A stretch of DNA of 64,000 bases, taken from positions 2,443,001-2,507,000 of the forward strand of contig NZ_CP104694.1 of assembly GCF_025398735.1 (NCBI RefSeq). The letters run 5' to 3'. Shown in pieces: positions 1 through 64,000 of the stretch. Every line of letters begins with the position of its first letter. The stretch's first letter is position 1. The notes below the pieces were generated by a model, which saw only the letters and a list, made by a program, of their open reading frames with translations, was not told the origin of the DNA and did no database searches. The position numbers and the translations under genes were made by a program. The stretch is from Tahibacter amnicola (lineage in GTDB: Bacteria > Pseudomonadota > Gammaproteobacteria > Xanthomonadales > Rhodanobacteraceae).

Positions 1-284
1 TTGGGCGTGCGCCCGGCGCGATACTCGGCCAGGAAGTGGGTAAATACCTGATTCCAGTACTCCCCTGAGAAATTGCGCGTGTGAAACGGGATGTCCAGGG
101 CCGCGCAGACCTTGAGCGCATCGAGGCGATCGCGGTCCGCTTCGCATTCGCCCAGGCGGCCGTCGTCCTCCCAGTTCTTCATGAACATGCCGGCGACCGG
201 GCGCCCCGCGCGCTTGAGCAGGAGCGCGGCAACGGAGGAGTCCACTCCGCCGGATACGCCGACCATGACCAGGCCCTCGCCCAT
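1..284 (-). CDS. mnmA: tRNA-specific 2-thiouridylase MnmA (N-terminal part, cut by window edge)
   Basis: MnmA transfers sulfur to U34 in the wobble position of Lys, Glu and Gln tRNAs, in the cytoplasm. About 94 residues are present. They contain the PP-loop ATP-binding motif SGGVDSSV at about residues 11-18, the family motif MFMKNWE, and the stretch NFSGEYW followed by AEYRAGRTP. The rest of the gene (families are usually about 360-380 residues) lies before base 1. The ATG at 282-284 is taken as start; an in-frame ATG at 264-266, just before the P-loop, is the alternative. It follows nudJ on the same strand with 3 bases between them. E. coli also has a nudJ-mnmA neighbourhood, which supports both calls. 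Confidence 0.95.
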
Positions 285-287
285 GGC

Positions 288-782
288 TCAGGTCGGTCCC
301 GCGGCGGATTGGACAGCCGTCAGCGGCAGGCGCTGGCCGCCCAGCCAGGCATCGATACTGCTGAGGATCAGCGGGCTGCGCAGCCGGTCACCCAGCGCGG
401 CGATCTCCTGCCGGCCCAGCCAGTGGATCCGCTCGATACCCACGTCCAGCGGCCGGGAGGCATGATGCATGCAGGGAGTGGCGGCAAAGGTAAATCGCAC
501 GAAGTGACGGTCGGACTGGCGGTTCACCCACTGGTGCACTCCCACCAGGCAGTCGAGCGTCACTTCCCAGCCGGTTTCCTCCAGGGTTTCCCGGACGGCC
601 GCCTCGGCCAGTGATTCGCCGGCTTCGAGGTGGCCGGCTGGTTGATTGAACAGCCTGTCGCCGCGGATGTTCTCCTCGACCAGGAGGAAACGGCCCTGGC
701 GTGGCACGATCGTCGCAACGGTTACATGTGGCCGCCAGATGGTTTCATCGCTGGTGCCGTTCGTCAGGATTTCGGTGGTCAT
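288..782 (-). CDS. nudJ: NUDIX hydrolase, NudJ-like
   Basis: A 164-residue NUDIX protein that should hydrolyse nucleoside di/triphosphates or related pyrophosphates such as the thiamine pyrimidine pyrophosphate reported for E. coli NudJ. The NUDIX box is complete: G, five residues, E, seven residues, then RETLEETGW. The ATG at 780-782 is preferred because it starts just before the conserved WRPHVTVATIV strand. A longer frame reaching 848 adds only low-complexity residues. It is directly upstream of mnmA (3-base gap), so the two are probably cotranscribed. It diverges from clpS across about 110 bases. Substrate specificity is inferred from the mnmA context. Confidence 0.85.
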   Translation of the reverse strand: MTTEILTNGTSDETIWRPHVTVATIVPRQGRFLLVEENIRGDRLFNQPAGHLEAGESLAEAAVRETLEETGWEVTLDCLVGVHQWVNRQSDRHFVRFTFAATPCMHHASRPLDVGIERIHWLGRQEIAALGDRLRSPLILSSIDAWLGGQRLPLTAVQSAAGPT

Positions 783-892
783 CCACGTAATGTTACACGA
801 GCACGATTTCAAACCCGGCACACTTGCGATCGACGGTTCAGGCCCCATCAGCGGCGCTATACTGGACCCGAGTTCGAAACAGCGGCTGGACG

Positions 893-1219
893 ATGTCAGG
901 CGATTCCCAACACCACCGAGAGCATCAACACGGCCTGGCAGTAGAGGAGGCGCGCCCCGAGGTGGCGCGGCCGCCGATGTACCAGGTGATGCTGCTCAAC
1001 GACGACTACACGCCCATGGATTTCGTGGTGCAGATCCTGCAGTCCTTCTTCGGCTTCGCCTACGAGCGCGCCCACGAGGTGATGTTGCATGTACACCTGC
1101 GCGGACGCGGCGTGTGCGGGCTGTACACCCGCGAGGTTGCGGAGACGAAAGTCACCCAGGTCAACGAATTTTCGCGCGCCAACCATCACCCATTGTTGTG
1201 CACCATGGAAAAAGCATGA
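893..1219 (+). CDS. clpS: ClpS, N-degron adaptor of ClpAP
   Basis: A 108-residue ClpS (E. coli has 106). It binds the N-terminal domain of ClpA and delivers proteins with N-terminal Leu, Phe, Tyr or Trp for degradation. The substrate-pocket region is visible as LLNDDYTPMDFVV, and the conserved AHEVMLHVHLRGRGVCG and YTREVAETK stretches follow. The ATG at 893 is chosen because an upstream extension to 824 has no family-like sequence. A TATACT hexamer at 858-863 is a possible -10 element, but no good -35 is seen. clpA follows 41 bases later on the same strand, the usual order. Confidence 0.96.
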   Translation: MSGDSQHHREHQHGLAVEEARPEVARPPMYQVMLLNDDYTPMDFVVQILQSFFGFAYERAHEVMLHVHLRGRGVCGLYTREVAETKVTQVNEFSRANHHPLLCTMEKA

Positions 1220-1260
1220 GTGGGCCCCACCTAGTGCGCATCCTGAAGCAGGGGTAAGGC

Positions 1261-3537
1261 ATGTTCAGCAAAGATCTCGAGCTCACCATCGGCCAGTGCT
1301 ACAAAGAGGCGCGTGAGCAGCGCCATGAGTTCATGACCGTCGAGCATCTTCTCCTGGCGCTCCTGGAGAACCCCTCAGCGGCTGCCGTGCTGCGGGCGTG
1401 CGGCGCGGACATCGGTAAGCTGGGCAAGGAACTCAAGGCGATCATCGCCGAGACGGTTCCGGTGTTGCCGCCGAGCGATGAACGCGATACGCAGCCGACA
1501 CTGGGCTTCCAGCGGGTGCTGCAGCGTGCGGTCTACCACGTGCAGTCGTCGGGCCGGAAAGAAGTGACCGGCGCCAACGTACTGGTCGCGATCTTCGGCG
1601 AAAAAGACTCCCACGCGGTGTATTTCCTCAACCAGCAGGAAATCACCCGGCTGGATGTCGTCAATTACATCTCGCACGGGATTGCCAAGATCGGCCACGA
1701 GCCGCAGCAGCAACCGGGTGTGGGCGGCAGCGAGCGCGAAGCGGAGGATGGCGGCGAGCCCAAGGGCAATCCGCTGACCGAATTTGCCTCCAACCTCAAT
1801 GAGCTGGCGCGCCAGGGCAAGATCGATCCGCTCATCGGCCGCACCGAGGAAGTCGAGCGCACCATCCAGGTGCTGTGCCGCCGGCGCAAGAACAACCCGC
1901 TGTACGTCGGCGAAGCCGGCGTTGGCAAGACTGCGCTGGCCGAAGGCCTGGCCAAGCGCATTGTCGAGAACGACGTTCCCGCCGTCCTCAAGGAATCGAC
2001 CATCTACGCGCTCGACCTGGGTGCGCTGGTGGCTGGCACCAAGTATCGCGGTGACTTTGAAAAGCGTCTGAAGGCGGTGATCGGCCAGTTGAAGAAGGAG
2101 CCGCACGCCATCCTCTTCATTGACGAGATCCACACCATCATCGGCGCCGGTTCCGCGTCGGGCGGCACGATGGATGCGTCGAACCTGATCAAGCCCATGC
2201 TGGCATCGGGCGAGATCCGCTGCATTGGTTCGACCACCTTCCAGGAATACCGCGCGATCTTCGAAAAAGACCGTGCTCTCGCGCGTCGCTTCCAGAAGAT
2301 CGACGTCGTCGAGCCGAGCGTGGCGGACAGCTTCGAGATCCTCAAGGGGCTGCGGTCGCGCTTTGAAGAACACCACAATGTGGAATACACCAACGACGCG
2401 CTGAAAGCCGCCGTGGACCTGTCGGTCAAGCACATCGCCGACCGCCTGTTGCCGGACAAGGCCATTGACGTGATCGACGAAGCCGGTGCGCGCCAGCGCC
2501 TGGTGCCGGAAGACAAGCGCAAGACGGTTGTCGACGTTCCGGAGATCGAGTTCATCGTCGCCCGCATGGCGCGTATCCCGCCCAAGCAGGTGTCGGCATC
2601 CGACCGCGATGTCCTGCGTAATCTCGATCGCAATCTCAAGATGGTGGTGTTCGGCCAGGATCCGGCGATCGATTCGCTCGCCGGTGCCATCAAGATGGCG
2701 CGCTCCGGCCTGGGCAATCCGCAGAAGCCGATCGGCTGCTTCCTGCTGGCAGGCCCCACGGGCGTCGGCAAGACGGAAGTCACGCGACAGCTTGCGTTGC
2801 AGCTCGGGATCGAGCTGATCCGCTTCGACATGTCCGAGTACATGGAAGCCCATTCGGTATCGCGACTGATCGGCGCGCCTCCGGGCTACGTCGGTTTCGA
2901 CCAGGGTGGCCTGCTGACCGAGCAGATCGTCAAGCATCCGCACTGCGTGCTGCTAATGGACGAGATCGAGAAGGCGCATCCGGATGTGTTCAACATCCTG
3001 CTCCAGGTCATGGATCGCGGCGCGCTGACTGATACCAACGGCCGCGAGGCGAACTTCAAGAACGTGATCGTGGTGATGACCACCAATGCCGGCGCCACCC
3101 AGGCGGCGCGCCGCACCATCGGGTTCGTCACGCAGAATCACTCCACCGATGCGATGGAAGCCATCCGGCGCCAGTTCTCGCCGGAATTCCGCAACCGCCT
3201 GGATGCCATCGTGCAGTTCAGTGCGCTGGACATGGAACACATCCTGCGCGTTGTGGACAAGTTCCTCATCGAGCTGGAAACCCAGTTGCAGGAGAAGCAC
3301 GTCTCGCTGCACGTCGACGCCGAGGCCCGCCGCTGGCTGGCCGACCACGGCTTCGATCCGCAGATGGGTGCCCGCCCGATGGCGCGGGTCATCCAGGACA
3401 ACGTAAAGCGTCCACTGGCCGACGAACTGTTGTTCGGCAGGCTGGTCGACGGCGGGCGCGTCAACCTGGGCGTGAAGGACGGCAACCTCGACGTACAGAT
3501 CGCGGAAGAAGATACGAAACTGCCGGCAATCGTCTGA
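1261..3537 (+). CDS. clpA: ClpA, AAA+ unfoldase of the ClpAP protease
   Basis: 758 residues, the same length as E. coli ClpA. It unfolds substrates and threads them into ClpP. The N-terminal Clp repeat domain (about residues 1-150) binds ClpS. AAA module 1 has Walker A GEAGVGKT from residue 217 and Walker [13 protein letters not shown] module 2 has Walker A GPTGVGKT from residue 498 and Walker [13 protein letters not shown]. The IGF tripeptide in RRTIGFVT near residue 620 is the loop that docks onto ClpP. An AGGGGT ribosome site precedes the ATG. With clpS just upstream and aat downstream on the other strand, the N-degron pathway is grouped here. An intrinsic terminator follows the stop. Confidence 0.98.
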
Positions 3538-3553
3538 CTGCCGGGAAACCAGG

Positions 3554-3581
3554 GGCCGTCCGAGGTATCGGGCGGCCTTTT
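3554..3581 (+). terminator. intrinsic terminator of clpA
   Basis: An 8-bp GC-rich stem, GGCCGTCC (3554-3561) with GGGCGGCC (3570-3577), has one G-T pair, an 8-base loop and a TTTT run at 3578-3581. It starts 16 bases after the clpA stop codon. Confidence 0.85.
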
Positions 3582-3615
3582 CACGCGTGGCGCCGGCCAG
3601 TCCGGGCTTACGGAT

Positions 3616-3926
3616 TCGCTCCGGATTGCCGTGTAGCGCAGGGGATCGGCAGCCAGCTGGAAGTTCGCGCCAGCGCGCCGAGACGAGAACACCTGGCCGG
3701 ATTTGAGCGCCGTCAGAACCTGCGTTGCTTTGGAAGGGCGTTGGAGCCGGTAGTCCTCGACGTAGTAGTCGATCTTTTCGACCACGTAGCCGCCGACGGT
3801 CTCGGCCACCGTGCGCACGGTATCGTTCTTGACGGGCCAGCTTCCGGTTTCAACCGCCACCCGATAGAGGCGGTCCTCGTCGCATATGCGGATTGCGAAT
3901 GACGAGCCCGTCACCGCGGGCGCCAT
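3616..3926 (-). other. coding-like stretch without its own stop (possible gene remnant)
   Basis: The 3582-4069 interval between clpA and infA has no recognised gene. One minus-strand frame from about 3926 to 3616 looks protein-like. Its third codon positions are mostly G or C, and the product has amphipathic segments such as TVRTVAETVGGYVVEKIDYY. I recognise no family. The frame does not stop in the gap: it runs into the clpA terminator and on, antisense, into clpA. A normal gene ending here is therefore unlikely. It could be a degraded or frameshifted gene, or chance. No good ribosome-binding site was found. Confidence 0.25.
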
Positions 3927-4069
3927 CGGACGCCGAAACAGCGGTCCCATACCAGACACCGGCCAGGTCACGAGCCGTGATGAGGGCGGGGTGGCTGGTC
4001 GCCGGGGGCCGCCAGCGGCCATTGGCGCGCTTGCTGGGAGAAGCCACGCCAGCTACATCGTCGGCAGTG

Positions 4070-4288
4070 TTACTTCATGCGGTACGTGATACGACCCTTG
4101 GTCAGGTCGTACGGGGTCATTTCGCACTTGACCTTGTCGCCGGTCAGGATGCGGATGTAATTCTTGCGCATGCGGCCGGAGATATGGGCCGTAACCACGT
4201 GGCCGTTTTCCAGCTTCACGCGGAACATGGTGTTGGGCAGGGTTTCAAGCACCGTGCCTTCCATCTCGATGACGTCGTCTTTGGACAT
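4070..4288 (-). CDS. infA: translation initiation factor IF-1
   Basis: 72 residues, the standard IF-1 length. IF-1 binds the 30S A site and helps IF-2 and IF-3 select the initiator tRNA. The S1/OB-fold sequence is typical: [19 protein letters not shown] at the start, then [22 protein letters not shown] and GDKV. The ATG at 4286-4288 is preceded by an AAGGG ribosome site. It lies downstream of aat on the same strand with about 170 bases between. The infA-aat linkage is also seen in enterobacteria. Confidence 0.98.
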
Positions 4289-4457
4289 TTGCCCTTCGTG
4301 TGGTGTGACCGGGGGGTCGTAAGCGGCGCGGGATTCTGCCACGTTGACGCTCCCACGGGAAGCAATCCCTGCCGGGCGGGGCGGCCGTCCGTCCGAATTC
4401 CGGCCGGGAAGGGGCCTGTCGCGCCCGCCGGACGCCGCATGCAGGCGCCAATGACCC

Positions 4458-5201
4458 CTAGCGGGCGGCCGGTTGACCGGCCAGCTCGGCGGCGCGTTCC
4501 AGCGCAAGACATCCGGTCCAGGACCCGGTGGCTCCCGCGCGGGCGGTCAGGCGGGCGACGTGCGCGGCAAACGCCTGCCGCGGCAGTTCGATAGCCCCCA
4601 GGGTCCGCAGGTGGTCGGAGCTGACCTGGGCGTCGATCAGCGGCCAGCCCCAGCGGCGCAGGGTCGCCGCCAGTGCCATCAATGCCACCTTCGACGCATT
4701 GGTGGCGTGGCTGAACATCGATTCGGCGAAAAACATCTGGCCGACGGCCACGCCGTACAGGCCGCCAATCAACCGGTCGGCCTCGTACACCTCGATGGAA
4801 TGGGCGTGTCCCATTTCGTGGAGCAGGCAATAGGCATCGAGCATCGAAGCGGTGATCCAGGTGCCCGTCTGCCCCGGGCGCGGTGCTGCACAGCTGATCA
4901 TCACCGCACGGAACTCCCGATCGGCATCGATCGTCCACGGACACTGGCGCAGCCAGCGGTTGAGGCGCCGGGACTGGTGGACCGCGTCGGTCGCGAACAC
5001 CATGCGAGGGTCCGGCGACCACCAGAGAATCGGCTCGCCTGGGGAAAACCAGGGGAAGATGCCGTGCCGGTACGCCTCCAGCAGCCGGGTGGGGCTGAGA
5101 TCGCCGCCGGCTGCGAGCAGGCCGTTGGGCTCATGCAGGGCCTGGTCGATGCGCGGAAACGCTTCGCGGCTGCCGGGTCGGAGGATCGGTATGCGGATCA
5201 C
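4458..5201 (-). CDS. aat: leucyl/phenylalanyl-tRNA-protein transferase
   Basis: 247 residues (E. coli 234). Aat transfers Leu or Phe from aminoacyl-tRNA to proteins with N-terminal Arg or Lys, making a primary N-degron that ClpS then recognises. Family motifs are clear: [20 protein letters not shown] near the N-terminus, [40 protein letters not shown] and FFAESMFS. The ATG at 5199-5201 overlaps the stop of the upstream gene by four bases (ATGA), so the two are probably translationally coupled. Together with clpS and clpA, the whole short Leu/N-degron route is within 5 kb. Confidence 0.97.
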
Positions 5202-6367
5202 GGGAACTCGGGCGGGTCAGAAGGGGCGCCGTGGCAGACATGGTCCGCATAGGGCGAATGCCGTTCAAGCTCCGCGCCGTAGTCGCTGATGGCCCGCGCC
5301 TCGTGGCGCAGCGCATCGGCAATCGCCTGGCGGAAGCGCAGGTCCGCCACGTAGTGGAAGGACCGCGTGCGCCGGGGCAGAAACCCACGCGCCAGCTTGT
5401 GTTCGCCTTGTGCGCCGGGCTCGAAGCGCTGCAGCCCGTGGCGGATGCAGTAGTCGATACCCTGGTAGTAGCACAGCTCGAAATGCAGGCCGGGCACCGT
5501 TTCGAGGCAGCCCCAGTAGCGTCCGTAAAGGGTGGTCGCATCACGCAGGCAGAGCGCGGCCGCGATCGGCGTGGCGCCGCGGTAGCCGATGATCGCCACC
5601 ACATTGCGCGGCAGGTGCTGGCCGAGGTGGCGGAAGAAGTCGGCGGTCAGTGCCGGATGGTTGCCCTTCTCCTGGAAGGTCGTGCAATAGCAGGTGTGCA
5701 GGAAACGCCACATCGCATCGTCGAGCTCGTCGCCCTGCACGATCTGCGCATGGACGCCGCTGCGTGCGACCAGCGCGCGTTCCTGGCGGATGTTCTTGCG
5801 TTTCTTGTGCGTGAGGGCGTCGAGGAAGTCGTCGAAATCGCGATAGGCGCGGTTGTGCCAGTGAAACTGCCAGTCCGATCGTGCCAGCCAGTGCGGCGTG
5901 TCGAACAATTCCACATCGCGGGGTTGTAGAAAGTTGACGTGGGCCGTCGAAAGCTGGCGCCGGTCGCATTCCCCTCGGATGGCCTCGATGAGATGGCGTT
6001 GCACGGCGGGATCCGGGCTCGTGCCGGCCAGAAGGCGCGGGCCGCTCACCGGTGAGTACGGGACAGCCGCCAGCAGCTTGGGATAGTAGTCGCGGCCACT
6101 GCGTTCGTACGCGGCGGCCCAGGCCCAGTCGAATACGAATTCGCCGTGCGAATTGCCCTTGAGGTAGAGCGGTGCGGCGCCGATGAGCGCACCGTCGCGG
6201 TACAGGCCCAGATGGTGCGGTTGCCAGCCCCAGTGGGAGCGGATGCAGCCGGTGCGTTCCAGGCCTTCCAGGAAGGCATGCGACAGGAAGGGACTGTCAT
6301 CGGGCCGCAGGGCATTCCAGGCGGCGGCGTCGATGTCGGCGAGGCGGGGATGGAACCGCACATCCAT
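5198..6367 (-). CDS. FemAB-like N-acyltransferase (DUF482/PF04339 family)
   Basis: 389 residues of the GNAT-fold FemAB-like family often named a peptidoglycan biosynthesis/recognition protein. Family features include DDSPFLSHAFLEGLERTGC at the N-terminus, LYLKGNSHGEFVFDWAWA, PYSPVSGPRLL, HVNFLQP, and the C-terminal segment ARGFLPRRTRSFHYVADLRF. The substrate is unknown. Sharing the aat operon by an ATGA overlap invites a link to aminoacyl transfer, but this is inference. trxB ends 47 bases upstream on the same strand. Confidence 0.85.
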   Translation of the reverse strand: MDVRFHPRLADIDAAAWNALRPDDSPFLSHAFLEGLERTGCIRSHWGWQPHHLGLYRDGALIGAAPLYLKGNSHGEFVFDWAWAAAYERSGRDYYPKLLAAVPYSPVSGPRLLAGTSPDPAVQRHLIEAIRGECDRRQLSTAHVNFLQPRDVELFDTPHWLARSDWQFHWHNRAYRDFDDFLDALTHKKRKNIRQERALVARSGVHAQIVQGDELDDAMWRFLHTCYCTTFQEKGNHPALTADFFRHLGQHLPRNVVAIIGYRGATPIAAALCLRDATTLYGRYWGCLETVPGLHFELCYYQGIDYCIRHGLQRFEPGAQGEHKLARGFLPRRTRSFHYVADLRFRQAIADALRHEARAISDYGAELERHSPYADHVCHGAPSDPPEFP

Positions 6368-6414
6368 GGGGAGGAGGGGCAGGGCGGCGGCAGCCGCCCC
6401 GACCGCGCTTCGGC

Positions 6415-7670
<1,256 letters not shown>

Positions 7671-8738
7671 ATGCGTATCGGTATCCCGTCGGAAACCAAG
7701 ACCCTGGAAGGGCGCGTCGCGCTCGTGCCGGCCGCCTGTGCGGACTTGGTCAAACGCGGTCATGAGGTGTTCGTGCAGTCTGGCGCGGGCAACAAGAGCG
7801 GCTTCACGGACGCGGACTTCACCCGGGTCGGCGTGAAGATCGCGGCGGACGCCGACGCGCTGTACGAAGCCGGTGAACTGATCGTCAAGGTCAAGGAACC
7901 GATCAAGGGCGACCTGGAACGCCTGAAGAAGCACCACCAGCTGTTCTGCTACCTGCACCTGGCGCCGGAACCGGAACTGACCAGGCGCCTGCTCGACATC
8001 GGCCTGACCGGCGTGGCGTTCGAGTCGGTCGAGGAAGCCGACGGCTCACTGCCCCTGCTTGCGCCGATGTCGATCATCGCCGGCCGCATCGCGATCCAGG
8101 TGGGTACCCATCTGCTGCATCAGCCGATGGGCGGCAAGGGCAAATTGCTCGGCGGCCTGCCGGCGACCGAGCGTGGCAAGGTCGTCGTGCTCGGTGCGGG
8201 CGCGGCCGGCGGCAATTCGGCCGCCCTGGCGGCTGCAGGTGGCGCCAACGTCGTCGTGTTCGACAAGCGCCCGGACCGCCTGGCCCAGATGATGGCCCTG
8301 GGCACCAACGTCACCGCGCTGTATCCGTACGAAGAATACGTCGCGCGCGAAGTGGCCACGGCCGACCTCGTCGTCGGCGCCGTGCTCATTCCCAGCGCCA
8401 AGGCCCCGCACGTGGTAACGCGTGACATGGTCAAGACGATGGAGCCGGGCAGCGTGCTGGTCGATATTTCGATCGACCAGGGCGGCTGCTTCGAAACCGC
8501 CCGTCCGACCACCTGGGCCGAGCCGACCTACCTGGTCGACGGCGTCACGCACTTTGCGGTGACCAACATGCCGGGCGCCGTGCCGCAGACCTCCTCGCAG
8601 GCGATCTCGGCCGCGATCCTGCCGTATGTCCAGCGCATGGCTGCCGGTTCGCAGTGGCGCGAATTCGAACCGCTGCGCCGCGGCATCAATGTCGACAACG
8701 GCCAGATCGTGCACCCGGCGCTCAAGGGCCTGGTCTGA
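7671..8738 (+). CDS. ald: alanine dehydrogenase
   Basis: 355 residues (families are usually about 360-375). It converts L-alanine and NAD+ to pyruvate, ammonia and NADH. The N-terminal substrate domain starts MRIGIPSETKTLEGRVALVP and includes KVKEP and LFCYLHLAPE. The Rossmann motif VVVLGAGAAGGNSA follows at about residues 168-182. The segment THFAVTNMPGAVPQTSSQA near residue 290 is highly characteristic. A GAGG site precedes the ATG. It stands alone, with a strong hairpin 20 bases after its stop, and diverges from trxB. Confidence 0.95.
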   Translation: MRIGIPSETKTLEGRVALVPAACADLVKRGHEVFVQSGAGNKSGFTDADFTRVGVKIAADADALYEAGELIVKVKEPIKGDLERLKKHHQLFCYLHLAPEPELTRRLLDIGLTGVAFESVEEADGSLPLLAPMSIIAGRIAIQVGTHLLHQPMGGKGKLLGGLPATERGKVVVLGAGAAGGNSAALAAAGGANVVVFDKRPDRLAQMMALGTNVTALYPYEEYVAREVATADLVVGAVLIPSAKAPHVVTRDMVKTMEPGSVLVDISIDQGGCFETARPTTWAEPTYLVDGVTHFAVTNMPGAVPQTSSQAISAAILPYVQRMAAGSQWREFEPLRRGINVDNGQIVHPALKGLV

Positions 8739-8757
8739 TCCAACGCCGTGCCTGCGC

Positions 8758-8781
8758 AAACCCCGGCCTTGGCCGGGGTTT
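8758..8781 (+). terminator. hairpin terminator after ald
   Basis: A perfect inverted repeat, AAACCCCGGCC then GGCCGGGGTTT with TT at the centre, starts 20 bases after the ald stop. The A run on one arm and T run on the other would let it act in both directions. Confidence 0.75.
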
Positions 8782-8820
8782 GCCGGGGATCGGTCATCCG
8801 GTCCCGCATCCGCTGCCGCA

Positions 8821-8849
8821 TTGCTTCAAAGATCCTAACTGGTAACAAT
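8821..8849 (+). promoter_or_regulatory. possible ftsK promoter
   Basis: TTGCTT at 8821-8826 and AACAAT at 8844-8849 are 17 bases apart, in the only AT-rich patch between the ald hairpin and ftsK. The match is moderate. Confidence 0.3.
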
Positions 8850-8882
8850 CGCTTAGACGTAATTCCTAAGGTGCGGCTTCCG

Positions 8883-11207
8883 GTGGCGCGTAATTCCAAA
8901 GCAACTCCGACCACGGCCGCCTCCGAGCAGACCCACAAACGTCTGCGCGAAGTCGCGTTCATCCTGCTGCTGCCCCTGGTCGTGTACCTGGTGGCCTGCC
9001 TCCTGAGCTACAGCCCGCAGGACCCTGGCTGGTCCCACGCCGGCGAGCCCGAGCGTATTCATAACTTCGGCGGCGCCGTCGGCGCCTGGATTGCCGACCT
9101 CGCGTTCTACTTCTTCGGCGGGCTCGCCTACGTCTTTCCGGTCCTGCTGCTGGTTGCCGTCGGCATGGGCATCCTGCGGCCGCGCGAGGATGAAGCCACG
9201 TCCGCGCTGGAGCCGTCGTTGCGGCTGGTCGGGTTCGTCGCGTTCTTCCTGTCGGGCACGGGGCTCGCTCATCTGCATTTCACCGGGCCCAGCCAGCTGC
9301 CCGAGAAGGCCGGTGGCATTCTCGGCAAGATGGTCGGCGGCGGCCTGCTGCACGGCTTCGGTTTCCTCGGCGCGACACTGTTCCTGCTGGCGGCCTTCCT
9401 GATCGCGGTGACCTTTGCCACCGGCCTTTCCTGGTTCAAGCTGATGGACGCGATCGGGCGCGGCCTGATCACGGCCGTGGGCTGGATCGGCGGCAGCCTG
9501 AAAAAGGCCGACGACGCGCGGGTTGGCCGCGCCGCGCGGATCGAACGCGAGGAAGTGCGCAAGGTCGAGACCGTCAAGCAGGCGCGGCGAGAGCCGGTAC
9601 GTATCGAAAAGCCCTCGACGGGCCCGATCGAGAAAAGCGAGCGGGCCGAGCGCGAGCAGCAGATCCCGCTCTTTGTCGGTGCCGCTGTCGATGGCGACCT
9701 GCCGCCGCTGTCCCTGCTCGATGATCCCAAGCAGCAGAGCAAGGGCTATTCGGAAGAAACGCTCAACGTGCTCTCGCGCCAGGTCGAGCTCAAGCTCAAG
9801 GACTTCCGTATCGAGGCGCAGGTGGTCGGTGTCTTTCCCGGCCCGGTGGTGACGCGATTTGAAATGGAACCGGCAGCCGGTGTGCGCGGCAGCCAGATCT
9901 CCAACCTCGACAAGGACATCGCGCGCGGCCTGTCGGTCGTCAGCGTCCGTGTCGTGGACGTCATTCCGGGCAAGAACGTCATCGGCCTGGAAATCCCCAA
10001 CGCAAATCGTGAAATCGTATACCTGTCGGAGATCCTGCGCTCTGACAAGTACGACGCACAGAAATCGCCGTTGTCCCTGGCGCTGGGCAAGGATATCGGC
10101 GGCCGCCCGGTGGTGGTGGACCTCGCCAAGATGCCGCACCTGCTGGTTGCCGGTACCACCGGTTCGGGCAAGTCCGTCGCCGTGAATGCGATGGTGCTGA
10201 GTCTTCTGTACAAGGCCAGCGCCCGTGACGTCCGTCTGATCATGATCGATCCGAAGATGCTCGAGCTGTCGGTTTACGAAGGTATTCCGCACCTGCTCGC
10301 ACCGGTCGTCACGGACATGAAAGAAGCCGCCAACGCGCTTCGCTGGTGTGTGGCGGAGATGGAGCGGCGCTACAAGCTGATGGCTGCCGTGGGCGTGCGC
10401 AATCTCGCGGGCTTCAACAAGAAGGTCAGCGAGGCGGACGAGGCGGGCCAGCCCCTGCTCGATCCCCTGTTCCGCCCCGATGCGTCGCAGCCGGAACGGC
10501 GCGCCGAACCGCTGCAGACCTTGCCCTACATCGTCGTCATCATCGACGAGTTCGCCGACATGATGATGATTGTCGGCAAGAAGGTCGAAGAGCTGATTGC
10601 GCGCCTGGCGCAGAAGGCGCGCGCCGCCGGCGTGCACCTGATCCTGGCCACGCAGCGTCCGTCGGTCGACGTCATCACCGGCCTGATCAAGGCGAACATT
10701 CCCACGCGCATCGCCTTCCAGGTGTCCTCGAAGATCGATTCGCGCACCATCCTCGACCAATCCGGTGCCGAGACGTTGCTGGGTCACGGCGACATGCTCT
10801 ACCTGCCGCCCGGAACGGCCACGCCCGAGCGCGTCCATGGCGCCTTCGTCGATGATCACGAAGTGCACAAGGTAGTCGAATGGCTGCGCGCGCAGGGACG
10901 TCCCGAGTATGTCGAGGGCGTGCTGATGGAAGTGCAGACGCTCGGCGATGGCAAGGTGATCGGAGAGACCGGCCTGCCGGAAGAGCTCAGCGAAGGCAAC
11001 AGCGAATACGACGAACTGTACGACCAGGCCGTGCGCATCGTGACCGAATCGCGCCGCGCGTCCATCTCGGGCGTCCAGCGCCGCCTGAAGATCGGTTACA
11101 ACCGCGCTGCACGCCTCATCGAGTTGATGGAACAACAGGGTATCGTCAGTGCACCGGAGCACAACGGCAACCGGACCGTGCTGGCCCCGCCGCCGCCGGA
11201 GCTGTAA
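8883..11207 (+). CDS. ftsK: DNA translocase FtsK
   Basis: About 774 residues. FtsK anchors at the septum and pumps chromosome termini, activating XerCD at dif. Four N-terminal membrane helices are visible: [16 protein letters not shown], a second around [19 protein letters not shown], a third at [13 protein letters not shown], and a fourth at [16 protein letters not shown] charged linker follows, then the motor with Walker A GTTGSGKS near residue 423 and Walker [14 protein letters not shown]. The C-terminal gamma winged-helix domain contains [20 protein letters not shown], which reads KOPS sites. I choose the GTG at 8883 because an earlier in-frame ATG at 8748 would overlap the ald terminator and add unrelated residues; a GTG at 8871 is also possible. 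Confidence 0.95.
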
Positions 11208-11211
11208 CGCG

Positions 11212-12300
11212 ATGAACACCACTGTCCCCGTCATGTCATCCGCCGAACTGCGCCGCGCGCGCCGGATGACCGTTGGCCTCGCCGGCCTGATCTATCTGGC
11301 GGGATGGGCGATGGTGACGTTTCCCCTGCCGTTCAGTGACGCAGGTCCGATGCCGCCGTGGCCGGTGATGATCGACTACCTCCTGACCGTACCGGCCATC
11401 TATGCCTTCCTGCACCGCCGGGAACCGCGACGGGCCTTGCGCGGTGCGCTGGCTTTGGCGGGTTTTGGCTATCTGCTGGCGAGCTGGATCCTGCCGCCGC
11501 TCGCAGGTCCGTTCTGGGACACGCTGCGTGGTCTGCGCAACCTCAGCCTGGCGATCGGCGTTGCGATCGAACTTGGCATCCTCTTCCTGTTTTTCCGTGC
11601 GCTCGGCGGCCTGCGGCGGGCCGAAAATCCGGACTACGCGTTGACCGGCGTCGTCGAGAAAGTGTTTGGCCCCGGCTTCGTCACGCGCATCCTCGCTTTC
11701 GAACTGCGTATCTGGTTCATGGTGTTCGCACCGCCGCGCTGGAAATGGGCCTATCGGGGTACCCGCCATTTCAGCTACCACGCCAAGGATGCGAACCTGG
11801 CCAACCAGCAGGGCTTCCTGGTCCTGATTGCGGCCGAGCTCCCTGTGGCGCACCTGCTGGTTTCCCTGTGGAGCTCCCTGGCGGCCTGGATCTTCACCGG
11901 ACTTTCCCTCTATTCGCTCGCGTTCCTGTTTGCGCATTACCGCGCGACGCAGCGCTGCCCGATATCCCTGGATGACAGGCAGCTCTACCTGCGCTACGGA
12001 ATGTTCCTCTCCGAACAGGCCATAGCACTGTCGCAGATCGAGTCCATCACCCTGCACCGTGGCCCGGTAACACGCGACAGCACGCAGCTGCGCCTGTGCG
12101 AATCGGGCGACCCGAATGTCTGTATCCGCTTGCGCAGCCCCCAGGCGGTGGCGGGCCTGTTCGGCCGTGAGCGGCAGATTGAAATCATCTACCTGGGCGT
12201 CGACCAGCCGCACGCGTTTGTCAACGCCGTGCAGACAACGCTGGCGTCTACGGAATCTGTGCCGACGGCCGCTGTCCATACGGCACCCTTTACCTCCTGA
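11212..12300 (+). CDS. multi-pass membrane protein of unknown function between ftsK and lolA
   Basis: 362 residues with about six to eight hydrophobic segments, for example GLAGLIYLAGWAMVTF, MIDYLLTVPAIYAFL, AIGVAIELGILFLFF, LLVSLWSSLAAWIF and LSLYSLAFLFAHY. The last 100 residues are soluble-looking and end without motif. I do not recognise the family. The ATG at 11212 is four bases after the ftsK stop and lolA starts 12 bases after this gene, so it is probably cotranscribed with both. The position suggests an envelope role, but that is inference only. Confidence 0.75.
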   Translation: MNTTVPVMSSAELRRARRMTVGLAGLIYLAGWAMVTFPLPFSDAGPMPPWPVMIDYLLTVPAIYAFLHRREPRRALRGALALAGFGYLLASWILPPLAGPFWDTLRGLRNLSLAIGVAIELGILFLFFRALGGLRRAENPDYALTGVVEKVFGPGFVTRILAFELRIWFMVFAPPRWKWAYRGTRHFSYHAKDANLANQQGFLVLIAAELPVAHLLVSLWSSLAAWIFTGLSLYSLAFLFAHYRATQRCPISLDDRQLYLRYGMFLSEQAIALSQIESITLHRGPVTRDSTQLRLCESGDPNVCIRLRSPQAVAGLFGRERQIEIIYLGVDQPHAFVNAVQTTLASTESVPTAAVHTAPFTS

Positions 12301-12312
12301 CGACGGAAAACC

Positions 12313-12960
12313 ATGCGAACTGTCGCTGCCCTACTGATGATGCTCGCCGCACAGGCTGTTTCCGCCGCCACTGCCCGGGAGCAGCTGGATACCTTTGCCA
12401 AGGGGCTCCGTTCACTCTCCGGCTCGTTCCAGCAAACGGTGTTCGACGCGAACGACAAGCCCGGCAAGGAAACCCGTGGGACGCTCGCGCTTGAAGCACC
12501 GCGACAGTTCCGCTGGGACGTCAGTAAGCCCTACGCGCAGCACATCATTGCCGATGGCATGCACGTATGGATTTATGACCCGGATCTGGAGCAGGTCACG
12601 GTACGTAATCAGGGCATCGAGGAATCGCACAGTCCGCTGACGGTGCTGACCGATCTTTCACAGCTGGATCGCGAATACGTCGCCACCGAAGCCGGCGAGC
12701 GCGACGGGGCGCAGTGGCTGCGCCTGAAATCCAAGGCGAAAGAGGCCGATTTCGAGTATGCCGAGCTCGGCTTCACCACGGCTGGCCTGACGCGCATGGT
12801 GTTCAAGGACACGCTCGGCAATCGCACCGAAATCCAGTTCTCCGACTGGAAACGCAATGCGCCGGTGACGCCGGGTACGTTCACGTTCAAGCCGCCGGCG
12901 GGCGTGGATGTGATCGGCGAGGTCAAACCCGAAGCCGAAGTGCATCCCGTCAAGGACTAG
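12313..12960 (+). CDS. lolA: outer-membrane lipoprotein carrier LolA
   Basis: 215 residues. LolA shuttles lipoproteins through the periplasm from LolCDE to LolB. A signal peptide ends after LMMLAAQAVSA. The mature protein has the typical LRSLSGSFQQTVFDANDK, SGSF and RPQQFRWD-like (here APRQFRWDV) segments, then VWIYDPDLEQVTVR and TPGTFTFKPPAGVDVI near the C-terminus. The ftsK-lolA-rarA order is conserved in many gammaproteobacteria; here two additional genes are inserted in it. Eight bases separate it from the next gene. Confidence 0.95.
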   Translation: MRTVAALLMMLAAQAVSAATAREQLDTFAKGLRSLSGSFQQTVFDANDKPGKETRGTLALEAPRQFRWDVSKPYAQHIIADGMHVWIYDPDLEQVTVRNQGIEESHSPLTVLTDLSQLDREYVATEAGERDGAQWLRLKSKAKEADFEYAELGFTTAGLTRMVFKDTLGNRTEIQFSDWKRNAPVTPGTFTFKPPAGVDVIGEVKPEAEVHPVKD

Positions 12961-12967
12961 CCGGCCC

Positions 12968-14761
12968 ATGGATCGGCAGGGGTGGCTGCAGCAGGCGATG
13001 GCAGCATTGCAGCACGCGCAGCCGGCGCAGGCCGCTGCCCTGCTGAGGGAGGCGCTGCACGCTGATCCGACGGATGCGGAAGCGGCGCGGCTGTTGTCCG
13101 CCGCGCTGCTGGCAACGGGTGACGGCGAGGGGGCACTGCGGGTTCTGGACGAGGCCCTGAGCCACCGGCCGCAGTGGGCGCCGCTCCATGCCGCCCGCGG
13201 CGAAGTGCAGTCCCGCCTGGGGAATACCGCGGAAGCCGAAGCCGCTTTCGAAGCGGCGCTCCGGATTCAGCCGAACGACCGCGTTGCCTTGCGGTCGCTG
13301 CTGCGGCTCTGGTTGCAGCTGTCCCGTCCGGCGCAGGTACTCGAGCGCATCGACCGGACCTTCCCGCACGCGATTCCCCCGGATTTTCTGCGTATCCGCG
13401 CCGAAGCACTGATCGCCGCCGGGCGGGGCGATGACGCAGCGATGCTGTCAGCCGGATTTGGCGCGGACCGCTCGTGCCTGGCGGCTGACCTTCAGCTGGC
13501 GTTGTCACTGTCGCAGGCGCAGCAGGCGGGTGCAGCGGAATCCCTGGCGCGACGGTTGCTGCCGACACACCGGCCCGAGGCCTGGTTTGCGTTGGCGCGG
13601 GCGTTGCTGGCGCAGGACCGGCTGGGCGAGGCGGAAGCGGCGCTGGTGGAAGTCGTCCGTCATGCCCCCGGCCACCTGCTGGCGCAGGAGGATCTCGTGC
13701 AGCTGCGCTGGACCCGCAGCGGCGACCCGGCGATTGCCACGGCGGCACTGGACGAGGCGCTTCGGCGCGATCCGGCGTGCACGGCGCTGCTCGTCCACAA
13801 AGCGCGTTTGTACGACTATGCGCGCGGGCCGGAAGCCGCCCGGGCATTGCTCGCCGATGCCGCACGGCAGCGGCCGGACGATGCCCTCCTGGCCCAGGCC
13901 TGCGCGGAATTCGCGTTGAAATTTGATGCGGCTGTCGCGGTGCGCGACGCCGAGCGCGCCTGGCAGTTGGCGCCACAGCGCCCTGGCGTCGCCATTGCGC
14001 TGGCGGACGCCACGCTGGCCGCCGGACAGCCCGATCGCGCGTTGCGCCTGGCAACGGCCTTGCTGGCGCAGGATCCGGCCGACCAGCACGCACTGGCTGT
14101 ACAGGCCGTGGCCCTGCGCCAGCTGGGGAAACCGGAATACGGCGAGCTCTACGACTACTCGCGGTTTGTTTCGGCAACATTGCTGGAGACGCCATCTGGC
14201 TGGAACCGTCTGGAAGACTATCTCGGCGATCTGGCTGGGGCCCTGCGCCGGATGCACTTGGCCAAGGCCCATCCGGTGGGGCAGTCCCTGCGGGGTGGCA
14301 CGCAGACCCACCAGGAACTCGAAAAGAGCGAGGATCCGGCCATTCGTGCATTCTTCCAGGCGATTGACGGACCGATCCGGCGCCATCTCACGGCGATCGG
14401 GCCCGGCTCGGATCCACTCCGCCGTCGCTACAGCGAGAACTACGCGATCCGCGGCATCTGGTCGGTGCAGTTGCGCGCGAGCGGATTCCACACGAACCAT
14501 TTCCACCAGGAAGGCTGGTTCTCGTCCGCGTGTTACATCGACCTGCCGCCCGCGATCTCGGACGACTGCCAGGATGGCTGGCTTCAGTTCGGGCAACCGG
14601 GCTATCCCACATCACCGCCGACAGGGCCAGATCATTTCATTCGCCCGCAACCGGGGCTGCTGGCGCTGTTTCCATCCTATTTCTGGCACGGCACGGTGCC
14701 CTTCACCGGCTCGCCGGACCACACGCGCCTGACCATTGCCTTCGACATCGTACCGGCCTGA
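12968..14761 (+). CDS. TPR protein with C-terminal putative 2OG-Fe(II) oxygenase domain
   Basis: 597 residues. Residues 1 to about 380 are Ala/Leu-rich helical repeats of TPR type, for example the ATGDGEGALRVLDEAL and GNTAEAEAAFEAALRIQPND units. The last 210 residues match the putative 2-oxoglutarate/Fe(II) oxygenase family by pattern. HTNHFHQEGWFSSACYIDLP offers His ligands, PGLLALFPSYFWHGT the distal His, and TRLTIAFD the arginine that would bind 2-oxoglutarate. No signal peptide is seen, so a cytoplasmic site is likely. The substrate is unknown. It sits between lolA (8-base gap) and rarA on the same strand. Confidence 0.8.
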   Translation: MDRQGWLQQAMAALQHAQPAQAAALLREALHADPTDAEAARLLSAALLATGDGEGALRVLDEALSHRPQWAPLHAARGEVQSRLGNTAEAEAAFEAALRIQPNDRVALRSLLRLWLQLSRPAQVLERIDRTFPHAIPPDFLRIRAEALIAAGRGDDAAMLSAGFGADRSCLAADLQLALSLSQAQQAGAAESLARRLLPTHRPEAWFALARALLAQDRLGEAEAALVEVVRHAPGHLLAQEDLVQLRWTRSGDPAIATAALDEALRRDPACTALLVHKARLYDYARGPEAARALLADAARQRPDDALLAQACAEFALKFDAAVAVRDAERAWQLAPQRPGVAIALADATLAAGQPDRALRLATALLAQDPADQHALAVQAVALRQLGKPEYGELYDYSRFVSATLLETPSGWNRLEDYLGDLAGALRRMHLAKAHPVGQSLRGGTQTHQELEKSEDPAIRAFFQAIDGPIRRHLTAIGPGSDPLRRRYSENYAIRGIWSVQLRASGFHTNHFHQEGWFSSACYIDLPPAISDDCQDGWLQFGQPGYPTSPPTGPDHFIRPQPGLLALFPSYFWHGTVPFTGSPDHTRLTIAFDIVPA

Positions 14762-14815
14762 AGCCATTGGTCGAGGCCGGGCCAGCAGCCCGGCGTGAGC
14801 GGTTATCATCGCCCC

Positions 14816-16186
14816 ATGTCCCGCCGCAAACCCGCCAGCACACATGGATTGTTCGCCGAGCCGCAGGGTTTGAAGCCGCTGGCCGAACGCATGCGCCCGC
14901 GCAGCCTCGACGAAATCGTCGGGCAGACACGCCTGCTCGATCCGGGTAAACCGCTGCGACGCGCCATCGAGGCGGGGCACGTGCACTCGATGATCCTGTG
15001 GGGGCCGCCCGGTTGCGGCAAGACCACACTGGCCCTGTTGCTGGCGCGCTACGCCGAGGCCGAGTTCCGCGCGATATCTGCCGTGCTGTCGGGCCTGGCC
15101 GACGTGCGCGTGGCGCTGGAGGAGGCAGCCGCGAATTTTGCCCGGGGCGTGCGGACCGTGCTCTTCGTCGATGAGGTGCACCGCTTCAACAAGGCGCAGC
15201 AGGATGCCTTTCTGCCGCACATCGAGAAAGGCGTGATCCTTTTCATCGGCGCGACGACCGAAAACCCGTCGTTTGAACTCAATTCCGCCTTGCTGTCGCG
15301 CTGTCGCGTGCACGTGATGGAAGCCGTGTCGGCCACCGACATCCAGCGTGCGCTGGAGCGTGCGCTACACGATGCGGAGCGCGGGTTGGGCGGGATGGCT
15401 CTGCGACCGCATGCCGATGCGCTGGGCCTGATCGCCCAGGCCGCCGACGGCGATGTGCGACGCGCCTTGACCTTGCTGGAGATCGCCGCGGAGCTGGCCG
15501 ATGGCGGCGTGATCGACGAGGTGACGCTGGCGCAGGTGCTGGCCGATCGCACCCGCCGATTCGACAAAGGGGGCGAACAGTTCTATGACCAGATCTCCGC
15601 GCTGCATAAATCTGTGCGCTCGTCCGACGCCGATGCGGCGCTGTACTGGGTCACGCGCATGATGGATGGGGGCTGCGATCCGGCTTACCTCGCGCGGCGG
15701 CTGACACGAATGGCGATCGAAGATGTCGGCCTGGCCGACCCGCGTGCCCTCAGCATGGCCCTGGAGGCCTGGAATACCTACGACCGGCTCGGTAGTCCCG
15801 AGGGGGATCTGGCTCTGGCGCAGGTGGCGGTGTACCTCGCAGTCGCCGCCAAGAGCAATGCCGTGTACGTCGGATTCAACGAAACGAAGGCCGAAATCGC
15901 GGCGAACGGTACTCTCGAGGTACCCGTTCACCTGCGCAATGCGCCGACCCGGCTGATGAAGAATCTCGGCTACGGTGCCGGCTACCAGTACGACCACGAT
16001 GTTGAGGGCGGGGTAGCGCTAGACCAGCAGTGCCTGCCCGATGCCCTCGTCGGACGCCAGTTCTACCGGCCTACCGAGCGGGGGCTGGAAGGAAAAATCG
16101 CGGAGAAGGTGAACGCGCTGCGCCAGGCCCGCGAGGCGGCGCGTTCCGCATCGGCGGAGCCTAAGGGCCGGAGGTCGCGCGCATGA
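14816..16186 (+). CDS. rarA: replication-associated recombination protein A (RarA/MgsA)
   Basis: 456 residues, AAA+ clamp-loader-like ATPase that acts at stalled replication forks. Motifs are MRPRSLDEIVGQ at the N-terminus, Walker A GPPGCGKTT near residue 62, Walker B VLFVDEVHRFNKAQQDAF and sensor-1 IGATTENPSF. The C-terminal tetramerisation region has EDVGLADPRAL and YDHDVEGGVALDQQCLPD. The ATG at 14816 is preferred; a GTG at 14795 in frame adds seven residues. The stop overlaps the next ATG by four bases. Confidence 0.96.
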   Translation: MSRRKPASTHGLFAEPQGLKPLAERMRPRSLDEIVGQTRLLDPGKPLRRAIEAGHVHSMILWGPPGCGKTTLALLLARYAEAEFRAISAVLSGLADVRVALEEAAANFARGVRTVLFVDEVHRFNKAQQDAFLPHIEKGVILFIGATTENPSFELNSALLSRCRVHVMEAVSATDIQRALERALHDAERGLGGMALRPHADALGLIAQAADGDVRRALTLLEIAAELADGGVIDEVTLAQVLADRTRRFDKGGEQFYDQISALHKSVRSSDADAALYWVTRMMDGGCDPAYLARRLTRMAIEDVGLADPRALSMALEAWNTYDRLGSPEGDLALAQVAVYLAVAAKSNAVYVGFNETKAEIAANGTLEVPVHLRNAPTRLMKNLGYGAGYQYDHDVEGGVALDQQCLPDALVGRQFYRPTERGLEGKIAEKVNALRQAREAARSASAEPKGRRSRA

Positions 16187-17370
16187 TCGCGGCCTTGCGT
16201 TCCCTGCCAGCCACCGTCTGGTTGCTGGGCCTGGTCAGCCTGGTCAACGACACCGCCAGCGACATGATCTACCCGCTGGTGCCGCTGTATCTGTCCGGCG
16301 TGCTGATGGCGGGTCCAAAGGTCCTGGGCCTGATCGAAGGCGTCGCGGAGGCGGCTGGCAGCCTGCTGAAGCTGGTTGCCGGCGTGATGGCTGACCGTTT
16401 GCGCCGGATGAAGCCCTGGGTCGTGGCGGGCTACAGCGTGGCGGGATTGGCGCGTCCGATGATTGCGTTCGTCACGGGCTGGGGCGGCGTGCTGGCCTGC
16501 CGGTTCGCCGATCGTCTGGGCAAAGGGCTGCGCGCGGCGCCGCGCGACGCGCTGCTGACCTTGAGCGTGGATCCGTCGCGCCGTGGCATGGCGTTCGGCC
16601 TGCACCGCGCAATGGACAATCTCGGTGCCGTGGCCGGCCCGCTGGTCGCGGCGGGACTGCTGGCGGCCGGGTTTTCGCTGCGGCAGGTGTTCTTCGCGGC
16701 GATTCTTCCGGCGTTGGTGGTGATCATCCTCACCCTTGTCATCCGCGAGCCGTCGCATCCTCCGGTGCTCAAGACCCAGCCGTGGACCTGGCACCTGGGC
16801 GATTTTCCGCCGGCATTCCGGCGTTATCTGCTTGTGCTCGGGCTGTTCACCCTGGGCAACTCGTCGAACATGTTCCTGCTGCTACGCGCGCAGGAGCTGG
16901 GCCTCACCGCGAGCGAGATCCCACTGGCCTGGGCCGTGGTGTGTGGCGTGGCAGCGGTGCTGAGCACGCCGCTGTCGGCGCTGTCCGATCGCATTGACCG
17001 GCGCCGGTTGATCACCGGCGGCTGGGCGATCTACGCGGTGTTCTACGTCGTCTTCGGATTGCTGCCGCCCACACCCTGGCTGATCTGGCCGATGTTTGCG
17101 TTCTATGGCGTCTTCCTGGCGGCCACCGAGGGGGCCGAGAAGGCGCTGGTGGCTGATCTCGTGCCAGCCGAACGTGCCGGCACCGCCTTCGGTTGGTACA
17201 ACCTGGTGGTCGGTCTGATGCTGCTTCCGGCATCGCTGGTGTTTGGCTGGCTGTGGAGCGACATCCAGCCGTTGGCGGCATTCGGCTTCGGCGGCGTCTG
17301 CGCCCTGGCGGCCGCGGTATTGCTGCGGGTCTGGGTGGCGCCTCCGGCGGGATCCAGGGCCATCGGATGA
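16183..17370 (+). CDS. MFS transporter
   Basis: 395 residues with about 12 hydrophobic helices, an inner-membrane major-facilitator protein. The N-terminus (GLVSLVNDTASDMIYPLVPLY) and the loop-2 segment GVMADRLRRMKP are typical of the subgroup that includes many uncharacterised proteobacterial MFS proteins. GKGLRAAPRDALLTLSV and the loop-8 region LSDRIDRRRL are also MFS-like. The substrate is unknown. It overlaps rarA upstream and the EamA gene downstream by ATGA junctions, so the three are translationally linked. Confidence 0.85.
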   Translation: MIAALRSLPATVWLLGLVSLVNDTASDMIYPLVPLYLSGVLMAGPKVLGLIEGVAEAAGSLLKLVAGVMADRLRRMKPWVVAGYSVAGLARPMIAFVTGWGGVLACRFADRLGKGLRAAPRDALLTLSVDPSRRGMAFGLHRAMDNLGAVAGPLVAAGLLAAGFSLRQVFFAAILPALVVIILTLVIREPSHPPVLKTQPWTWHLGDFPPAFRRYLLVLGLFTLGNSSNMFLLLRAQELGLTASEIPLAWAVVCGVAAVLSTPLSALSDRIDRRRLITGGWAIYAVFYVVFGLLPPTPWLIWPMFAFYGVFLAATEGAEKALVADLVPAERAGTAFGWYNLVVGLMLLPASLVFGWLWSDIQPLAAFGFGGVCALAAAVLLRVWVAPPAGSRAIG

Positions 17371-18227
17371 CGCCGTATCTGCGTGGCATCCTGTGCATGC
17401 TGGGTGCGGTCGCTGCGTTCTCCTTCATGGACGCAGGCCTCAAGGCATTGTCTGCGCACTACGGTGCGATGCAGGTGGCAGCGCTGCGCGGCCTGGCGTC
17501 CTGGCCGCTCATCGTCCTGTGGTCGGTCGCCAATGGCGGTGTTGGCCAGCTGGTGCGGGTGCGCTGGCCCTTGCACCTGCTCCGAGGGGCGTTGTCAGTG
17601 GCGATGCTGTCGTCGTTCGCCTACGCCCTGCGCTACCTGCCGATGACCGAGGCGTATTCACTGTTTTTCGTCGCCCCGCTGATGATCACCGCCCTGGCCG
17701 GACCCATGCTCGGCGAACGGGTGGGCTGGCGCCGATGGGTGGCGATCGGCGTCGGACTGGGCGGCACGCTGGTGATCCTGCGGCCGAGCGGCGAGGGTAT
17801 GCTTTCGTTGGGCGGTGCCGCCGTGCTGGTGTCGGCGGCGAGTTATTCGATTTCCGCGATCACCGGCCGCATTCTCGGACGCACCGACAGTACGCCCGCG
17901 ATGATGTTCTGGATGATCACATTGCTGTGCGTGTTCGCGACGGCGTCGGCGCTACCCGATTGGAAGCCGGTCCTCGCGCAGGATGTCTGGTTGCTGGTCG
18001 GCGTGGGACTGAGCGGTACGCTGGGGCTCTACGGCATCACGGAAGCGTTCCGGTTGACGCCGGCGTCCGTCGCTGCGCCGCTGGAGTACACCGCACTGGC
18101 CTGGGGCCTGCTGTTTGACTGGCTGTTCTGGAGCACCCTGCCCGAGGCGCGAATGGTGACTGGCGCAGCGATCATCGTGATTGCAGGCCTGTACCTGCTC
18201 AAGGGGGATCGCGGTCACGAGGGTTGA
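17367..18227 (+). CDS. EamA/DMT-family transporter
   Basis: 286 residues with about ten membrane helices in two EamA repeats. The first starts GILCMLGAVAAFSFMDAGLK; the repeat ends with the typical PLMITALAGPMLGERVGWRR and GVGLGGTLVILRP. The second half ends EYTALAWGLLFDWLFWSTLP and IIVIAGLYLLKG. Such drug/metabolite exporters are often annotated RhaT or YdcZ-like, but the substrate cannot be read here. The ATG at 17367 overlaps the MFS stop. A longer frame from 17193 is antisense-like filler and was rejected as start. Confidence 0.85.
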   Translation: MTPYLRGILCMLGAVAAFSFMDAGLKALSAHYGAMQVAALRGLASWPLIVLWSVANGGVGQLVRVRWPLHLLRGALSVAMLSSFAYALRYLPMTEAYSLFFVAPLMITALAGPMLGERVGWRRWVAIGVGLGGTLVILRPSGEGMLSLGGAAVLVSAASYSISAITGRILGRTDSTPAMMFWMITLLCVFATASALPDWKPVLAQDVWLLVGVGLSGTLGLYGITEAFRLTPASVAAPLEYTALAWGLLFDWLFWSTLPEARMVTGAAIIVIAGLYLLKGDRGHEG

Positions 18228-18249
18228 CGGTGCACAAGCTACCTGGCGC

Positions 18250-18278
18250 AGCCGCTGGCGCAGGTCGCGCCAGCGGCT
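18250..18278. terminator. convergent hairpin between the EamA gene and fimX
   Basis: A perfect 12-bp stem, AGCCGCTGGCGC with GCGCCAGCGGCT, has a 5-base loop AGGTC and sits between convergent genes. There is no strong T run on either side, so it is a stem-loop with probable terminator or mRNA-end function. Confidence 0.5.
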
Positions 18279-18316
18279 GTAGTGGCGCGGTGCCGCGCGC
18301 CGGCGGAAGACCAGGA

Positions 18317-20389
18317 TCAGCGCACGTCGTGCGCGATGATCTTTTCCGGTTCCTGCAGGAAGTTGCCCTGTACGAAGTTGACGCCACAGCTGAACAGGAT
18401 CGACATGCTGGCCGCGTCTTCCACGAACTCGGCGACGGTGAGCTTGCCCGCGTGGTGGGCCTGGTCGCACAGCTCCTTGAGTTTTTCCTGGTTTTCCTTG
18501 TGCTTGGGCAATTCGGCCATGTAGCTGCGGTCGAGCTTGAGATAGTCGACGTCGATATGCTTGAGCAACTGGAAGGAATTCAGGCCTGACCCGAACTGCT
18601 CCAGGGCGAAGCCGCAGTGCAGTTGCTTGAGGCCGTGGGCGAAGGCGCGTGCCGGCTTGAGGTTGGTGACGACCTTGCTCTCCGGCATCTCGAAGACCAG
18701 TGCATCGCCGCGCAGGCGCGCATTCTTGAGCTGCTGCGCCACCCACGGCAGCAGGGTCTGGTCTTCGAGCGACTGTGGGGTCAGCTTGATGAAGAACGTG
18801 GTCTTGTTGCCGGCGCGTTCGCGTTCCACCAGGGCCTTGATGGCGTGCGCGATGACCCAGCGGTCGATCTGCGGCATCAGTCCGTGCTGTTCGGCGATCG
18901 GCAGGAAGAAGTTCGGCGTGATTTCGCCCTTGGGCCCCTGCATGCGCAGGAGAATCTCGAAGAACTCGCCATCGGCGCCATGCAGGCTGATGATCGGCTG
19001 GTTGAACAGGACGAAGCCGTTGTTGGCCAGGGCGTCCTGCACCAGCTTGAGCCAGTGGCGCTGCTTTTCTTCCGCGGCTTTGTCCTGTGCCGCCGGATCG
19101 AAAATGTTGATGCGGTTGACGCCTTCGTTCTGCGCCGCGCGCAGCGTGGTATTGGCCTGGCCGAGGATGGCCTGGGCATTGGCGTTCTTTTCGCTGATCA
19201 GCGTGCCGCCGATGCTCATCGTGACGCTGATCGACTGCTTGCCGATATCGAAGATACGGTCTTCGAACGCCTTGCGCAGCGTCTCGGCGACCTTCTTGGA
19301 TGATTCGTGATCGCGATCGATCAGCAGCACTGCGAACGTGTGGTCCGCGAAACGGGCGGCGACGTCCACCTCGTTGAGGTGGCGGCGCATCAGGTTGGCC
19401 AGGTCGCCCAGGAGCAGGTCGGTGTTGCCGATGCCGATCGTGTCGAGCACCTGCTTGAAGTTGTCCGGTTCCAGCAGCAAGAGGGCGCGGTCGCTGCGGC
19501 CGCCGGCCGCATGGGCGATCGCGCGGTCCAGTTCGAGCAACAGGTGCTGGCGGTTGAACAGGTCGGTGACGAGATCCTTCGAGCGCAGGGCGTCGAGTTC
19601 TTTCTCAAGTTCCGGATTGGCAGTCTGCTGGCGGAAGATGATCTGCTGGCAGGGCTCGCCCTCGTAGCTGGCCTCGGCGAACTCCATCACGGCATCGAAG
19701 GTGGAACCGTCGCCGCGCTGCGCCTTGAGGTTCAGCTTCTGCGGCGGTTTCTCGCCCTTGGAGAGCTTCTTGAGCAGGGTCTTGAAGTCGTCGGCGTCGT
19801 CGGGGGCGATCATGTCGAGGATCGACATGCTTTCGATGTCCTCGAACTCGTCGTAGCCGAACATCTCCAGGTAGGCCTTGTTCGCACGCACGTGCATGCC
19901 TTCGTGCACGTAGGCGATCGGGTCGCGCGAGGAGTCGAGCAGCGATTCGCAGCGGCGTTCGGTTTCGCGCAGCGCCGATTCCAGCCGGCGCACGCTGCGA
20001 CGCGTGTGCAGCGCTTCAAATTCGCGCTTGACGATCATCTGGGTGTGATCGGGGCGGCTGCGCAGCGCCACGGCGCGCGCGCCTTCGCGGAAGGCGTTGA
20101 CGATCTGCTCTTCGTTCGGCGCCACCGCGCTGGCGATGATGGCGATGTCCTTGCCGGTGCGGTTGGCGCTGTCGGCCACCTGACCCAGTTGCAGGGACTT
20201 CGCGCCGAGATTGACCAGGATCAGGTCGGGAGTCTGCTGTGCGATCTGGTCTTCCAGCTCTGCTTCGTTGCTGGCCCGGGCCGGCCGTACGGCGATGCCA
20301 CCATTGCGCAACATGCTGATCTGCTGTTCGGCGTCTTCGACCGAATCTTCGATCAGCAACAACTTGATGACACTATCCTGTTTAGTCAT
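18317..20389 (-). CDS. fimX: FimX-like REC-PAS-GGDEF-EAL c-di-GMP effector
   Basis: 690 residues; P. aeruginosa FimX has 691 and the same domain order. A receiver-like domain (residues 5-125) is followed by PAS (about 140-255), GGDEF-like (275-425) and EAL-like (445-690) domains. Catalysis looks lost. The GGDEF position reads RFADHTFAVLL near residue 350, and the EAL position reads EILLRM near residue 476. This fits a c-di-GMP-binding effector that controls type IV pili and twitching, as known for FimX. The receiver region also lacks a clear phosphorylatable Asp context. It stands alone, convergent with the transporters. Confidence 0.88.
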   Translation of the reverse strand: MTKQDSVIKLLLIEDSVEDAEQQISMLRNGGIAVRPARASNEAELEDQIAQQTPDLILVNLGAKSLQLGQVADSANRTGKDIAIIASAVAPNEEQIVNAFREGARAVALRSRPDHTQMIVKREFEALHTRRSVRRLESALRETERRCESLLDSSRDPIAYVHEGMHVRANKAYLEMFGYDEFEDIESMSILDMIAPDDADDFKTLLKKLSKGEKPPQKLNLKAQRGDGSTFDAVMEFAEASYEGEPCQQIIFRQQTANPELEKELDALRSKDLVTDLFNRQHLLLELDRAIAHAAGGRSDRALLLLEPDNFKQVLDTIGIGNTDLLLGDLANLMRRHLNEVDVAARFADHTFAVLLIDRDHESSKKVAETLRKAFEDRIFDIGKQSISVTMSIGGTLISEKNANAQAILGQANTTLRAAQNEGVNRINIFDPAAQDKAAEEKQRHWLKLVQDALANNGFVLFNQPIISLHGADGEFFEILLRMQGPKGEITPNFFLPIAEQHGLMPQIDRWVIAHAIKALVERERAGNKTTFFIKLTPQSLEDQTLLPWVAQQLKNARLRGDALVFEMPESKVVTNLKPARAFAHGLKQLHCGFALEQFGSGLNSFQLLKHIDVDYLKLDRSYMAELPKHKENQEKLKELCDQAHHAGKLTVAEFVEDAASMSILFSCGVNFVQGNFLQEPEKIIAHDVR

Positions 20390-20582
20390 GGGCTCGGGCG
20401 CAGGGGAAAAGGAAGCAGGCGGTCAGGTGACGCCGGGAGAGATCCCATGGACTGGAGCCGCATCCGGCGCATTTCATTCCTTGTTGTATTGGCGACTTGA
20501 CGGATCAAGCGACCGCTCATCGCCGTTTTTACCGGATTCATCCGGTCATTTCCACAGGAACGGCGCGGGATCGAGGAAATCG

Positions 20583-21608
20583 TCACACCGGACTCTTCGA
20601 GGCTTCGCCGGGGATTTCGCGGACCAGCCGGGGCACAAGATAGCCCGGCAGCCGTTCACGCAGCGTCTCCACCAATGCCAGGGCCCGCTCGTCGTCGACC
20701 TCGAAATGGGCGACGCCCTGGACGCGGTCGAGCTGGTGCAGGTAGTAGGGCAGGACCCCCTGCTCCAGCAGGCGCTCGGACAGCTCCGACAGCACGTCAG
20801 CTGCGTCGTTGACCCCGCGCAGCAGCACGCTCTGGTTCAGCAGGGTGACGCCGGCCTCGCGCAACCGGCGGCAGGCTTCGGCTGTCGCGCCGTCCAGCTC
20901 GTTGGGGTGATTGACGTGCAGCACCAGCACCTTCTGTTGCGACAGCGAGCCCAGCCAGCCCTGCAGCGCCGCATCGACGCGTTCGGGCAGCACCACCGGA
21001 AGCCGCGTGTGAATGCGCAGGCGACGGACGTGTGGCGCCGCCGCCAGGCCGTCGGTCAGCTCTGTGAGTTTCGGCGTGGAAAGCGACAAAGGGTCACCGC
21101 CGGAGAGGATGACCTCGGAAACGCCGGCGTCTGCCACGACCGCGGCTATCGCCGCCTGCCAGCGATTCGCGGCGGCCGTTTCGTCGGCGTAGGGAAAGTG
21201 GCGCCGAAAGCAGAACCGGCAGTTCACCGCACACGATCCGGTGGCAATCAGCAGGGCGCGGCCTTGGTATTTCTGGAGCACGCCATGCGCACTGCGGGCC
21301 GCCATGTCGCCAACGGCGTCGGTCACGAACCCCGGTGATTCCAGGAGTTCCGCCGCGACCGGCAATACCTGCAACAACAGCGGGTCGGCCGGGTCGCCCG
21401 GACGCATCCGGGCGATGTAGCCGCGCGGCACACGCGTGGCAAAACCCGTGTCGCGTACCGGCAACAGACGCTCCGCCTGGTTTTCCAGGCCCAGCAGTCG
21501 CAGCAGCTCCAGCGGGTCGGTGACAGCCTCGCGCCACAGCTGCTGCCAGCGGCCGGACGGGGACCGTGGATCGGTCGGCTGCGCGCCAACGCGGTTCGGG
21601 GTTATCAT
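20583..21608 (-). CDS. epmB: EF-P (R)-beta-lysylation enzyme EpmB
   Basis: 341 residues, a lysine-2,3-aminomutase-family radical SAM enzyme without the long C-terminal extension of KamA. It converts lysine to (R)-beta-lysine, which EpmA attaches to EF-P. The cluster motif is CAVNCRFCFRRHFPY (three Cys for the 4Fe-4S cluster). SEVILSGGDPLSLS, RLRIHTRLPVVLP and VLVLHVNHPNELD follow. The PLP lysine region is at NQSVLLRGVNDAADVL. It diverges from efp across 80 bases, the common arrangement. epmA itself is not in this window. Confidence 0.95.
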   Translation of the reverse strand: MITPNRVGAQPTDPRSPSGRWQQLWREAVTDPLELLRLLGLENQAERLLPVRDTGFATRVPRGYIARMRPGDPADPLLLQVLPVAAELLESPGFVTDAVGDMAARSAHGVLQKYQGRALLIATGSCAVNCRFCFRRHFPYADETAAANRWQAAIAAVVADAGVSEVILSGGDPLSLSTPKLTELTDGLAAAPHVRRLRIHTRLPVVLPERVDAALQGWLGSLSQQKVLVLHVNHPNELDGATAEACRRLREAGVTLLNQSVLLRGVNDAADVLSELSERLLEQGVLPYYLHQLDRVQGVAHFEVDDERALALVETLRERLPGYLVPRLVREIPGEASKSPV

Positions 21609-21643
21609 TGCGAGCTAGGTTCCGGATTTCCGGGCAGTCCACC

Positions 21644-21672
21644 ATTGTAGCCGCTGTGCAGCGGCGAATCAG
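21644..21672 (-). promoter_or_regulatory. probable epmB promoter with a palindrome in the spacer
   Basis: On the minus strand CTGATT (21667-21672) and TACAAT (21644-21649) are 17 bases apart, giving a transcript start about 29 bases before the epmB ATG. The spacer is nearly filled by the palindrome GCCGCTG-TG-CAGCGGC at 21650-21665, which could bind a regulator or be chance. Confidence 0.45.
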
Positions 21673-21688
21673 TTTCCAGGAGTGACAC

Positions 21689-22255
21689 ATGGCCAGCTAT
21701 GGCATGAACGATGTCAAGAACGGCATGAAAATCATCGTCAACGCAGAGCCGTGCGTGATCACCGATACGGAATACGTGAAGCCGGGCAAGGGCCAGGCCT
21801 TCACCCGCGTCAAGTACCGCAACATCAAGTCCGGCCGCGTCGTCGAAATGACGATGAAGTCGACCGATTCGGTCGAAGCCGCGGACGTGATGGACACCGA
21901 CATGGAGTTCCTCTACTCCGACGGCGAATTCTGGCACTTCATGCACCCGGAAACCCATGAGCAGGTAGGTGCCGATGCCAACGCGATGGCGGATGCCTCC
22001 AAGTGGCTCAAGGGCAATGAAACCTGTGTCGTCACCCTGTGGAATGGCGCGCCGCTGACCGTGGCCGCGCCGAACTTCGTCGAACTGGAAATCACCGAGA
22101 CCGACCCGGGCGTCCGTGGCGATACCTCGGGCGGCGGCGGCAAGCCGGCCAAGCTCGAGACCGGCGCCGTGGTGCGCGTTCCGCTGTTCGTGGCGCAGGG
22201 CGAAAAGATCAAGGTTGATACCCGCACCGGCGAGTACGTATCGCGCGTCAAGTGA
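21689..22255 (+). CDS. efp: elongation factor P
   Basis: 188 residues, the usual length. EF-P enters the ribosomal E site and rescues stalling at polyproline. The modification loop is KPGKGQAF, with Lys34 the site of (R)-beta-lysylation by EpmA/EpmB. The three OB-like domains are visible, ending [20 protein letters not shown] and YVSRVK. AGGAG is seven bases before the ATG. A strong terminator follows. The Lys34 residue and divergent epmB indicate the lysylation type rather than rhamnosylation. Confidence 0.98.
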
Positions 22256-22323
22256 TCATCGCCGCGGTTTACGCCACGCCGACGCACGCCGCGTTTGCGG
22301 CGTGGCGGCCGCGAGTCCTCGAG

Positions 22324-22354
22324 GGGGAAACCGGATCATCGGTTTCCCCTTTTT
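22324..22354 (+). terminator. intrinsic terminator of efp
   Basis: A 10-bp stem, GGGGAAACCG with CGGTTTCCCC, has a GATCAT loop and is followed by TTTTT at 22350-22354. A little upstream (22270-22306) lie two overlapping GC-rich stems (CGCCACGCCG with CGGCGTGGCG, and an inner CACGCCGC with GCGGCGTG), which cannot form together. Confidence 0.9.
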
Positions 22355-22397
22355 CGTATCCGGCATCTGCCGGCATGGCGTTGCAAGGGAGTAGAGC

Positions 22398-23732
22398 GTG
22401 AGCCAGACAGAAAAACGCGCCGTCGACACCATCATCGGTGCCCGCTGGGTCGTTCCGGTCGAGCCCCATGGCGTGGTGCTGGAAAACCACGCCGTGGTCA
22501 TCCACAAGGGGCAGATCCTCGCCCTGGTGCCCCAGGCGGAAGCCGCCGCGGCCTATGTCGCTGCGCAGAACGTAGCACTGGACGAACACGTGCTGATGCC
22601 GGGCCTGGTCAATGCCCACACGCACAATCCGATGACGCTGATGCGCGGGATTGCCGACGACCTGCCGCTGATGACCTGGCTGACCCAGCACATCTGGCCC
22701 GCCGAGGCGAAGGCGATCAGTCCCGAGTTCGTCCGCGACGGCGTCGAGCTGGCCATAGCGGAAATGGTGCGCGGCGGCACCACCTGCTGCAACGAAAACT
22801 ACTTCTTTCCCGACGTACAGGCAGCAACCTACCGCCGCCATGGATTCCGCGCCATGGTCGGCCTGCCGATCATCGAATTCCCCAGCGCCTGGGCAAAGAC
22901 GTCCGACGAATACTTCGACAAGGCCCTGGGCGTCCACGACGAGTACCGCGATACGGCGCTACTCGGAACGGCCTTTGCGCCGCATGCGCCGTACACCGTG
23001 AGCAACGCCAGCTTTGAGCGCACCCGGCTTTTGTCGGACCAGCTGGACATGCCCGTGCATGTCCACGTCCACGAAACCGCGCAGGAAGTGGAGGATTCGC
23101 GTCGAGACCACGGCGTGCGTCCGCTGCAGCGTTTACAGGGGCTGGGCATCGTCAATGATCACCTGATCGCCGTGCACATGACCCAGCTGACCGACGCCGA
23201 AATCGAGCTCTGCGCGGAAGCGGGCGTTTCCGTGGTGCATTGTCCCGAATCCAATCTCAAGCTGGCCAGCGGCTTCTGTCCGGCCGAACGGCTGCGGCGC
23301 GCCGGCGTCAACGTCGCCATCGGCACCGACGGCTGCGCCAGCAACAACGACCTGGACATGTTCGGCGAAATGCGCACGGCCGCCCTCCTGGCCAAGGGCG
23401 TTGCCGCAGATGCGAGCGCCTTCGACGCTGCCAGCACACTGCGCGCCGCCACCCTGGGCAGCGCGCGCGCGCTGGGCTGGGGCGACCGCATCGGCTCGCT
23501 GGAGGCCGGCAAGGCGGCTGACCTCGCGGCAGTCCGTCTGGATGCGCTGGAAACCCAGCCCGTTTTCCACGTGATCTCGCAGCTGGTCTACGCCTGTGGC
23601 CGCCACCAGGTCAGTGACGTGTGGATCGCCGGCGAGCGCAAGCTCTCCGGCGGTATTCTCGTGGACATGGACAGCGCGGACCTGCTCGCCCGCGCCCGCA
23701 GCTGGCGCAACCGCCTGGCGGCGTTCGACTGA
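22398..23732 (+). CDS. mtaD: 5-methylthioadenosine/S-adenosylhomocysteine deaminase (TRZ/ATZ family)
   Basis: 444 residues, amidohydrolase fold. It probably deaminates methylthioadenosine to methylthioinosine, the salvage step known in Pseudomonas. Metal ligands are visible: [13 protein letters not shown] (HxH), [21 protein letters not shown] and [14 protein letters not shown]. The GTG at 22398 is preceded by an AGGGAG site. ubiG follows 40 bases later and then a HAD phosphatase, the same three-gene order as in P. aeruginosa, which supports the call. Other deaminase substrates cannot be excluded. Confidence 0.85.
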
Positions 23733-23772
23733 GCCGCAGGCCGGCAACAACACCAATGTTCCGAGGCAAGTC

Positions 23773-24483
23773 ATGAAACCATCCGCGACAAATGTGGATC
23801 CCGCCGAAACCGCCAAATTCGATCGCCTGGCGCACCGCTGGTGGGATCCGGACGGCGAATCGCGACCCCTGCATGACCTCAACCCGGTACGCCTGGCCTA
23901 TGTCGCCGAGCGCGTGGCCCTGCGCGGCGCCCGTGTCCTCGACGTGGGCTGTGGCGGCGGCCTGCTCAGCGAGGCCTTGGCCCGGAGCGGCGCCGACGTT
24001 ACCGGCATCGACCTGGCTCCCAACGTGCTCGACGTGGCACGCATGCACCTGTTCGAGTCGGGCCTTTCGGTCAACTATCGCCAGATCAGTACGGAAGACC
24101 TCGCGCGCGAGGCGCCTGGTTCGTTCGATGTCATCACCTGCATGGAGATGCTCGAGCACGTGCCTGACCCGGACAGCGTCATCCAGGCCTGCGCCACGCT
24201 GCTCAAGCCCGGTGGCCGGTTCTTTGCCTCCACTCTGAACCGCACGCCACAGGCCTTCGCCGTGGCGATTCTCGGCGCCGAATACGCCTTGCGCCTGTTG
24301 CCCCGCGGCACGCACCACTACGCCCAGTTCATCCGGCCCAGCGAGCTGGCGGCCTCCCTGCGACGCGCGGAACTGGAACTGGAAGACGTCAGCGGCATGG
24401 ACTACAACCCCTGGACGCGCCGGGCGAAGCTCACGCCCACCGTCTCGGTCAACTATCTGGTCAGTGCAGGAAAACCCGCATGA
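23773..24483 (+). CDS. ubiG: ubiquinone biosynthesis O-methyltransferase UbiG
   Basis: 236 residues (E. coli 240). It catalyses both O-methylation steps of ubiquinone synthesis with SAM. Motif I is [20 protein letters not shown]. The N-terminal [20 protein letters not shown] and NPVRLAYV are signature segments, and [19 protein letters not shown] is at the C-terminus. The ATG at 23773 has a CGAGGCAAG site. It overlaps the next gene by ATGA. Confidence 0.95.
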
Positions 24484-25154
24484 AGCTGTTCGGTCGCGAC
24501 CTCGATGCCGTGCTGTTTGATCTGGACGGTACCCTGGTCGACAGTGCACCTGATCTGATCCACGCCATACAGCGCCTGTGCGTCGCACTGGAACAGCCGG
24601 CCGCCGATGCGGAGGCGGTGCGCGCAGTGGTTTCCAAGGGCGGCCGTGCGATGCTGCAGAAAGGCCTGCCGCACTATGATCCGGACCAGCGGGAGGCCTT
24701 GCTGGAACGCTTTCTTGCGATGTACGCCGAGAACATCGCCGAGCATTCACGCCCCTACGCCGGCGTGGAGAGCCTGTTGCGGGCGATCGAGCAGCGAGGC
24801 GCGCGCTGGGGCATCGTGACCAACAAACCGGGCTGGCTGGCGCGGCCGCTGGTGCAGCAACTGGGATGGTCGGCACGGGCAGCCTCCCTGGTGAGCGGCG
24901 ATTGCCTGCCCGTCAAGAAGCCGGATCCGGCGCCCGTGTTGCACGCCTGCGAGCTGGCTGGTGTCCGGCCGGAGCGCTGCGCCTATGTCGGCGATGATCT
25001 GCGCGATATCGAAGCTGGTCGTTCCGCTGGCATGCTGACCGTGGCGGCTGCCTGGGGCTACCTCAATGGCGAAGATCCCGCCACCTGGGCCGCAGACCTG
25101 GTTTCCCGCAGTGCTGACGAGCTGACCCGGGCCCTGAGTCTGGCCGCCGCATGA
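24480..25154 (+). CDS. HAD-superfamily phosphatase (MupP/Gph-like)
   Basis: 224 residues. HAD motif I is [14 protein letters not shown], motif II the [10 protein letters not shown] Thr region, and motifs III and IV are [12 protein letters not shown] and [16 protein letters not shown]. It resembles phosphoglycolate phosphatase. However, its place right after ubiG and mtaD matches Pseudomonas MupP, the N-acetylmuramic acid 6-phosphate phosphatase of peptidoglycan recycling. MupP is therefore my preferred reading; Gph is the alternative. ATGA overlaps join it to both neighbours. Confidence 0.8.
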
Positions 25155-25957
25155 CGGAAACCGCCATCGACAGCTTTGTCGCCAAGTTGGTCCAGGCGTA
25201 TCCGGAATTGCCCGTCGCGCGCCTGTTCTTGAGCGCCGCACTCCGCGAACGCACTATGGCAACCGAGTGCCTGTTGCACGAATTGATGCAGACCACCTTG
25301 CACGTGCACGAACCGGTTGTCGTCGGCACGAAACTGCGCTGGTGGCAAGAGGAATGCGAACGCCTGAACGCGAGGCAGGGGCGCCATCCCATCAGTCTGC
25401 CGCTGCAGGAAAGCGCGGCCACTATCGACGTTGCTGCCTGCGCTGACCTGGTTCTGGTGGCGATGTCCCGCCATTCGGCGCCGCCGCCGGCGGATTTCGC
25501 CGCGCAGCGGGCGCAGGTCGAACCGGTGTTCACCGCATTGGCGGATATCGAAGCATCTGCGTTGGGCCAGCGCATCGACACGGGGGCAACTGCGCGCGCG
25601 CGCGGCCTGTCGTATCTGTTCCGCGAAACGGCCCGCGCGCCGGTGGCAGAGGACGATGATCCCCTGGGTTTGCCGCTCAACCGTCTGGCGCGGCACCAGC
25701 TGACGCGCCCGGCCCTGCGCGAGGATACCGTGGCACGCAACGATGCCTGCCGCGAGCAGCTGGCGGACCTCGCCTCGGCAATGGATGCGCTGGACGTGGG
25801 GCGCTGCAGCTATTTCACCCGATTGCGGCTGCGCATGGACCGGCGGCGCATTGCCGCCATATTGAAAGCACCAAGGCCCTTTCCCGCGGCCTGGGAACAG
25901 CTCAACCGTTCGCCACTGTCAGCAGTGTGGACGGCCTGGCGCGAAGCGCGCCGCTAG
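25151..25957 (+). CDS. squalene/phytoene synthase-like protein, apparently non-catalytic
   Basis: 268 residues, mostly helical. The segment KLRWWQEECERLNARQGRHP resembles the second substrate helix of squalene/phytoene synthases. I cannot find the two Asp-rich DxxxD motifs these enzymes need, so prenyl-transfer activity is doubtful. Several proteobacteria carry such degenerate homologues next to ubiquinone genes, and a related eukaryotic protein (NDUFAF6) assists respiratory complex assembly. A similar helper role is inference. The ATG overlaps the phosphatase stop by four bases, so it is the last gene of the mtaD operon. Confidence 0.65.
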   Translation: MTETAIDSFVAKLVQAYPELPVARLFLSAALRERTMATECLLHELMQTTLHVHEPVVVGTKLRWWQEECERLNARQGRHPISLPLQESAATIDVAACADLVLVAMSRHSAPPPADFAAQRAQVEPVFTALADIEASALGQRIDTGATARARGLSYLFRETARAPVAEDDDPLGLPLNRLARHQLTRPALREDTVARNDACREQLADLASAMDALDVGRCSYFTRLRLRMDRRRIAAILKAPRPFPAAWEQLNRSPLSAVWTAWREARR

Positions 25958-25969
25958 CCAGCGCGCAGT

Positions 25970-26008
25970 ACGCAAGGCGAAGCCCGTTCTGCGGGTTCCG
26001 CCTTGCGT
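25970..26008. terminator. bidirectional hairpin between the mtaD operon and ppsA
   Basis: A 10-bp stem, ACGCAAGGCG with CGCCTTGCGT, is extended inside by AGCCCG pairing CGGGTT. It is centred between convergent genes 25957 and 26024. Only a short T-rich tail (TCTCATT) follows on the plus strand. Confidence 0.6.
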
Positions 26009-26023
26009 CTCATTCCCGCGGGA

Positions 26024-28402
26024 TCAGGCCTTGTCGCCGCGGACCTTGGCCAGTCGCAGCCAGGTATCGACCACGGTATCCGGATTGAGCGACACCGATT
26101 CAATGCCCTGTTGCATCAGCCATTCGGCCAGATCCGGATGGTCCGACGGGCCCTGGCCACAGATGCCGATGTACTTGCCCTTGGCGCGCGCCGTCTGGAT
26201 CGCCATGGACAGCAGCTTCTTCACCGCGGCGTTCCGCTCGTCGAACAGGTGCGCCACGATCGCCGAGTCGCGATCCAGGCCGAGGGTGAGCTGGGTCAGG
26301 TCGTTCGAGCCGATGGAGAAGCCGTCGAAGATCTCCAGGAACTCGTCCGCCAGCAGGGCATTGGACGGCAGTTCGCACATCATGATGAGCTTCAGTCCAT
26401 TTTCGCTGCGACGCAGGCCGTTCTGGGCCAGTACGTCGATCACCTTCTGACCCTCTTCCACGGTGCGCACGAACGGAATCATGACCCAGGCGTTGGTCAG
26501 GCCCATCACGTCGCGCACTTTCTTCATCGCGCGGCATTCCAGCGCAAAGCAGTCGCGGAACGACGGATCGACATAGCGGCTGGCACCGCGGAAGCCGATC
26601 ATCGGGTTTTCCTCGTGCGGTTCGTAGCGCTTGCCGCCGATCAGGTTGGCGTATTCGTTGGACTTGAAGTCCGACAGGCGCACGATCACCGGGTGCGGTG
26701 CGAACGCCGCCGTAATGGTGGCGATGCCCTCGGCCAGCCGGTCCACATAGAACTCGACCGGATCACCGTAGCCGGCAATGCGCTCGTCGATCAGCCGGCG
26801 GGTATCGGCATCCTGGCGCGTGTACTCCATCAGCGCCTTCGGGTGCACGCCGATGTGACTGTTGATGATCATCTCCAGGCGCGCCAGGCCCACGCCGCCG
26901 TGGGGCAGCATGGCGAAATCGAAGGCGCGTTCCGGATTGGCGACGTTCATCATGATCTTCAGCGGCGCCGGCGGCATCGCGCCGAGGTCGGCCGTGACAC
27001 GCTCGAAATCCAGCAGGCCGTCGTAGATGAAGCCCGTATCACCTTCGGCGCAGGAGACGGTCACCGAGGCGCCATCGGGAATCGTGTCCAGCGCATTGCC
27101 GCAGCCGACGACGGCGGGAACGCCCAGTTCACGCGCGATGATGGCGGCGTGGCAGGTGCGTCCGCCGCGGTTGGTGACGATCGCGGCGGCGCGCTTCATC
27201 ACCGGTTCCCAATCCGGATCGGTCATGTCGGCAACCAGGACGTCACCCGGCTGCACGCGGTTCATGTCGGCCAGCGAGCGGATCACGCGCGCCGTACCGG
27301 CGCCGATCTTCTGGCCAATGGCACGACCTTCCGAGAGCACCGGGCCCCGGGCGCGCAGGTGGAAGCGCTCGATCTGCGTGGCGTGGGCACGCGATTTCAC
27401 CGTTTCCGGACGCGCCTGCACGATGTACAGCTTGCCGGTGATGCCGTCCTTGGCCCACTCGATATCCATCGGGCGGCCGTAGTGGCGCTCGATCACCAGG
27501 GACTGTTTCGCCAGTTCATGCACGTCCTCGTCGGAGATGCAGAAGCGCGCGCGCTCGGTGGCTGGTGTCTCTTCGATCTTGACGCGCTCGCCGGGCACCG
27601 AGGAATAGACCATGCGCTGCTGCTTGGCGCCGATCTGGCGCCGCAGGATGGCCGGTCGGCCTTCGCCCAGCGTCGGCTTGTAGACGTAGAACTCGTCCGG
27701 ATTCACCGCGCCCTGCACGACCATCTCGCCCAGGCCGAAGCTACCGGTGACGAAGACGACGTCGCGAAAGCCCGATTCGGTATCGAGGGTGAACAGCACG
27801 CCGGAAGCGCCGACGTCCGAACGCACCATCAGCTGCACGCCGGCCGAAAGGAACACGTCTTCGTGCTTGAAGCCATGGTGCACGCGGTAGGCGATGGCGC
27901 GGTCGTTGTAGAGCGAAGCGAAAACTTCTTTCACCTTGTGGATGACGTCGTCTTCGCCGCTGACATTGAGGAAGGTTTCCTGCTGGCCGGCGAACGAGGC
28001 ATCCGGGAGGTCTTCCGCCGTTGCCGAGGAGCGCACGGCGACCGAGACATCGGTGCCGCCGGCATCGGCGCACAGCTGCCGGTAGGCGGCGCGTACGGCC
28101 TGGTCGAACTCGGGGATCAGCGGGGTTTCCACGACCCAGCCGCGGATCTGCGCGCCGACCCGGGTAAGCTCGTCGACATTGTCGACGTCGAGCGTGGCCA
28201 GGCGATCCTGGATGCGCTGGGCGAGGCCGCTCTGGGCGATGAACTGCTGGAACGCATGGGCGGTGGTGGCGAAACCGCCCGGCACGGAGACGCCCAGCTT
28301 CGAGAGGTTGCCGATCATTTCGCCCAGGGACGAGTTCTTGCCGCCCACCTTGCCCAGATCGGCAAGACGCAGGTTGTCCAGCCAAAGCACGAGATCGCTC
28401 AA
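26024..28402 (-). CDS. ppsA: phosphoenolpyruvate synthase
   Basis: 792 residues, the standard length. It makes PEP from pyruvate and ATP, releasing AMP and phosphate, for gluconeogenesis. The N-terminal nucleotide-binding domain starts [20 protein letters not shown] and includes [20 protein letters not shown]. The swivelling domain has [20 protein letters not shown] with the phospho-His near residue 418. The C-terminal PEP domain has [19 protein letters not shown] and [18 protein letters not shown]. It diverges from ppsR, its regulator. Confidence 0.98.
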
Positions 28403-28708
28403 AGGATGTCTCCGGATTGCAAGTAGAAAAGGCGTGCAGCGGCCGGCCTGGACACCGGACCGCGCAGTAACGGCAAGTAGCCGTCACCGGGCACCGCGGC
28501 CGGGGCCGGGCAGCCGTGCGATCGAACAGGCGTCAGGGCAGAGCGCGAATCAAGAACGCAATTTTCGGGGTTCCCAGGCGCCGAGACAAGTTGTGCAGTG
28601 CGGCAACGCATCGTTTGGCCGGGTTTGGCGCGTCGCCGGACGGCGAAGTACCATCCGACGCTTCGCGCGTGCCGGGGATGCCCGGTGGCGGCCAACCAGG
28701 AATCCATC
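28403..28708. other. divergent ppsA/ppsR intergenic region
   Basis: About 306 bases that must hold promoters for both genes. I found no convincing -35/-10 pair, hairpin or repeat, and no open reading frame with coding character. Confidence 0.4.
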
Positions 28709-29524
28709 ATGCGCAGGACGATCTTCTACGTTTCCGACGGCACCGGCATCACGGCCGAAACCATCGGCCATTCGGTCCTGACGCAGTTTGACGGCATCGA
28801 TTTCGACACCTTCCGCATTCCGTTCGTCGACGACGATGTCAAGGCACGTGCGGCCTGCCTGCGCATCAAGACCTCCTACGCGCAGACCGGCGTGCGGCCG
28901 ATCGTCATCAATACGGTGGTCGATCCGTCGCTGACCGAAATTCTCGCCGGCAGCGGCGCACTGATGGTCGACGTCTTTGCGCCCTTCATCGGTCCGCTGG
29001 AGCTGGAGCTGGGCACGCCGCGCTCGCGTCACGTCAACAAGGCCCACGGCCTGGTGAACTTCGCCGAGTACGAAGCGCGTATCAATGCGACCAACTACGC
29101 CTTGTCGCACGATGACGGTGTTGCAACGAACTATGCGGATGCGGAGATGATCCTGGTGGGTGTGTCGCGTTCCGGAAAGACGCCGACCTGCCTCTACATG
29201 GCGCTGCACTACGGCGTGAAGGCCGCGAATTACCCGCTGACCGACGACGATCTGGAAAAGCTCGAATTGCCGGCGCGATTGAAGCCCCACCGGAACCGGC
29301 TCTATGGCCTCACCATTGACGCACAGCGCCTGACACAGGTGCGTGAAAATCGTCGTCCGGGCAGTCGCTACGCGACGCTGGATCAATGCCGCTGGGAACT
29401 GGCGCAGGCCGACAAGTTGTTCCGTCGCGAAGGGCTGCCCGTGCAGAACACCACGCATACCTCGATCGAGGAGATTGCCAGCAAGATCCTCTCGGCCCTG
29501 GGCATCGAGAAACACATGTTTTGA
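28709..29524 (+). CDS. ppsR: PEP synthase regulatory kinase/pyrophosphorylase (DUF299)
   Basis: 271 residues. PpsR inactivates PpsA by ADP-dependent threonine phosphorylation and reactivates it by phosphate-dependent dephosphorylation. The N-terminus RRTIFYVSDGTGITAETIGH is diagnostic, and the P-loop-like GVSRSGKTPTCLYMA is near residue 155. NYPLTDDDLEKLELPA and the C-terminal NTTHTSIEEIASKI follow. The ATG at 28709 has an AGGA site; earlier codons in the frame do not match the family. Divergent placement beside ppsA is the usual arrangement. Confidence 0.96.
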   Translation: MRRTIFYVSDGTGITAETIGHSVLTQFDGIDFDTFRIPFVDDDVKARAACLRIKTSYAQTGVRPIVINTVVDPSLTEILAGSGALMVDVFAPFIGPLELELGTPRSRHVNKAHGLVNFAEYEARINATNYALSHDDGVATNYADAEMILVGVSRSGKTPTCLYMALHYGVKAANYPLTDDDLEKLELPARLKPHRNRLYGLTIDAQRLTQVRENRRPGSRYATLDQCRWELAQADKLFRREGLPVQNTTHTSIEEIASKILSALGIEKHMF

Positions 29525-29654
29525 TTTGTACAGAAGATCGCGCCGATTTGCGCCGGCCAGGGACGAGCCGATGGCCGCTTCGTCCGTGAGGTTTGTTAAA
29601 TCGCGATAACGCAGCGGGGCGCGGGGCGCGGAAAACGGCCGGAAACAGGGGATT

Positions 29655-29680
29655 TCGCGGGAATTCGCGGATTCCCGCGA
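29655..29680. repeat. perfect hairpin after ppsR
   Basis: TCGCGGGAAT and ATTCCCGCGA form a perfect 10-bp stem with a 6-base loop TCGCGG, 130 bases after ppsR. No T run follows. It may be an mRNA end or a regulatory stem. Confidence 0.4.
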
Positions 29681-29757
29681 CGGGAAGCCCATCGTAACAG
29701 GCTCTTTTGTGATCGGGCAGTCTGGTGGCGAAAAAAGCCGCTGTTATGATCACAGCC

Positions 29758-30267
29758 ATGACGTACGTTGCCGAAAGACCGCTGAAACTGCTGCCTGGCC
29801 GCTTCGCCTATCTCATGGGGCTGTATGCGGAAAACTACCAGCGTCTGGCACGTATTTTTTCACCGCAGCGGCTGTCGCCCGGCACGTATTTTTCCTCGAT
29901 CGAGGACGGCCTGGATATCCGCCTGGATCTGATCGAGCAGCACCGCTACACCGTGGAGCTGCGGCTCAACTATTGCTTCATCGATTCGGCGACGGGCGAA
30001 CTGTCGCCCTCGGCGTGGCTGCGGATGTACCAGGATGCCCACCTGGCAGAGGCCACGCATTGCCACCCGGGGCGCCACCTCATCGATGTGCTCGGTCCGT
30101 ATCCTGCGGCGCACACCGTGCTGCAGCATCGCCTGCGCATGAATGCCTTCCTGACGCGCTGGCTCGAATACCTGGCCGAACAGGGGCATTCGATGGCGAC
30201 GCTGCGTCGCGCGGGTTCCGATACGCCGATCGCACTGCTGCCGCCCATCGATGTGACGGTCCGCTGA
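29758..30267 (+). CDS. DUF1249 family protein (YqiB-like)
   Basis: 169 residues of the conserved but uncharacterised DUF1249 family, whose E. coli member is YqiB. Typical segments are RFAYLMGLYAENYQRL at the N-terminus, RYTVELRLNYCFI in the middle, and MYQDAHLAEATHCHPGRHL. No membrane helix or signal is present, so it is probably cytoplasmic. An earlier in-frame start at 29725 adds 11 residues, but the 29758 ATG matches the family start better. It stands alone; no terminator was recognised after it. Confidence 0.8.
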   Translation: MTYVAERPLKLLPGRFAYLMGLYAENYQRLARIFSPQRLSPGTYFSSIEDGLDIRLDLIEQHRYTVELRLNYCFIDSATGELSPSAWLRMYQDAHLAEATHCHPGRHLIDVLGPYPAAHTVLQHRLRMNAFLTRWLEYLAEQGHSMATLRRAGSDTPIALLPPIDVTVR

Positions 30268-30507
30268 GTCACTTTCGATTCCGACATTGAGAGAGAACGG
30301 GCGTGGGCGCGCAGCGCGGCGTGCAGATCGCTTCGTCCGACCGCGCACCAAAGCAGTTCCATTAATTCAGGCTCGTCGAACGATGGAGGAGATCCGTTGC
30401 GGACTCTCTTGCGCCGCAATCGATCGTCCTGTGCAGTCGTCACTCGCGAAAATGTGGGGGCACCGTGCAGTCTGCGCGACACGTTGGGTCGGACGATCAA
30501 TAGGCAC

Positions 30508-30533
30508 AAAAAAGCCCGCACTAGGCGGGCTTC
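30508..30533 (-). terminator. intrinsic terminator of the tRNA operon
   Basis: On the minus strand the stem GCCCGC with GCGGGC, loop CTAGT, is followed by TTTTTT. It lies 10 bases after the tRNA-Asp CCA end. Confidence 0.9.
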
Positions 30534-30542
30534 TCTGTTAGC

Positions 30543-30619
30543 TGGCGGAGTGGACGGGACTCGAACCCGCGACCCTCGGCGTGACAGGCCGATATTCTAA
30601 CCGGCTGAACTACCACTCC
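30543..30619 (-). tRNA. tRNA-Asp (GTC)
   Basis: 77 bases with encoded CCA. The acceptor GGAGTGG pairs with CCACTCC, the anticodon loop CTGTCAC gives GTC, and the T arm is GCGGG-TTCGAGT-CCCGT. It is the last tRNA of the three-gene operon. Confidence 0.97.
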
Positions 30620-30671
30620 ATAAACGCGTCGGTATCCTTTCCGACAATTGCTCCAACTTTCACTTTGGAGC

Positions 30672-30691
30672 GACCGCTCCTGCGGTCTTTT
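30672..30691 (+). terminator. plus-strand terminator-like hairpin between tRNA-Asp and tRNA-Glu
   Basis: GACCGC-TCCT-GCGGTC is followed by TTTT on the plus strand, against the direction of the tRNA genes. It may stop antisense transcription or act as a processing stem in the tRNA precursor. Confidence 0.5.
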
Positions 30692-30696
30692 GAGTT

Positions 30697-30772
30697 TGGC
30701 GTCCCCACGGGGATTCGAACCCCGGTCGCCACCGTGAAAGGGTGATGTCCTAGGCCTCTAGACGATGGGGAC
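30697..30772 (-). tRNA. tRNA-Glu (TTC)
   Basis: 76 bases with encoded CCA. The acceptor GTCCCCA pairs with TGGGGAC, the anticodon loop CTTTCAC gives TTC, and the T arm is CGGGG-TTCGAAT-CCCCG. Its wobble U34 is a substrate of MnmA, whose gene starts this window. Confidence 0.97.
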
Positions 30773-30811
30773 GTAAACCTCTCTAACTTGGTTGAACAAC
30801 AGTATGAAACT

Positions 30812-30887
<76 letters not shown>

Positions 30888-30903
30888 CTTGCGGAGAAGC
30901 GAA

Positions 30904-30932
30904 ATAATATTCAGCGAGCTCGGGTACGTCAA
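30904..30932 (-). promoter_or_regulatory. sigma-70 promoter of the tRNA-Ala/Glu/Asp operon
   Basis: On the minus strand TTGACG (30927-30932) and TATTAT (30904-30909) are exactly 17 bases apart, ending 16 bases before the tRNA-Ala 5' end. This is the best sigma-70 match seen in the window. Confidence 0.88.
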
Positions 30933-31069
30933 CCCCTTTCATCGATTTTTTTTCGCGAGGCATTCGATGAGGCATCGAATGCCGGCCGACGTGCCGGGGC
31001 GCGGATGATGCCACAACGGATTCGTCATGCCGACTTGTCTCGTGCACGGGGCTCGGTTATTACCGTCGC

Positions 31070-32830
31070 ATGCACGGCATCGGCTTCTTGCAGGACCTCG
31101 CGGTCATCATGGTGGTCGCAGGCTGCACAACAGTGATCTTCCACCGGCTGCGCCAACCGGTGGTGCTCGGCTACATCCTCGCCGGCCTGCTCATCGGCCC
31201 TCACACGCCACCCTTCATGCTCATCACGGACGAGTCGACCATTCGCAATATTGCGGATCTGGGCGTCGTGCTGCTGATGTTCTCGCTGGGGCTGGAGTTC
31301 AGCCTGCCGCGATTGCGCGAAGTCGGCATCGCCGCACTCGCGGCCACTGGCGTGGAAGTCATGTTGATGTTGTGGGCCGGCTACGAACTGGGTCGCTGGT
31401 TCGGCTGGCGCACGACCGATGCCTTGTTCCTGGGCGCGATGATGGCGATCTCTTCGACCATGCTCGTGATCCGGGTGATCAACGAATCCGGACGCAAGCA
31501 CGAGCAGTTTGCGCGACTGGTCTTCGGCATCCTGGTGATCGAGGACGTGTTCGCGATCGCGCTGATCGCAGTGCTTTCGGGTATTGCCATCAGCGGCACC
31601 ATTGAACCGGGCCAAGCCGTCGAGACCATCGGCCGGCTTAGCCTGTTTACTGTCGTTGCACTCGTGCTCGGCCTGCTGTTGCTGCCGCGGCTTGTCGACT
31701 ACGTGGCATCGTTCGGTCGCAGCGAGATGCTGCTGGTCACCGCCCTGGGCATCTGCTTCGGCGGCAGCCTGCTGGCGGCCGCCGCCGGGTTCAGTGTCGC
31801 GCTCGGTGCGTTCATTGGTGGCGCTATCGTGGCGGAAGCGCAGTCGGTCAAGCGGGTGGAGCGCCTGATCGAACCCCTGCGTGACATGTTCGGCGCGCTG
31901 TTCTTCGTGGCGATAGGGCTACTGATCGAACCGCGCCTGTTGTTTGAATACGCCGTGCCGGTGTTGCTGGTCGCAACCTTCGTCATCGTGGGCAAGACCC
32001 TCGCATGCACCTTTGGCGGGCTGGTTGCCGGCAACGACGGGCACGTCAGCCTGCGCGCGGGCCTGAGCATGGCGCAGATCGGCGAGTTTTCGTTCGTCAT
32101 TGCCGCGCTAGGGCTCAGTCGCGGCGTGACCAGCGACTTCCTGTATCCCATTGCGGTGGCGGCCTCGGTGCTGACGGCGTTCGTCACCCCCTACCTGGTG
32201 CGCTCTTCCGACCGGATCGCAGACGTCGCCAACGCCGCGCTGCCGCGCAAGGTGCGCGGGCTGATGGCGGCCTATGCAAACTGGATCGCGGGGCTCAAGC
32301 CGGTCGAGGAGAATGTCGCCATCGCGCAAATGCTGCGAAGGCTGGTTGTGCACATTGTGATAAACATGGCGCTTGTGGTCGCCGTGTTCCTCGCGGCCGC
32401 CTGGGTCAAGCCGCGCATGTTGCAGTGGTTCCCGCAATGGACGGCCGGCGACACGATCCGGCGCAGCGTGTTGTGGTCCGCGGCCCTGGTGGTGGCGATG
32501 CCGATGCTGATCGCCGCTTACCGTAAGGCAGACGCTCTGGGCATGGTGCTGGCCGAGCTTGGCATTCGCGAGGGAGCGGCTGGTGCGCGCACCTACGCGC
32601 TGCGGCGGGTGCTCGGAAAGATGATACCGCTCGCCATGCTGGTGATCCTGGCGCTGCTGGTCATGGCATTGGGGTCGGCCATCCTGCCGTCGCATGAAGT
32701 GCTGATCCTCCTGCTGGCCGGAGCCAGCGCCCTGGCCGCGTTCCTGTGGCGCTCGTTTGTCCAGGTCCACGCCCGGCTGCAGGCCGCGTTGCGCGATGTC
32801 ATGCAGTCCGGGCGCGAAGGGGAAAATTGA
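31070..32830 (+). CDS. CPA2-family monovalent cation:proton antiporter
   Basis: 586 residues with about 12 to 14 membrane helices, similar to KefB/YbaL-type transporters. The N-terminus has RQPVVLGYILAGLLIGPHTP and LGVVLLMFSLGLEFSL, typical of this family. The helix MMAISSTMLVIRVINE and the acidic VIEDVFAIALIAVL segment carry the ion-translocating region. The C-terminal 150 residues contain more hydrophobic stretches instead of the TrkA-N nucleotide domain of KefB. No Shine-Dalgarno is obvious before the ATG, so the start is less certain. No partner regulatory protein is adjacent. Confidence 0.85.
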   Translation: MHGIGFLQDLAVIMVVAGCTTVIFHRLRQPVVLGYILAGLLIGPHTPPFMLITDESTIRNIADLGVVLLMFSLGLEFSLPRLREVGIAALAATGVEVMLMLWAGYELGRWFGWRTTDALFLGAMMAISSTMLVIRVINESGRKHEQFARLVFGILVIEDVFAIALIAVLSGIAISGTIEPGQAVETIGRLSLFTVVALVLGLLLLPRLVDYVASFGRSEMLLVTALGICFGGSLLAAAAGFSVALGAFIGGAIVAEAQSVKRVERLIEPLRDMFGALFFVAIGLLIEPRLLFEYAVPVLLVATFVIVGKTLACTFGGLVAGNDGHVSLRAGLSMAQIGEFSFVIAALGLSRGVTSDFLYPIAVAASVLTAFVTPYLVRSSDRIADVANAALPRKVRGLMAAYANWIAGLKPVEENVAIAQMLRRLVVHIVINMALVVAVFLAAAWVKPRMLQWFPQWTAGDTIRRSVLWSAALVVAMPMLIAAYRKADALGMVLAELGIREGAAGARTYALRRVLGKMIPLAMLVILALLVMALGSAILPSHEVLILLLAGASALAAFLWRSFVQVHARLQAALRDVMQSGREGEN

Positions 32831-32903
32831 GGCAACGCAGTCCGTAGCGTGTATATTTGTCGTCGTCGTGCGGCCTGCCGCACACACGGAGGCAGCGGCC
32901 GGC

Positions 32904-35900
32904 ATGGTTATGCGTCCTTGCGGAGGAATGTGGCGCTGGATCGCGGTGCAGATCGCGCCGGCCGCGATTCCTGGCACCGCAATGGCCGCCGCCGGCGATG
33001 TGCTGCCCGACTCCGGTAGTCCCTGGTCGGTCGTATTGGCCTGCGCCCTCGCGACGGTCGTCGGGGTGGGCACGTATGCGGTGATCTCATTCCGTGGCAA
33101 GGCGCGCATGCAGCGCCGTATCGCCGAAAGCCTGCGCGCCCAGAACGACATCCTGCACAACCTCGCCGAAGGCGCGCCGCGCGTCGACGTGCTCACCGCC
33201 GTTGATGCACTGCTGCACCAGTATCTGCCCCGGGCGCATATATCGGTGCGCTACGACCTGCCTTCCGGTCCGGTGCAGTGGCCGATACCCGCCAACGAGT
33301 ACGTCCAGCTGCTGCATGCCACGCTGGCCGCGGTGGATCTGAAGGTCGACCAGGAAAACGCCCTCTCGCTCTACGATGAAGGTGGCGGCCTCCGGTTGGG
33401 GGCCGAATTGCGCGCCCGGCTGATCACCGCCGGCTACGGAACCCTGTGGGTCGAGCCCCTGCTGGATACGAACCGGCAGCGGCGCGGCGAGGTGGTGCTC
33501 GCATTGCCGCAGCGCATGGCGCTGGCTGCCGGCGACCGTGTGGTGGCCCGTGCCGCTGCGGCGGCTGTCGGGCTGGTGCTGCAGCGTGACGCGACGCGCG
33601 AAGGTCTGGAGCAGGGCCGCGAGCTGTACCAGTCGCTGGTGGACAACCAGCCGGACGCGGTTCTCCGCCTGGACGAGCACGGCCGGATCGACGCCTCTAA
33701 CGAAGCGGCGCATATCCTGTTCGGCCGCAGCGCGGAAGAGCTGGCCGGCATGCTGCTGGCGGACCTGATGGAACCCGCCGTGGCTTTTATCCTGCCGATG
33801 CGGATTGCTGCGGCCCTCAAGGGGCGCGCCCAGGCGATCGACGCCACGGCGCCGCGTGCGGGATCGCGCCCGCGCGAGCTGGAATTGACCCTGATCCCCC
33901 TGCGGGAGGGGTCCAACGCGAGCGGCCTGTTCGCCGTGGCACGCGACCTCACCCGCTTCCGCGCCTCGGAGCGCGCCCTGCGCCGAACCTATGAGCTGTC
34001 GCTGTTGCTGCGCGACCAGCTGATCGAGCTCAACCAGATCGCTATTGCTGCCGCGGCCCTGGTGCACGTGGATCAACTGGTCGACTACCTGGCGGTCTCG
34101 ATGCGCCGTCTGGCGCGCGTGCGCATCGTGCGCATAGCCCTGGATCCGCGGGCGGACGGCCGCGGGCGCAGCGAGCCTTATGTGCACACGGTGGGTGATG
34201 GCGAGATCCAGGCCGACCTGCTTCCGGATTCCCTGCGCCAGTCGGCACGCCAGTGCACCGAGCCGACCCGCCGGTCTATGGTCGAGTTCGCTGCCGCATT
34301 GGGGGAGTCCGACACCGGCGAGGGAGCGCCGCGCACCTGGCTGGGCCTGGCCCTGGTCGACGACTCGGGCAGCGTGGTCGGTACCCTGGAATGGTTCGAC
34401 AAGCACGATGATGAATTCAGTGACGACGATGAAGTCCTGGCCACGCAGTTCGCGCGACTGACCACGGCCAACCTGCAGCGGACACGACTGGTCGGCTACC
34501 TGCGTGACGCCGAGAACAGCGTTGCGCACCAGCTGGCCTTCGTGCGCGCCATGGCATCGAGCGTGGGCGAGGGGTTGTATGCCATCGACCAGCAGGGGCG
34601 GCTGAATTTCATCAACCAGGCCGCCGAGCGCATGCTGTCCCTGGACCCGGGATCCCTGCGCGAGGTGGATGCCGAGCGCCATTTCCTGCCGCCCGGTGCG
34701 ACGGATGTCGGCCCGGGCATGCGTGCCCTGCGGGAGGGCAGCAGCATCACGGCCGAGCACGTGGAATTTATCGACCGGCAAGAGCGGCGCTTTCCCGTCG
34801 ACCTTGTCGCTGCCCCGCTCAACCTGGGCGGGGAGGTCGTCGGCGCCGTGGTGGTGTTCCGCGATATCAGCGACCGGTTGCGCGCCGAAGAGGAACGGCT
34901 CGAACGCGATCGTTTCTTTGAGCTGTCTGTCGAGCTGTTCATCATTATCGATGCGACCGGGCAATTGCTCCAGGCGAATGCGGCCGTGATCCGCCAGTTC
35001 GTTCGCCCTGGAACAGCGCTGACCGCCATGAACTGGCGCGAAGTGGTTCATCCGGACGACGTCTCGTCCACTGACGCGGTAATGGCGCAGCTGCTCGCAA
35101 CGGGGCGGCTGGAAGGCTTCGTCAATCGCTGGGTCGACGTGGACGGCCGCGTGCATTGGTTGGAGTGGGCTGGTTCCTTGTCGCCGGACCGGCGGATTTT
35201 CGCCGTCGCCCGCGATATCTCGGAGCGACGTCGCTACGAAAGCGAGCTGGCGCGCTACGCCACGCATGACAGCGTCACCGGATTGCCGCGCATCGAGCAG
35301 GTGGAGGCGTACCTGGTGTCGACCCTGGCGTCGGCGGCGCAGCGCGGTGGCCGCGTCAGCGTGTTCTACATCGACCTGGATCGCTTCCACGCGATCAACG
35401 ATTCCCGCGGGCACGGCGTGGGCGACGACGTCCTGCGCACCATCGCCGAGCGGCTGAGCAAGGCAGCCGGCGAGCAGGGAAGGGTGACGCGCATCGCGGG
35501 CGACGAGTTTGTCATCGTGCGTGTCGACGAAGGCGAGGGGCCGGACCAGCACGGGCTCGGCGAAATCTTTCGCGCCGCCGTCGAAGTGCCCATTGCCGTG
35601 GGCGACACGCACATTTTCCTGACCTGCAGCGTCGGTGTGAGCTGTTTCCCGGAGAACGGCACGACCCCGCGCGACCTCATTCGCCAGTCCGAGGCAGCGA
35701 TGACGCGCGCAAAGGACGAAGGCCGCAACGTCGTGGCGGCGTTCTCCAATGATGAGCAGCAGGCCCTGCGGGACCGGCTCGACCTCGGCACGCGCCTGCG
35801 CGGGGCGATCGACAATCGCGAGCTCACCTTGCATTTCCAGCCGCAGATCAGCGCCCACAACTGGCAGGTGACCGGCGTCGAGGCGTTGGTGCGGTGGAAT

Positions 35901-36983
35901 AGTCCCGAGCTGGGCATGCTGCTGCCGGGCCGCTTCATTCCGGTGGCCGAAGAGCTCGGTGTCATCGTCGAGCTCGGGCAATGGGTGCTGCAATCGGCCT
36001 GCCGCATGGCCAAGGAGTGGCTGGATAGCGGACTGGCGGATTTCGTCGTTGCGGTGAATGTGTCGTCACTGCAGTTGCAACGCCCGGAATTTCTCGAGCA
36101 CGTGCAGTACGCGCTGGAGGTTTCGCGGCTGCCGCCGCGCTATCTGGAGCTGGAGCTCACCGAAAGCATGGTCATGGCGCATGTGGACCGGGTCATCGGC
36201 TCGATGCGTTCGCTCAAGGCGCTGGGCGTCAGCCTGTCACTGGACGATTTCGGTTCCGGCTACTCCAGCCTCAACTACTTGCGCCGGTTTCCGATCGACA
36301 AACTCAAGATCGACCATTCCTTCGTGCACGATATCGTGACAGACCCGGGCTCAGCCGGTATCTGCCGCGCGGTGATCGCCCTGGGCCACCAGCTCGGCAT
36401 GATGGTCAGTGCCGAAGGCGTGGAAACCATCGGCCAGGCATCGTTCCTGCGCCGGAATGAGTGCGACCAGTTCCAGGGCAACTATTTCAGCCAGCCCTTG
36501 CCCGCGCAGCAGGCCTTCGAGGTATTGCGCCGGCGCTACCTGCGCCAGGAGGAACTTGGCGGCACGATCGAGCCGCAACGCGTTCCTGACACGCTGTTGC
36601 TGCTGGACGACGAGGAGAACGTCATTCGTGCGCTGGTGCGGCTGCTGCGGCGCGACGGCTACCACATCCTGACGGCGACATCGGCCAAGCAGGCCTACGA
36701 CCTTCTCGCCAGCCAGCCTGTTCACGTGATCGTTTCTGACCAGCGCATGCCCGATATCAGCGGCACCGATTTCCTGGGACGAGTGAAAGATCTCTACCCG
36801 GATACCGTGCGCCTGATCCTGAGCGGCTACAGCGATTTCGCATCGCTGACCGAGGCGCTGAACAAGGGAGCGGTCTATCGGTTCGTCGCCAAGCCCTGGG
36901 ACGATGAAGAACTGCGCCGCACCATCCGCGAGGCGTTCCGGATCAGCGAGTCGCGTCGCGAACCCAGTGCGGGAGCGGCGTAG
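32904..36983 (+). CDS. membrane PAS/GAF/GGDEF/EAL protein with C-terminal receiver domain
   Basis: 1,359 residues if the ATG at 32904 (GGAGG 12 bases upstream) is used. Order: signal-like N-terminus and a membrane helix at about 38-62, PAS (240-350), GAF-like (370-530), PAS (546-665), PAS (671-785), GGDEF (790-950), EAL (965-1210), receiver (1227-1345). The cyclase motif is RIAGDEFVIV near residue 865, an intact AGDEF; no RxxD inhibitory site precedes it. EAL is intact (TGVEALVRW near 993; DDFGSGYSSLNYL). The receiver reads LLLLDDEENV with Asp in VSDQRMP near 1278. It may be a dual cyclase/phosphodiesterase gated by phosphorylation; the receiver's kinase could be the convergent HK next door (inference). 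Confidence 0.85.
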   Translation: MVMRPCGGMWRWIAVQIAPAAIPGTAMAAAGDVLPDSGSPWSVVLACALATVVGVGTYAVISFRGKARMQRRIAESLRAQNDILHNLAEGAPRVDVLTAVDALLHQYLPRAHISVRYDLPSGPVQWPIPANEYVQLLHATLAAVDLKVDQENALSLYDEGGGLRLGAELRARLITAGYGTLWVEPLLDTNRQRRGEVVLALPQRMALAAGDRVVARAAAAAVGLVLQRDATREGLEQGRELYQSLVDNQPDAVLRLDEHGRIDASNEAAHILFGRSAEELAGMLLADLMEPAVAFILPMRIAAALKGRAQAIDATAPRAGSRPRELELTLIPLREGSNASGLFAVARDLTRFRASERALRRTYELSLLLRDQLIELNQIAIAAAALVHVDQLVDYLAVSMRRLARVRIVRIALDPRADGRGRSEPYVHTVGDGEIQADLLPDSLRQSARQCTEPTRRSMVEFAAALGESDTGEGAPRTWLGLALVDDSGSVVGTLEWFDKHDDEFSDDDEVLATQFARLTTANLQRTRLVGYLRDAENSVAHQLAFVRAMASSVGEGLYAIDQQGRLNFINQAAERMLSLDPGSLREVDAERHFLPPGATDVGPGMRALREGSSITAEHVEFIDRQERRFPVDLVAAPLNLGGEVVGAVVVFRDISDRLRAEEERLERDRFFELSVELFIIIDATGQLLQANAAVIRQFVRPGTALTAMNWREVVHPDDVSSTDAVMAQLLATGRLEGFVNRWVDVDGRVHWLEWAGSLSPDRRIFAVARDISERRRYESELARYATHDSVTGLPRIEQVEAYLVSTLASAAQRGGRVSVFYIDLDRFHAINDSRGHGVGDDVLRTIAERLSKAAGEQGRVTRIAGDEFVIVRVDEGEGPDQHGLGEIFRAAVEVPIAVGDTHIFLTCSVGVSCFPENGTTPRDLIRQSEAAMTRAKDEGRNVVAAFSNDEQQALRDRLDLGTRLRGAIDNRELTLHFQPQISAHNWQVTGVEALVRWNSPELGMLLPGRFIPVAEELGVIVELGQWVLQSACRMAKEWLDSGLADFVVAVNVSSLQLQRPEFLEHVQYALEVSRLPPRYLELELTESMVMAHVDRVIGSMRSLKALGVSLSLDDFGSGYSSLNYLRRFPIDKLKIDHSFVHDIVTDPGSAGICRAVIALGHQLGMMVSAEGVETIGQASFLRRNECDQFQGNYFSQPLPAQQAFEVLRRRYLRQEELGGTIEPQRVPDTLLLLDDEENVIRALVRLLRRDGYHILTATSAKQAYDLLASQPVHVIVSDQRMPDISGTDFLGRVKDLYPDTVRLILSGYSDFASLTEALNKGAVYRFVAKPWDDEELRRTIREAFRISESRREPSAGAA

Positions 36984-36988
36984 AGGGC

Positions 36989-38164
36989 TCAGACAGTTGG
37001 CGTCTGGCGCTGCGGCAGCGTGATGCGGAACGTCGTGCCCTCGCCGAGGCGGCTGTCGACGGTGATCTCGCCGTGGTGCTTGCGCACGATGCCGTAGGAA
37101 ATCGACAGTCCCAGCCCGGTGCCCTTGCCGACCGGCTTGGTGGTGAAAAAAGGATCAAATATCCGTTTTTGCACATCCGGCGGAATGCCGCCGCCGGTGT
37201 CGGTGATCTCCACCGAGACGGTGCCGTTGTTGCTGGAGGTCCTGACCCGGATCTCGCCGCGCTCTTCGATGGCCTGCGCCGCGTTCACCAGGATGTTGAC
37301 GAAGACCTGGTTGATCTGCGAGGGCAGGCACTCCACCAGCGGAAGGTTGCCGTATTCCTTGCGCACCTCGGCCTTGTACTTGATCTCGTTCCAGACGATG
37401 CCGATGGTGCTGTCCAGGCCGCGATGCAGGTCGAACAGTGACCAGGTTTCCATGCGGTCGGCGTGGGAGAAGTCGCGCAGGTCCTGCACGATGCGCCGCA
37501 CCCGGTCGATGCCTTCGCGCGATTCGGCCAGGAGCTGCGGCAGATCCTGCACCAGGAATTCGAAATCAATGTTGCGCTTGCGCTCGAGCACCTCGGCGCG
37601 CCGTTCCGGCGCCACGCCGGCGCTGGAGACGAGCGCGGCGTCGTAGCATTCGATGAGCCCGAACAGGTTGTTGAGGTATTCCTGCAGCGTGCCGAGATTG
37701 GAATGCACGTATCCGATGGGATTGTTGATCTCGTGCGCGATGCCCGCGGCCAGCTGGCCGAGCGAGGCCATTTTCTCCGACTGCACCAGTTGCTCCTGCA
37801 CCGTGTGCAGGCGCGCCAGGGCCAGCTCCAGACTCAGTCCCTGGCCGTCGGTGTCCGTGGTGGCATGCGTGCCGGCCGGCTCAAGCATGACCAGGGCGCA
37901 GCGGCCGCCGTTGTGTCCCAGCGGAATGGCAACCGTGCGAGTGTCCGCGCCACCGGATGCATTCTGCTGTGACGCCAGTACGGCCCGGGCCAGCTGTGCC
38001 ACGCGCTCGCGGGGATCAACCCCGCCGGCTGTGGATTGCGCCAGGCGTAGCGCCGCCGGATTGGCATGGAGGACGCTGTCGTCCTCCATCAGGACGGCGG
38101 GTTCGACCAGTCCGTCCAGTACCGCCCGTAGTTTGCCTTCTTCCAGCGAAGTGGATTCTTTCAC
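36989..38164 (-). CDS. soluble histidine kinase, NtrB-like
   Basis: About 391 residues from a GTG at 38162-38164; the start is uncertain because no clear ribosome site is seen and the frame is open upstream. An N-terminal PAS-like segment (LRAVLDGLVEPAVLMEDD) is followed by the phospho-His motif GIAHEINNPIGYVHSN near residue 140. The ATPase N and G boxes follow: NILVNAAQAI, DTGGGIPPD and GTGLGLSIS. No membrane helix is seen. It is convergent with the GGDEF/EAL/receiver gene (5 bases between stops), and its own 5' side is the Y RNA-like region, so it may be cotranscribed with those RNAs. Confidence 0.85.
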   Translation of the reverse strand: MKESTSLEEGKLRAVLDGLVEPAVLMEDDSVLHANPAALRLAQSTAGGVDPRERVAQLARAVLASQQNASGGADTRTVAIPLGHNGGRCALVMLEPAGTHATTDTDGQGLSLELALARLHTVQEQLVQSEKMASLGQLAAGIAHEINNPIGYVHSNLGTLQEYLNNLFGLIECYDAALVSSAGVAPERRAEVLERKRNIDFEFLVQDLPQLLAESREGIDRVRRIVQDLRDFSHADRMETWSLFDLHRGLDSTIGIVWNEIKYKAEVRKEYGNLPLVECLPSQINQVFVNILVNAAQAIEERGEIRVRTSSNNGTVSVEITDTGGGIPPDVQKRIFDPFFTTKPVGKGTGLGLSISYGIVRKHHGEITVDSRLGEGTTFRITLPQRQTPTV

Positions 38165-38306
38165 GCGGAGACATCCGGCAAGGCGACGCCTCGATTTTTC
38201 TCCAATCCCGGTCGAATTGAAATGGGGGAAGGTCGGAAATTCGCGGCCTTGCCGTGGCGGCGAGCCCAGGCAGCAGCGGCCGCTTGAGCCGCGCCGGGTG
38301 TGGTGA

Positions 38307-38462
38307 CGAAGGGCATGGGGAGAGTATCGACAAGGAATGAAGAGATTCGCCAAGAACCGTGCCCGGAAAATCGCTGCACGGCAGGGCAGGACTCGAACCT
38401 GCTCGCCTTTCGGCTTACCAATGTAGTCCCTTCGGTATTCGATACTCGCCCCATGCCCCTCG
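38307..38462 (-). ncRNA. Y RNA-like unit B (T-arm only)
   Basis: About 156 bases. The ends pair in a 24-position helix (38439-38462 with 38307-38330) with one C-T mismatch and one G-T pair. Inside, CCGAAGGGA (38435-38427) faces TCTCTTCATT (38345-38336) with a 7-bp stem GAAGGGA/TCTCTTC, as in unit A. The body has a hairpin GCC-GAAA-GGC, a T arm GCAGG-TTCGAGT-CCTGC (38402-38386), and a 7-bp acceptor-like stem GCCGTGC/GCACGGT with a 13-base loop. No D arm is found, unlike unit A. It lies 30 bases downstream of unit A on the same strand. The tRNA-like T arm and shared stem indicate a Y RNA paralogue, shorter and less tRNA-like, as YrlB is to YrlA in Salmonella. Confidence 0.65.
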
Positions 38463-38492
38463 ATGTCGCCGCCGGGGTAGCGGGTGAGCCGG

Positions 38493-38655
38493 CCCGGGAT
38501 ACCGGGCGAACATCGACAACAATGAAGAGATCGTTTTACGGCGCTCTGCCACTGAGCTACAGGGGCCCATACCCCTGGTGGGATTCGAACCCACGGCTTC
38601 CGGCACCCGATGCTGTAATCCCTTCGGCATTCGATGTTCGCCGGGTATCCCGGTG
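38493..38655 (-). ncRNA. yrlA: bacterial Y RNA (YrlA-like) with permuted tRNA-mimic module
   Basis: About 160 bases. The ends pair over 23 positions (38631-38653 with 38494-38516) with a single C-C mismatch. An internal loop then leads to GAAGGGA/TCTCTTC (38625-38619 with 38530-38524). The body reads T arm, acceptor, D arm: GTGGG-TTCGAAT-CCCAC (38594-38578), a closed 7-bp stem CAGGGGT/GCCCCTG capped by ATGG (38577-38560), then TA and GCTC-AGTGGCA-GAGC (38559-38543). The conserved G18 G19 and T54 T55 C56 A58 positions are all present. Known YrlA RNAs combine a Ro60/Rsr-binding stem with exactly such a tRNA mimic. CCGAAGG in the inner stem recalls the Ro-binding helix. A true tRNA is excluded: no CCA and no anticodon loop. 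Confidence 0.8.
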
Positions 38656-38782
38656 AACGGGGAGCGAGACGTCCCCTTGCGGGCCGTGCCGCCCATCGGC
38701 ACGGCCAGCGCCGGTGGCCCCACCCGGGTCAGCCGGCGCCCGGTGGTGATGCGGCGGGAGCCGCCGCGTCATCCGCCAGGCA
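38656..38782 (-). other. structured leader upstream of the Y RNA-like units
   Basis: Between the sigma-54-type promoter and unit A lie strong hairpins: GCGGCGG-CTC-CCGCCGC (38751-38767) and GGCCGTGCC with GGCACGGCC (38682-38706, 7-base loop). There is no T arm or tRNA-like piece here. These stems may protect or direct processing of the RNA. Confidence 0.5.
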
Positions 38783-38792
38783 GCAGGACAAT

Positions 38793-38809
38793 TACAAAGC
38801 GCGTGCCAA
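38793..38809 (-). promoter_or_regulatory. sigma-54 (-24/-12) promoter of the Y RNA-like units
   Basis: On the minus strand TTGGCACG, four bases, then TTGTA matches the consensus TGGCACG-N4-TTGCW except for T at the -12 position. GG and G(C/T) have the required 11-base offset. It would start RNA near 38782, about 127 bases before unit A. In Salmonella the rsr-yrlBA-rtcBA operon is also sigma-54 dependent (RtcR). Confidence 0.6.
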
Positions 38810-38893
38810 CGGCGTCATGGCGGGGAAATGCGCTGGATTTCAATGGCTTGCCCGTTGTCGTGATCCGGGATGGACAGAGGGTTTCGATCAGCC

Positions 38894-38911
38894 GGGATAG
38901 GGATCTATCCC
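38894..38911. promoter_or_regulatory. palindrome GGGATAG-GGAT-CTATCCC, possible enhancer site
   Basis: A perfect 7-bp inverted repeat, 11 bases past the hybrid-kinase stop and about 110-130 bases upstream of the predicted sigma-54 start, the usual distance for an activator site. It could instead be the end hairpin of the kinase mRNA, but no T run follows. Confidence 0.3.
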
Positions 38912-38922
38912 AGCAGATAAGC

Positions 38923-40872
38923 TTAGCCCGCGATCCTGTGGTTCACGATGGCACGCAGGCGGTCGCTGTCGAAGGGCTTCTCCAGCCGGTCGTTGGGTAC
39001 GTGGTCCAGAAACGACCGGGCGCTCGGCGTGAACGCACCGCCGGTGACGAAAATCATGCGTGACGCCTGCTCGGGCGCGGCCTGGAGGATCGCCGCGTGC
39101 AGCTCCATGCCGCTCATCTCCGGCATCATCAGGTCGCACAGGATCACGTCGTAGAGCTCTCCGGAATGGATCCGCTGCAGGGCCTCGCTGGCGCGCGTGG
39201 TGATCGTGACGTCGTGTTCGCGGCTGAGGATGCGCCGGACGGCCGGCCCCATGAGCGGCTCGTCGTCCACCATCAGCACCCGTCCACGGCGCCTGGCCGG
39301 CTCCACGATGATGGGTTGCGGTGCGTGGCTGCTGGTCGCGTCCGCCAGGGGCAGCAGCACACGGATCGTGGTGCCCTGGCCCAGTTCGCTCTCTACCTCG
39401 ATCTTGCCGCCCAGGCCGTCGACGATGCGCTCGCAGATCACCAGCCCAAGGCCCGTGCCGACGCCGACCGGCTTGGTCGTGAAGAAGGGCGTGAACAGGT
39501 GGCGCAGCGCATCGGGTGCGATGCCGCTGCCGGTGTCGGCGACTTCCACGACGATGCGGTCATCGCCCTGCAGGCGGGTGGCGATGCGGATGGTGTTGGC
39601 GTTCGCATCGCCCTCATCGATCGCCTGCGCCGCATTGACGATCAGGTTGAGAAATACCTGGCCCAGGCGCGATTCGGAGGTCATGACACGCGCGTCCGGC
39701 CCGAAATCCTTCACCAGGCAGGCGCGGTGGCGGATTTCATTCCAGGCCATGCGGATACTCGATTCGAGCACCGAGTGGATCTCGACCGCGCGCGTATCGG
39801 TGTACTCGTGCCGCGAAAACATCTTCAGGTCGCGCACGATGCTGCGAACACGGTTGATCGCCACCTGGGCGTCATCAAGCATTTCGTGCAGCTCGCCGGT
39901 ATCGCGCAGGTGCCCCGCCTTTTCCCGGTCGCTGATCGCCAGCTTGACCATTTCCAGGTTCGCCAGCACCGCGGCCAGCGGATTATTGATCTCGTGGCCC
40001 ACGCCGGCAGCGAGCATGCCGATCGATGCCATGCGATCGGAAATCATCAGCTGCTCATGCGAGGCGCGCTCGCGCGTGACGTCGCGGAACACGCCGACGG
40101 CACCGCGGACCGTCCCGTCGGCGTCGCGCAGCGGCCGTGCGTTGACCGACAGGTGCGCGCCTTTTGGCGCGGCCGGGCCGCACACGAACACAGCGTAGGA
40201 ATCGAGCGCTTCGCCGTGCAGCGCACGCTTGAGCAGGTCGACGGCGTTGGAGTGTGGAGTGATCGTGTCCGGGTGAAACAGGGACAAGGGCGGCTCCGGG
40301 TCTGTCGCTGCCGTATCGAAGCTGGCGAACAGTGGGTCCGCCGGTTGATTCCACAGCAATGGCCTGCCCGAGGTGTCGATCACCGCGACCCCGTCAGGAA
40401 CGCTGTCGATGACCAGGCGGAGCAGCCGCTCCGAGGATTCGATTTCGCGCCGCCGATGAACCACTTCGAGCTCGGCGGCGTGGCGCCGGCGCCGTTCCTG
40501 CGCCTCGCGCATCTCGCGGTCGATCGCCGGGATCAGGCGCGCAAACATGCCCTTGGTCATGAAGTCCTGGACGCCGGCATGCAGCGCCTCGACGGCGATT
40601 TCCTCGCCGATCGTGCCCGAGACGATCATGAAAGGAATGTCCGGGTCCCACTCGCGCGCAATGGAGAAGGCGTCAAGGCCTGTGAAGCGCGGCATGGACC
40701 AGTCCGAGATGATCAGATCCCACCGGCGCTGCTTGAGCGCCTGGCGCATGTCCTCGGGCGTCCAGACCTGGTCGTATTCCGGTTCATAGCCCCCCTGGCG
40801 CAGTTCCGCCAGGAGCAGCTGTGCGTCGGACTCGGAGTCCTCGACGATCAGGATGCGAAGTGGTCTGCCCAT
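38923..40872 (-). CDS. hybrid histidine kinase REC-PAS-HisKA-HATPase-REC
   Basis: 649 residues. Receiver 1 (about 4-120) starts RILIVEDSESDAQLLLAEL with Asp in IISDWSMP. A PAS domain includes VIDSVPDGVAVIDTSGRPLL. The phospho-His is in GVGHEINNPLAAVLANLE near residue 288. ATPase boxes are NLIVNAAQAI, DTGSGIAPD and GTGLGLVI. Receiver 2 (about 527-649) reads VLMVDDEPLM with Asp in ILCDLMMPEMSG. The ATG at 40872 has a strong AGGGGGG site. No membrane helix is seen. It follows the response regulator by 160 bases; after it comes the Y RNA-like region. Confidence 0.9.
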   Translation of the reverse strand: MGRPLRILIVEDSESDAQLLLAELRQGGYEPEYDQVWTPEDMRQALKQRRWDLIISDWSMPRFTGLDAFSIAREWDPDIPFMIVSGTIGEEIAVEALHAGVQDFMTKGMFARLIPAIDREMREAQERRRRHAAELEVVHRRREIESSERLLRLVIDSVPDGVAVIDTSGRPLLWNQPADPLFASFDTAATDPEPPLSLFHPDTITPHSNAVDLLKRALHGEALDSYAVFVCGPAAPKGAHLSVNARPLRDADGTVRGAVGVFRDVTRERASHEQLMISDRMASIGMLAAGVGHEINNPLAAVLANLEMVKLAISDREKAGHLRDTGELHEMLDDAQVAINRVRSIVRDLKMFSRHEYTDTRAVEIHSVLESSIRMAWNEIRHRACLVKDFGPDARVMTSESRLGQVFLNLIVNAAQAIDEGDANANTIRIATRLQGDDRIVVEVADTGSGIAPDALRHLFTPFFTTKPVGVGTGLGLVICERIVDGLGGKIEVESELGQGTTIRVLLPLADATSSHAPQPIIVEPARRRGRVLMVDDEPLMGPAVRRILSREHDVTITTRASEALQRIHSGELYDVILCDLMMPEMSGMELHAAILQAAPEQASRMIFVTGGAFTPSARSFLDHVPNDRLEKPFDSDRLRAIVNHRIAG

Positions 40873-41032
40873 GGCAGAGGCCCCCCTTGTCGGCTGTGGC
40901 GCTGAACGGGGCGGCGGCAGTCCAGGTCGATGATCAGAAAGGGAATCGCGGTGGCGGATCCGTCCGGGAGCTCGGGCCTGGACGGCTTCTGCCCGTTCCT
41001 GGAGAACAGGCGGAAAAGGGGGCGGTTGCGCA

Positions 41033-41476
41033 TCATCGGGACACGACACGGTTGATGGCCAGCCAGTAGTAGCCGGCCTGCTTGGCCACTTCGGCCAACG
41101 ATGTGAAATCGACCGGCTTGACCACGTAGCTGTTCGCGCCCAGCGCGTAGCTCTTGGCCACGTCGTTCTCTTCCTGCGAGGAGGTCATCACGACCACCGG
41201 TATGTTGCGCGTCGTCTCGTCGCTCTTGATCGCCTGCAACACCTCGATGCCATCCACGCGCGGCATTTTCAGGTCCAGCAGCATCAGGCGGGGCCCAGGG
41301 TCGTCGCGGGTGCTGTAGGGGCCGCGGCGGAAAATGTAGTCGAGGGCCTGCTGGCCGTCCGTGACCCAGATGACGCGGTTGGCCACGTGGCCGTCCTTCA
41401 ACCCGAGCATCGTCAATTCCGCGTCGACGGGGTTGTCTTCAACGAGGAGGATGTCGATCTGCTCAATGGCTTCCAT
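41033..41476 (-). CDS. single-domain response regulator (CheY-like/Rcp1 type)
   Basis: 147 residues, a stand-alone receiver of the Rcp1-like class that often serves phytochrome-type kinases. Features are DILLVEDNPVDAELTMLGL, the phosphorylatable Asp in LLDLKMPRVDG near residue 67, VVVMTSSQEE and the Lys in YVVKPVDF. No output domain is present, so it may pass phosphate or bind a partner. The ATG at 41476 has an AAGGA site and overlaps the kinase 3' end by 14 bases, so the two are translated together. Confidence 0.92.
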   Translation of the reverse strand: MEAIEQIDILLVEDNPVDAELTMLGLKDGHVANRVIWVTDGQQALDYIFRRGPYSTRDDPGPRLMLLDLKMPRVDGIEVLQAIKSDETTRNIPVVVMTSSQEENDVAKSYALGANSYVVKPVDFTSLAEVAKQAGYYWLAINRVVSR

Positions 41477-43367
41477 TGGGATTTTCCTTCGGTAAGGAAA
41501 AATAGAATTTTGCACCTTCATCGGGCTTGCTGTCTGCCCACACGCGTCCGCCGTGGCGGGTGATGATCCGGTGCACCAGCGCAAGCCCCACGCCGTTACC
41601 GGGGAATTCGCTGGTGCTGTGCAACCGTTGGAACACTCCGAACAACTTGTTCTGGTAGCGCGGGTCGAATCCCGCGCCGTTGTCCCGCACGAAGTAGATA
41701 TGCTCTGTCGCGTCGCTGATCGCGTCGACCTCGATCACCGGATGGTCCCGGTGCGAGGAGAATTTCAGCGCGTTGGAGAGGAAGTTCGCCCACACCTGCT
41801 CGAGCAGGACGCGATCGCCGACGGCATGGGGCAGGGGGCCGATATGGAACTCGGGCGGATTTCCCGGTTGCTGGCCCTGCAGCCGTTCGTACATCGATTC
41901 GGCCATGTTCCGCATATCCAGCTCGACCGGCTTGATCGCCTGGCGGCCCAGGCGCGCGAACAGCAGCAGGTCGTCAATCAGCACGCCCATGCGCAGGGCT
42001 TCGTTCTGGATGATCTCCAGTTTGCGACGGCCTTCATCGTCCAGCTGGTTGGCGTGATCTTTCCACAGCAGCTTGGAGAACCCGGCGACGGCACGGACCG
42101 GTGCACGCAGGTCGTGCGATACGGAATAGCTGAATCCTTCCAGTTCGCGATTGGTCGCCTGCAGTTCGGCGGTGCGGTCGGCGACGCGCTTTTCCAGCTC
42201 CGCATTCAGCTCCCGCAGCGCCTCCTCCGCCATCCGCTGGTCGTGAATATCGCTGACGGTGCCAATCCACTCCCGCACGTCGCCCTGGGCATTGGTGACC
42301 GGAACGGCGCGGAAATTGACGTAGCGAAAGCTCTGCGTGGCCTGGTGCCACAGGCGCATTTCGTGCTGGAACGGCTCGCTCGAGTCCGTCGCCTGTTGCC
42401 AGCCGGCCTCGAACGCCTCGCGGTCTTCGGGCTCGATGGCGTTCTGCCAGCCCAACCCCTGTGCCTTGCCGGCAGACTGGCCGGTATAAGTTTCCCAGGA
42501 CGGCTGCGGTTCGGCGAACTGACCCTGCGCATTGGCCGTCCAGACCAGCGAGGTGAGCGCGGCCACGAGGGTGCGATGACGTCGCTCGCTCGCGTGCAAT
42601 GCCGCTTCCGCCTCCGCGCGTTCGGCGATTTCGTGGGCCAGCTGGCGGTTGGAGTTTTCCAGCGTTTCGCTGGTGCGGCCGATCTCCGCGAGCATGTTGT
42701 TGAAGGCGTCAACGAGGATTCCGACTTCATCCTGCGTGGACTTCTCGGCGCGGACACTGAAGTCACCCTGTTCCATCACGCGGCGTGCGGCGTCGCTCAC
42801 CGCGCCGAGTGGACGCGTCACCTCGCGGCTGAGCCAATAGGACAGCAGCACGGCAACGATCAGGCTGGCCACCATCGCCATGCCGAGGATGCCGGTGTAG
42901 CTGGCGAGGCGATCCCACAGTTCGTAGCGGGCGCGCAGGTACACCGTGCCGACGATTTCGTCGTGATCGATGATGCGCTTGAAGACAATCAGCTCACCGT
43001 CCTTGACGCGCGCACCATCCAGCTCGGGAATGCGCGGAAATTCGTGGGTGGGCTGGCCGTGTTGCAGATAACTGGCAAATTGCGTGCCCTTGGCCGAGTA
43101 CACCGCCGCGGCAAGGACCTGCGGGCGCGCCTTGAGCAGCGCGAGGTTTTCCTGGGCCGCCTTGGGATCGTCGAACGTCAGGGCAGGTGCACTGGCGCGG
43201 CCGAGAATGTCCGCCTGGGTTTCCAGATCGGCCATCCAGGTCTGGCGATAGGCGCGGGCGTCATAGACCAGCAGGGCGGCGCCCGTGACGACAAGCGCGG
43301 CAAGTGTCACCGTGCCGACGACCAGCAGCAGCTTCCGCCGCACCGACCGCACGCTTGCCAGGATCAT
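41463..43367 (-). CDS. membrane histidine kinase with HAMP and PAS
   Basis: 634 residues. Membrane helices are near residues 12-34 and 158-180, with a periplasmic sensor between. HAMP follows (REVTRPLGAVSDAARRVMEQ), then a PAS domain with a PAC-like end (REWIGTVSDIHDQR), coiled coil, HisKA with SVSHDLRAPVRAVAGFS near residue 415, and HATPase boxes NALKFSS, DNGAGFDPRY and GNGVGLALVHRI. The ATG directly abuts the yfiR stop (TGA then ATG), so coupling is likely. The adjacent YfiR-like protein and TonB receptor suggest it senses a signal at the cell surface (inference). Confidence 0.9.
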   Translation of the reverse strand: MILASVRSVRRKLLLVVGTVTLAALVVTGAALLVYDARAYRQTWMADLETQADILGRASAPALTFDDPKAAQENLALLKARPQVLAAAVYSAKGTQFASYLQHGQPTHEFPRIPELDGARVKDGELIVFKRIIDHDEIVGTVYLRARYELWDRLASYTGILGMAMVASLIVAVLLSYWLSREVTRPLGAVSDAARRVMEQGDFSVRAEKSTQDEVGILVDAFNNMLAEIGRTSETLENSNRQLAHEIAERAEAEAALHASERRHRTLVAALTSLVWTANAQGQFAEPQPSWETYTGQSAGKAQGLGWQNAIEPEDREAFEAGWQQATDSSEPFQHEMRLWHQATQSFRYVNFRAVPVTNAQGDVREWIGTVSDIHDQRMAEEALRELNAELEKRVADRTAELQATNRELEGFSYSVSHDLRAPVRAVAGFSKLLWKDHANQLDDEGRRKLEIIQNEALRMGVLIDDLLLFARLGRQAIKPVELDMRNMAESMYERLQGQQPGNPPEFHIGPLPHAVGDRVLLEQVWANFLSNALKFSSHRDHPVIEVDAISDATEHIYFVRDNGAGFDPRYQNKLFGVFQRLHSTSEFPGNGVGLALVHRIITRHGGRVWADSKPDEGAKFYFSLPKENPNGSH

Positions 43368-43958
43368 TCAGTTCACCCCCTGCCTCACGTTCTGTGCCAC
43401 GGCCAGCAACCGCGAACTGAGCTTGATGGCGCGCCGGTCGGCACTGGCGGTTGAGATCTCGAACCGCACACGCCCATCGGTCATCACGAAATTGATCACG
43501 CTGCCAAGATTCAGCGCACGATCCGACTCGGTCACGATGAGCACCGGCGAACCATTCGTGGCGCCCAGAATGTCCGCCAATCGACCAGCTACGCTGTTGC
43601 CGATGAAGAAAACGTGTACGCCGTCCAGAGGGTCATCCGGGCCCAGCGTGCGTACCTGCAGCGGGTGCGTGCCGACCTGGCGCCCCTCCGCCAGCACTTC
43701 CAGCTCGCGGGCGACCGTCTCCTCGCCCAGCACCCCGAAAACGATCGGTGCGTCGGGCGAGGTGAAGGCGCCGGACGGCCAGTCCACGTAGCCGGCGAAT
43801 TTGTAGATAAATGCGGCTTTGACGCGCTGCTCCGCCACGGATTCCTGCGCTCCCGTCGCGGTGGCCATGAGCATTGCGACAGCCAGCAGCACGATGGCGG
43901 CCCACGGTCTGCGCCAATGCTCCCGGCGCGAGTCCTTCATCACAGGGCTGGGTTTCAC
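43368..43958 (-). CDS. YfiR-like periplasmic protein (DUF4154)
   Basis: 196 residues with a signal peptide (AAIVLLAVAMLMATATGAQ). The mature part starts VAEQRVKAAFIYKFAGYVDWP, characteristic of YfiR, and includes FGVLGEETVARELEVLAEG, VHVFFIGNS and INFVMTDGRVRFEIS. YfiR in Pseudomonas holds a membrane cyclase inactive from the periplasm; here it is likely to modulate the neighbouring histidine kinase. A GTG at 43958 with an AAGGAG site is preferred; an in-frame ATG lies 18 bases downstream. It follows the TonB receptor by 22 bases. Confidence 0.88.
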   Translation of the reverse strand: MKPSPVMKDSRREHWRRPWAAIVLLAVAMLMATATGAQESVAEQRVKAAFIYKFAGYVDWPSGAFTSPDAPIVFGVLGEETVARELEVLAEGRQVGTHPLQVRTLGPDDPLDGVHVFFIGNSVAGRLADILGATNGSPVLIVTESDRALNLGSVINFVMTDGRVRFEISTASADRRAIKLSSRLLAVAQNVRQGVN

Positions 43959-43980
43959 GTGCGGGTCGCTCCTTGCGTTT

Positions 43981-45948
43981 TCATGGACGCCATTCCAGGT
44001 TCAGCAGTGCGCTGCGTTCGAAAAAGCTGCCGGTGGCGAGGGCGCCAAACTCCCGGTGTTGCGCGTCGGTGAGGTTCTGCACGGTCAAGGAGACAGCGAG
44101 GGCGTCATGGACGCGCCACTCCCAGCGCAGGTCTAACGCAGTGACCGACGGTACCGACGGATCCGGCAAGCGGCCCACGTGGTGCAGGTGGAGATCCAGG
44201 TCCTGGCTGGGTGAAAGGGCAATGGTCGAGCGCAGCTTCCACTGGTGTTCCGGATCGTTGCCGTTGGAACGGGTTCCGGTCGGATCCCCGCTGCCAGGCT
44301 TCTGGCGTAGATCCTTGCGCAGCTCGACAAAGCCCGCGCCGAGCGTCCAGCGGGGCAGCGGTTGCCAGCGCAGCCAGCCTTCCAGGCCATAGGAGGTGCC
44401 TTCCTGACGGTTGCCGAAGACGTATCGGCCCGGCGCGACCGGTTCGAAACTGCGCAGGTCGTCGTAGCGATGGTGGAAAGCGGTCAGCGAATACGACAGC
44501 AGCTGACTGGCTTCCGCCTTGTAGCCGAGCTCGGCAACATCGGCGGTTTCCGACTGGAATTCGGGCCCGCCGGCGAGTACGAAGGGCGGTTGTCCCGGCA
44601 GGAAGAAGTCGCGGTCGATGCGCGACGGCGCGCGCACCGCTCGCGACACGGCAGCCCACAGCGTGCGGGCGTCGGCCACCTTCCACCGTGCGCGCATGCT
44701 CGGAAGGAATTCCGTGCCGGTATATACGTTGCGCTCCCATTTCGCGCCGAGCGACAGGGTCATCCGCTCGCCCAGAGCGAGGTCGTCCTGCACGAAAACA
44801 TTCGTCCACCGAAGGGATTTCTCGCCTGGAATGAAGGCCAGGCCGGCGCTATTGGTCACATCGTCGCGCGAATAGCGGTGGCCGGCACCCCAGGACCACT
44901 GGTGGCGGCCGTTGGGCGCCAGGGCGTGCTGGAATTCGATATCGACGGTATCGAGCGTTTCGGCGAAGGTGCCGGGGATCAGCCGCTCGGTGCGATCCAC
45001 GTAGCATTGCAGTCTTGCCTGCGCGCCGGTATCCGAGCGGCGGTGCCAGCGCGCCAGCAGGTTGGCGCCTTCAATGCGACGGTCACGGGTGACCGGGTGA
45101 TCCGCAACGCCGCTATAGGCGTCGCCCTGGACGGTGTAGTCGTCCGTACCGTTGCTCCAGTCGGTGCGAAATCCGACCTGGGCATTCTGCGCCGCGTCGA
45201 ATGTCTTGCGGCCGTTGGCCAGGATGCTTGAATCCCGGTCGAGATACTTGGCGTAGAGGCGATACGCACCGTTGCCGGGCAAGGTGCCGCCGATGCGAAG
45301 CGCGGCCTTGTCCTCGTGGGTGCCAACCGCGCTGGCGACGAGCAGTCCCTGGGTGGCGGACGCGGCACGGGTCACGATATTGATCACGCCGTTGACAGCG
45401 TTGGAACCCCACAGGGTACCGCCGGGACCGGAAAGCACTTCGATCCGCTCGATGTCTTCCAGCAGCACATCCTGTGCGTCCCAGAACACGCCCGAGTACA
45501 ACGGCGTGTATACGGTTCGCCCGTCGATCAGTACCAGCAGCTTGTTGGTGGTGGTGGTGTTGAAGCCGCGGGCGCTGATCGCGTACTCGCTGGCGCGGAT
45601 GCGGGCAACCTGGAGTGTGGGTGCCAGGCGCAGGGCTTCCGGAATGCTGTTGGCGCCGGAACGCCGCACGTCTTCCCGCGTGATCACAAAGACCGAGGCC
45701 GGCGCGTGCACGAGCCGCTCGGCGCGCCGATTGACGCTGATCACCTCGATATCACCGAGCTGTTCCAGCGACAGGTCGGCAAGGTCGCCGATGTCTGGAA
45801 CCTCCGCGACGGCGGGGAGAGCGGCCAGGCTGTACGCCAGGGCCATCGCCGTGCCGGACCACCGGTTGCGGCGAGCCGCCGGCGCCGGGGCAGCAGCGTC
45901 CGTCGGAGCCCCCTGTGGCCAGGTCGACTGCGTGGAACGTAGATCCAT
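43981..45948 (-). CDS. TonB-dependent outer-membrane receptor
   Basis: 655 residues from the ATG at 45948 (an upstream extension has no receptor-like sequence). A signal region ends LAALPAVAE, then the TonB-box-like IGDLADLSLEQLGDIEVISV. The plug domain has APASVFVITREDVRRSGANS, ARGFNTTTTNKLLVLIDGR and IERIEVLSGPGGTLWGSNAV. A long beta-barrel follows and ends FFERSALLNLEWRP, one residue past the usual terminal aromatic position. The substrate is unknown. It heads the YfiR/HK/RR operon, so it may be a signal-transducing receptor for that kinase. Confidence 0.9.
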   Translation of the reverse strand: MDLRSTQSTWPQGAPTDAAAPAPAARRNRWSGTAMALAYSLAALPAVAEVPDIGDLADLSLEQLGDIEVISVNRRAERLVHAPASVFVITREDVRRSGANSIPEALRLAPTLQVARIRASEYAISARGFNTTTTNKLLVLIDGRTVYTPLYSGVFWDAQDVLLEDIERIEVLSGPGGTLWGSNAVNGVINIVTRAASATQGLLVASAVGTHEDKAALRIGGTLPGNGAYRLYAKYLDRDSSILANGRKTFDAAQNAQVGFRTDWSNGTDDYTVQGDAYSGVADHPVTRDRRIEGANLLARWHRRSDTGAQARLQCYVDRTERLIPGTFAETLDTVDIEFQHALAPNGRHQWSWGAGHRYSRDDVTNSAGLAFIPGEKSLRWTNVFVQDDLALGERMTLSLGAKWERNVYTGTEFLPSMRARWKVADARTLWAAVSRAVRAPSRIDRDFFLPGQPPFVLAGGPEFQSETADVAELGYKAEASQLLSYSLTAFHHRYDDLRSFEPVAPGRYVFGNRQEGTSYGLEGWLRWQPLPRWTLGAGFVELRKDLRQKPGSGDPTGTRSNGNDPEHQWKLRSTIALSPSQDLDLHLHHVGRLPDPSVPSVTALDLRWEWRVHDALAVSLTVQNLTDAQHREFGALATGSFFERSALLNLEWRP

Positions 45949-46372
45949 CGGCGTCCCCGGTTGAACCACCGGCCCCGGGTCGTGCGGGCCTTTCGCGCCA
46001 GCGGTTGCCGTGGCGGCAGGGTGGCTGGTGCGCGCTGGAATGCGTACCTCGATCGACGCCAGGATCTTCCGCCGACAACTGACAGAAATCAACTTGTTAG
46101 CGCCTCGTGAGGCAGGGAAGGCGGCTGCGACGGGGTGGAACCCCCGGTCGTTCGGCGGCAAGGCCCAGGCGGCCTGGGGCGCCGGACGGTGCCGATCGGG
46201 TAGCAACGACGGCCACGAAGTGCGAAATACTCCACGGTCTCTTGTGGATTCCGGTGGAATTGGTTAACGATCGACGTTCCGCCTTCTGCGCCATGTCGGG
46301 GAAGCATGCGTCCGGGGGACGATGCGGCCATGGTTCCGGCGGACTACGCAAACACATTCACATGGGGAAATC
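45949..46372. other. divergent control region between the TonB receptor and a secreted protein
   Basis: About 424 bases. It must carry promoters in both directions. A weak TTGATT (minus strand, near 46095) lacks a good -10. No repeat, riboswitch or RNA gene was recognised. Confidence 0.4.
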
Positions 46373-47140
46373 ATGAAGAAACACGTTATGGTGCTCGCGT
46401 GCCTGTCGCTCCTGGCCGGAAACGCTTTCGCGCAGGGCACGATCACCTCCGGCGCCGCCAACTACGTCATTGCCGCGGGCCATTTCGACGCTTCGCCGGG
46501 CGTCAATTTCACGGGCGTAGGCACGAACGACCAGTTGTTCGAGGCCGGCTGGTGGTTCCGCGTCGACGGAGACTCGCAGGAAGCTTTCTTCCCGGCGCCC
46601 GATACGCAGAACTACAACGCGGCTGCGGCAACGCTCAACTGGGCCAACGTCGGCGGCCGTGGGTTCTCGGCCGTGAAAACGCACGTCGTGGCCTCGCCCG
46701 GCAGCGGTGCGGGCGAAACGACGAGCACGATGACGGTGACCAACACGGGCAGCAGCCCGGTCACCCTGCACCTTTTCCACATGGCCGACATTGACGTAAA
46801 CGGTACTGCCGGTACCGATACGGCGGCGGTGGTCGACGGCAACAACCGTTACCTGCGCATCAATGACGCCACACAAGGGCAATGCGAATACCGCGCGCCG
46901 GGCTCCGTCGCGTTCATGGTGCGGCCGTGGGTGTCCGGCGCAACCGACGTGCCGGGCTTGCTGAGCGATACGACGATCACCAGTTTCGACAACTCCGGAT
47001 TGCCGTTCACGGGTGACTTTACCGGCGGCTTCCAATGGACCTTGACCCTGGCGGCCGGCGCGCAGGCCAGCGTCACGGCCTACGTGGCCTGCAACACGGC
47101 GGCCACGCCGGTCTCGCTGATGCAGTACAGCGTCGACTGA
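46373..47140 (+). CDS. secreted protein of unknown function
   Basis: 255 residues. A signal peptide (MKKHVMVLACLSLLAGNAFA) ends at AQG. The mature part is rich in Gly, Ser, Thr and Asn, predicted beta, with SSPVTLHLFHMADIDVNG and a single pair of Cys (in QGQCEYRAPG and AYVACNTAA) that could form a disulfide. I recognise no family. The ATG at 46373 has GGGGAAA upstream. It diverges from the TonB receptor and converges with a radical SAM gene 45 bases after its stop. Confidence 0.75.
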   Translation: MKKHVMVLACLSLLAGNAFAQGTITSGAANYVIAAGHFDASPGVNFTGVGTNDQLFEAGWWFRVDGDSQEAFFPAPDTQNYNAAAATLNWANVGGRGFSAVKTHVVASPGSGAGETTSTMTVTNTGSSPVTLHLFHMADIDVNGTAGTDTAAVVDGNNRYLRINDATQGQCEYRAPGSVAFMVRPWVSGATDVPGLLSDTTITSFDNSGLPFTGDFTGGFQWTLTLAAGAQASVTAYVACNTAATPVSLMQYSVD

Positions 47141-47185
47141 GGCGTGTTGCGGCGGCGGACTCGCTACGGCGTTCCGCCGCTGCAC

Positions 47186-48247
47186 CTAGGCAGCCGACAA
47201 GACCGCTGACGGCGGGTCGACGGTCGGCGGCGGCCGGTCCTGGCTGGCCGAGGTGATGGCCGCATACCAGTTGGTAAACGGCAGGTGAGCTGGCGCTGCC
47301 TGGAGGTCGTCCCATACGCGCCGGGCCACGTCGAGAAACGCCGGGTAGCGCTGTCGTTTCCAGGTGCTGGCTTGTGACGCGAACCGGCCGTCGGCCAGGT
47401 CGGCAATCGCAAACGATCGTCCGAAGCCGTGCTGCACCGGAACGACCAGGCCATCGTCCTGCAGCACCAGTGGCGATACCAGCGCGGCCAGCGGCTGCTC
47501 GCGGCTGATCGCGGGATCAGGTGTTGCAATCGCGAATGCGCGGTAGGGCTCCCGCTCGATCAGCGGACGGTCAGCCACGTCGAACTGGATCCGCAGCCGC
47601 TGGCCGTATTCCTTCTGCAGCCGCGCAACCTCCACGAAGGCGTAGGCCAGTTCCAGGTCGTCGGGCGGCAGCAGGGCGTAGTCGCGTGCCCGCCCGACCT
47701 GTTCCAGCGGGTGCACCTGCAGCAAGGCGGCGCCTTCGCCGGCCGCGAATTCGGCCACCCAGGCCAGTTCATCCAGGTTGTTCAAGGTCAGGGTGAAAAT
47801 AAAGCCGAACGGCAGCCCGGTTTTTCGCAGCAGGTCCAGCCGGGCCCGCATGCGGTCGAACGCCCGCGGCATGGCGCGCATGCGGTCATGCTGTTCGGGC
47901 ACGCCGTCGATACTGATGGCCACCAGCGACACGTGCGGCCCGATGGCTGCGAGATGCCGCTCATCGAGCAGCAGGCCGTTGGTGGTGACGGTCGTGTAGT
48001 AGCCCAGTGAGCGTGCATAGGCCAGCAGGCGGGGCAGGGGTCGGTAGACGAGCGGTTCGCCGCCGGAAAGACCGATTGCATTGAATCCTTCTGCGGCCGC
48101 GTCCGCCAGGAACGCCTCGATCCATTCGACCGGCAGTTCGCTCGTCACTTCCGGTCCCGACGTGGAGTAGCAGTGCTGACAGCGCAGGTTGCACCGGCGC
48201 GTCGGATGGATCTGGATGACATTGACGGTATCGCCGGTCGGGCCCAT
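47186..48247 (-). CDS. radical SAM protein with Cys-poor C-terminal extension
   Basis: 353 residues from the ATG at 48247 (GAGG site). The cluster motif is CNLRCQHC (Cys19, 23, 26), followed by GLSGGEPLVY and TTVTTNGLL, typical of the SAM-binding core. The C-terminal part resembles a SPASM/twitch segment (QDDGLVVPVQHGFGRSFAIA), but the Cys expected there are replaced by Ser and Val, so an auxiliary cluster is doubtful. Relatives modify peptides or proteins. A 108-residue gene lies 86 bases upstream on the same strand and could be a partner or substrate. Function cannot be set further. Confidence 0.85.
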   Translation of the reverse strand: MGPTGDTVNVIQIHPTRRCNLRCQHCYSTSGPEVTSELPVEWIEAFLADAAAEGFNAIGLSGGEPLVYRPLPRLLAYARSLGYYTTVTTNGLLLDERHLAAIGPHVSLVAISIDGVPEQHDRMRAMPRAFDRMRARLDLLRKTGLPFGFIFTLTLNNLDELAWVAEFAAGEGAALLQVHPLEQVGRARDYALLPPDDLELAYAFVEVARLQKEYGQRLRIQFDVADRPLIEREPYRAFAIATPDPAISREQPLAALVSPLVLQDDGLVVPVQHGFGRSFAIADLADGRFASQASTWKRQRYPAFLDVARRVWDDLQAAPAHLPFTNWYAAITSASQDRPPPTVDPPSAVLSAA

Positions 48248-48333
48248 GAGTGACCTCGTGATCCTGGCCGGCCCCGGGCATGGCGCCCGAGGCCGGCGCA
48301 TCGGTGACGATGAAAGCGGTGGTCCGCGGTGCC

Positions 48334-48660
48334 TTATCCGCGGGCGGGATTGCGGATGTCGGCTTCGATCCGGAACAGATCAGGCTTGGGAATACCGTAG
48401 GGGAAGCACTGCGCCGTGACCTGGAAATCCGGCCCGTTCATCTTCATCAGATGGTCCACCAGCGGGCCCAGGTTCTCGGCCTTCACTTCAAAGTGGGCGC
48501 GGACCAGATCGATCGCCGGCTGGCCGTACTTCCACCACCACTTCACCTGGTAATCATCGCGGGCGAAGCCGATGGCCCGGGTGATGGCGTCGCGGTCGTG
48601 CGCTTCGACCGCGAACAGCTTTGCCGAGCCGCGCGCTTCGGGTTTCACAGGAGTATCCAT
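48334..48660 (-). CDS. small protein upstream of the radical SAM gene
   Basis: 108 residues, no signal peptide or membrane helix. It has a Trp-rich stretch DYQVKWWWKYGQPAI, a helical LGPLVDHLMKMNG, a lone Cys in VTAQCFPYGIPKPD and a charged C-terminus. I recognise no family. The ATG has a GAGAGGAA site seven bases upstream. Its place before a radical SAM enzyme makes it a candidate substrate, chaperone or leader-binding partner (inference). Confidence 0.7.
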   Translation of the reverse strand: MDTPVKPEARGSAKLFAVEAHDRDAITRAIGFARDDYQVKWWWKYGQPAIDLVRAHFEVKAENLGPLVDHLMKMNGPDFQVTAQCFPYGIPKPDLFRIEADIRNPARG

Positions 48661-49076
48661 AGACAGTTCCTCTCAGGGGTAAAACCGCAGATGTGGAGCG
48701 TCGGCAGCGTCAGCGTGGCACGGGTGGTGGTCGTGACTGCACCGGGGAGCCTGCGGATGGTCCGTTCTGTGCTCTCTCCCGCGTCCGGATTCCGCAGTTG
48801 CCGTGGCGCACGGGTACGCCCGTGTTACCGGCGCTGAGCTGCCGGAGTGGAAAGAGCAATTGATATGCCATCTGGATAAGTGGAATAAAGGTCACTCAGA
48901 TCAGGTGCTTGCGAGTGCTGGCCTTCCGCGCGGCGGGTGAGTGCAGACCCGCGCCGCTGCGCCGGGAAGGGTGTCGGCCGACCCGGCGCCTGCCGCGTGT
49001 TCGGATGGATCCTGCGCCGGCGTTCTCCAGACGTGAGCCTGCACGCCGCGGCCGAGCCCGCTTCGAGGAGGAACCT
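48661..49076. other. divergent region with an AT-rich promoter-like island
   Basis: About 416 bases between the 108-residue gene (minus) and the ankyrin gene (plus). Most is GC-rich without coding character. At 48858-48905 the sequence is locally AT-rich; TTGATA (48860-48865) and AATAAA (48884-48889) are 18 bases apart on the plus strand and could drive the ankyrin gene. No RNA fold was recognised. Confidence 0.3.
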
Positions 49077-49799
49077 GTGCGTCGACCTTCCCTGGTGGTG
49101 CCTGCTGGTGGCCGGAACACGGCGCGGGTTTCCGGTTTCCGCGTGGCGATGCGTCTTGCGATGCTGCTCGCGCTGGTGTCGGGTGTAGCAGGCGCGCTCC
49201 AGGGCGCATCGCGGCGCACGCCAGGTACCGAGGGCGCGCCGGCGATGCGTCGCGGCGAGACGATGGCGATCGTCAGCCGCGCCCGGCTGGCGCTGACGCC
49301 GGACAACCTGGTCGATCCCCTGCTGCGCGGCGATGTGACCATCGTCGAGGCACTGCTCTCGGCCGGCGTGGACGTGAAGGCACGCGCCAGCATGCTCCAG
49401 TCGCCCATGCAACTGGCCGTCAGCGCCTGTGCCAACCTGCGTGGCCAGGGGCAGAGGGGCGCCGCCAGCGCCCTGGCAATGATCGAGGTGCTGCTGCGTC
49501 ATGGCGCCGAGCTGGACCGGCCGGGACCGGGAGGGCTGACGGCATTGATGGTGGCCGCACAGCATTGCCCGGGAGCGGTCATCACGCGTCTGGTGCAGGC
49601 GGGCGCCGACACCTCGGTGCGCACAACCCAGGGTTACACAGCGCTCTCGCTGGCACTTTTCGCGGGCAATCACGACGCGGCTGAGGTGTTGCTGGCGGCC
49701 GGCGCACGCACTGGTGGCGTTGTGCTGACGCGCCTGATGGAGGGGCGTCCCGCCGATGCGCGAACGGCCGAGCTGATCCGGCGCGCCGGATTACCGTAG
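49077..49799 (+). CDS. exported ankyrin-repeat protein
   Basis: 240 residues from a GTG at 49077, chosen because GAGGAGG lies seven bases upstream; a later ATG at 49149 would also keep the hydrophobic signal. A signal or anchor segment (MRLAMLLALVSGVAGALQG) is followed by about four ankyrin units: VDPLLRGDVTIVEALLSAGV, MIEVLLRHGAELDRPGPGG, TALMVAAQH with ITRLVQAGADTS, and GYTALSLALFAGNHDAAEVL. It is probably periplasmic or surface-exposed and binds another protein; partner unknown. Confidence 0.78.
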   Translation: MRRPSLVVPAGGRNTARVSGFRVAMRLAMLLALVSGVAGALQGASRRTPGTEGAPAMRRGETMAIVSRARLALTPDNLVDPLLRGDVTIVEALLSAGVDVKARASMLQSPMQLAVSACANLRGQGQRGAASALAMIEVLLRHGAELDRPGPGGLTALMVAAQHCPGAVITRLVQAGADTSVRTTQGYTALSLALFAGNHDAAEVLLAAGARTGGVVLTRLMEGRPADARTAELIRRAGLP

Positions 49800-49803
49800 T
49801 ACC

Positions 49804-49829
49804 AAAAACCCGCCGACCCGATTGGCGGG
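49804..49829 (-). terminator. minus-strand terminator without an obvious gene
   Basis: On the minus strand CCCGCC (49824-49829) and GGCGGG (49809-49814) form a stem with a 9-base loop, followed by TTTTT (49804-49808). The only known gene ending near here runs the other way. The 49800-50111 interval otherwise shows no called gene. Confidence 0.5.
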
Positions 49830-50012
49830 CCGCGGCGCCGACGTGACCGCGTGGCACTGTTTTTGACAGTTCGTATCAATCGGATGCAGGCCGCATTCGA
49901 TGCACTCGCGCATAAGAGAAAAACCCTGAAATCTGCGTATTTGCGGCGTATTTTCCTCCGCCAGGCGTAGCGCCGGCGGCCGGAAAAGGGACTTGCGTAC
50001 TTCTTCACCGTG

Positions 50013-50040
50013 TTGACCCACCCCCTGTCACTCCTAGTAT
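50013..50040 (+). promoter_or_regulatory. promoter of the chemoreceptor-like gene
   Basis: TTGACC (50013-50018) and TAGTAT (50035-50040) are 16 bases apart. This would give a 5' leader of about 65 bases before the ATG at 50112. No riboswitch fold was recognised in the leader. Confidence 0.5.
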
Positions 50041-50111
50041 TTCTTCAACGCTCGCGCCGTCAGCCGCCCTTTTTGTGGCATGGATCGTCACGTCCGAAGA
50101 GGAAGTACGTC

Positions 50112-51203
50112 ATGCTCAAGAATTTGAAGATCTGGCAGAAGCTGCTACTGGCCAGCGTCGTGTTCCTGCCGCCGATGGGTTACTTGTTGTACGTCGGCGT
50201 CCAGGGTATCAACTACGACATCCGGTTCAGCCAGTGGGAAATCTACGGCGACCGTTACCAGCGACCGCTGGAACGGCTGCTCAAGACGATCTCCGAACAC
50301 GGATTCCTGACCCACCAGTACCTGGACAGCAAGTCCGATGATCTGAAAAAGGCACTGCGTGCGAAAGAAGCGGAAGTCGACGCCGCGTTCGTCGAGCTGC
50401 AGGCCATCGACAAGGAACTGGGCGAAGCACTGCAGTTCACGCAGGAAGGTCTGCTCAAGCGCAACCGCGTTCACACGCAAGTGAAGAATCTGCTGCCGGA
50501 ATGGACCGACCTCAAAGGCAAAGAGGACTCGATCACGGCGGCCGCGTCTCGCGAGAAGCATTTCCATCTCGCTGCGGACCTGCGCAGCATGATCACCCAC
50601 GCGGGCGACATGTCGAACCTGATTCTCGATCCGGACCTGGATACCTACTACATCATGGACGTGACGCTGCTGGCCTTGCCGCAGAGTCAGGACCGGCTCT
50701 CGTCCGTGCTGATGGACGGTTACGACATCCTCAAGGCCGGTGGTGAAATCTCGTCGCAGGACCGCACCAAGCTTGCCGTGTACGCGGCGATGCTCAAGGA
50801 GGCGGATCGCGAACGTGTCTTCACCAGCACCAACACGGCGCTCAACGAAGACAAGAATTTCTATGGCATTGTGCAGAGCTTCCACCTCGACATTCCGTTG
50901 GCGCTGGATGTCTACGGCGACAAGACCAAGTTTCTGATCGACATGCTCAACGACATTGCATTGTCGCCGAGCACGACGATCACGCCGGCGGAGTTTTCCA
51001 AGGCCGGTACGGCGGCGCACCAGGCCTCCTTCGAGTTCTGGGACAAGATGGTGGCCAGCAACGATGCGCTGATCACTGATCGTCTCAACGGTTTGCGCAA
51101 GCAGAGGCTGATGACCTACGCCATCGCCGGTGGTTCGCTGGTGCTGGCAATACTTCTGTTCGTTTTCATTACGCGGCGCGTGGCGCGCGACTCCGCCGCC
51201 TGA
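50112..51203 (+). CDS. chemoreceptor-like sensor protein lacking HAMP and signalling domains
   Basis: 363 residues. A first membrane helix (KLLLASVVFLPPMGYLLYVGV) starts near residue 10, then a 300-residue periplasmic helical region (SEHGFLTHQYL, LLKRNRVHTQVKNLLPEWTD, ILDPDLDTYYIMDVTLLAL), then a second helix (YAIAGGSLVLAILLFVFI) and a stop only 11 residues later, at RRVARDSAA. This is the layout of the sensory half of methyl-accepting chemotaxis proteins or histidine kinases, which then continue with HAMP. Here no HAMP, MA or kinase domain follows in any frame. The ATG has an AGAGGAAG site and a promoter upstream, so the truncated form is probably expressed. Confidence 0.75.
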   Translation: MLKNLKIWQKLLLASVVFLPPMGYLLYVGVQGINYDIRFSQWEIYGDRYQRPLERLLKTISEHGFLTHQYLDSKSDDLKKALRAKEAEVDAAFVELQAIDKELGEALQFTQEGLLKRNRVHTQVKNLLPEWTDLKGKEDSITAAASREKHFHLAADLRSMITHAGDMSNLILDPDLDTYYIMDVTLLALPQSQDRLSSVLMDGYDILKAGGEISSQDRTKLAVYAAMLKEADRERVFTSTNTALNEDKNFYGIVQSFHLDIPLALDVYGDKTKFLIDMLNDIALSPSTTITPAEFSKAGTAAHQASFEFWDKMVASNDALITDRLNGLRKQRLMTYAIAGGSLVLAILLFVFITRRVARDSAA

Positions 51204-51220
51204 CGCCTGTCTGCCCGGCT

Positions 51221-51256
51221 CGAAGCCGCCGGAAGGGCATGCTTCCGGCGGCTTCG
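51221..51256. terminator. 15-bp perfect hairpin between convergent genes
   Basis: CGAAGCCGCCGGAAG and CTTCCGGCGGCTTCG pair perfectly with a 6-base loop GGCATG, between the receptor-like gene and the DUF1501 gene. There is no T run on either side. Confidence 0.55.
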
Positions 51257-51261
51257 CCACA

Positions 51262-52638
51262 TCAGGACAGGAAACCCAGGTCTGCCGTGGCAAATCGGCC
51301 AAGGTTCGGAAAAATGTCGCTGATGCCGCTGTTGTTCACGCCGAACCACCGCGCAATCGTCGCGGCATACTGGTCCACTGCCAGCGTGGGAATGATCTGT
51401 CCGTAGCCGGTATCGTCCGGATTGTTGGTGGATGCCAGACTGGGCATGCGTCCGTAGAACCGGCGGCCGCGCACCGCGCCACCGACGACGAAGTGATGGC
51501 CACCCCAGCCGTGGTCGGTGCCGTCACCGTTGATCGAGGTACTGCGGCCAAACTCCGAGGTGGTGTAGGCGGTGACGCTATTCTGTACGCCCATGGCGAC
51601 CGTCGCGTCGTAGAACGCCTTGAGGCTGCGGGACAGGTCCTCGAGGATCGGCGCGTGCGCGGTGAGCTGGCCGTTGTGGTGATCAAGGCCCGGCAAGGCC
51701 ACGAAGAACACCTGACGGCGCATATTGAGCGTGTTGCGCGCGCTGATCAGTCGCGCCACCATTTTCAGCTGCAGGCCCAGTTCCGAGGTCGGGAACGCCG
51801 GGAAGTCAGTCGCTGCCTGCAGCCCGCTATTGATCAACGCGTAATTGCTCATCGAGCGACGCATGGCGTTGGTGAATGCGCGTTCGAACACATGGTGCTG
51901 CGGCGCCTCGGTGGCGAGTGCGTTGAACACGGCGTTGGCAGTGGCGCTTTCCCGCTCCTCGTACTCCAGCGGTTTGACGCCCTGGTGGCTCATCACGTAC
52001 TGCGGTACGTTGTCGCCGCGCTGGAACTGGTTATCGCCGAACAGCGAAATGGACATGGTCAGCTGCTGGTTCGGATTGCCCGGATGCAGCAGGTCGGCAA
52101 TGCGTCCGCCCCAGCCATTGGCTTTCACGTCGTCGACGCGCGATGTCTGCCAGAAGGTCGTCTGTTCGCCATGCGAGAACAGCTGCAGCGGCGATGGCAC
52201 CGTGCCTGCCTGGTACTGGGCGGCGGTGATCGGGTACTGCAGCGTGCCCACGTTGGCAATGACGGCGGCATGGCCCGCATTGAACAGGTCTGCCAGCTCC
52301 GGCATGTTTTCGTGAAGCCCATAGTGCGCGCCGTCACCGGGTAGTCCGTCATTGAGCGGCGACAGCGCACGCAGTCGCTCCCGATCGATTGCCAGGCCGC
52401 GGCGGGTCGCCTGATACGTGCTGTAGTGCGGCGGGTCGCTCGGAACGATCATGTTGAACGAATCGTTTCCGCCGTACAGGAAGATGCACACGAGGGCGCG
52501 GTAGTCGGGAAAGCTGCCCAGTTGCGCGGCCGCTGCCGATTCGATCAGGCGCAGTCCACCGAAAGCGCTGTAGATCGAGGCGCCGCCGATTGCGGAATGG
52601 ATGCAGCGGCGCAGGAATTCGCGACGATTGACAGTCAT
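51262..52638 (-). CDS. DUF1501 family exported protein
   Basis: 458 residues. A twin-arginine signal (RREFLRRCIHSAIGGASIYS) heads the protein, typical for DUF1501. The family has an alkaline-phosphatase-like fold: ALVCIFLYGGNDSFNMIVP near the N-terminus, HGEQTTFWQTSRVDDVKANG in the middle and TTSEFGRSTSINGDGTDHGW, GGHHFVVGGAVRG near the C-terminus. The function is unknown; pairs with DUF1800 are widespread and thought to act together in the periplasm. It follows the DUF1800 gene by 10 bases. Confidence 0.9.
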   Translation of the reverse strand: MTVNRREFLRRCIHSAIGGASIYSAFGGLRLIESAAAAQLGSFPDYRALVCIFLYGGNDSFNMIVPSDPPHYSTYQATRRGLAIDRERLRALSPLNDGLPGDGAHYGLHENMPELADLFNAGHAAVIANVGTLQYPITAAQYQAGTVPSPLQLFSHGEQTTFWQTSRVDDVKANGWGGRIADLLHPGNPNQQLTMSISLFGDNQFQRGDNVPQYVMSHQGVKPLEYEERESATANAVFNALATEAPQHHVFERAFTNAMRRSMSNYALINSGLQAATDFPAFPTSELGLQLKMVARLISARNTLNMRRQVFFVALPGLDHHNGQLTAHAPILEDLSRSLKAFYDATVAMGVQNSVTAYTTSEFGRSTSINGDGTDHGWGGHHFVVGGAVRGRRFYGRMPSLASTNNPDDTGYGQIIPTLAVDQYAATIARWFGVNNSGISDIFPNLGRFATADLGFLS

Positions 52639-52648
52639 GGTCGGCCAC

Positions 52649-54424
52649 TCACTTCTGGATCGAATATTCGGAGGAGGTCAGCAGCAGGTAGAGCGCATGC
52701 TGCACGCGATGGCGACCGCCGTCGCTGTTGGGCAGGGTCGTCAGGAAGTTCACCAGCGTGTCGCGCATGAACGGCGACATCTGCCCCGACATGAAGAGCA
52801 GGTTCAGTCGTTCCACCAGCGCCGCGGGCGTGGCGGCCAGGCTGTTGAGGGTCGTGTAGTCGAGCAGTGGTTGCCCGGGTTCCAGTGCGTAGGTGTAATC
52901 GCTGCCGAGGTAGTAGTAGAAGATGCGCCAATACAGGTGGTTGGGTGCCGAGATCAGCCGGTTGTCGGTGGCAATCTGGAATTCGGGGCTGACCAGCCCC
53001 AGCGCCTTGATTTCGCCCGGTTGCTGAAAGTCGGGCCGGAAAAAGTTGAAAACGGTCGGCGAGCGCAACGGACCCTGGCCATACTCCTGGAACGGGTCAT
53101 AGAGCATATAGGCGCGACGGTTGTCCGAGCGCACGCCCACCGTGCGGAAGAGTTGCACCAGCTTGAGAAAGGGTTCGCGCAGCTTGCCGTAGCGGTCCGA
53201 CGGATTGAGATGCCCGTAGCGCGCCTCAACGTCGAGCAGGATCGCCTTGACCACGGCCTTGAGGTCGCCGCGCACGCCCTGCCCGTTGTTGTTGAACACG
53301 TTGGCGACGCGTTGCACGTAGGCCGGTGACGGATTGCTCGTGACCAACCGCTGGATCAGCTGCTTTCCGATGAAGGGCCCGACGTTGGGATGATTGGCGA
53401 TGTTGTCCAGCGCCGCGGCCAGCTCCTGCTGCGCGGTGCCTCCGTGCAGGAGGCGGCCGCCCGGCAAGGTCACGCCAGGGTAGGTGAGGAGTTGTTTGTC
53501 TGTCGTGTTGTCATGGCGGTCCTCGATGGCATGCATCGGCGTGCGCCAGGCCGGATCGTTGGGCGGGTAGTAGCTGCATTCCTCGTTGGGATCGCAGGGC
53601 GCGTAGGTCCATCCGGTGAACACGTGTGCGAAGCCGCGTACGACGATCTGGCCATAGGTGGGAACGGGCTGGCCGTTCTGCATGACGGGTGTGCCGTCGG
53701 GATTGAGCTGGTACAGGCCGATCGAAAACAGCTGGAGAATCTCGCGCGCGAAATTCTCATCCGGCCGCGTATTGGCTTCCGGATCGGGCTTGCGGTTGCC
53801 GAGCATCGACAGGTAGACACCCATCGCAGGGTGCAGCGTGACGTCCTGCAGCAATGTGCGGTAGTTGCCGAATGCATTCCGCACCAGCATGTCGTAGTAG
53901 GTGCCGGTGGCCCAGGCTTCGACGTCGAGCGCCGAGGCGTTGTCGGAAACCACGAAGATCTCCGACAGCGCCAACGCAACGCGTTGGCGCAGAAAGTCCG
54001 AATGCACCCGGGGGAGGTTGCTCGGATCGACCAGGCCGATGCTGTTGATCAGCCACGTTTCCAGACGCGTGTACTGATAGACGCTGCCGACGCCCTCATT
54101 GGCGGCTACCCAGTCGAGGAACGGCTCTTCATAGGACGGCTGCGCGGCGAACTGCTCGTCGAGCCAGGCGTTGTAGCCGATCTGGCGCAGGCGTTGAATG
54201 TCCGCGAGCGTGGCGCCGAATGTAGCCTGGGTGAGAAAGCGCGCGGCCTCCGCATCCGTGTGAGGGCCTGACGCTATGGATTCGAAACCCTGGCGCAGCA
54301 ACCCGTCCGGACGATGATCCGTGCTCTGGGCAAACGCCGGTTGTGCCGCGGCGGCGAGAATGCCAGCGTGCAGGCATGCTCCGGAAAGACGCTTCAGCGT
54401 GCGCCATGCAACAGTGAACACCAT
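52649..54424 (-). CDS. DUF1800 family exported protein
   Basis: 591 residues from the ATG at 54424 (GGGGGCAA site; an in-frame extension to 54451 is possible). A signal peptide ends AAAAQPAFAQ. Family features are AARFLTQATFGATLADIQRL, ATGTYYDMLVRNAFGNYRTL, PDENFAREILQLFSIGLYQL and FNFFRPDFQQPGEIKALGLV. The function is unknown. Just after the signal peptide is DGLLRQGFES, which resembles the IFRxGF motif found at the C-termini of other secreted proteins here. It is the first gene of a two-gene operon with DUF1501. Confidence 0.9.
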   Translation of the reverse strand: MVFTVAWRTLKRLSGACLHAGILAAAAQPAFAQSTDHRPDGLLRQGFESIASGPHTDAEAARFLTQATFGATLADIQRLRQIGYNAWLDEQFAAQPSYEEPFLDWVAANEGVGSVYQYTRLETWLINSIGLVDPSNLPRVHSDFLRQRVALALSEIFVVSDNASALDVEAWATGTYYDMLVRNAFGNYRTLLQDVTLHPAMGVYLSMLGNRKPDPEANTRPDENFAREILQLFSIGLYQLNPDGTPVMQNGQPVPTYGQIVVRGFAHVFTGWTYAPCDPNEECSYYPPNDPAWRTPMHAIEDRHDNTTDKQLLTYPGVTLPGGRLLHGGTAQQELAAALDNIANHPNVGPFIGKQLIQRLVTSNPSPAYVQRVANVFNNNGQGVRGDLKAVVKAILLDVEARYGHLNPSDRYGKLREPFLKLVQLFRTVGVRSDNRRAYMLYDPFQEYGQGPLRSPTVFNFFRPDFQQPGEIKALGLVSPEFQIATDNRLISAPNHLYWRIFYYYLGSDYTYALEPGQPLLDYTTLNSLAATPAALVERLNLLFMSGQMSPFMRDTLVNFLTTLPNSDGGRHRVQHALYLLLTSSEYSIQK

Positions 54425-54785
54425 GATTGCCCCCGACTCGAAAGTGCGCAAAGCCTAGTGAGCCATTCTGGCAAGAAGGGTGAAGCGCGCCACGATTTTC
54501 GGGCGCGTGACGCGGCATTTGAACGGCTTGGGGGAAGTGGTCCACACCAAAGCGCCGCAAAGCCTGTTAATGATCCTTGTATGCGTGTTTTGGGGGCCAT
54601 TTAGAGTCTGGCCGCGGCATTCGGGCGCGCAAAGTGGTCCAGCGGGTGTTCCGGCAGGGCGGCAATATGATCCTTGCCCGAAAATGGGGGAGGTGCTGGG
54701 GCCCGTCGGGTACGGCGCGTCCAAGTCCACGCACCACGGTGGTGTAATAGAAGAGAAGTGTATTAGTGCGTGACGGGAGCGTCTT
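54425..54785. other. intergenic region between the DUF1800 and LysR genes
   Basis: About 361 bases. It holds the promoter of the DUF1800 operon (minus) and the 3' end of the LysR gene. AT-rich patches occur at 54560-54604 and 54740-54770, but I see no clear promoter pair, hairpin or coding frame. Confidence 0.4.
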
Positions 54786-55694
54786 CTACGGAACCGATGC
54801 GGCGTTCAGCTCGTCACGGCGCGCGCGAAACTCATCAATGAGCAGCCGCAGCGGTGGAGACAGGCGGCGGTCGGTGTAGACCAGGCTGAGCGGAACCGTT
54901 TCGCCCGCCCAGTCGGGCAGGATCCGCTGCAGCCGGCCGGCGCCGATGTCAGCCGCGACGTCCGCCCAGATGCGATAGATCACGCCGTGGCCTTCGATGG
55001 CCCAGCGGCGCACCATTTCCGCGTCGTTGAAGATCCAGCGCGGATCCACCTCCACGTCCACCGATTCGCCGTCCTGTTCGAATCGCCAGCGATCCGCGGG
55101 TCGCTGATGGACCATGTAGCAAATGGCCGCATGGTCGCGCAGTGCGTGTGGATTGGGCGGAGTGCCATGGCGCAGCAGGTAAGCGGGTGCGGCGCAGGCC
55201 ACGCGTGTCAGTGTCGCCAGCGGCAACGCGATCAAACTGGAATCGCTGAGCTTTCCGTAGCGCAGGGCCACGTCGACCGGCGAGGAGAAGAAGTCGGCCA
55301 CCGCGTCGTCGAAGGTCACCTGGAAGCGCAATCGGGGATGGCGTTCGGAAAATGGCAACAGCCAGCTCATCAGGCGGTTGCGGCCCAGGTCAGCGGGTGC
55401 ACTGATCCGCAACGTACCCTCGACCTGCGTGCTGTCCGCTGCCAGCGCCAGGCGCCCTTCGCCCAGGGCCTGCAGCGCCGCACGGGCATGTGGCAGGTAG
55501 TCCTCACCTTGCTGGGTCAACCGCAGCTGCCGGGTGCTGCGCAAAATGAGCTGGGTGCCCAGGGATGCTTCGAGTCGCTTGAGCGCTGCGCTGGCTGCTG
55601 CCGGCGTGATGCCGAGCGCGCGCGCGGCGCCGGCAAGACGGCCGCTGTCGGCGCTGGCGACGAACACGCGGATGTCGCTGAGAGTCTCGTTCAT
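54786..55694 (-). CDS. LysR-family transcriptional regulator
   Basis: 302 residues. The helix-turn-helix segment is AGAARALGITPAAASAALKR followed by LGTQLILRSTRQLRLTQQG, typical LysR. The effector-binding domain follows (LRISAPADLGRNRLMSWLLP and PLSLVYTDRRLSPPLRLLID). The ATG at 55694 is used; an upstream TTG is less likely. It diverges from an MFS gene across about 77 bases, so it probably controls that transporter. The effector is unknown. Confidence 0.93.
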   Translation of the reverse strand: MNETLSDIRVFVASADSGRLAGAARALGITPAAASAALKRLEASLGTQLILRSTRQLRLTQQGEDYLPHARAALQALGEGRLALAADSTQVEGTLRISAPADLGRNRLMSWLLPFSERHPRLRFQVTFDDAVADFFSSPVDVALRYGKLSDSSLIALPLATLTRVACAAPAYLLRHGTPPNPHALRDHAAICYMVHQRPADRWRFEQDGESVDVEVDPRWIFNDAEMVRRWAIEGHGVIYRIWADVAADIGAGRLQRILPDWAGETVPLSLVYTDRRLSPPLRLLIDEFRARRDELNAASVP

Positions 55695-55771
55695 TATCAA
55701 CCGTTGTTTGATTCTGTGTCTGGCGCCGCGCGACTGTCGGGGCTGGCCCCCACCTCGCTACTCTGCCGAGT

Positions 55772-57061
55772 GTGTCGACTTTGGCCCCCAAGAGTACGCC
55801 CGTGCGCACCGACGTTTCCTCCGACGGCCAGCCGGCCAGCCCGTGGACCCGCACCGTCATCCTGGCCGTTGCCTGCGGCGCACTGATCGTGACGATCAGC
55901 ATGGGTGTACGCCAGAGCTTCGGATTGTTCATGCAACCGATCGGGCGCGACTTCGGCATGGGGCGCGAATCGTTTGCGCTGGCCGTGGCGGTGCAGAACC
56001 TGCTGTTTGGCCTGGTACAGCCGTTCATCGGTGCGCTGAGCGACCGGTGGGGCGCACGGTGCGTGCTGGTCGTGGGAGCGGTGGTATACGCGGCGGGTCT
56101 CGTGCTCGCTGCCTTCGCGCAGGCGCCCGCGACCATCATGGCTGCGCTGGGCATCATGGTAGGCCTTGCGCTGAGTGCGACGACCTTCGTTGTCGTGCTG
56201 GGAGCGGTCGGGCGCCTGGTGAGCCCCGCTCATCGCAGCACGGCTTTTGGCCTGGTCACGGCCGGCGGGTCCTTCGGGCAGTTTGCCGTCGTGCCGATCG
56301 CACAGCAGTGGATCTCCGGACTGGGCTGGCGCGACGCGCTGGTCGGTCTGGCCGCACTGTTCCTTGTGCTGATCATCGCCGCATGGGGGCTGGCCAGGCC
56401 GCAGTCCGCCGCGAACGGTTCGACTGCGGGTGACGGTGAACCGCTGGCGCGGGCGCTGGCCGGTGCTTTTCGCAGTCCGCACTACGGGCTGCTCAACCTC
56501 GGCTTTTTCGTCTGCGGTTTCCATATCGCGTTTGTGGGCACGCATTTTCCCGCCTACCTGGTCGACCAGGGCCTGCCCGCCTGGGTCGGTGCCTATGCCC
56601 TGGCCCTGGTGGGTCTGTTCAACATCGCCGGATCGTACCTGTTTGGCGTGTGGGGTGGCCGGCAGTCGCGTCCGCGCCTGCTGAGTGCCCTGTATGCCGG
56701 GCGGGCACTGATGATCGCCGTGTTCCTGGTGGCGCCGCTCAGCCCGTCCTCGGCCCTGGTCTTTGCCGCCGCGTTCGGGTTCCTCTGGCTGGGCACGGTT
56801 CCCCTCACCAGCGGTGCGGTCGCGAACATGTTCGGGCTGACGCACCTGTCCACGCTCTATGGCATCGTGTTCCTGAGCCACCAGATCGGCAGCTTTCTGG
56901 GGGCCTGGTCGGCCGGCCGCTGGTTTGATATTACGGGCAACTACCAGCCGATCTGGATCGCCAGCATCGTGCTGGGCCTTGCCGCGGCAGTGGTGAGTTT
57001 CTTCACCGACGACCGGCATGTGCCGCGCGCGGTGATGGCTGTTCGCGGCGCGCCCGCATGA
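55772..57061 (+). CDS. MFS transporter divergent from a LysR regulator
   Basis: 429 residues with about 12 membrane helices. The N-terminal helix IVTISMGVRQSFGLFMQPIG and the loop motif GALSDRWGARCVLVVGAVVY resemble the monocarboxylate/oxalate-formate antiporter branch of MFS. GSYLFGVWGGRQSRPRLLSA is the loop-8 repeat. A GTG at 55772 is used; a GTG at 55802 is a possible start. The last codon overlaps the start of a 39-residue gene by ATGA. The substrate is unknown but is probably linked to the LysR effector. Confidence 0.88.
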   Translation: MSTLAPKSTPVRTDVSSDGQPASPWTRTVILAVACGALIVTISMGVRQSFGLFMQPIGRDFGMGRESFALAVAVQNLLFGLVQPFIGALSDRWGARCVLVVGAVVYAAGLVLAAFAQAPATIMAALGIMVGLALSATTFVVVLGAVGRLVSPAHRSTAFGLVTAGGSFGQFAVVPIAQQWISGLGWRDALVGLAALFLVLIIAAWGLARPQSAANGSTAGDGEPLARALAGAFRSPHYGLLNLGFFVCGFHIAFVGTHFPAYLVDQGLPAWVGAYALALVGLFNIAGSYLFGVWGGRQSRPRLLSALYAGRALMIAVFLVAPLSPSSALVFAAAFGFLWLGTVPLTSGAVANMFGLTHLSTLYGIVFLSHQIGSFLGAWSAGRWFDITGNYQPIWIASIVLGLAAAVVSFFTDDRHVPRAVMAVRGAPA

Positions 57062-57177
57062 GTGCGGTGCGCATTGCGATCTGGTGCAGCAGCCTCCTGG
57101 CGGTGCTGGTGCTGGCGCACCTGTGGCTGCGTTGGGGCGAGCTGGTGTTCGTCCGCACGCTGTCGATGATGTGCTGA
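57058..57177 (+). CDS. small membrane protein translationally coupled to the MFS transporter
   Basis: 39 residues, starting at an ATG that overlaps the MFS stop (ATGA). One hydrophobic helix spans about residues 6-24 (IAIWCSSLLAVLVLAHLWL), and codon third positions are mostly G or C, as in neighbours. I recognise no family. Its coupling to a transporter suggests a subunit or regulator, as known for several small membrane proteins, but this is inference. It ends 18 bases before the cupin start. Confidence 0.6.
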   Translation: MSAVRIAIWCSSLLAVLVLAHLWLRWGELVFVRTLSMMC

Positions 57178-57195
57178 GTGAGAATAGGGTCCGCT

Positions 57196-57573
57196 ATGAA
57201 CGCTGCCGTGAATGCCCGTTCGATCGCCGCTGCGCTGACAGACCTCTGGTCGCCTCGCGTGGTGGCGGAAGTCGACGACGCTTACGTGAAAGTGGCGCGT
57301 ATCCAGGGCGTGCTCGACTGGCATACGCACGCCGACGAGGACGAATTGTTCCTCGTGCTTGCGGGGGAGTTGCGACTGCGGATGCACGCGGGCGACGTCG
57401 TGCTGCGCGAAGGCGACCTGTATGTCGTGCCCAAGGGCGTGGCGCACAGCCCGCTGGCCGAATCCGAATGCCTGGTGCTGCTGGTGGAGCGCAAGTCCAC
57501 CTTGCATACCGGCTCGACCGTGACCGCGCAGACGCGTTCGATCGAGGAGCAATTGCGGGCCTTTTCCCGCTGA
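57196..57573 (+). CDS. cupin-domain protein
   Basis: 125 residues from the ATG at 57196 (AGGG eight bases upstream). Cupin motif 1 is WHTHADEDELFLVLAGELRL with two His and one Glu metal ligands. Motif 2 is DLYVVPKGVAHSPLA with the third His. It is a single small metal-binding barrel; the reaction or ligand is unknown. It follows the MFS gene and the small peptide on the same strand, so it may act on the transported compound. Confidence 0.85.
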   Translation: MNAAVNARSIAAALTDLWSPRVVAEVDDAYVKVARIQGVLDWHTHADEDELFLVLAGELRLRMHAGDVVLREGDLYVVPKGVAHSPLAESECLVLLVERKSTLHTGSTVTAQTRSIEEQLRAFSR

Positions 57574-57688
57574 CGGCACCTTGTACTTGCCGGGTGTACG
57601 TTATCCCACTGTACTTTCGTACATCTATCCACCGGGTGGTGGCGTGCGACACTGCGGCACTGGCTGAATCACCGGTCGCGGGGGTGTC

Positions 57689-58384
57689 ATGCGCGTGTCA
57701 GTAGGCTTTTGTGCGTTGCTGTTCGCGGCCGTTTCGCCGATGGCTGCCGAAGCGGCGTGCGTGGATGCGGTGGTGCTCGTGCACGGCAATACCGGGTCAC
57801 CGTCGGATTTCGATGCCACCGTCAGCCAGCTGCTGCGCCGCGGCTACGCTGCCTCGGACATCCGTCGCCCGCGCTGGGGATCATCCGTGTGCGCCGCCTG
57901 CAACGACCACAGTGGCAGCGAGGCGCTGCCGGTGGAACAGGCGCTGATCGACGCCGCAGCGGCGTCCTGTACGGGACGCGTGGACGTGATCGGGCATTCC
58001 ATGGGCGTCACCCTCCTGGCGCGGGAAATCACGCGCCTGGGCATGTCCGGATACATCGACAGCTTCATCGGTATTGCCGGTGCCTACCGCGGCCTGCGCA
58101 GCTGCGGCCTGTACCCGTTCAACGTCGCCACACCGACCTGTGGCGAGTGGGGCCTTTCACTGGGCAGTCCGTTGCTGCAGGGACTGCGTGACCGGCCGCT
58201 CGCACGCCGGGTGCATTCGATCAAATCCTGGTATGACGAGATCGTGTGCGCGACCGGCATCTGCACCGTGGGCGGCATCCATTCGTCGGCGATAGACGGC
58301 GAGTGGAGCAGCACCACGCTTCCGCTCGGGCACTTCGGCCTGGCGCGGCACACATCGGTTTTGCAGGCGGATCTGCTGCAATAA
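57689..58384 (+). CDS. secreted lipase-like alpha/beta hydrolase
   Basis: 231 residues with a signal peptide (FCALLFAAVSPMAAEAAC). The oxyanion region VVLVHGNTGSPSDF and the nucleophile elbow GHSMGVTLLA are typical of class 2 lipases and esterases. Later His residues in HSSAIDGEW or GHFGLARHTS could complete the triad. Eight Cys in the mature part suggest disulfides. It is probably exported; the substrate is unknown. Confidence 0.85.
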   Translation: MRVSVGFCALLFAAVSPMAAEAACVDAVVLVHGNTGSPSDFDATVSQLLRRGYAASDIRRPRWGSSVCAACNDHSGSEALPVEQALIDAAAASCTGRVDVIGHSMGVTLLAREITRLGMSGYIDSFIGIAGAYRGLRSCGLYPFNVATPTCGEWGLSLGSPLLQGLRDRPLARRVHSIKSWYDEIVCATGICTVGGIHSSAIDGEWSSTTLPLGHFGLARHTSVLQADLLQ

Positions 58385-58508
58385 GTGTGTCGAGCGTGAC
58401 GTCCGTCGCAAACGGCGGATGAGTCGGTAGCGAGCATGTCGCCCGCGGTTCCCCGGGCGCGTCATCGACCTCAAGAACCCGACTTCTCTCCGGGTGGGCG
58501 AGGCCACT

Positions 58509-60635
58509 ATGTTGCGACGACTCTTGTGTGTGCTGGCGCTGTCCAGCTTGGTGCTCTCCGCGGTGCACGCGGCATCGCTGAACATTCCCGCGGGCCATCC
58601 GCGCCTGTGGTATGGCAATGCGACGCGCCTGGCGCAGGCACGGACCTACAACCAGACCGTTCCCTTCACGCCCACCGGCAGCACCACGCAGCTCAATGCA
58701 GGCCGCGCCCTGCGTGGCCTGCTCACCAACAACACCACTGATTGCGACCAGGCGGCCGCTTACCTGGCGGGATGGCGCGCCGAAGACCAGGGTGGTTTCC
58801 GCGATGCGATCCGCCAGCAGGGCGACAGCCTGTTGCTCATCTATGACTGGTGCCATAGCCGCCTGACGGCGCCGCAGATCGCCACCCTGGTGACGCGCTG
58901 GAACGGCTACATGGACACGGAGAACGCCGATGGTTTCGCCAACCAGGGATCGGAAGCCAACAACTATTTCTGGGGCCGCGTCCGCAACAATCTGATGTGG
59001 GGCATCGCCAGCTTCGGCGACAATCCCCGTGCCCAGGAATTCATCAACAACGCGCTGGATCTGCGACTGTCCACCTGGTTCAGTCGCTGGTATGGCGATT
59101 TCGGCCGGGGCGGCGTCTTCGTGGAAGGCGCCGACTATGGCTCGGTGATGCTGTCGTATCCGATCATCCCGTTCGCCTCGGCAGCAGATTTCGGCTATGA
59201 CCCCTACACCGCGACACCGTTCTTCCGCGAGGCTATCTACGCCCTGATCTACGGCACCACGCCGGGACCCACGACCATCACCGACGGATTCTCGGGCGGC
59301 GCACTGCTGTTCCCGTTCAATGACGACGAATCGTTCCGCCAGGGCAGCGTCATCAATAACCGGCAATATCTCGGCGATTTCGCGCGCTATTTCGGGCATC
59401 GCGACAACACCAGTGGGAACGCCGTGCACATGCGCGCCTGGCTGGCGGCGACCAACGCCGGCCGCAGCTGGATGTTCGATGCCCTGGGCGGCACCGGGCA
59501 GGCCGCGGATCTGGCAACCTTGCCCACAGACTATTACGCGCCGGGCGCGGGTGTCTTCTACGCGCGCACCGGTCACGATGCCAATGCCACGGCCGTTCAC
59601 GTGCAGCTGGGTACGCCGGGAGGCATTGAGCATCGCCACCGCGATGCGGGAAATTTCCAGATGTGGCGAAAGGGGCGCTGGATCACCCGCGAAACGACGG
59701 GCTATTCCGATCAGATCGCCGGATTCGCGGGCAACGGTTCGGTCGACTCGGAGGATCACCTGGCGCACAACGGCCTGCAATTCCAGGGCCGTACGACGGC
59801 GATGTGGATCGGTACCGGCCCCACGGTGATTCCACCCGGCGAAGATCGCGGCGACCAGCCCGATGGCCTGCCGGAGGTGGTACGCGTGCAGCACGCAACG
59901 GATTTCGGCTACGTCGCGGTCGATTTCACCAAGTCCTACCGCAACACCAATGGCCGTCGCGTGGACTGGCCCTATGCCGACAAAGCCGTGCGTGAATTTC
60001 TGTTCGTGCGCCCGCTGGGCGCGCTGATCGTGCTTGATCGCATGCGCGGCAGCGCCGACTCCACCTTGCCGTTCTACTCCACCGGCAACTGGGTCAACGC
60101 CAATGCGCCGCTGTCGGATCACCTGGCGCCCGAACAGGTTCGTCGCACCTTCCTCATGCACTTTGAAACCCAGCCGACGATCGCCGGCTCGCGCGTGCAG
60201 GCGGCGCTGGGAACACAGGTGTCGGAACTGCGCACCCTGGTGCCGGCCTCGCCGATGTACCGGCTGGTCAACGAAGACCGGCCCGGTGACGAGCCGGCTG
60301 GCCAGTACCGCCTGGAACTGGATTCCAGCGGCACGCTGGAAAGCTATTTCATCAACGTGATTCATGGCCGCGACAGCGCGGAAGCCGCCATCACCGCCAC
60401 CGCGGTCGACAACGGCATGAGCTGGACGGTGCAGTTGACCCATCCCACGCGCGGCAGCGCCACGATCCTGCTGAACAAGGGCATGGCGTCGCAGGGGGGC
60501 AGCGTCACGATCAACGGCGGCGCACCGGTTGCGCTGATCAGCGGCCTGCAGGGCATCAGCGTGACGCCGGCCGGCCCGGTCTGGGCCTCGGCCTCGGACA
60601 GCATCTTCCGGAACGGTTTCGACGCAGCGCCGTAA
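58509..60635 (+). CDS. secreted heparinase II/III-like protein with C-terminal IFRNGF motif
   Basis: 708 residues with a signal peptide (LLCVLALSSLVLSAVHAA). The body resembles heparinase II/III-family lyases: an N-terminal helical region from PAGHPRLWYGNATRL to about residue 330, then a beta region with GAGVFYARTGHDANATAVHV and GIEHRHRDAGNFQMWRKGRW, which carries the His residues of the family. The substrate is unknown. The protein ends SDSIFRNGFDAAP, a motif shared with the last gene of the window. The ATG at 58509 has GAGG upstream. A strong terminator follows. Confidence 0.75.
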   Translation: MLRRLLCVLALSSLVLSAVHAASLNIPAGHPRLWYGNATRLAQARTYNQTVPFTPTGSTTQLNAGRALRGLLTNNTTDCDQAAAYLAGWRAEDQGGFRDAIRQQGDSLLLIYDWCHSRLTAPQIATLVTRWNGYMDTENADGFANQGSEANNYFWGRVRNNLMWGIASFGDNPRAQEFINNALDLRLSTWFSRWYGDFGRGGVFVEGADYGSVMLSYPIIPFASAADFGYDPYTATPFFREAIYALIYGTTPGPTTITDGFSGGALLFPFNDDESFRQGSVINNRQYLGDFARYFGHRDNTSGNAVHMRAWLAATNAGRSWMFDALGGTGQAADLATLPTDYYAPGAGVFYARTGHDANATAVHVQLGTPGGIEHRHRDAGNFQMWRKGRWITRETTGYSDQIAGFAGNGSVDSEDHLAHNGLQFQGRTTAMWIGTGPTVIPPGEDRGDQPDGLPEVVRVQHATDFGYVAVDFTKSYRNTNGRRVDWPYADKAVREFLFVRPLGALIVLDRMRGSADSTLPFYSTGNWVNANAPLSDHLAPEQVRRTFLMHFETQPTIAGSRVQAALGTQVSELRTLVPASPMYRLVNEDRPGDEPAGQYRLELDSSGTLESYFINVIHGRDSAEAAITATAVDNGMSWTVQLTHPTRGSATILLNKGMASQGGSVTINGGAPVALISGLQGISVTPAGPVWASASDSIFRNGFDAAP

Positions 60636-60643
60636 TCCGTGCC

Positions 60644-60675
60644 GCGCCCGTGGCCTGTTGCCACGGGCGCCTTTT
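60644..60675 (+). terminator. intrinsic terminator of the heparinase-like gene
   Basis: A perfect 11-bp stem, GCGCCCGTGGC with GCCACGGGCGC, has a 5-base loop CTGTT and is followed by CTTTT. It starts 9 bases after the stop codon. Confidence 0.9.
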
Positions 60676-60782
60676 GCACGCGTATGGAGGGCGTACGACT
60701 CGGAATCGCCGATCCGACCCGGCATCATGTGGGGCACGCGACACCCTGTGTCGTGTAATCCGACCTGCTGAGGTGTGCGCCG

Positions 60783-61304
60783 ATGGTGTCCAGATGGATG
60801 GCTTTTCTGATCCTGCTAGTTCCCCTGTCTGCTTTTGCGTGGGAGCAGCGGGCGTGCGGGCTGTCGGCGAAGGAAATCGCTTCGGCATCCGTCGAGGCGG
60901 CGACCGAGGCACTCCTGTCGAGCGCATGCGCGGCTTATCGCGAACCCCTGGTCGCACGGCTGGAGGAGCTGGCGAGCACGGGAAAGTGGGCTGACGAGGC
61001 GGGCAGTGATCCGGAACAGTGGCGGGAAATGGAAGGCGTGCTCGCGCTGGCGCGATTGAAGGTCGAGCTGCTCGGCGGAAATCTGCTGCGGGTCCGGCGT
61101 CAGCTGGACGTTGTGGAAACGCTGGCACAGTCCGGTGCGATGGCCGACATGGATGGCGAGGACCTCCGCTCGCTGGTGAGCAGTGTGAAGGGCATCCTGG
61201 ACGGAACAGATCGTCCGGAGTGGCGTGCCTCGCTGCCTGGTCCGGATGAGGAATGGATCGCCAGGCCCGGCAAGTGCGGGATGGGGCGGTGGTTGAAGGC
61301 ATGA
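60783..61304 (+). CDS. secreted protein of unknown function
   Basis: 173 residues. A signal peptide (WMAFLILLVPLSAFAW) is followed by an alpha-helical, acidic protein (ASVEAATEALLSSACAAY, LARLKVELLGGNLLRVRRQL). Three Cys in the mature part. I recognise no family. The ATG at 60783 has a GAGG site. Its last codon overlaps the next ATG (ATGA), so the two are coupled. Confidence 0.65.
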   Translation: MVSRWMAFLILLVPLSAFAWEQRACGLSAKEIASASVEAATEALLSSACAAYREPLVARLEELASTGKWADEAGSDPEQWREMEGVLALARLKVELLGGNLLRVRRQLDVVETLAQSGAMADMDGEDLRSLVSSVKGILDGTDRPEWRASLPGPDEEWIARPGKCGMGRWLKA

Positions 61305-61666
61305 CGAACCTGCTGCCCGGCGCGTCCGACGCATGGGTGGCGGCCGGCCGGCCCGACGTTGCCGTCCAGCAGCTGCTGGTGGAGTCCTGGCGACCCGCGC
61401 TGGCGTCGGCAAGCCGGCTACCGATGTTGCGGGAATACACCGAACGGGCGTTCGGGCCGGGCAGTTATCGGCGCGAAGTCGAGGCAGCGCTGGCCAGTAT
61501 CCGCATAACGGCCGGGCTGAAGGGGCTGGAAGGCCGGATGTCGCTGCTGGGTCTATCGGTCCCGGTGCCGCTGGGATACTACTCTTCGCGCGACGAGGAG
61601 CCCCGGCGTTTCGAGACGCCGGACGAGATTGCCCGGTGGCTTCGGCCGTTGCTCCTCCCGGAGTGA
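61301..61666 (+). CDS. small protein coupled to the preceding secreted protein
   Basis: 121 residues from an ATG overlapping the previous stop. It has no clear signal peptide. The sequence is Arg-, Ala- and Leu-rich (VAVQQLLVESWRPALASASR and SLLGLSVPVPLGYYSSRDEE). I recognise no family. The two genes could be a pair that works together, or halves of one gene separated by a frameshift, since the second lacks a signal. Confidence 0.55.
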   Translation: MTNLLPGASDAWVAAGRPDVAVQQLLVESWRPALASASRLPMLREYTERAFGPGSYRREVEAALASIRITAGLKGLEGRMSLLGLSVPVPLGYYSSRDEEPRRFETPDEIARWLRPLLLPE

Positions 61667-61674
61667 ACCCGCGG

Positions 61675-61695
61675 CGCGCCGGTTTCCCCGGCGCG
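61675..61695. terminator. hairpin between convergent genes
   Basis: CGCGCCGG and CCGGCGCG pair with a 5-base loop TTTCC, nine bases after the 61666 stop and before the 61721 stop. No T run. Confidence 0.45.
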
Positions 61696-61720
61696 AACAG
61701 CTCCGCCGGCGCGCGAGCGT

Positions 61721-62440
61721 TCAGTCGATCGTGAACGACTGCAAGCCCACTGGCACCCCGTTGTCGCCGGTCACCGACATCACGATCTGCATGCCCGGAA
61801 AATTGATCGCGGCCAGCGAGGTGATCTCCGTGACGCCACAGTCGCTAGCCTTGATGTAGCTCGGTGCTACTTCGCCAGCATTGTTCGAGCCGACGAAGAA
61901 CGAGTGACTGTTGATCATCCCGTCCGGCGTGTAGATCTCGACGACGAGGATATCCGTGCTGACATTCAACACCGGTGGTGCCGTGATCGGCACGCTCACC
62001 AGCGTGCCTGATGCGGTGTCCTGCACGGTGGTGGATTCGCTGGTCAGCAACGTGAGCGACGCGGTTGTCGGTGGATTGCTGGAACTCTTGTAGAGATTCA
62101 CCTGGACCGGCTGCCCGGCGTTGGCGCCGTCATTGGCCAGTTCGACCCCATAGGTGATGTTCTGGATGCGGAAATGGGGCTGGGTGAGTATCGGAAATTT
62201 CGACAGGGTGAAGGCGCGGTAGTAGCCGTTGGCGGTGTGCAGTCCCTGCGCATTGCAGGACACCGAATTGTTGGCGGTGATGGCCGAGCTGTTGGACTGG
62301 GCGATGGTCTGCGCCGTCTGCGGGAACGCCATCGGCGGCCGTTGCGGCGAAGGATTGCGGTGGGGGCTGAAGCTCTGTGCGAAAAGGACCGCCGGGAGAA
62401 CAAACAGGGCGACGGAAAGGCAAGTGCGTCGTGCGTGCAT
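61721..62440 (-). CDS. secreted beta-rich protein of unknown function
   Basis: 239 residues. A signal peptide (SVALFVLPAVLFAQ) is followed by a Ser-, Thr-, Asn- and Pro-rich region and a beta-rich domain (FRIQNITYGVELANDGANAG, DTASGTLVSVPITAPP, NSHSFFVGSNNAG). Two Cys (VSCNAQG and DCGVTE). I recognise no family. The ATG at 62440 has AAGGAGC upstream. It diverges from the alcohol dehydrogenase gene. Confidence 0.7.
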   Translation of the reverse strand: MHARRTCLSVALFVLPAVLFAQSFSPHRNPSPQRPPMAFPQTAQTIAQSNSSAITANNSVSCNAQGLHTANGYYRAFTLSKFPILTQPHFRIQNITYGVELANDGANAGQPVQVNLYKSSSNPPTTASLTLLTSESTTVQDTASGTLVSVPITAPPVLNVSTDILVVEIYTPDGMINSHSFFVGSNNAGEVAPSYIKASDCGVTEITSLAAINFPGMQIVMSVTGDNGVPVGLQSFTID

Positions 62441-62733
62441 GGCTGCTCCTTGGCAAAAGGAAAGAGCACAGGTACGGCAGCGCGATCACCAAGACCCAGC
62501 CCGGGCAATGCCATGACACAGCCTGCGAGGCTGGCGGTCCGATACTCCCACATTGGCCGCGTTCTGCACAGGTACACGCGTGGCACGGTCTTTGCCACTT
62601 TCCGCCTGGAGCAGATTCCGCGCTTTGCAAGCGCGGATTCGCAATCACGACGAGAGACTGTCTTGGCGGTGCGCGATGTTTCCGGTGACGACTCATTGGG
62701 GCTAGGCTGTTGGCGTTCTCCGGAGATACTCCC

Positions 62734-63750
62734 ATGCGCGCCGTCGGCTTGAATCGTTACCTTCCCATCACCGAGCCCGACTCCCTGGTCGACCTGGAAC
62801 TGCCCGTGCCGCAGCCGACGGGAACGGATCTGCTGGTCCGCGTGCAGGCGATCTCGGTGAACCCGGTGGACGTGAAGGTGCGGGCGCCGAAGGCGCTGGT
62901 GGAACCGGCGCCGCGCGTGCTGGGGTGGGACGCGGCCGGTGTGGTGGAGGCGGTCGGTGACTCGGTCACGTTGTTCCGGCCGGGCGATGCGGTGTATTAC
63001 GCCGGCGATATCACGCGGCCGGGCTGCAATGCCCAATTTCACCTGGTGGACCAGCACATCGTGGCGGCGATGCCACGGTCCCTCGACTTCGCACACGCCG
63101 CGGCCCTGCCGCTGACGGCGATCACAGCCTGGGAGCTGCTATTTGACCGGTTCGGGATTGATCCGGACGGATTCCATTCGGGCCGCAGCCTGTTGATTCT
63201 TGGCGGTGCAGGCGGGCTGGGATCGATGGTAATCCAGCTGGCGCGCCTGGCGGGGTTGCGGGTCATCGCCACGGCGTCCCGTCCCGAAAGTGCCGACTGG
63301 TGTCGTTCTCTGGGGGCCGAAGCGGTGCTCGATCACGGCATGCCGCTGCGTCCCCAGCTGGAATCACTGGGGTTGGCGCATGTGGATTACATCGCCAACC
63401 TCGTGGACGTGGTGGCGTACTGGGAGGTGATGGCCGACCTCATCGCGCCACAGGGCTGCATCGGCCTGGTGAGTGAACCTTCGGGCCCGGTTCGCCTGGG
63501 AGGGCCGCTGAAGGAGAAGAGCGTCAGCCTGCATTGGGAATTCATGTTCACGCGGCCGATGTTCTCCACGGCAGATCGCCTCGAACAGCACCGTTTGCTG
63601 ACGCGTATCGCGGCATTGGTTGACGCCGGCACCGTGCGTGGCACGGCACGCCAGGTCCTGACGCCGATCAACGCGCGGCAGCTGCGCGAGGCGCATGCGC
63701 GCATCGAATCCGGACGCACGGTCGGGAAAATCGTCCTGGAAGGGTGGTGA
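62734..63750 (+). CDS. zinc-type alcohol dehydrogenase/quinone oxidoreductase family protein
   Basis: 338 residues of the medium-chain dehydrogenase family. The N-terminal GroES-like fold includes ISVNPVDVKVRAPK and VLGWDAAGVVEAVGDSVTLF. The NAD(P)-binding motif is LLILGGAGGLGSMVIQLARL near residue 150. It lacks the catalytic-zinc Cys and is closest to zinc-independent quinone oxidoreductase-like or zinc-binding dehydrogenase family 1 proteins. The substrate is unknown. The ATG at 62734 has CGGAGA upstream. Confidence 0.9.
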   Translation: MRAVGLNRYLPITEPDSLVDLELPVPQPTGTDLLVRVQAISVNPVDVKVRAPKALVEPAPRVLGWDAAGVVEAVGDSVTLFRPGDAVYYAGDITRPGCNAQFHLVDQHIVAAMPRSLDFAHAAALPLTAITAWELLFDRFGIDPDGFHSGRSLLILGGAGGLGSMVIQLARLAGLRVIATASRPESADWCRSLGAEAVLDHGMPLRPQLESLGLAHVDYIANLVDVVAYWEVMADLIAPQGCIGLVSEPSGPVRLGGPLKEKSVSLHWEFMFTRPMFSTADRLEQHRLLTRIAALVDAGTVRGTARQVLTPINARQLREAHARIESGRTVGKIVLEGW

Positions 63751-63801
63751 CCTATAGCGCTGTCAGTTGCGTAGCATGGGGTGGTCCACTCCGGGCGCCA
63801 G

Positions 63802-64000
63802 TCAGAACCCGTCGCGGAAAATCACGTCTGCCGGATCCAGCTGTTCCACCCAGATTGGTGCCGACCAGAGCATGTCGTCGTCGTCCTGGACGATCCGGGC
63901 GTAGTAGAAGTGATGGCCCACCGACGGTGTCAGCGTCGCCGTCGCGGTGCTTGCGGCCACGGTGACCGTGCCGTTGCGGCCGGGCACGCCTTCGTAGATC
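63802..64000 (-). CDS. C-terminal part of a secreted protein (PHP/CehA-like?), cut by window edge
   Basis: About 65 C-terminal residues. They include GHHFYYARIVQDDDDMLWSA and PIWVEQLDPADVIFRDGF. A sequence of the type YARIVQ...WSAPIWV ends several CehA/McbA or DUF3604 metallohydrolases that I know, so such a protein is possible. The last residues IFRDGF match the IFRNGF of the heparinase-like protein. The rest lies beyond base 64,000, so the family is not certain. Confidence 0.6.
   Translation of the reverse strand, partial: IYEGVPGRNGTVTVAASTATATLTPSVGHHFYYARIVQDDDDMLWSAPIWVEQLDPADVIFRDGF

Follow-up and report, generated by a model that had tools for sequence, protein, structure and literature searches.

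Bacterial Y RNAs are small RNAs in which part of a tRNA is present as a rearranged copy. In Salmonella, a circularly permuted tRNA-like module is reported for YrlA (structure 6CU1) and the RYPER particle in passages of PMC11472068 and PMC8394870, and a layout of rtcR / rsr-Y RNA-rtcB-rtcA is described in passages of PMC9879122 and PMC7790460, the former also presenting the known rsr-Y RNA operons as sigma-54 driven. According to excerpts of PMC8394870, PMC4726728 and PMC7790460, Rsr binds the lower stem of the Y RNA, the Y RNA links Rsr to PNPase, and the complex degrades structured RNA. Excerpts of PMC9569102 list yrlA as a horizontal-transfer candidate in mycobacteria, and Y RNAs or Rsr-like proteins are mentioned for phages in excerpts of PMC7765460 and PMC12282133, so that, as far as these sources go, mobility of the YrlA family is not new. 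No title among the matches listed in our literature search dealt with Y RNAs placed away from rsr, which is not proof of absence.

We observed a tandem pair of YrlA-family Y RNAs, recognized by the Rfam covariance model RF02553, on the minus strand of the window, that is, of the whole 64-kb stretch of DNA that was analysed. The first copy, YrlA-1 (38494 to 38653, minus strand), is a complete Y RNA with a permuted tRNA-like module. A sequence-only reading had proposed a Y RNA at 38493-38655 and had named a significant covariance-model match as the test beforehand; RF02553 matched YrlA-1 with 57.1 bits (E = 2.5e-12 in the 601 bases searched, 6.5e-12 genome-wide), and this match, together with covariation in relatives, supports the identification. 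The architecture that had been read from the letters was also recovered. The outer helix of 23 positions with one mismatch is formed by a 5' arm at 38631-38653 and a 3' arm at 38494-38516 (23 nt, 96% complementary). Within it, the conserved inner (Ro-type) stem sets GAAGGGA (38619-38625) against TCTCTTC (38524-38530), 7 of 7 positions being paired, one as G-T, in the covariance-model alignment, with the letters rechecked. All three parts of the permuted tRNA module lie on the minus strand in the proposed order: a T arm (38578-38594; covariance model, alignment and rechecked letters), whose loop TTCGAAT has the expected T-loop letters; a closed acceptor-like hairpin of 7 bp (38560-38577; fold and covariance model), fully paired as CAGGGGT/GCCCCTG with one G-T; and a D arm (38543-38557; covariance model and rechecked letters), whose loop AGTGGCA contains the GG. 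The thermodynamic fold agrees, with a z score of -4.04 against shuffles and none of 200 shuffles as good. We infer that YrlA-1 is functional as a Y RNA.

Where that reading had seen one Y RNA, YrlA-1 stands, and a D-armless second copy, a further pair in the rtc locus and the separation from rsr had all been missed. The second copy, YrlA-2 (38307 to 38462, minus strand), lies downstream of YrlA-1. In the same RF02553 search it matched at 38321-38445 with 28.9 bits (E = 3.7e-4), its fold energy gave a z score of -4.51 (1 of 200 shuffles as good), and our model R2, which counts YrlA-2 itself among its 6 training rows, scored it at 106 bits. Its outer helix pairs a 24-nt 5' arm (38439-38462) with a 3' arm at 38307-38330 (92% complementary), and its inner stem again joins GAAGGGA (38427-38433) to TCTCTTC (38339-38345), as placed by the covariance model with rechecked letters. 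The T arm (38386-38402, loop TTCGAGT; covariance model, alignment and rechecked letters) is followed on its 3' side, in the place of the acceptor, by a closed 7-bp hairpin, GCCGTGC/GCACGGT (38356-38382; folds and rechecked letters), and both were retained when the core was folded by itself. No D arm was found in YrlA-2 by covariance model or folds. On the 5' side of the T arm, the full-length minimum-energy fold forms an extra hairpin, GCC-GAAA-GGC (38405-38414), which is paired differently in the core-only fold and which may be likened to a class II variable arm. D-armless copies recur in the tandem arrays of relatives (for example, L066, L070, L074, L076 and L080). When the ten best R2 matches were folded, YrlA-2 and all six R2 training rows being among them, the T-loop motif was present in all ten, the GCTCA D motif in none, and a separate hairpin before the T arm in six.

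The claim that the pairs would covary in relatives was borne out. In alignment A1, comprising 24 full-type copies, YrlA-1 and both rtc-locus copies included, 95.2% of the cells pair and 21 of 30 pairs show two-sided change, against a shuffled mean of 12.3; each of five covariation measures lay beyond all 500 shuffles, and pairing dropped to 35.7-52.2% when the structure was slid. For the D-armless form, as represented by the six training rows of R2, two-sided change was seen in 9 of 21 pairs (shuffled mean, 3.2), and four of the five measures were reached by none of 500 shuffles, the fifth, further pair types, by 90. Standard pairs in the MAFFT rows number 28 of 30 in YrlA-1 and 20 of 21 in YrlA-2; the two non-standard pairs of YrlA-1 both fall in the inner stem, all of whose positions are paired in the covariance-model alignment.

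Both window copies score below the RF02553 gathering score of 69 bits, and default Rfam searches therefore miss them. As had been anticipated for YrlA-1, routine finders pass the place by: ARAGORN and Rfam at gathering scores both returned three tRNAs in the window, at the same places, and nothing at 38300-38660. The gathering score is strict for the host's group, since only 5 of the 99 genomes in the relatives' set reach it, whereas in 15 of the 99 YrlA occurs beside or together with an Rsr-like ORF.

No Rsr or Rtc ORF was found in the 64-kb window. The same contig nevertheless holds a complete rtc locus, with a divergent rtcR followed by rsr-YrlA-YrlA-rtcB-rtcA. Its own tandem Y RNA pair of the same family (G000:C1:6151565-6151863) lies 3.67 Mb from the window pair along the contig; should the contig be circular, the opposite route measures 2.79 Mb. 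A first, stricter TROVE search of the genome gave no match, and a looser one gave a weak match (17.1 bits, E = 0.0068) beside these rtc-locus Y RNAs. The Rsr-like ORF found there (L064:7901-9502) passes the cut-offs of both vWA_Ro60 PF25045 (64.3 bits, cut-off 27.7; E = 1.7e-17) and TROVE (23.8 bits, cut-off 23), and the idea of a Y RNA without Ro was accordingly dropped; against the NCBIfam Rsr model NF041674 the ORF scores 71.6 bits, far below the cut-off of 900. A profile of 15 such Rsr-like proteins matches the solved 'Ro sixty-related protein, RSR' 2nvo (E = 8.6e-34), which we take to be the Deinococcus protein. Since rsr is present in the rtc locus of the same genome, an Rsr partner exists in trans for the window pair. 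A genome-wide R2 search with E up to 1, in which 150 of 2976 first-look candidates were scored, returned four copies, the rtc pair and the window pair. Under model R1, the rtc-locus copies score 119.8 and 122.3 bits against 92.9 for YrlA-1, which is itself among the 24 training rows of R1.

Of the 58 YrlA loci examined, 53 have rsr beside them and 4 have rtcR only; the remaining one, the window pair, has neither, 'beside' meaning within the locus stretch analysed (at most ~10 kb). In this count, the phylum sample and the inner-stem pattern matches may overlap in species, and the collection searched with the pattern may leave out the window's own genome. Adjacency to rsr is usual for YrlA and not defining, and the window pair is alone among the 58 in having neither rsr nor rtcR beside it. 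Within the host family (233 genomes), Rsr was found in 19, and YrlA at 44 bits or more under R1, a limit chosen after viewing the list, in the same 19 plus G100, where the match is a tRNA array. The family matches listed, down to the weak ones at which the list ends, comprise 22 loci, with 17 beside rsr, 4 with rtcR and without rsr (G001:C66, G004:C2, G005:C644 and G006:C4) and the window pair with neither. Candidate orphan loci in four congeners (L067, L073, L079 and L083) turned out to have the order rtcR - Y RNA - rtcB - rtcA and to lack rsr, which in these congeners stands on another contig. Outside the family, four loci of the same order (L069, L076, L081 and L082) have Rsr. In the phylum sample, 21 of 397 genomes had a match at E 1e-8; of these, three are tandem tRNAs, three had already been counted (G000, G020 and G070) and the other 15 all have an Rsr match. 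Two of the sample's Rsr matches are weak: L180 (E = 7.2e-24), where the longest reading of the Rsr ORF overlaps the Y RNA match, and L182 (E = 2.7e-17), where R1 covers only model positions 25-111. Searching with the inner-stem pattern of the window copies yielded 17 stretches, all with an Rsr ORF (that of L134 cut at the locus end), from Sphingomonadales, Rhodobacterales, Nannocystis, one Planctomycetales MAG and two acidobacterial MAGs. L070, L124, L128 and L171 each carry an array of five or six Y RNA matches at one rsr locus.

The outer helices of the window pair are unusually long. We surveyed 120 places scoring at least ~42 bits, from which L130 (cut off), L182 (partial) and the tRNAs L184 and L185 had been excluded. 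Of the 120, 111 were measurable; the other nine, among them the L183 tRNA pair, lacked an anchor or ran into a locus edge. When one mismatch at most was allowed, 79 of the 111 had outer helices of 6-9 pairs. As only five reach at least 20 pairs, namely, both window copies (22 and 23), L179 (25), L080 (23) and L125 (21), a long outer helix is rare and not unique. The two inverted repeats of at least 14 nt reported in the surrounding 1 kb are both outer helices of the window pair.

The pair is situated between two histidine kinase genes of the same strand, as assigned with Pfam. Upstream is a PAS hybrid histidine kinase gene with receiver domains (38923-41049, minus strand), whose stop is 269 nt from YrlA-1; downstream is a PAS histidine kinase gene (36989-38164, minus strand), with a probable GTG start at 38164 in an ORF open from 38353. 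The two kinases are paralogues of each other (phmmer E = 1.4e-49). Beyond them, on the plus strand, 32757-36983 encodes a large PAS-GAF-GGDEF-EAL protein with a receiver domain at its end. No counterpart of the upstream kinase was found in 7 congeners at E 1e-60 nor, with two candidates scored in full for each genome, in the order's other 397 genomes at E 1e-50, and a conserved neighbourhood is thus not traceable across relatives. Among the 8 genomes of the genus, the DNA of the pair occurs only in the host, apart from 20-base pieces in one of the 7 congeners.

With respect to origin, the two copies of the rtc pair share 85-87% identity and resemble the rtc copies of relatives closely, and the window copies are 71% identical to each other. 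In a comparison of 50 chosen sequences, the rtc-locus copies were not among the 8 nearest of either window copy; the nearest of YrlA-1 were Sphingomonadales and Nannocystis copies, a ranking that is biased because those copies had been chosen for sharing its inner stem. The window pair is therefore not a fresh copy of the rtc pair. It may have been acquired from outside. No match to the pair was found in 50,697 phage records, and the one match among 72,556 plasmid records, of 52 bases, is a tRNA-Arg junction on a Halobaculum plasmid. In this stretch of the haloarchaeal plasmid (L186), 8 kb carry 16 tRNA genes that are unlisted in its gene table.

Simple scans found neither a sigma-70 promoter nor a terminator around the window pair. 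A weak candidate sigma-54 promoter, TTGGCACGCGCTTTGTA, is located at 38793-38809 on the minus strand; its -12 element reads GT in place of the GC of the training sites. The site was first spotted by eye, and the pattern was then written to admit it; this pattern has 1 exact and 3 one-mismatch matches in the window, and 10 of 100 shuffles also reach 4. For a matrix, 27 rtc loci were scanned, of which 11 have the strict promoter pattern and 16 do not, and ten of the 11 promoters were used (own genome left out; two identical). With this matrix the candidate ranks first in the window at 13.1, the next window site scoring 12.9 and the host's own rsr promoter 22.4; a non-promoter site in L064 scores higher, at 14.75, and 75 of 20,000 mononucleotide-shuffled spacers (267 nt) reach the candidate's score. 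The site may serve as a promoter, a suggestion that we make only weakly. No RtcR upstream motif was apparent by eye in 8 aligned loci. Three perfect inverted repeats, their arms 7, 7 and 10 nt long, also lie in the spacer before YrlA-1 (38682-38911, minus strand).

We consider it likely that the window holds a relocated tandem YrlA pair that stands apart from rsr and is served in trans by Rsr. The protein, produced from the rtc locus, would bind the lower stem of the window Y RNAs, and the tRNA-like module may engage a partner such as PNPase, by analogy with the known RYPER particles. The window RNAs could then provide this Rsr with alternative tethers, and the D-armed and D-armless forms may present different modules. 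The pair might be co-transcribed with the kinase genes on either side, or else be transcribed from a promoter of the sigma-54 type within the 269-nt spacer. The long outer helices (22-24 nt) could let a double-strand nuclease such as RNase III excise each RNA and might also protect the ends of the RNAs. A bolder version, which we advance tentatively and think has perhaps one chance among several of being right, is that the pair left the RNA repair locus for a separate circuit, run by two-component kinases or a sigma-54 activator, that one Rsr accepts alternative Y RNAs in trans, one having a D arm and the other lacking it, and that the extended outer helix makes production of the pair independent of the rsr transcript.

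That the stretch is instead made of tRNA gene pieces, or folds this way by chance, we regard as extremely improbable, even though tandem tRNAs do mimic the YrlA module. The junction of two tandem tRNAs offers a T arm, closable acceptor strands and a D arm, the very order of the YrlA module (L183:9996-10185, L184:9944-10140 and L186:3962-4114), and it fools the model; by hypothesis, such a junction might also be the way in which the permuted module arose. False R1 or RF02553 matches of this kind occurred at L183, L184, L185 and G100, at eight places in the host's own genome and on the Halobaculum plasmid; those at L183-L185 and G100 had looked like Y RNAs without Rsr and are tandem tRNAs. In the host genome, RF02553 gave ten further weak matches of 28.7 bits or less, which are tRNA genes, since ARAGORN calls overlap all 8 loci run, and L007 and L009 belong to the same clusters; a fifth R1 match, at 36 bits, is covered by the same explanation. 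One such array, L112 (G100:C59), packs 30 tRNA genes into 3.1 kb. In the window stretch, however, ARAGORN finds no tRNA, both copies have the outer and inner stems specific to Y RNAs, and the E value of YrlA-1 is 2.5e-12; the reading as a tRNA remnant was rejected.

Decay deserves more weight: the pair might be a disused old copy of a Y RNA array that had shifted away from rsr. It lies far from rsr, is absent from 7 congeners, has no strong promoter and, in YrlA-1, scores lower under R1 than the rtc-locus copies (92.9 against 119.8 and 122.3). Yet both stems are intact in both copies, the outer helices of 22-24 nt differ in sequence while their pairing is kept, and the fold energies lie beyond those of nearly all shuffles, and we find disuse unlikely. 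Still less probable, in our estimate, is a purely local role, in which the structures would act in the histidine kinase mRNA, in processing, stability or as an attenuator, with a borrowed Y RNA fold and no need of Rsr. The paralogous kinase genes on both sides share the strand of the pair, and its long helices would resemble the sites of double-strand nucleases; against this, a mere processing element would not need the Ro-type stem and the tRNA-like module, which are kept in detail, and 57 of 58 YrlA loci are tied to rsr or rtcR. A relocated pair served by Rsr in trans remains our preferred reading. With two Y RNA pairs in one genome, only one of them at the rsr locus, the role of the RNA could be separated from Rsr expression, and the recurrent D-armless form raises the question of which part of the tRNA mimic is needed. 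For annotation, it matters that the Rfam score cut-off misses YrlA copies in the host's group.

Set against the described systems, the window pair is a known kind of RNA in a new setting. With YrlA (RF02553), the bacterial Y RNAs of rsr-yrlBA-rtcBA operons, YrlA-1 shares the outer stem, the Ro-type inner stem, the order of T arm, closed acceptor and D arm, and the T-loop and D-loop motifs. The pair differs from that family in not standing beside rsr, rtcR, rtcB or rtcA, in scoring under the gathering cut-off and in the length of its outer helices, 22-24 nt in both copies versus 6-9 in 79 of the 111 measured. The phage and mycobacterial YrlA, as far as the excerpts cited above describe them, are likewise Y RNAs outside the usual rtc operon, whereas the window pair matches no phage record and has no Rsr ORF in its 64 kb. 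As in Salmonella YrlA (6CU1, RYPER), the tRNA-like module seen here is circularly permuted. The host's own rtc-locus Y RNAs resemble the window copies in family, tandem arrangement and genome, but their inner stem, GGTGGAAC, is unlike that of the window copies. Finally, YrlA-2 resembles the D-armless Y RNAs of relatives in having the T arm and no GCTCA D motif, and is set apart from them by its much longer outer helix.
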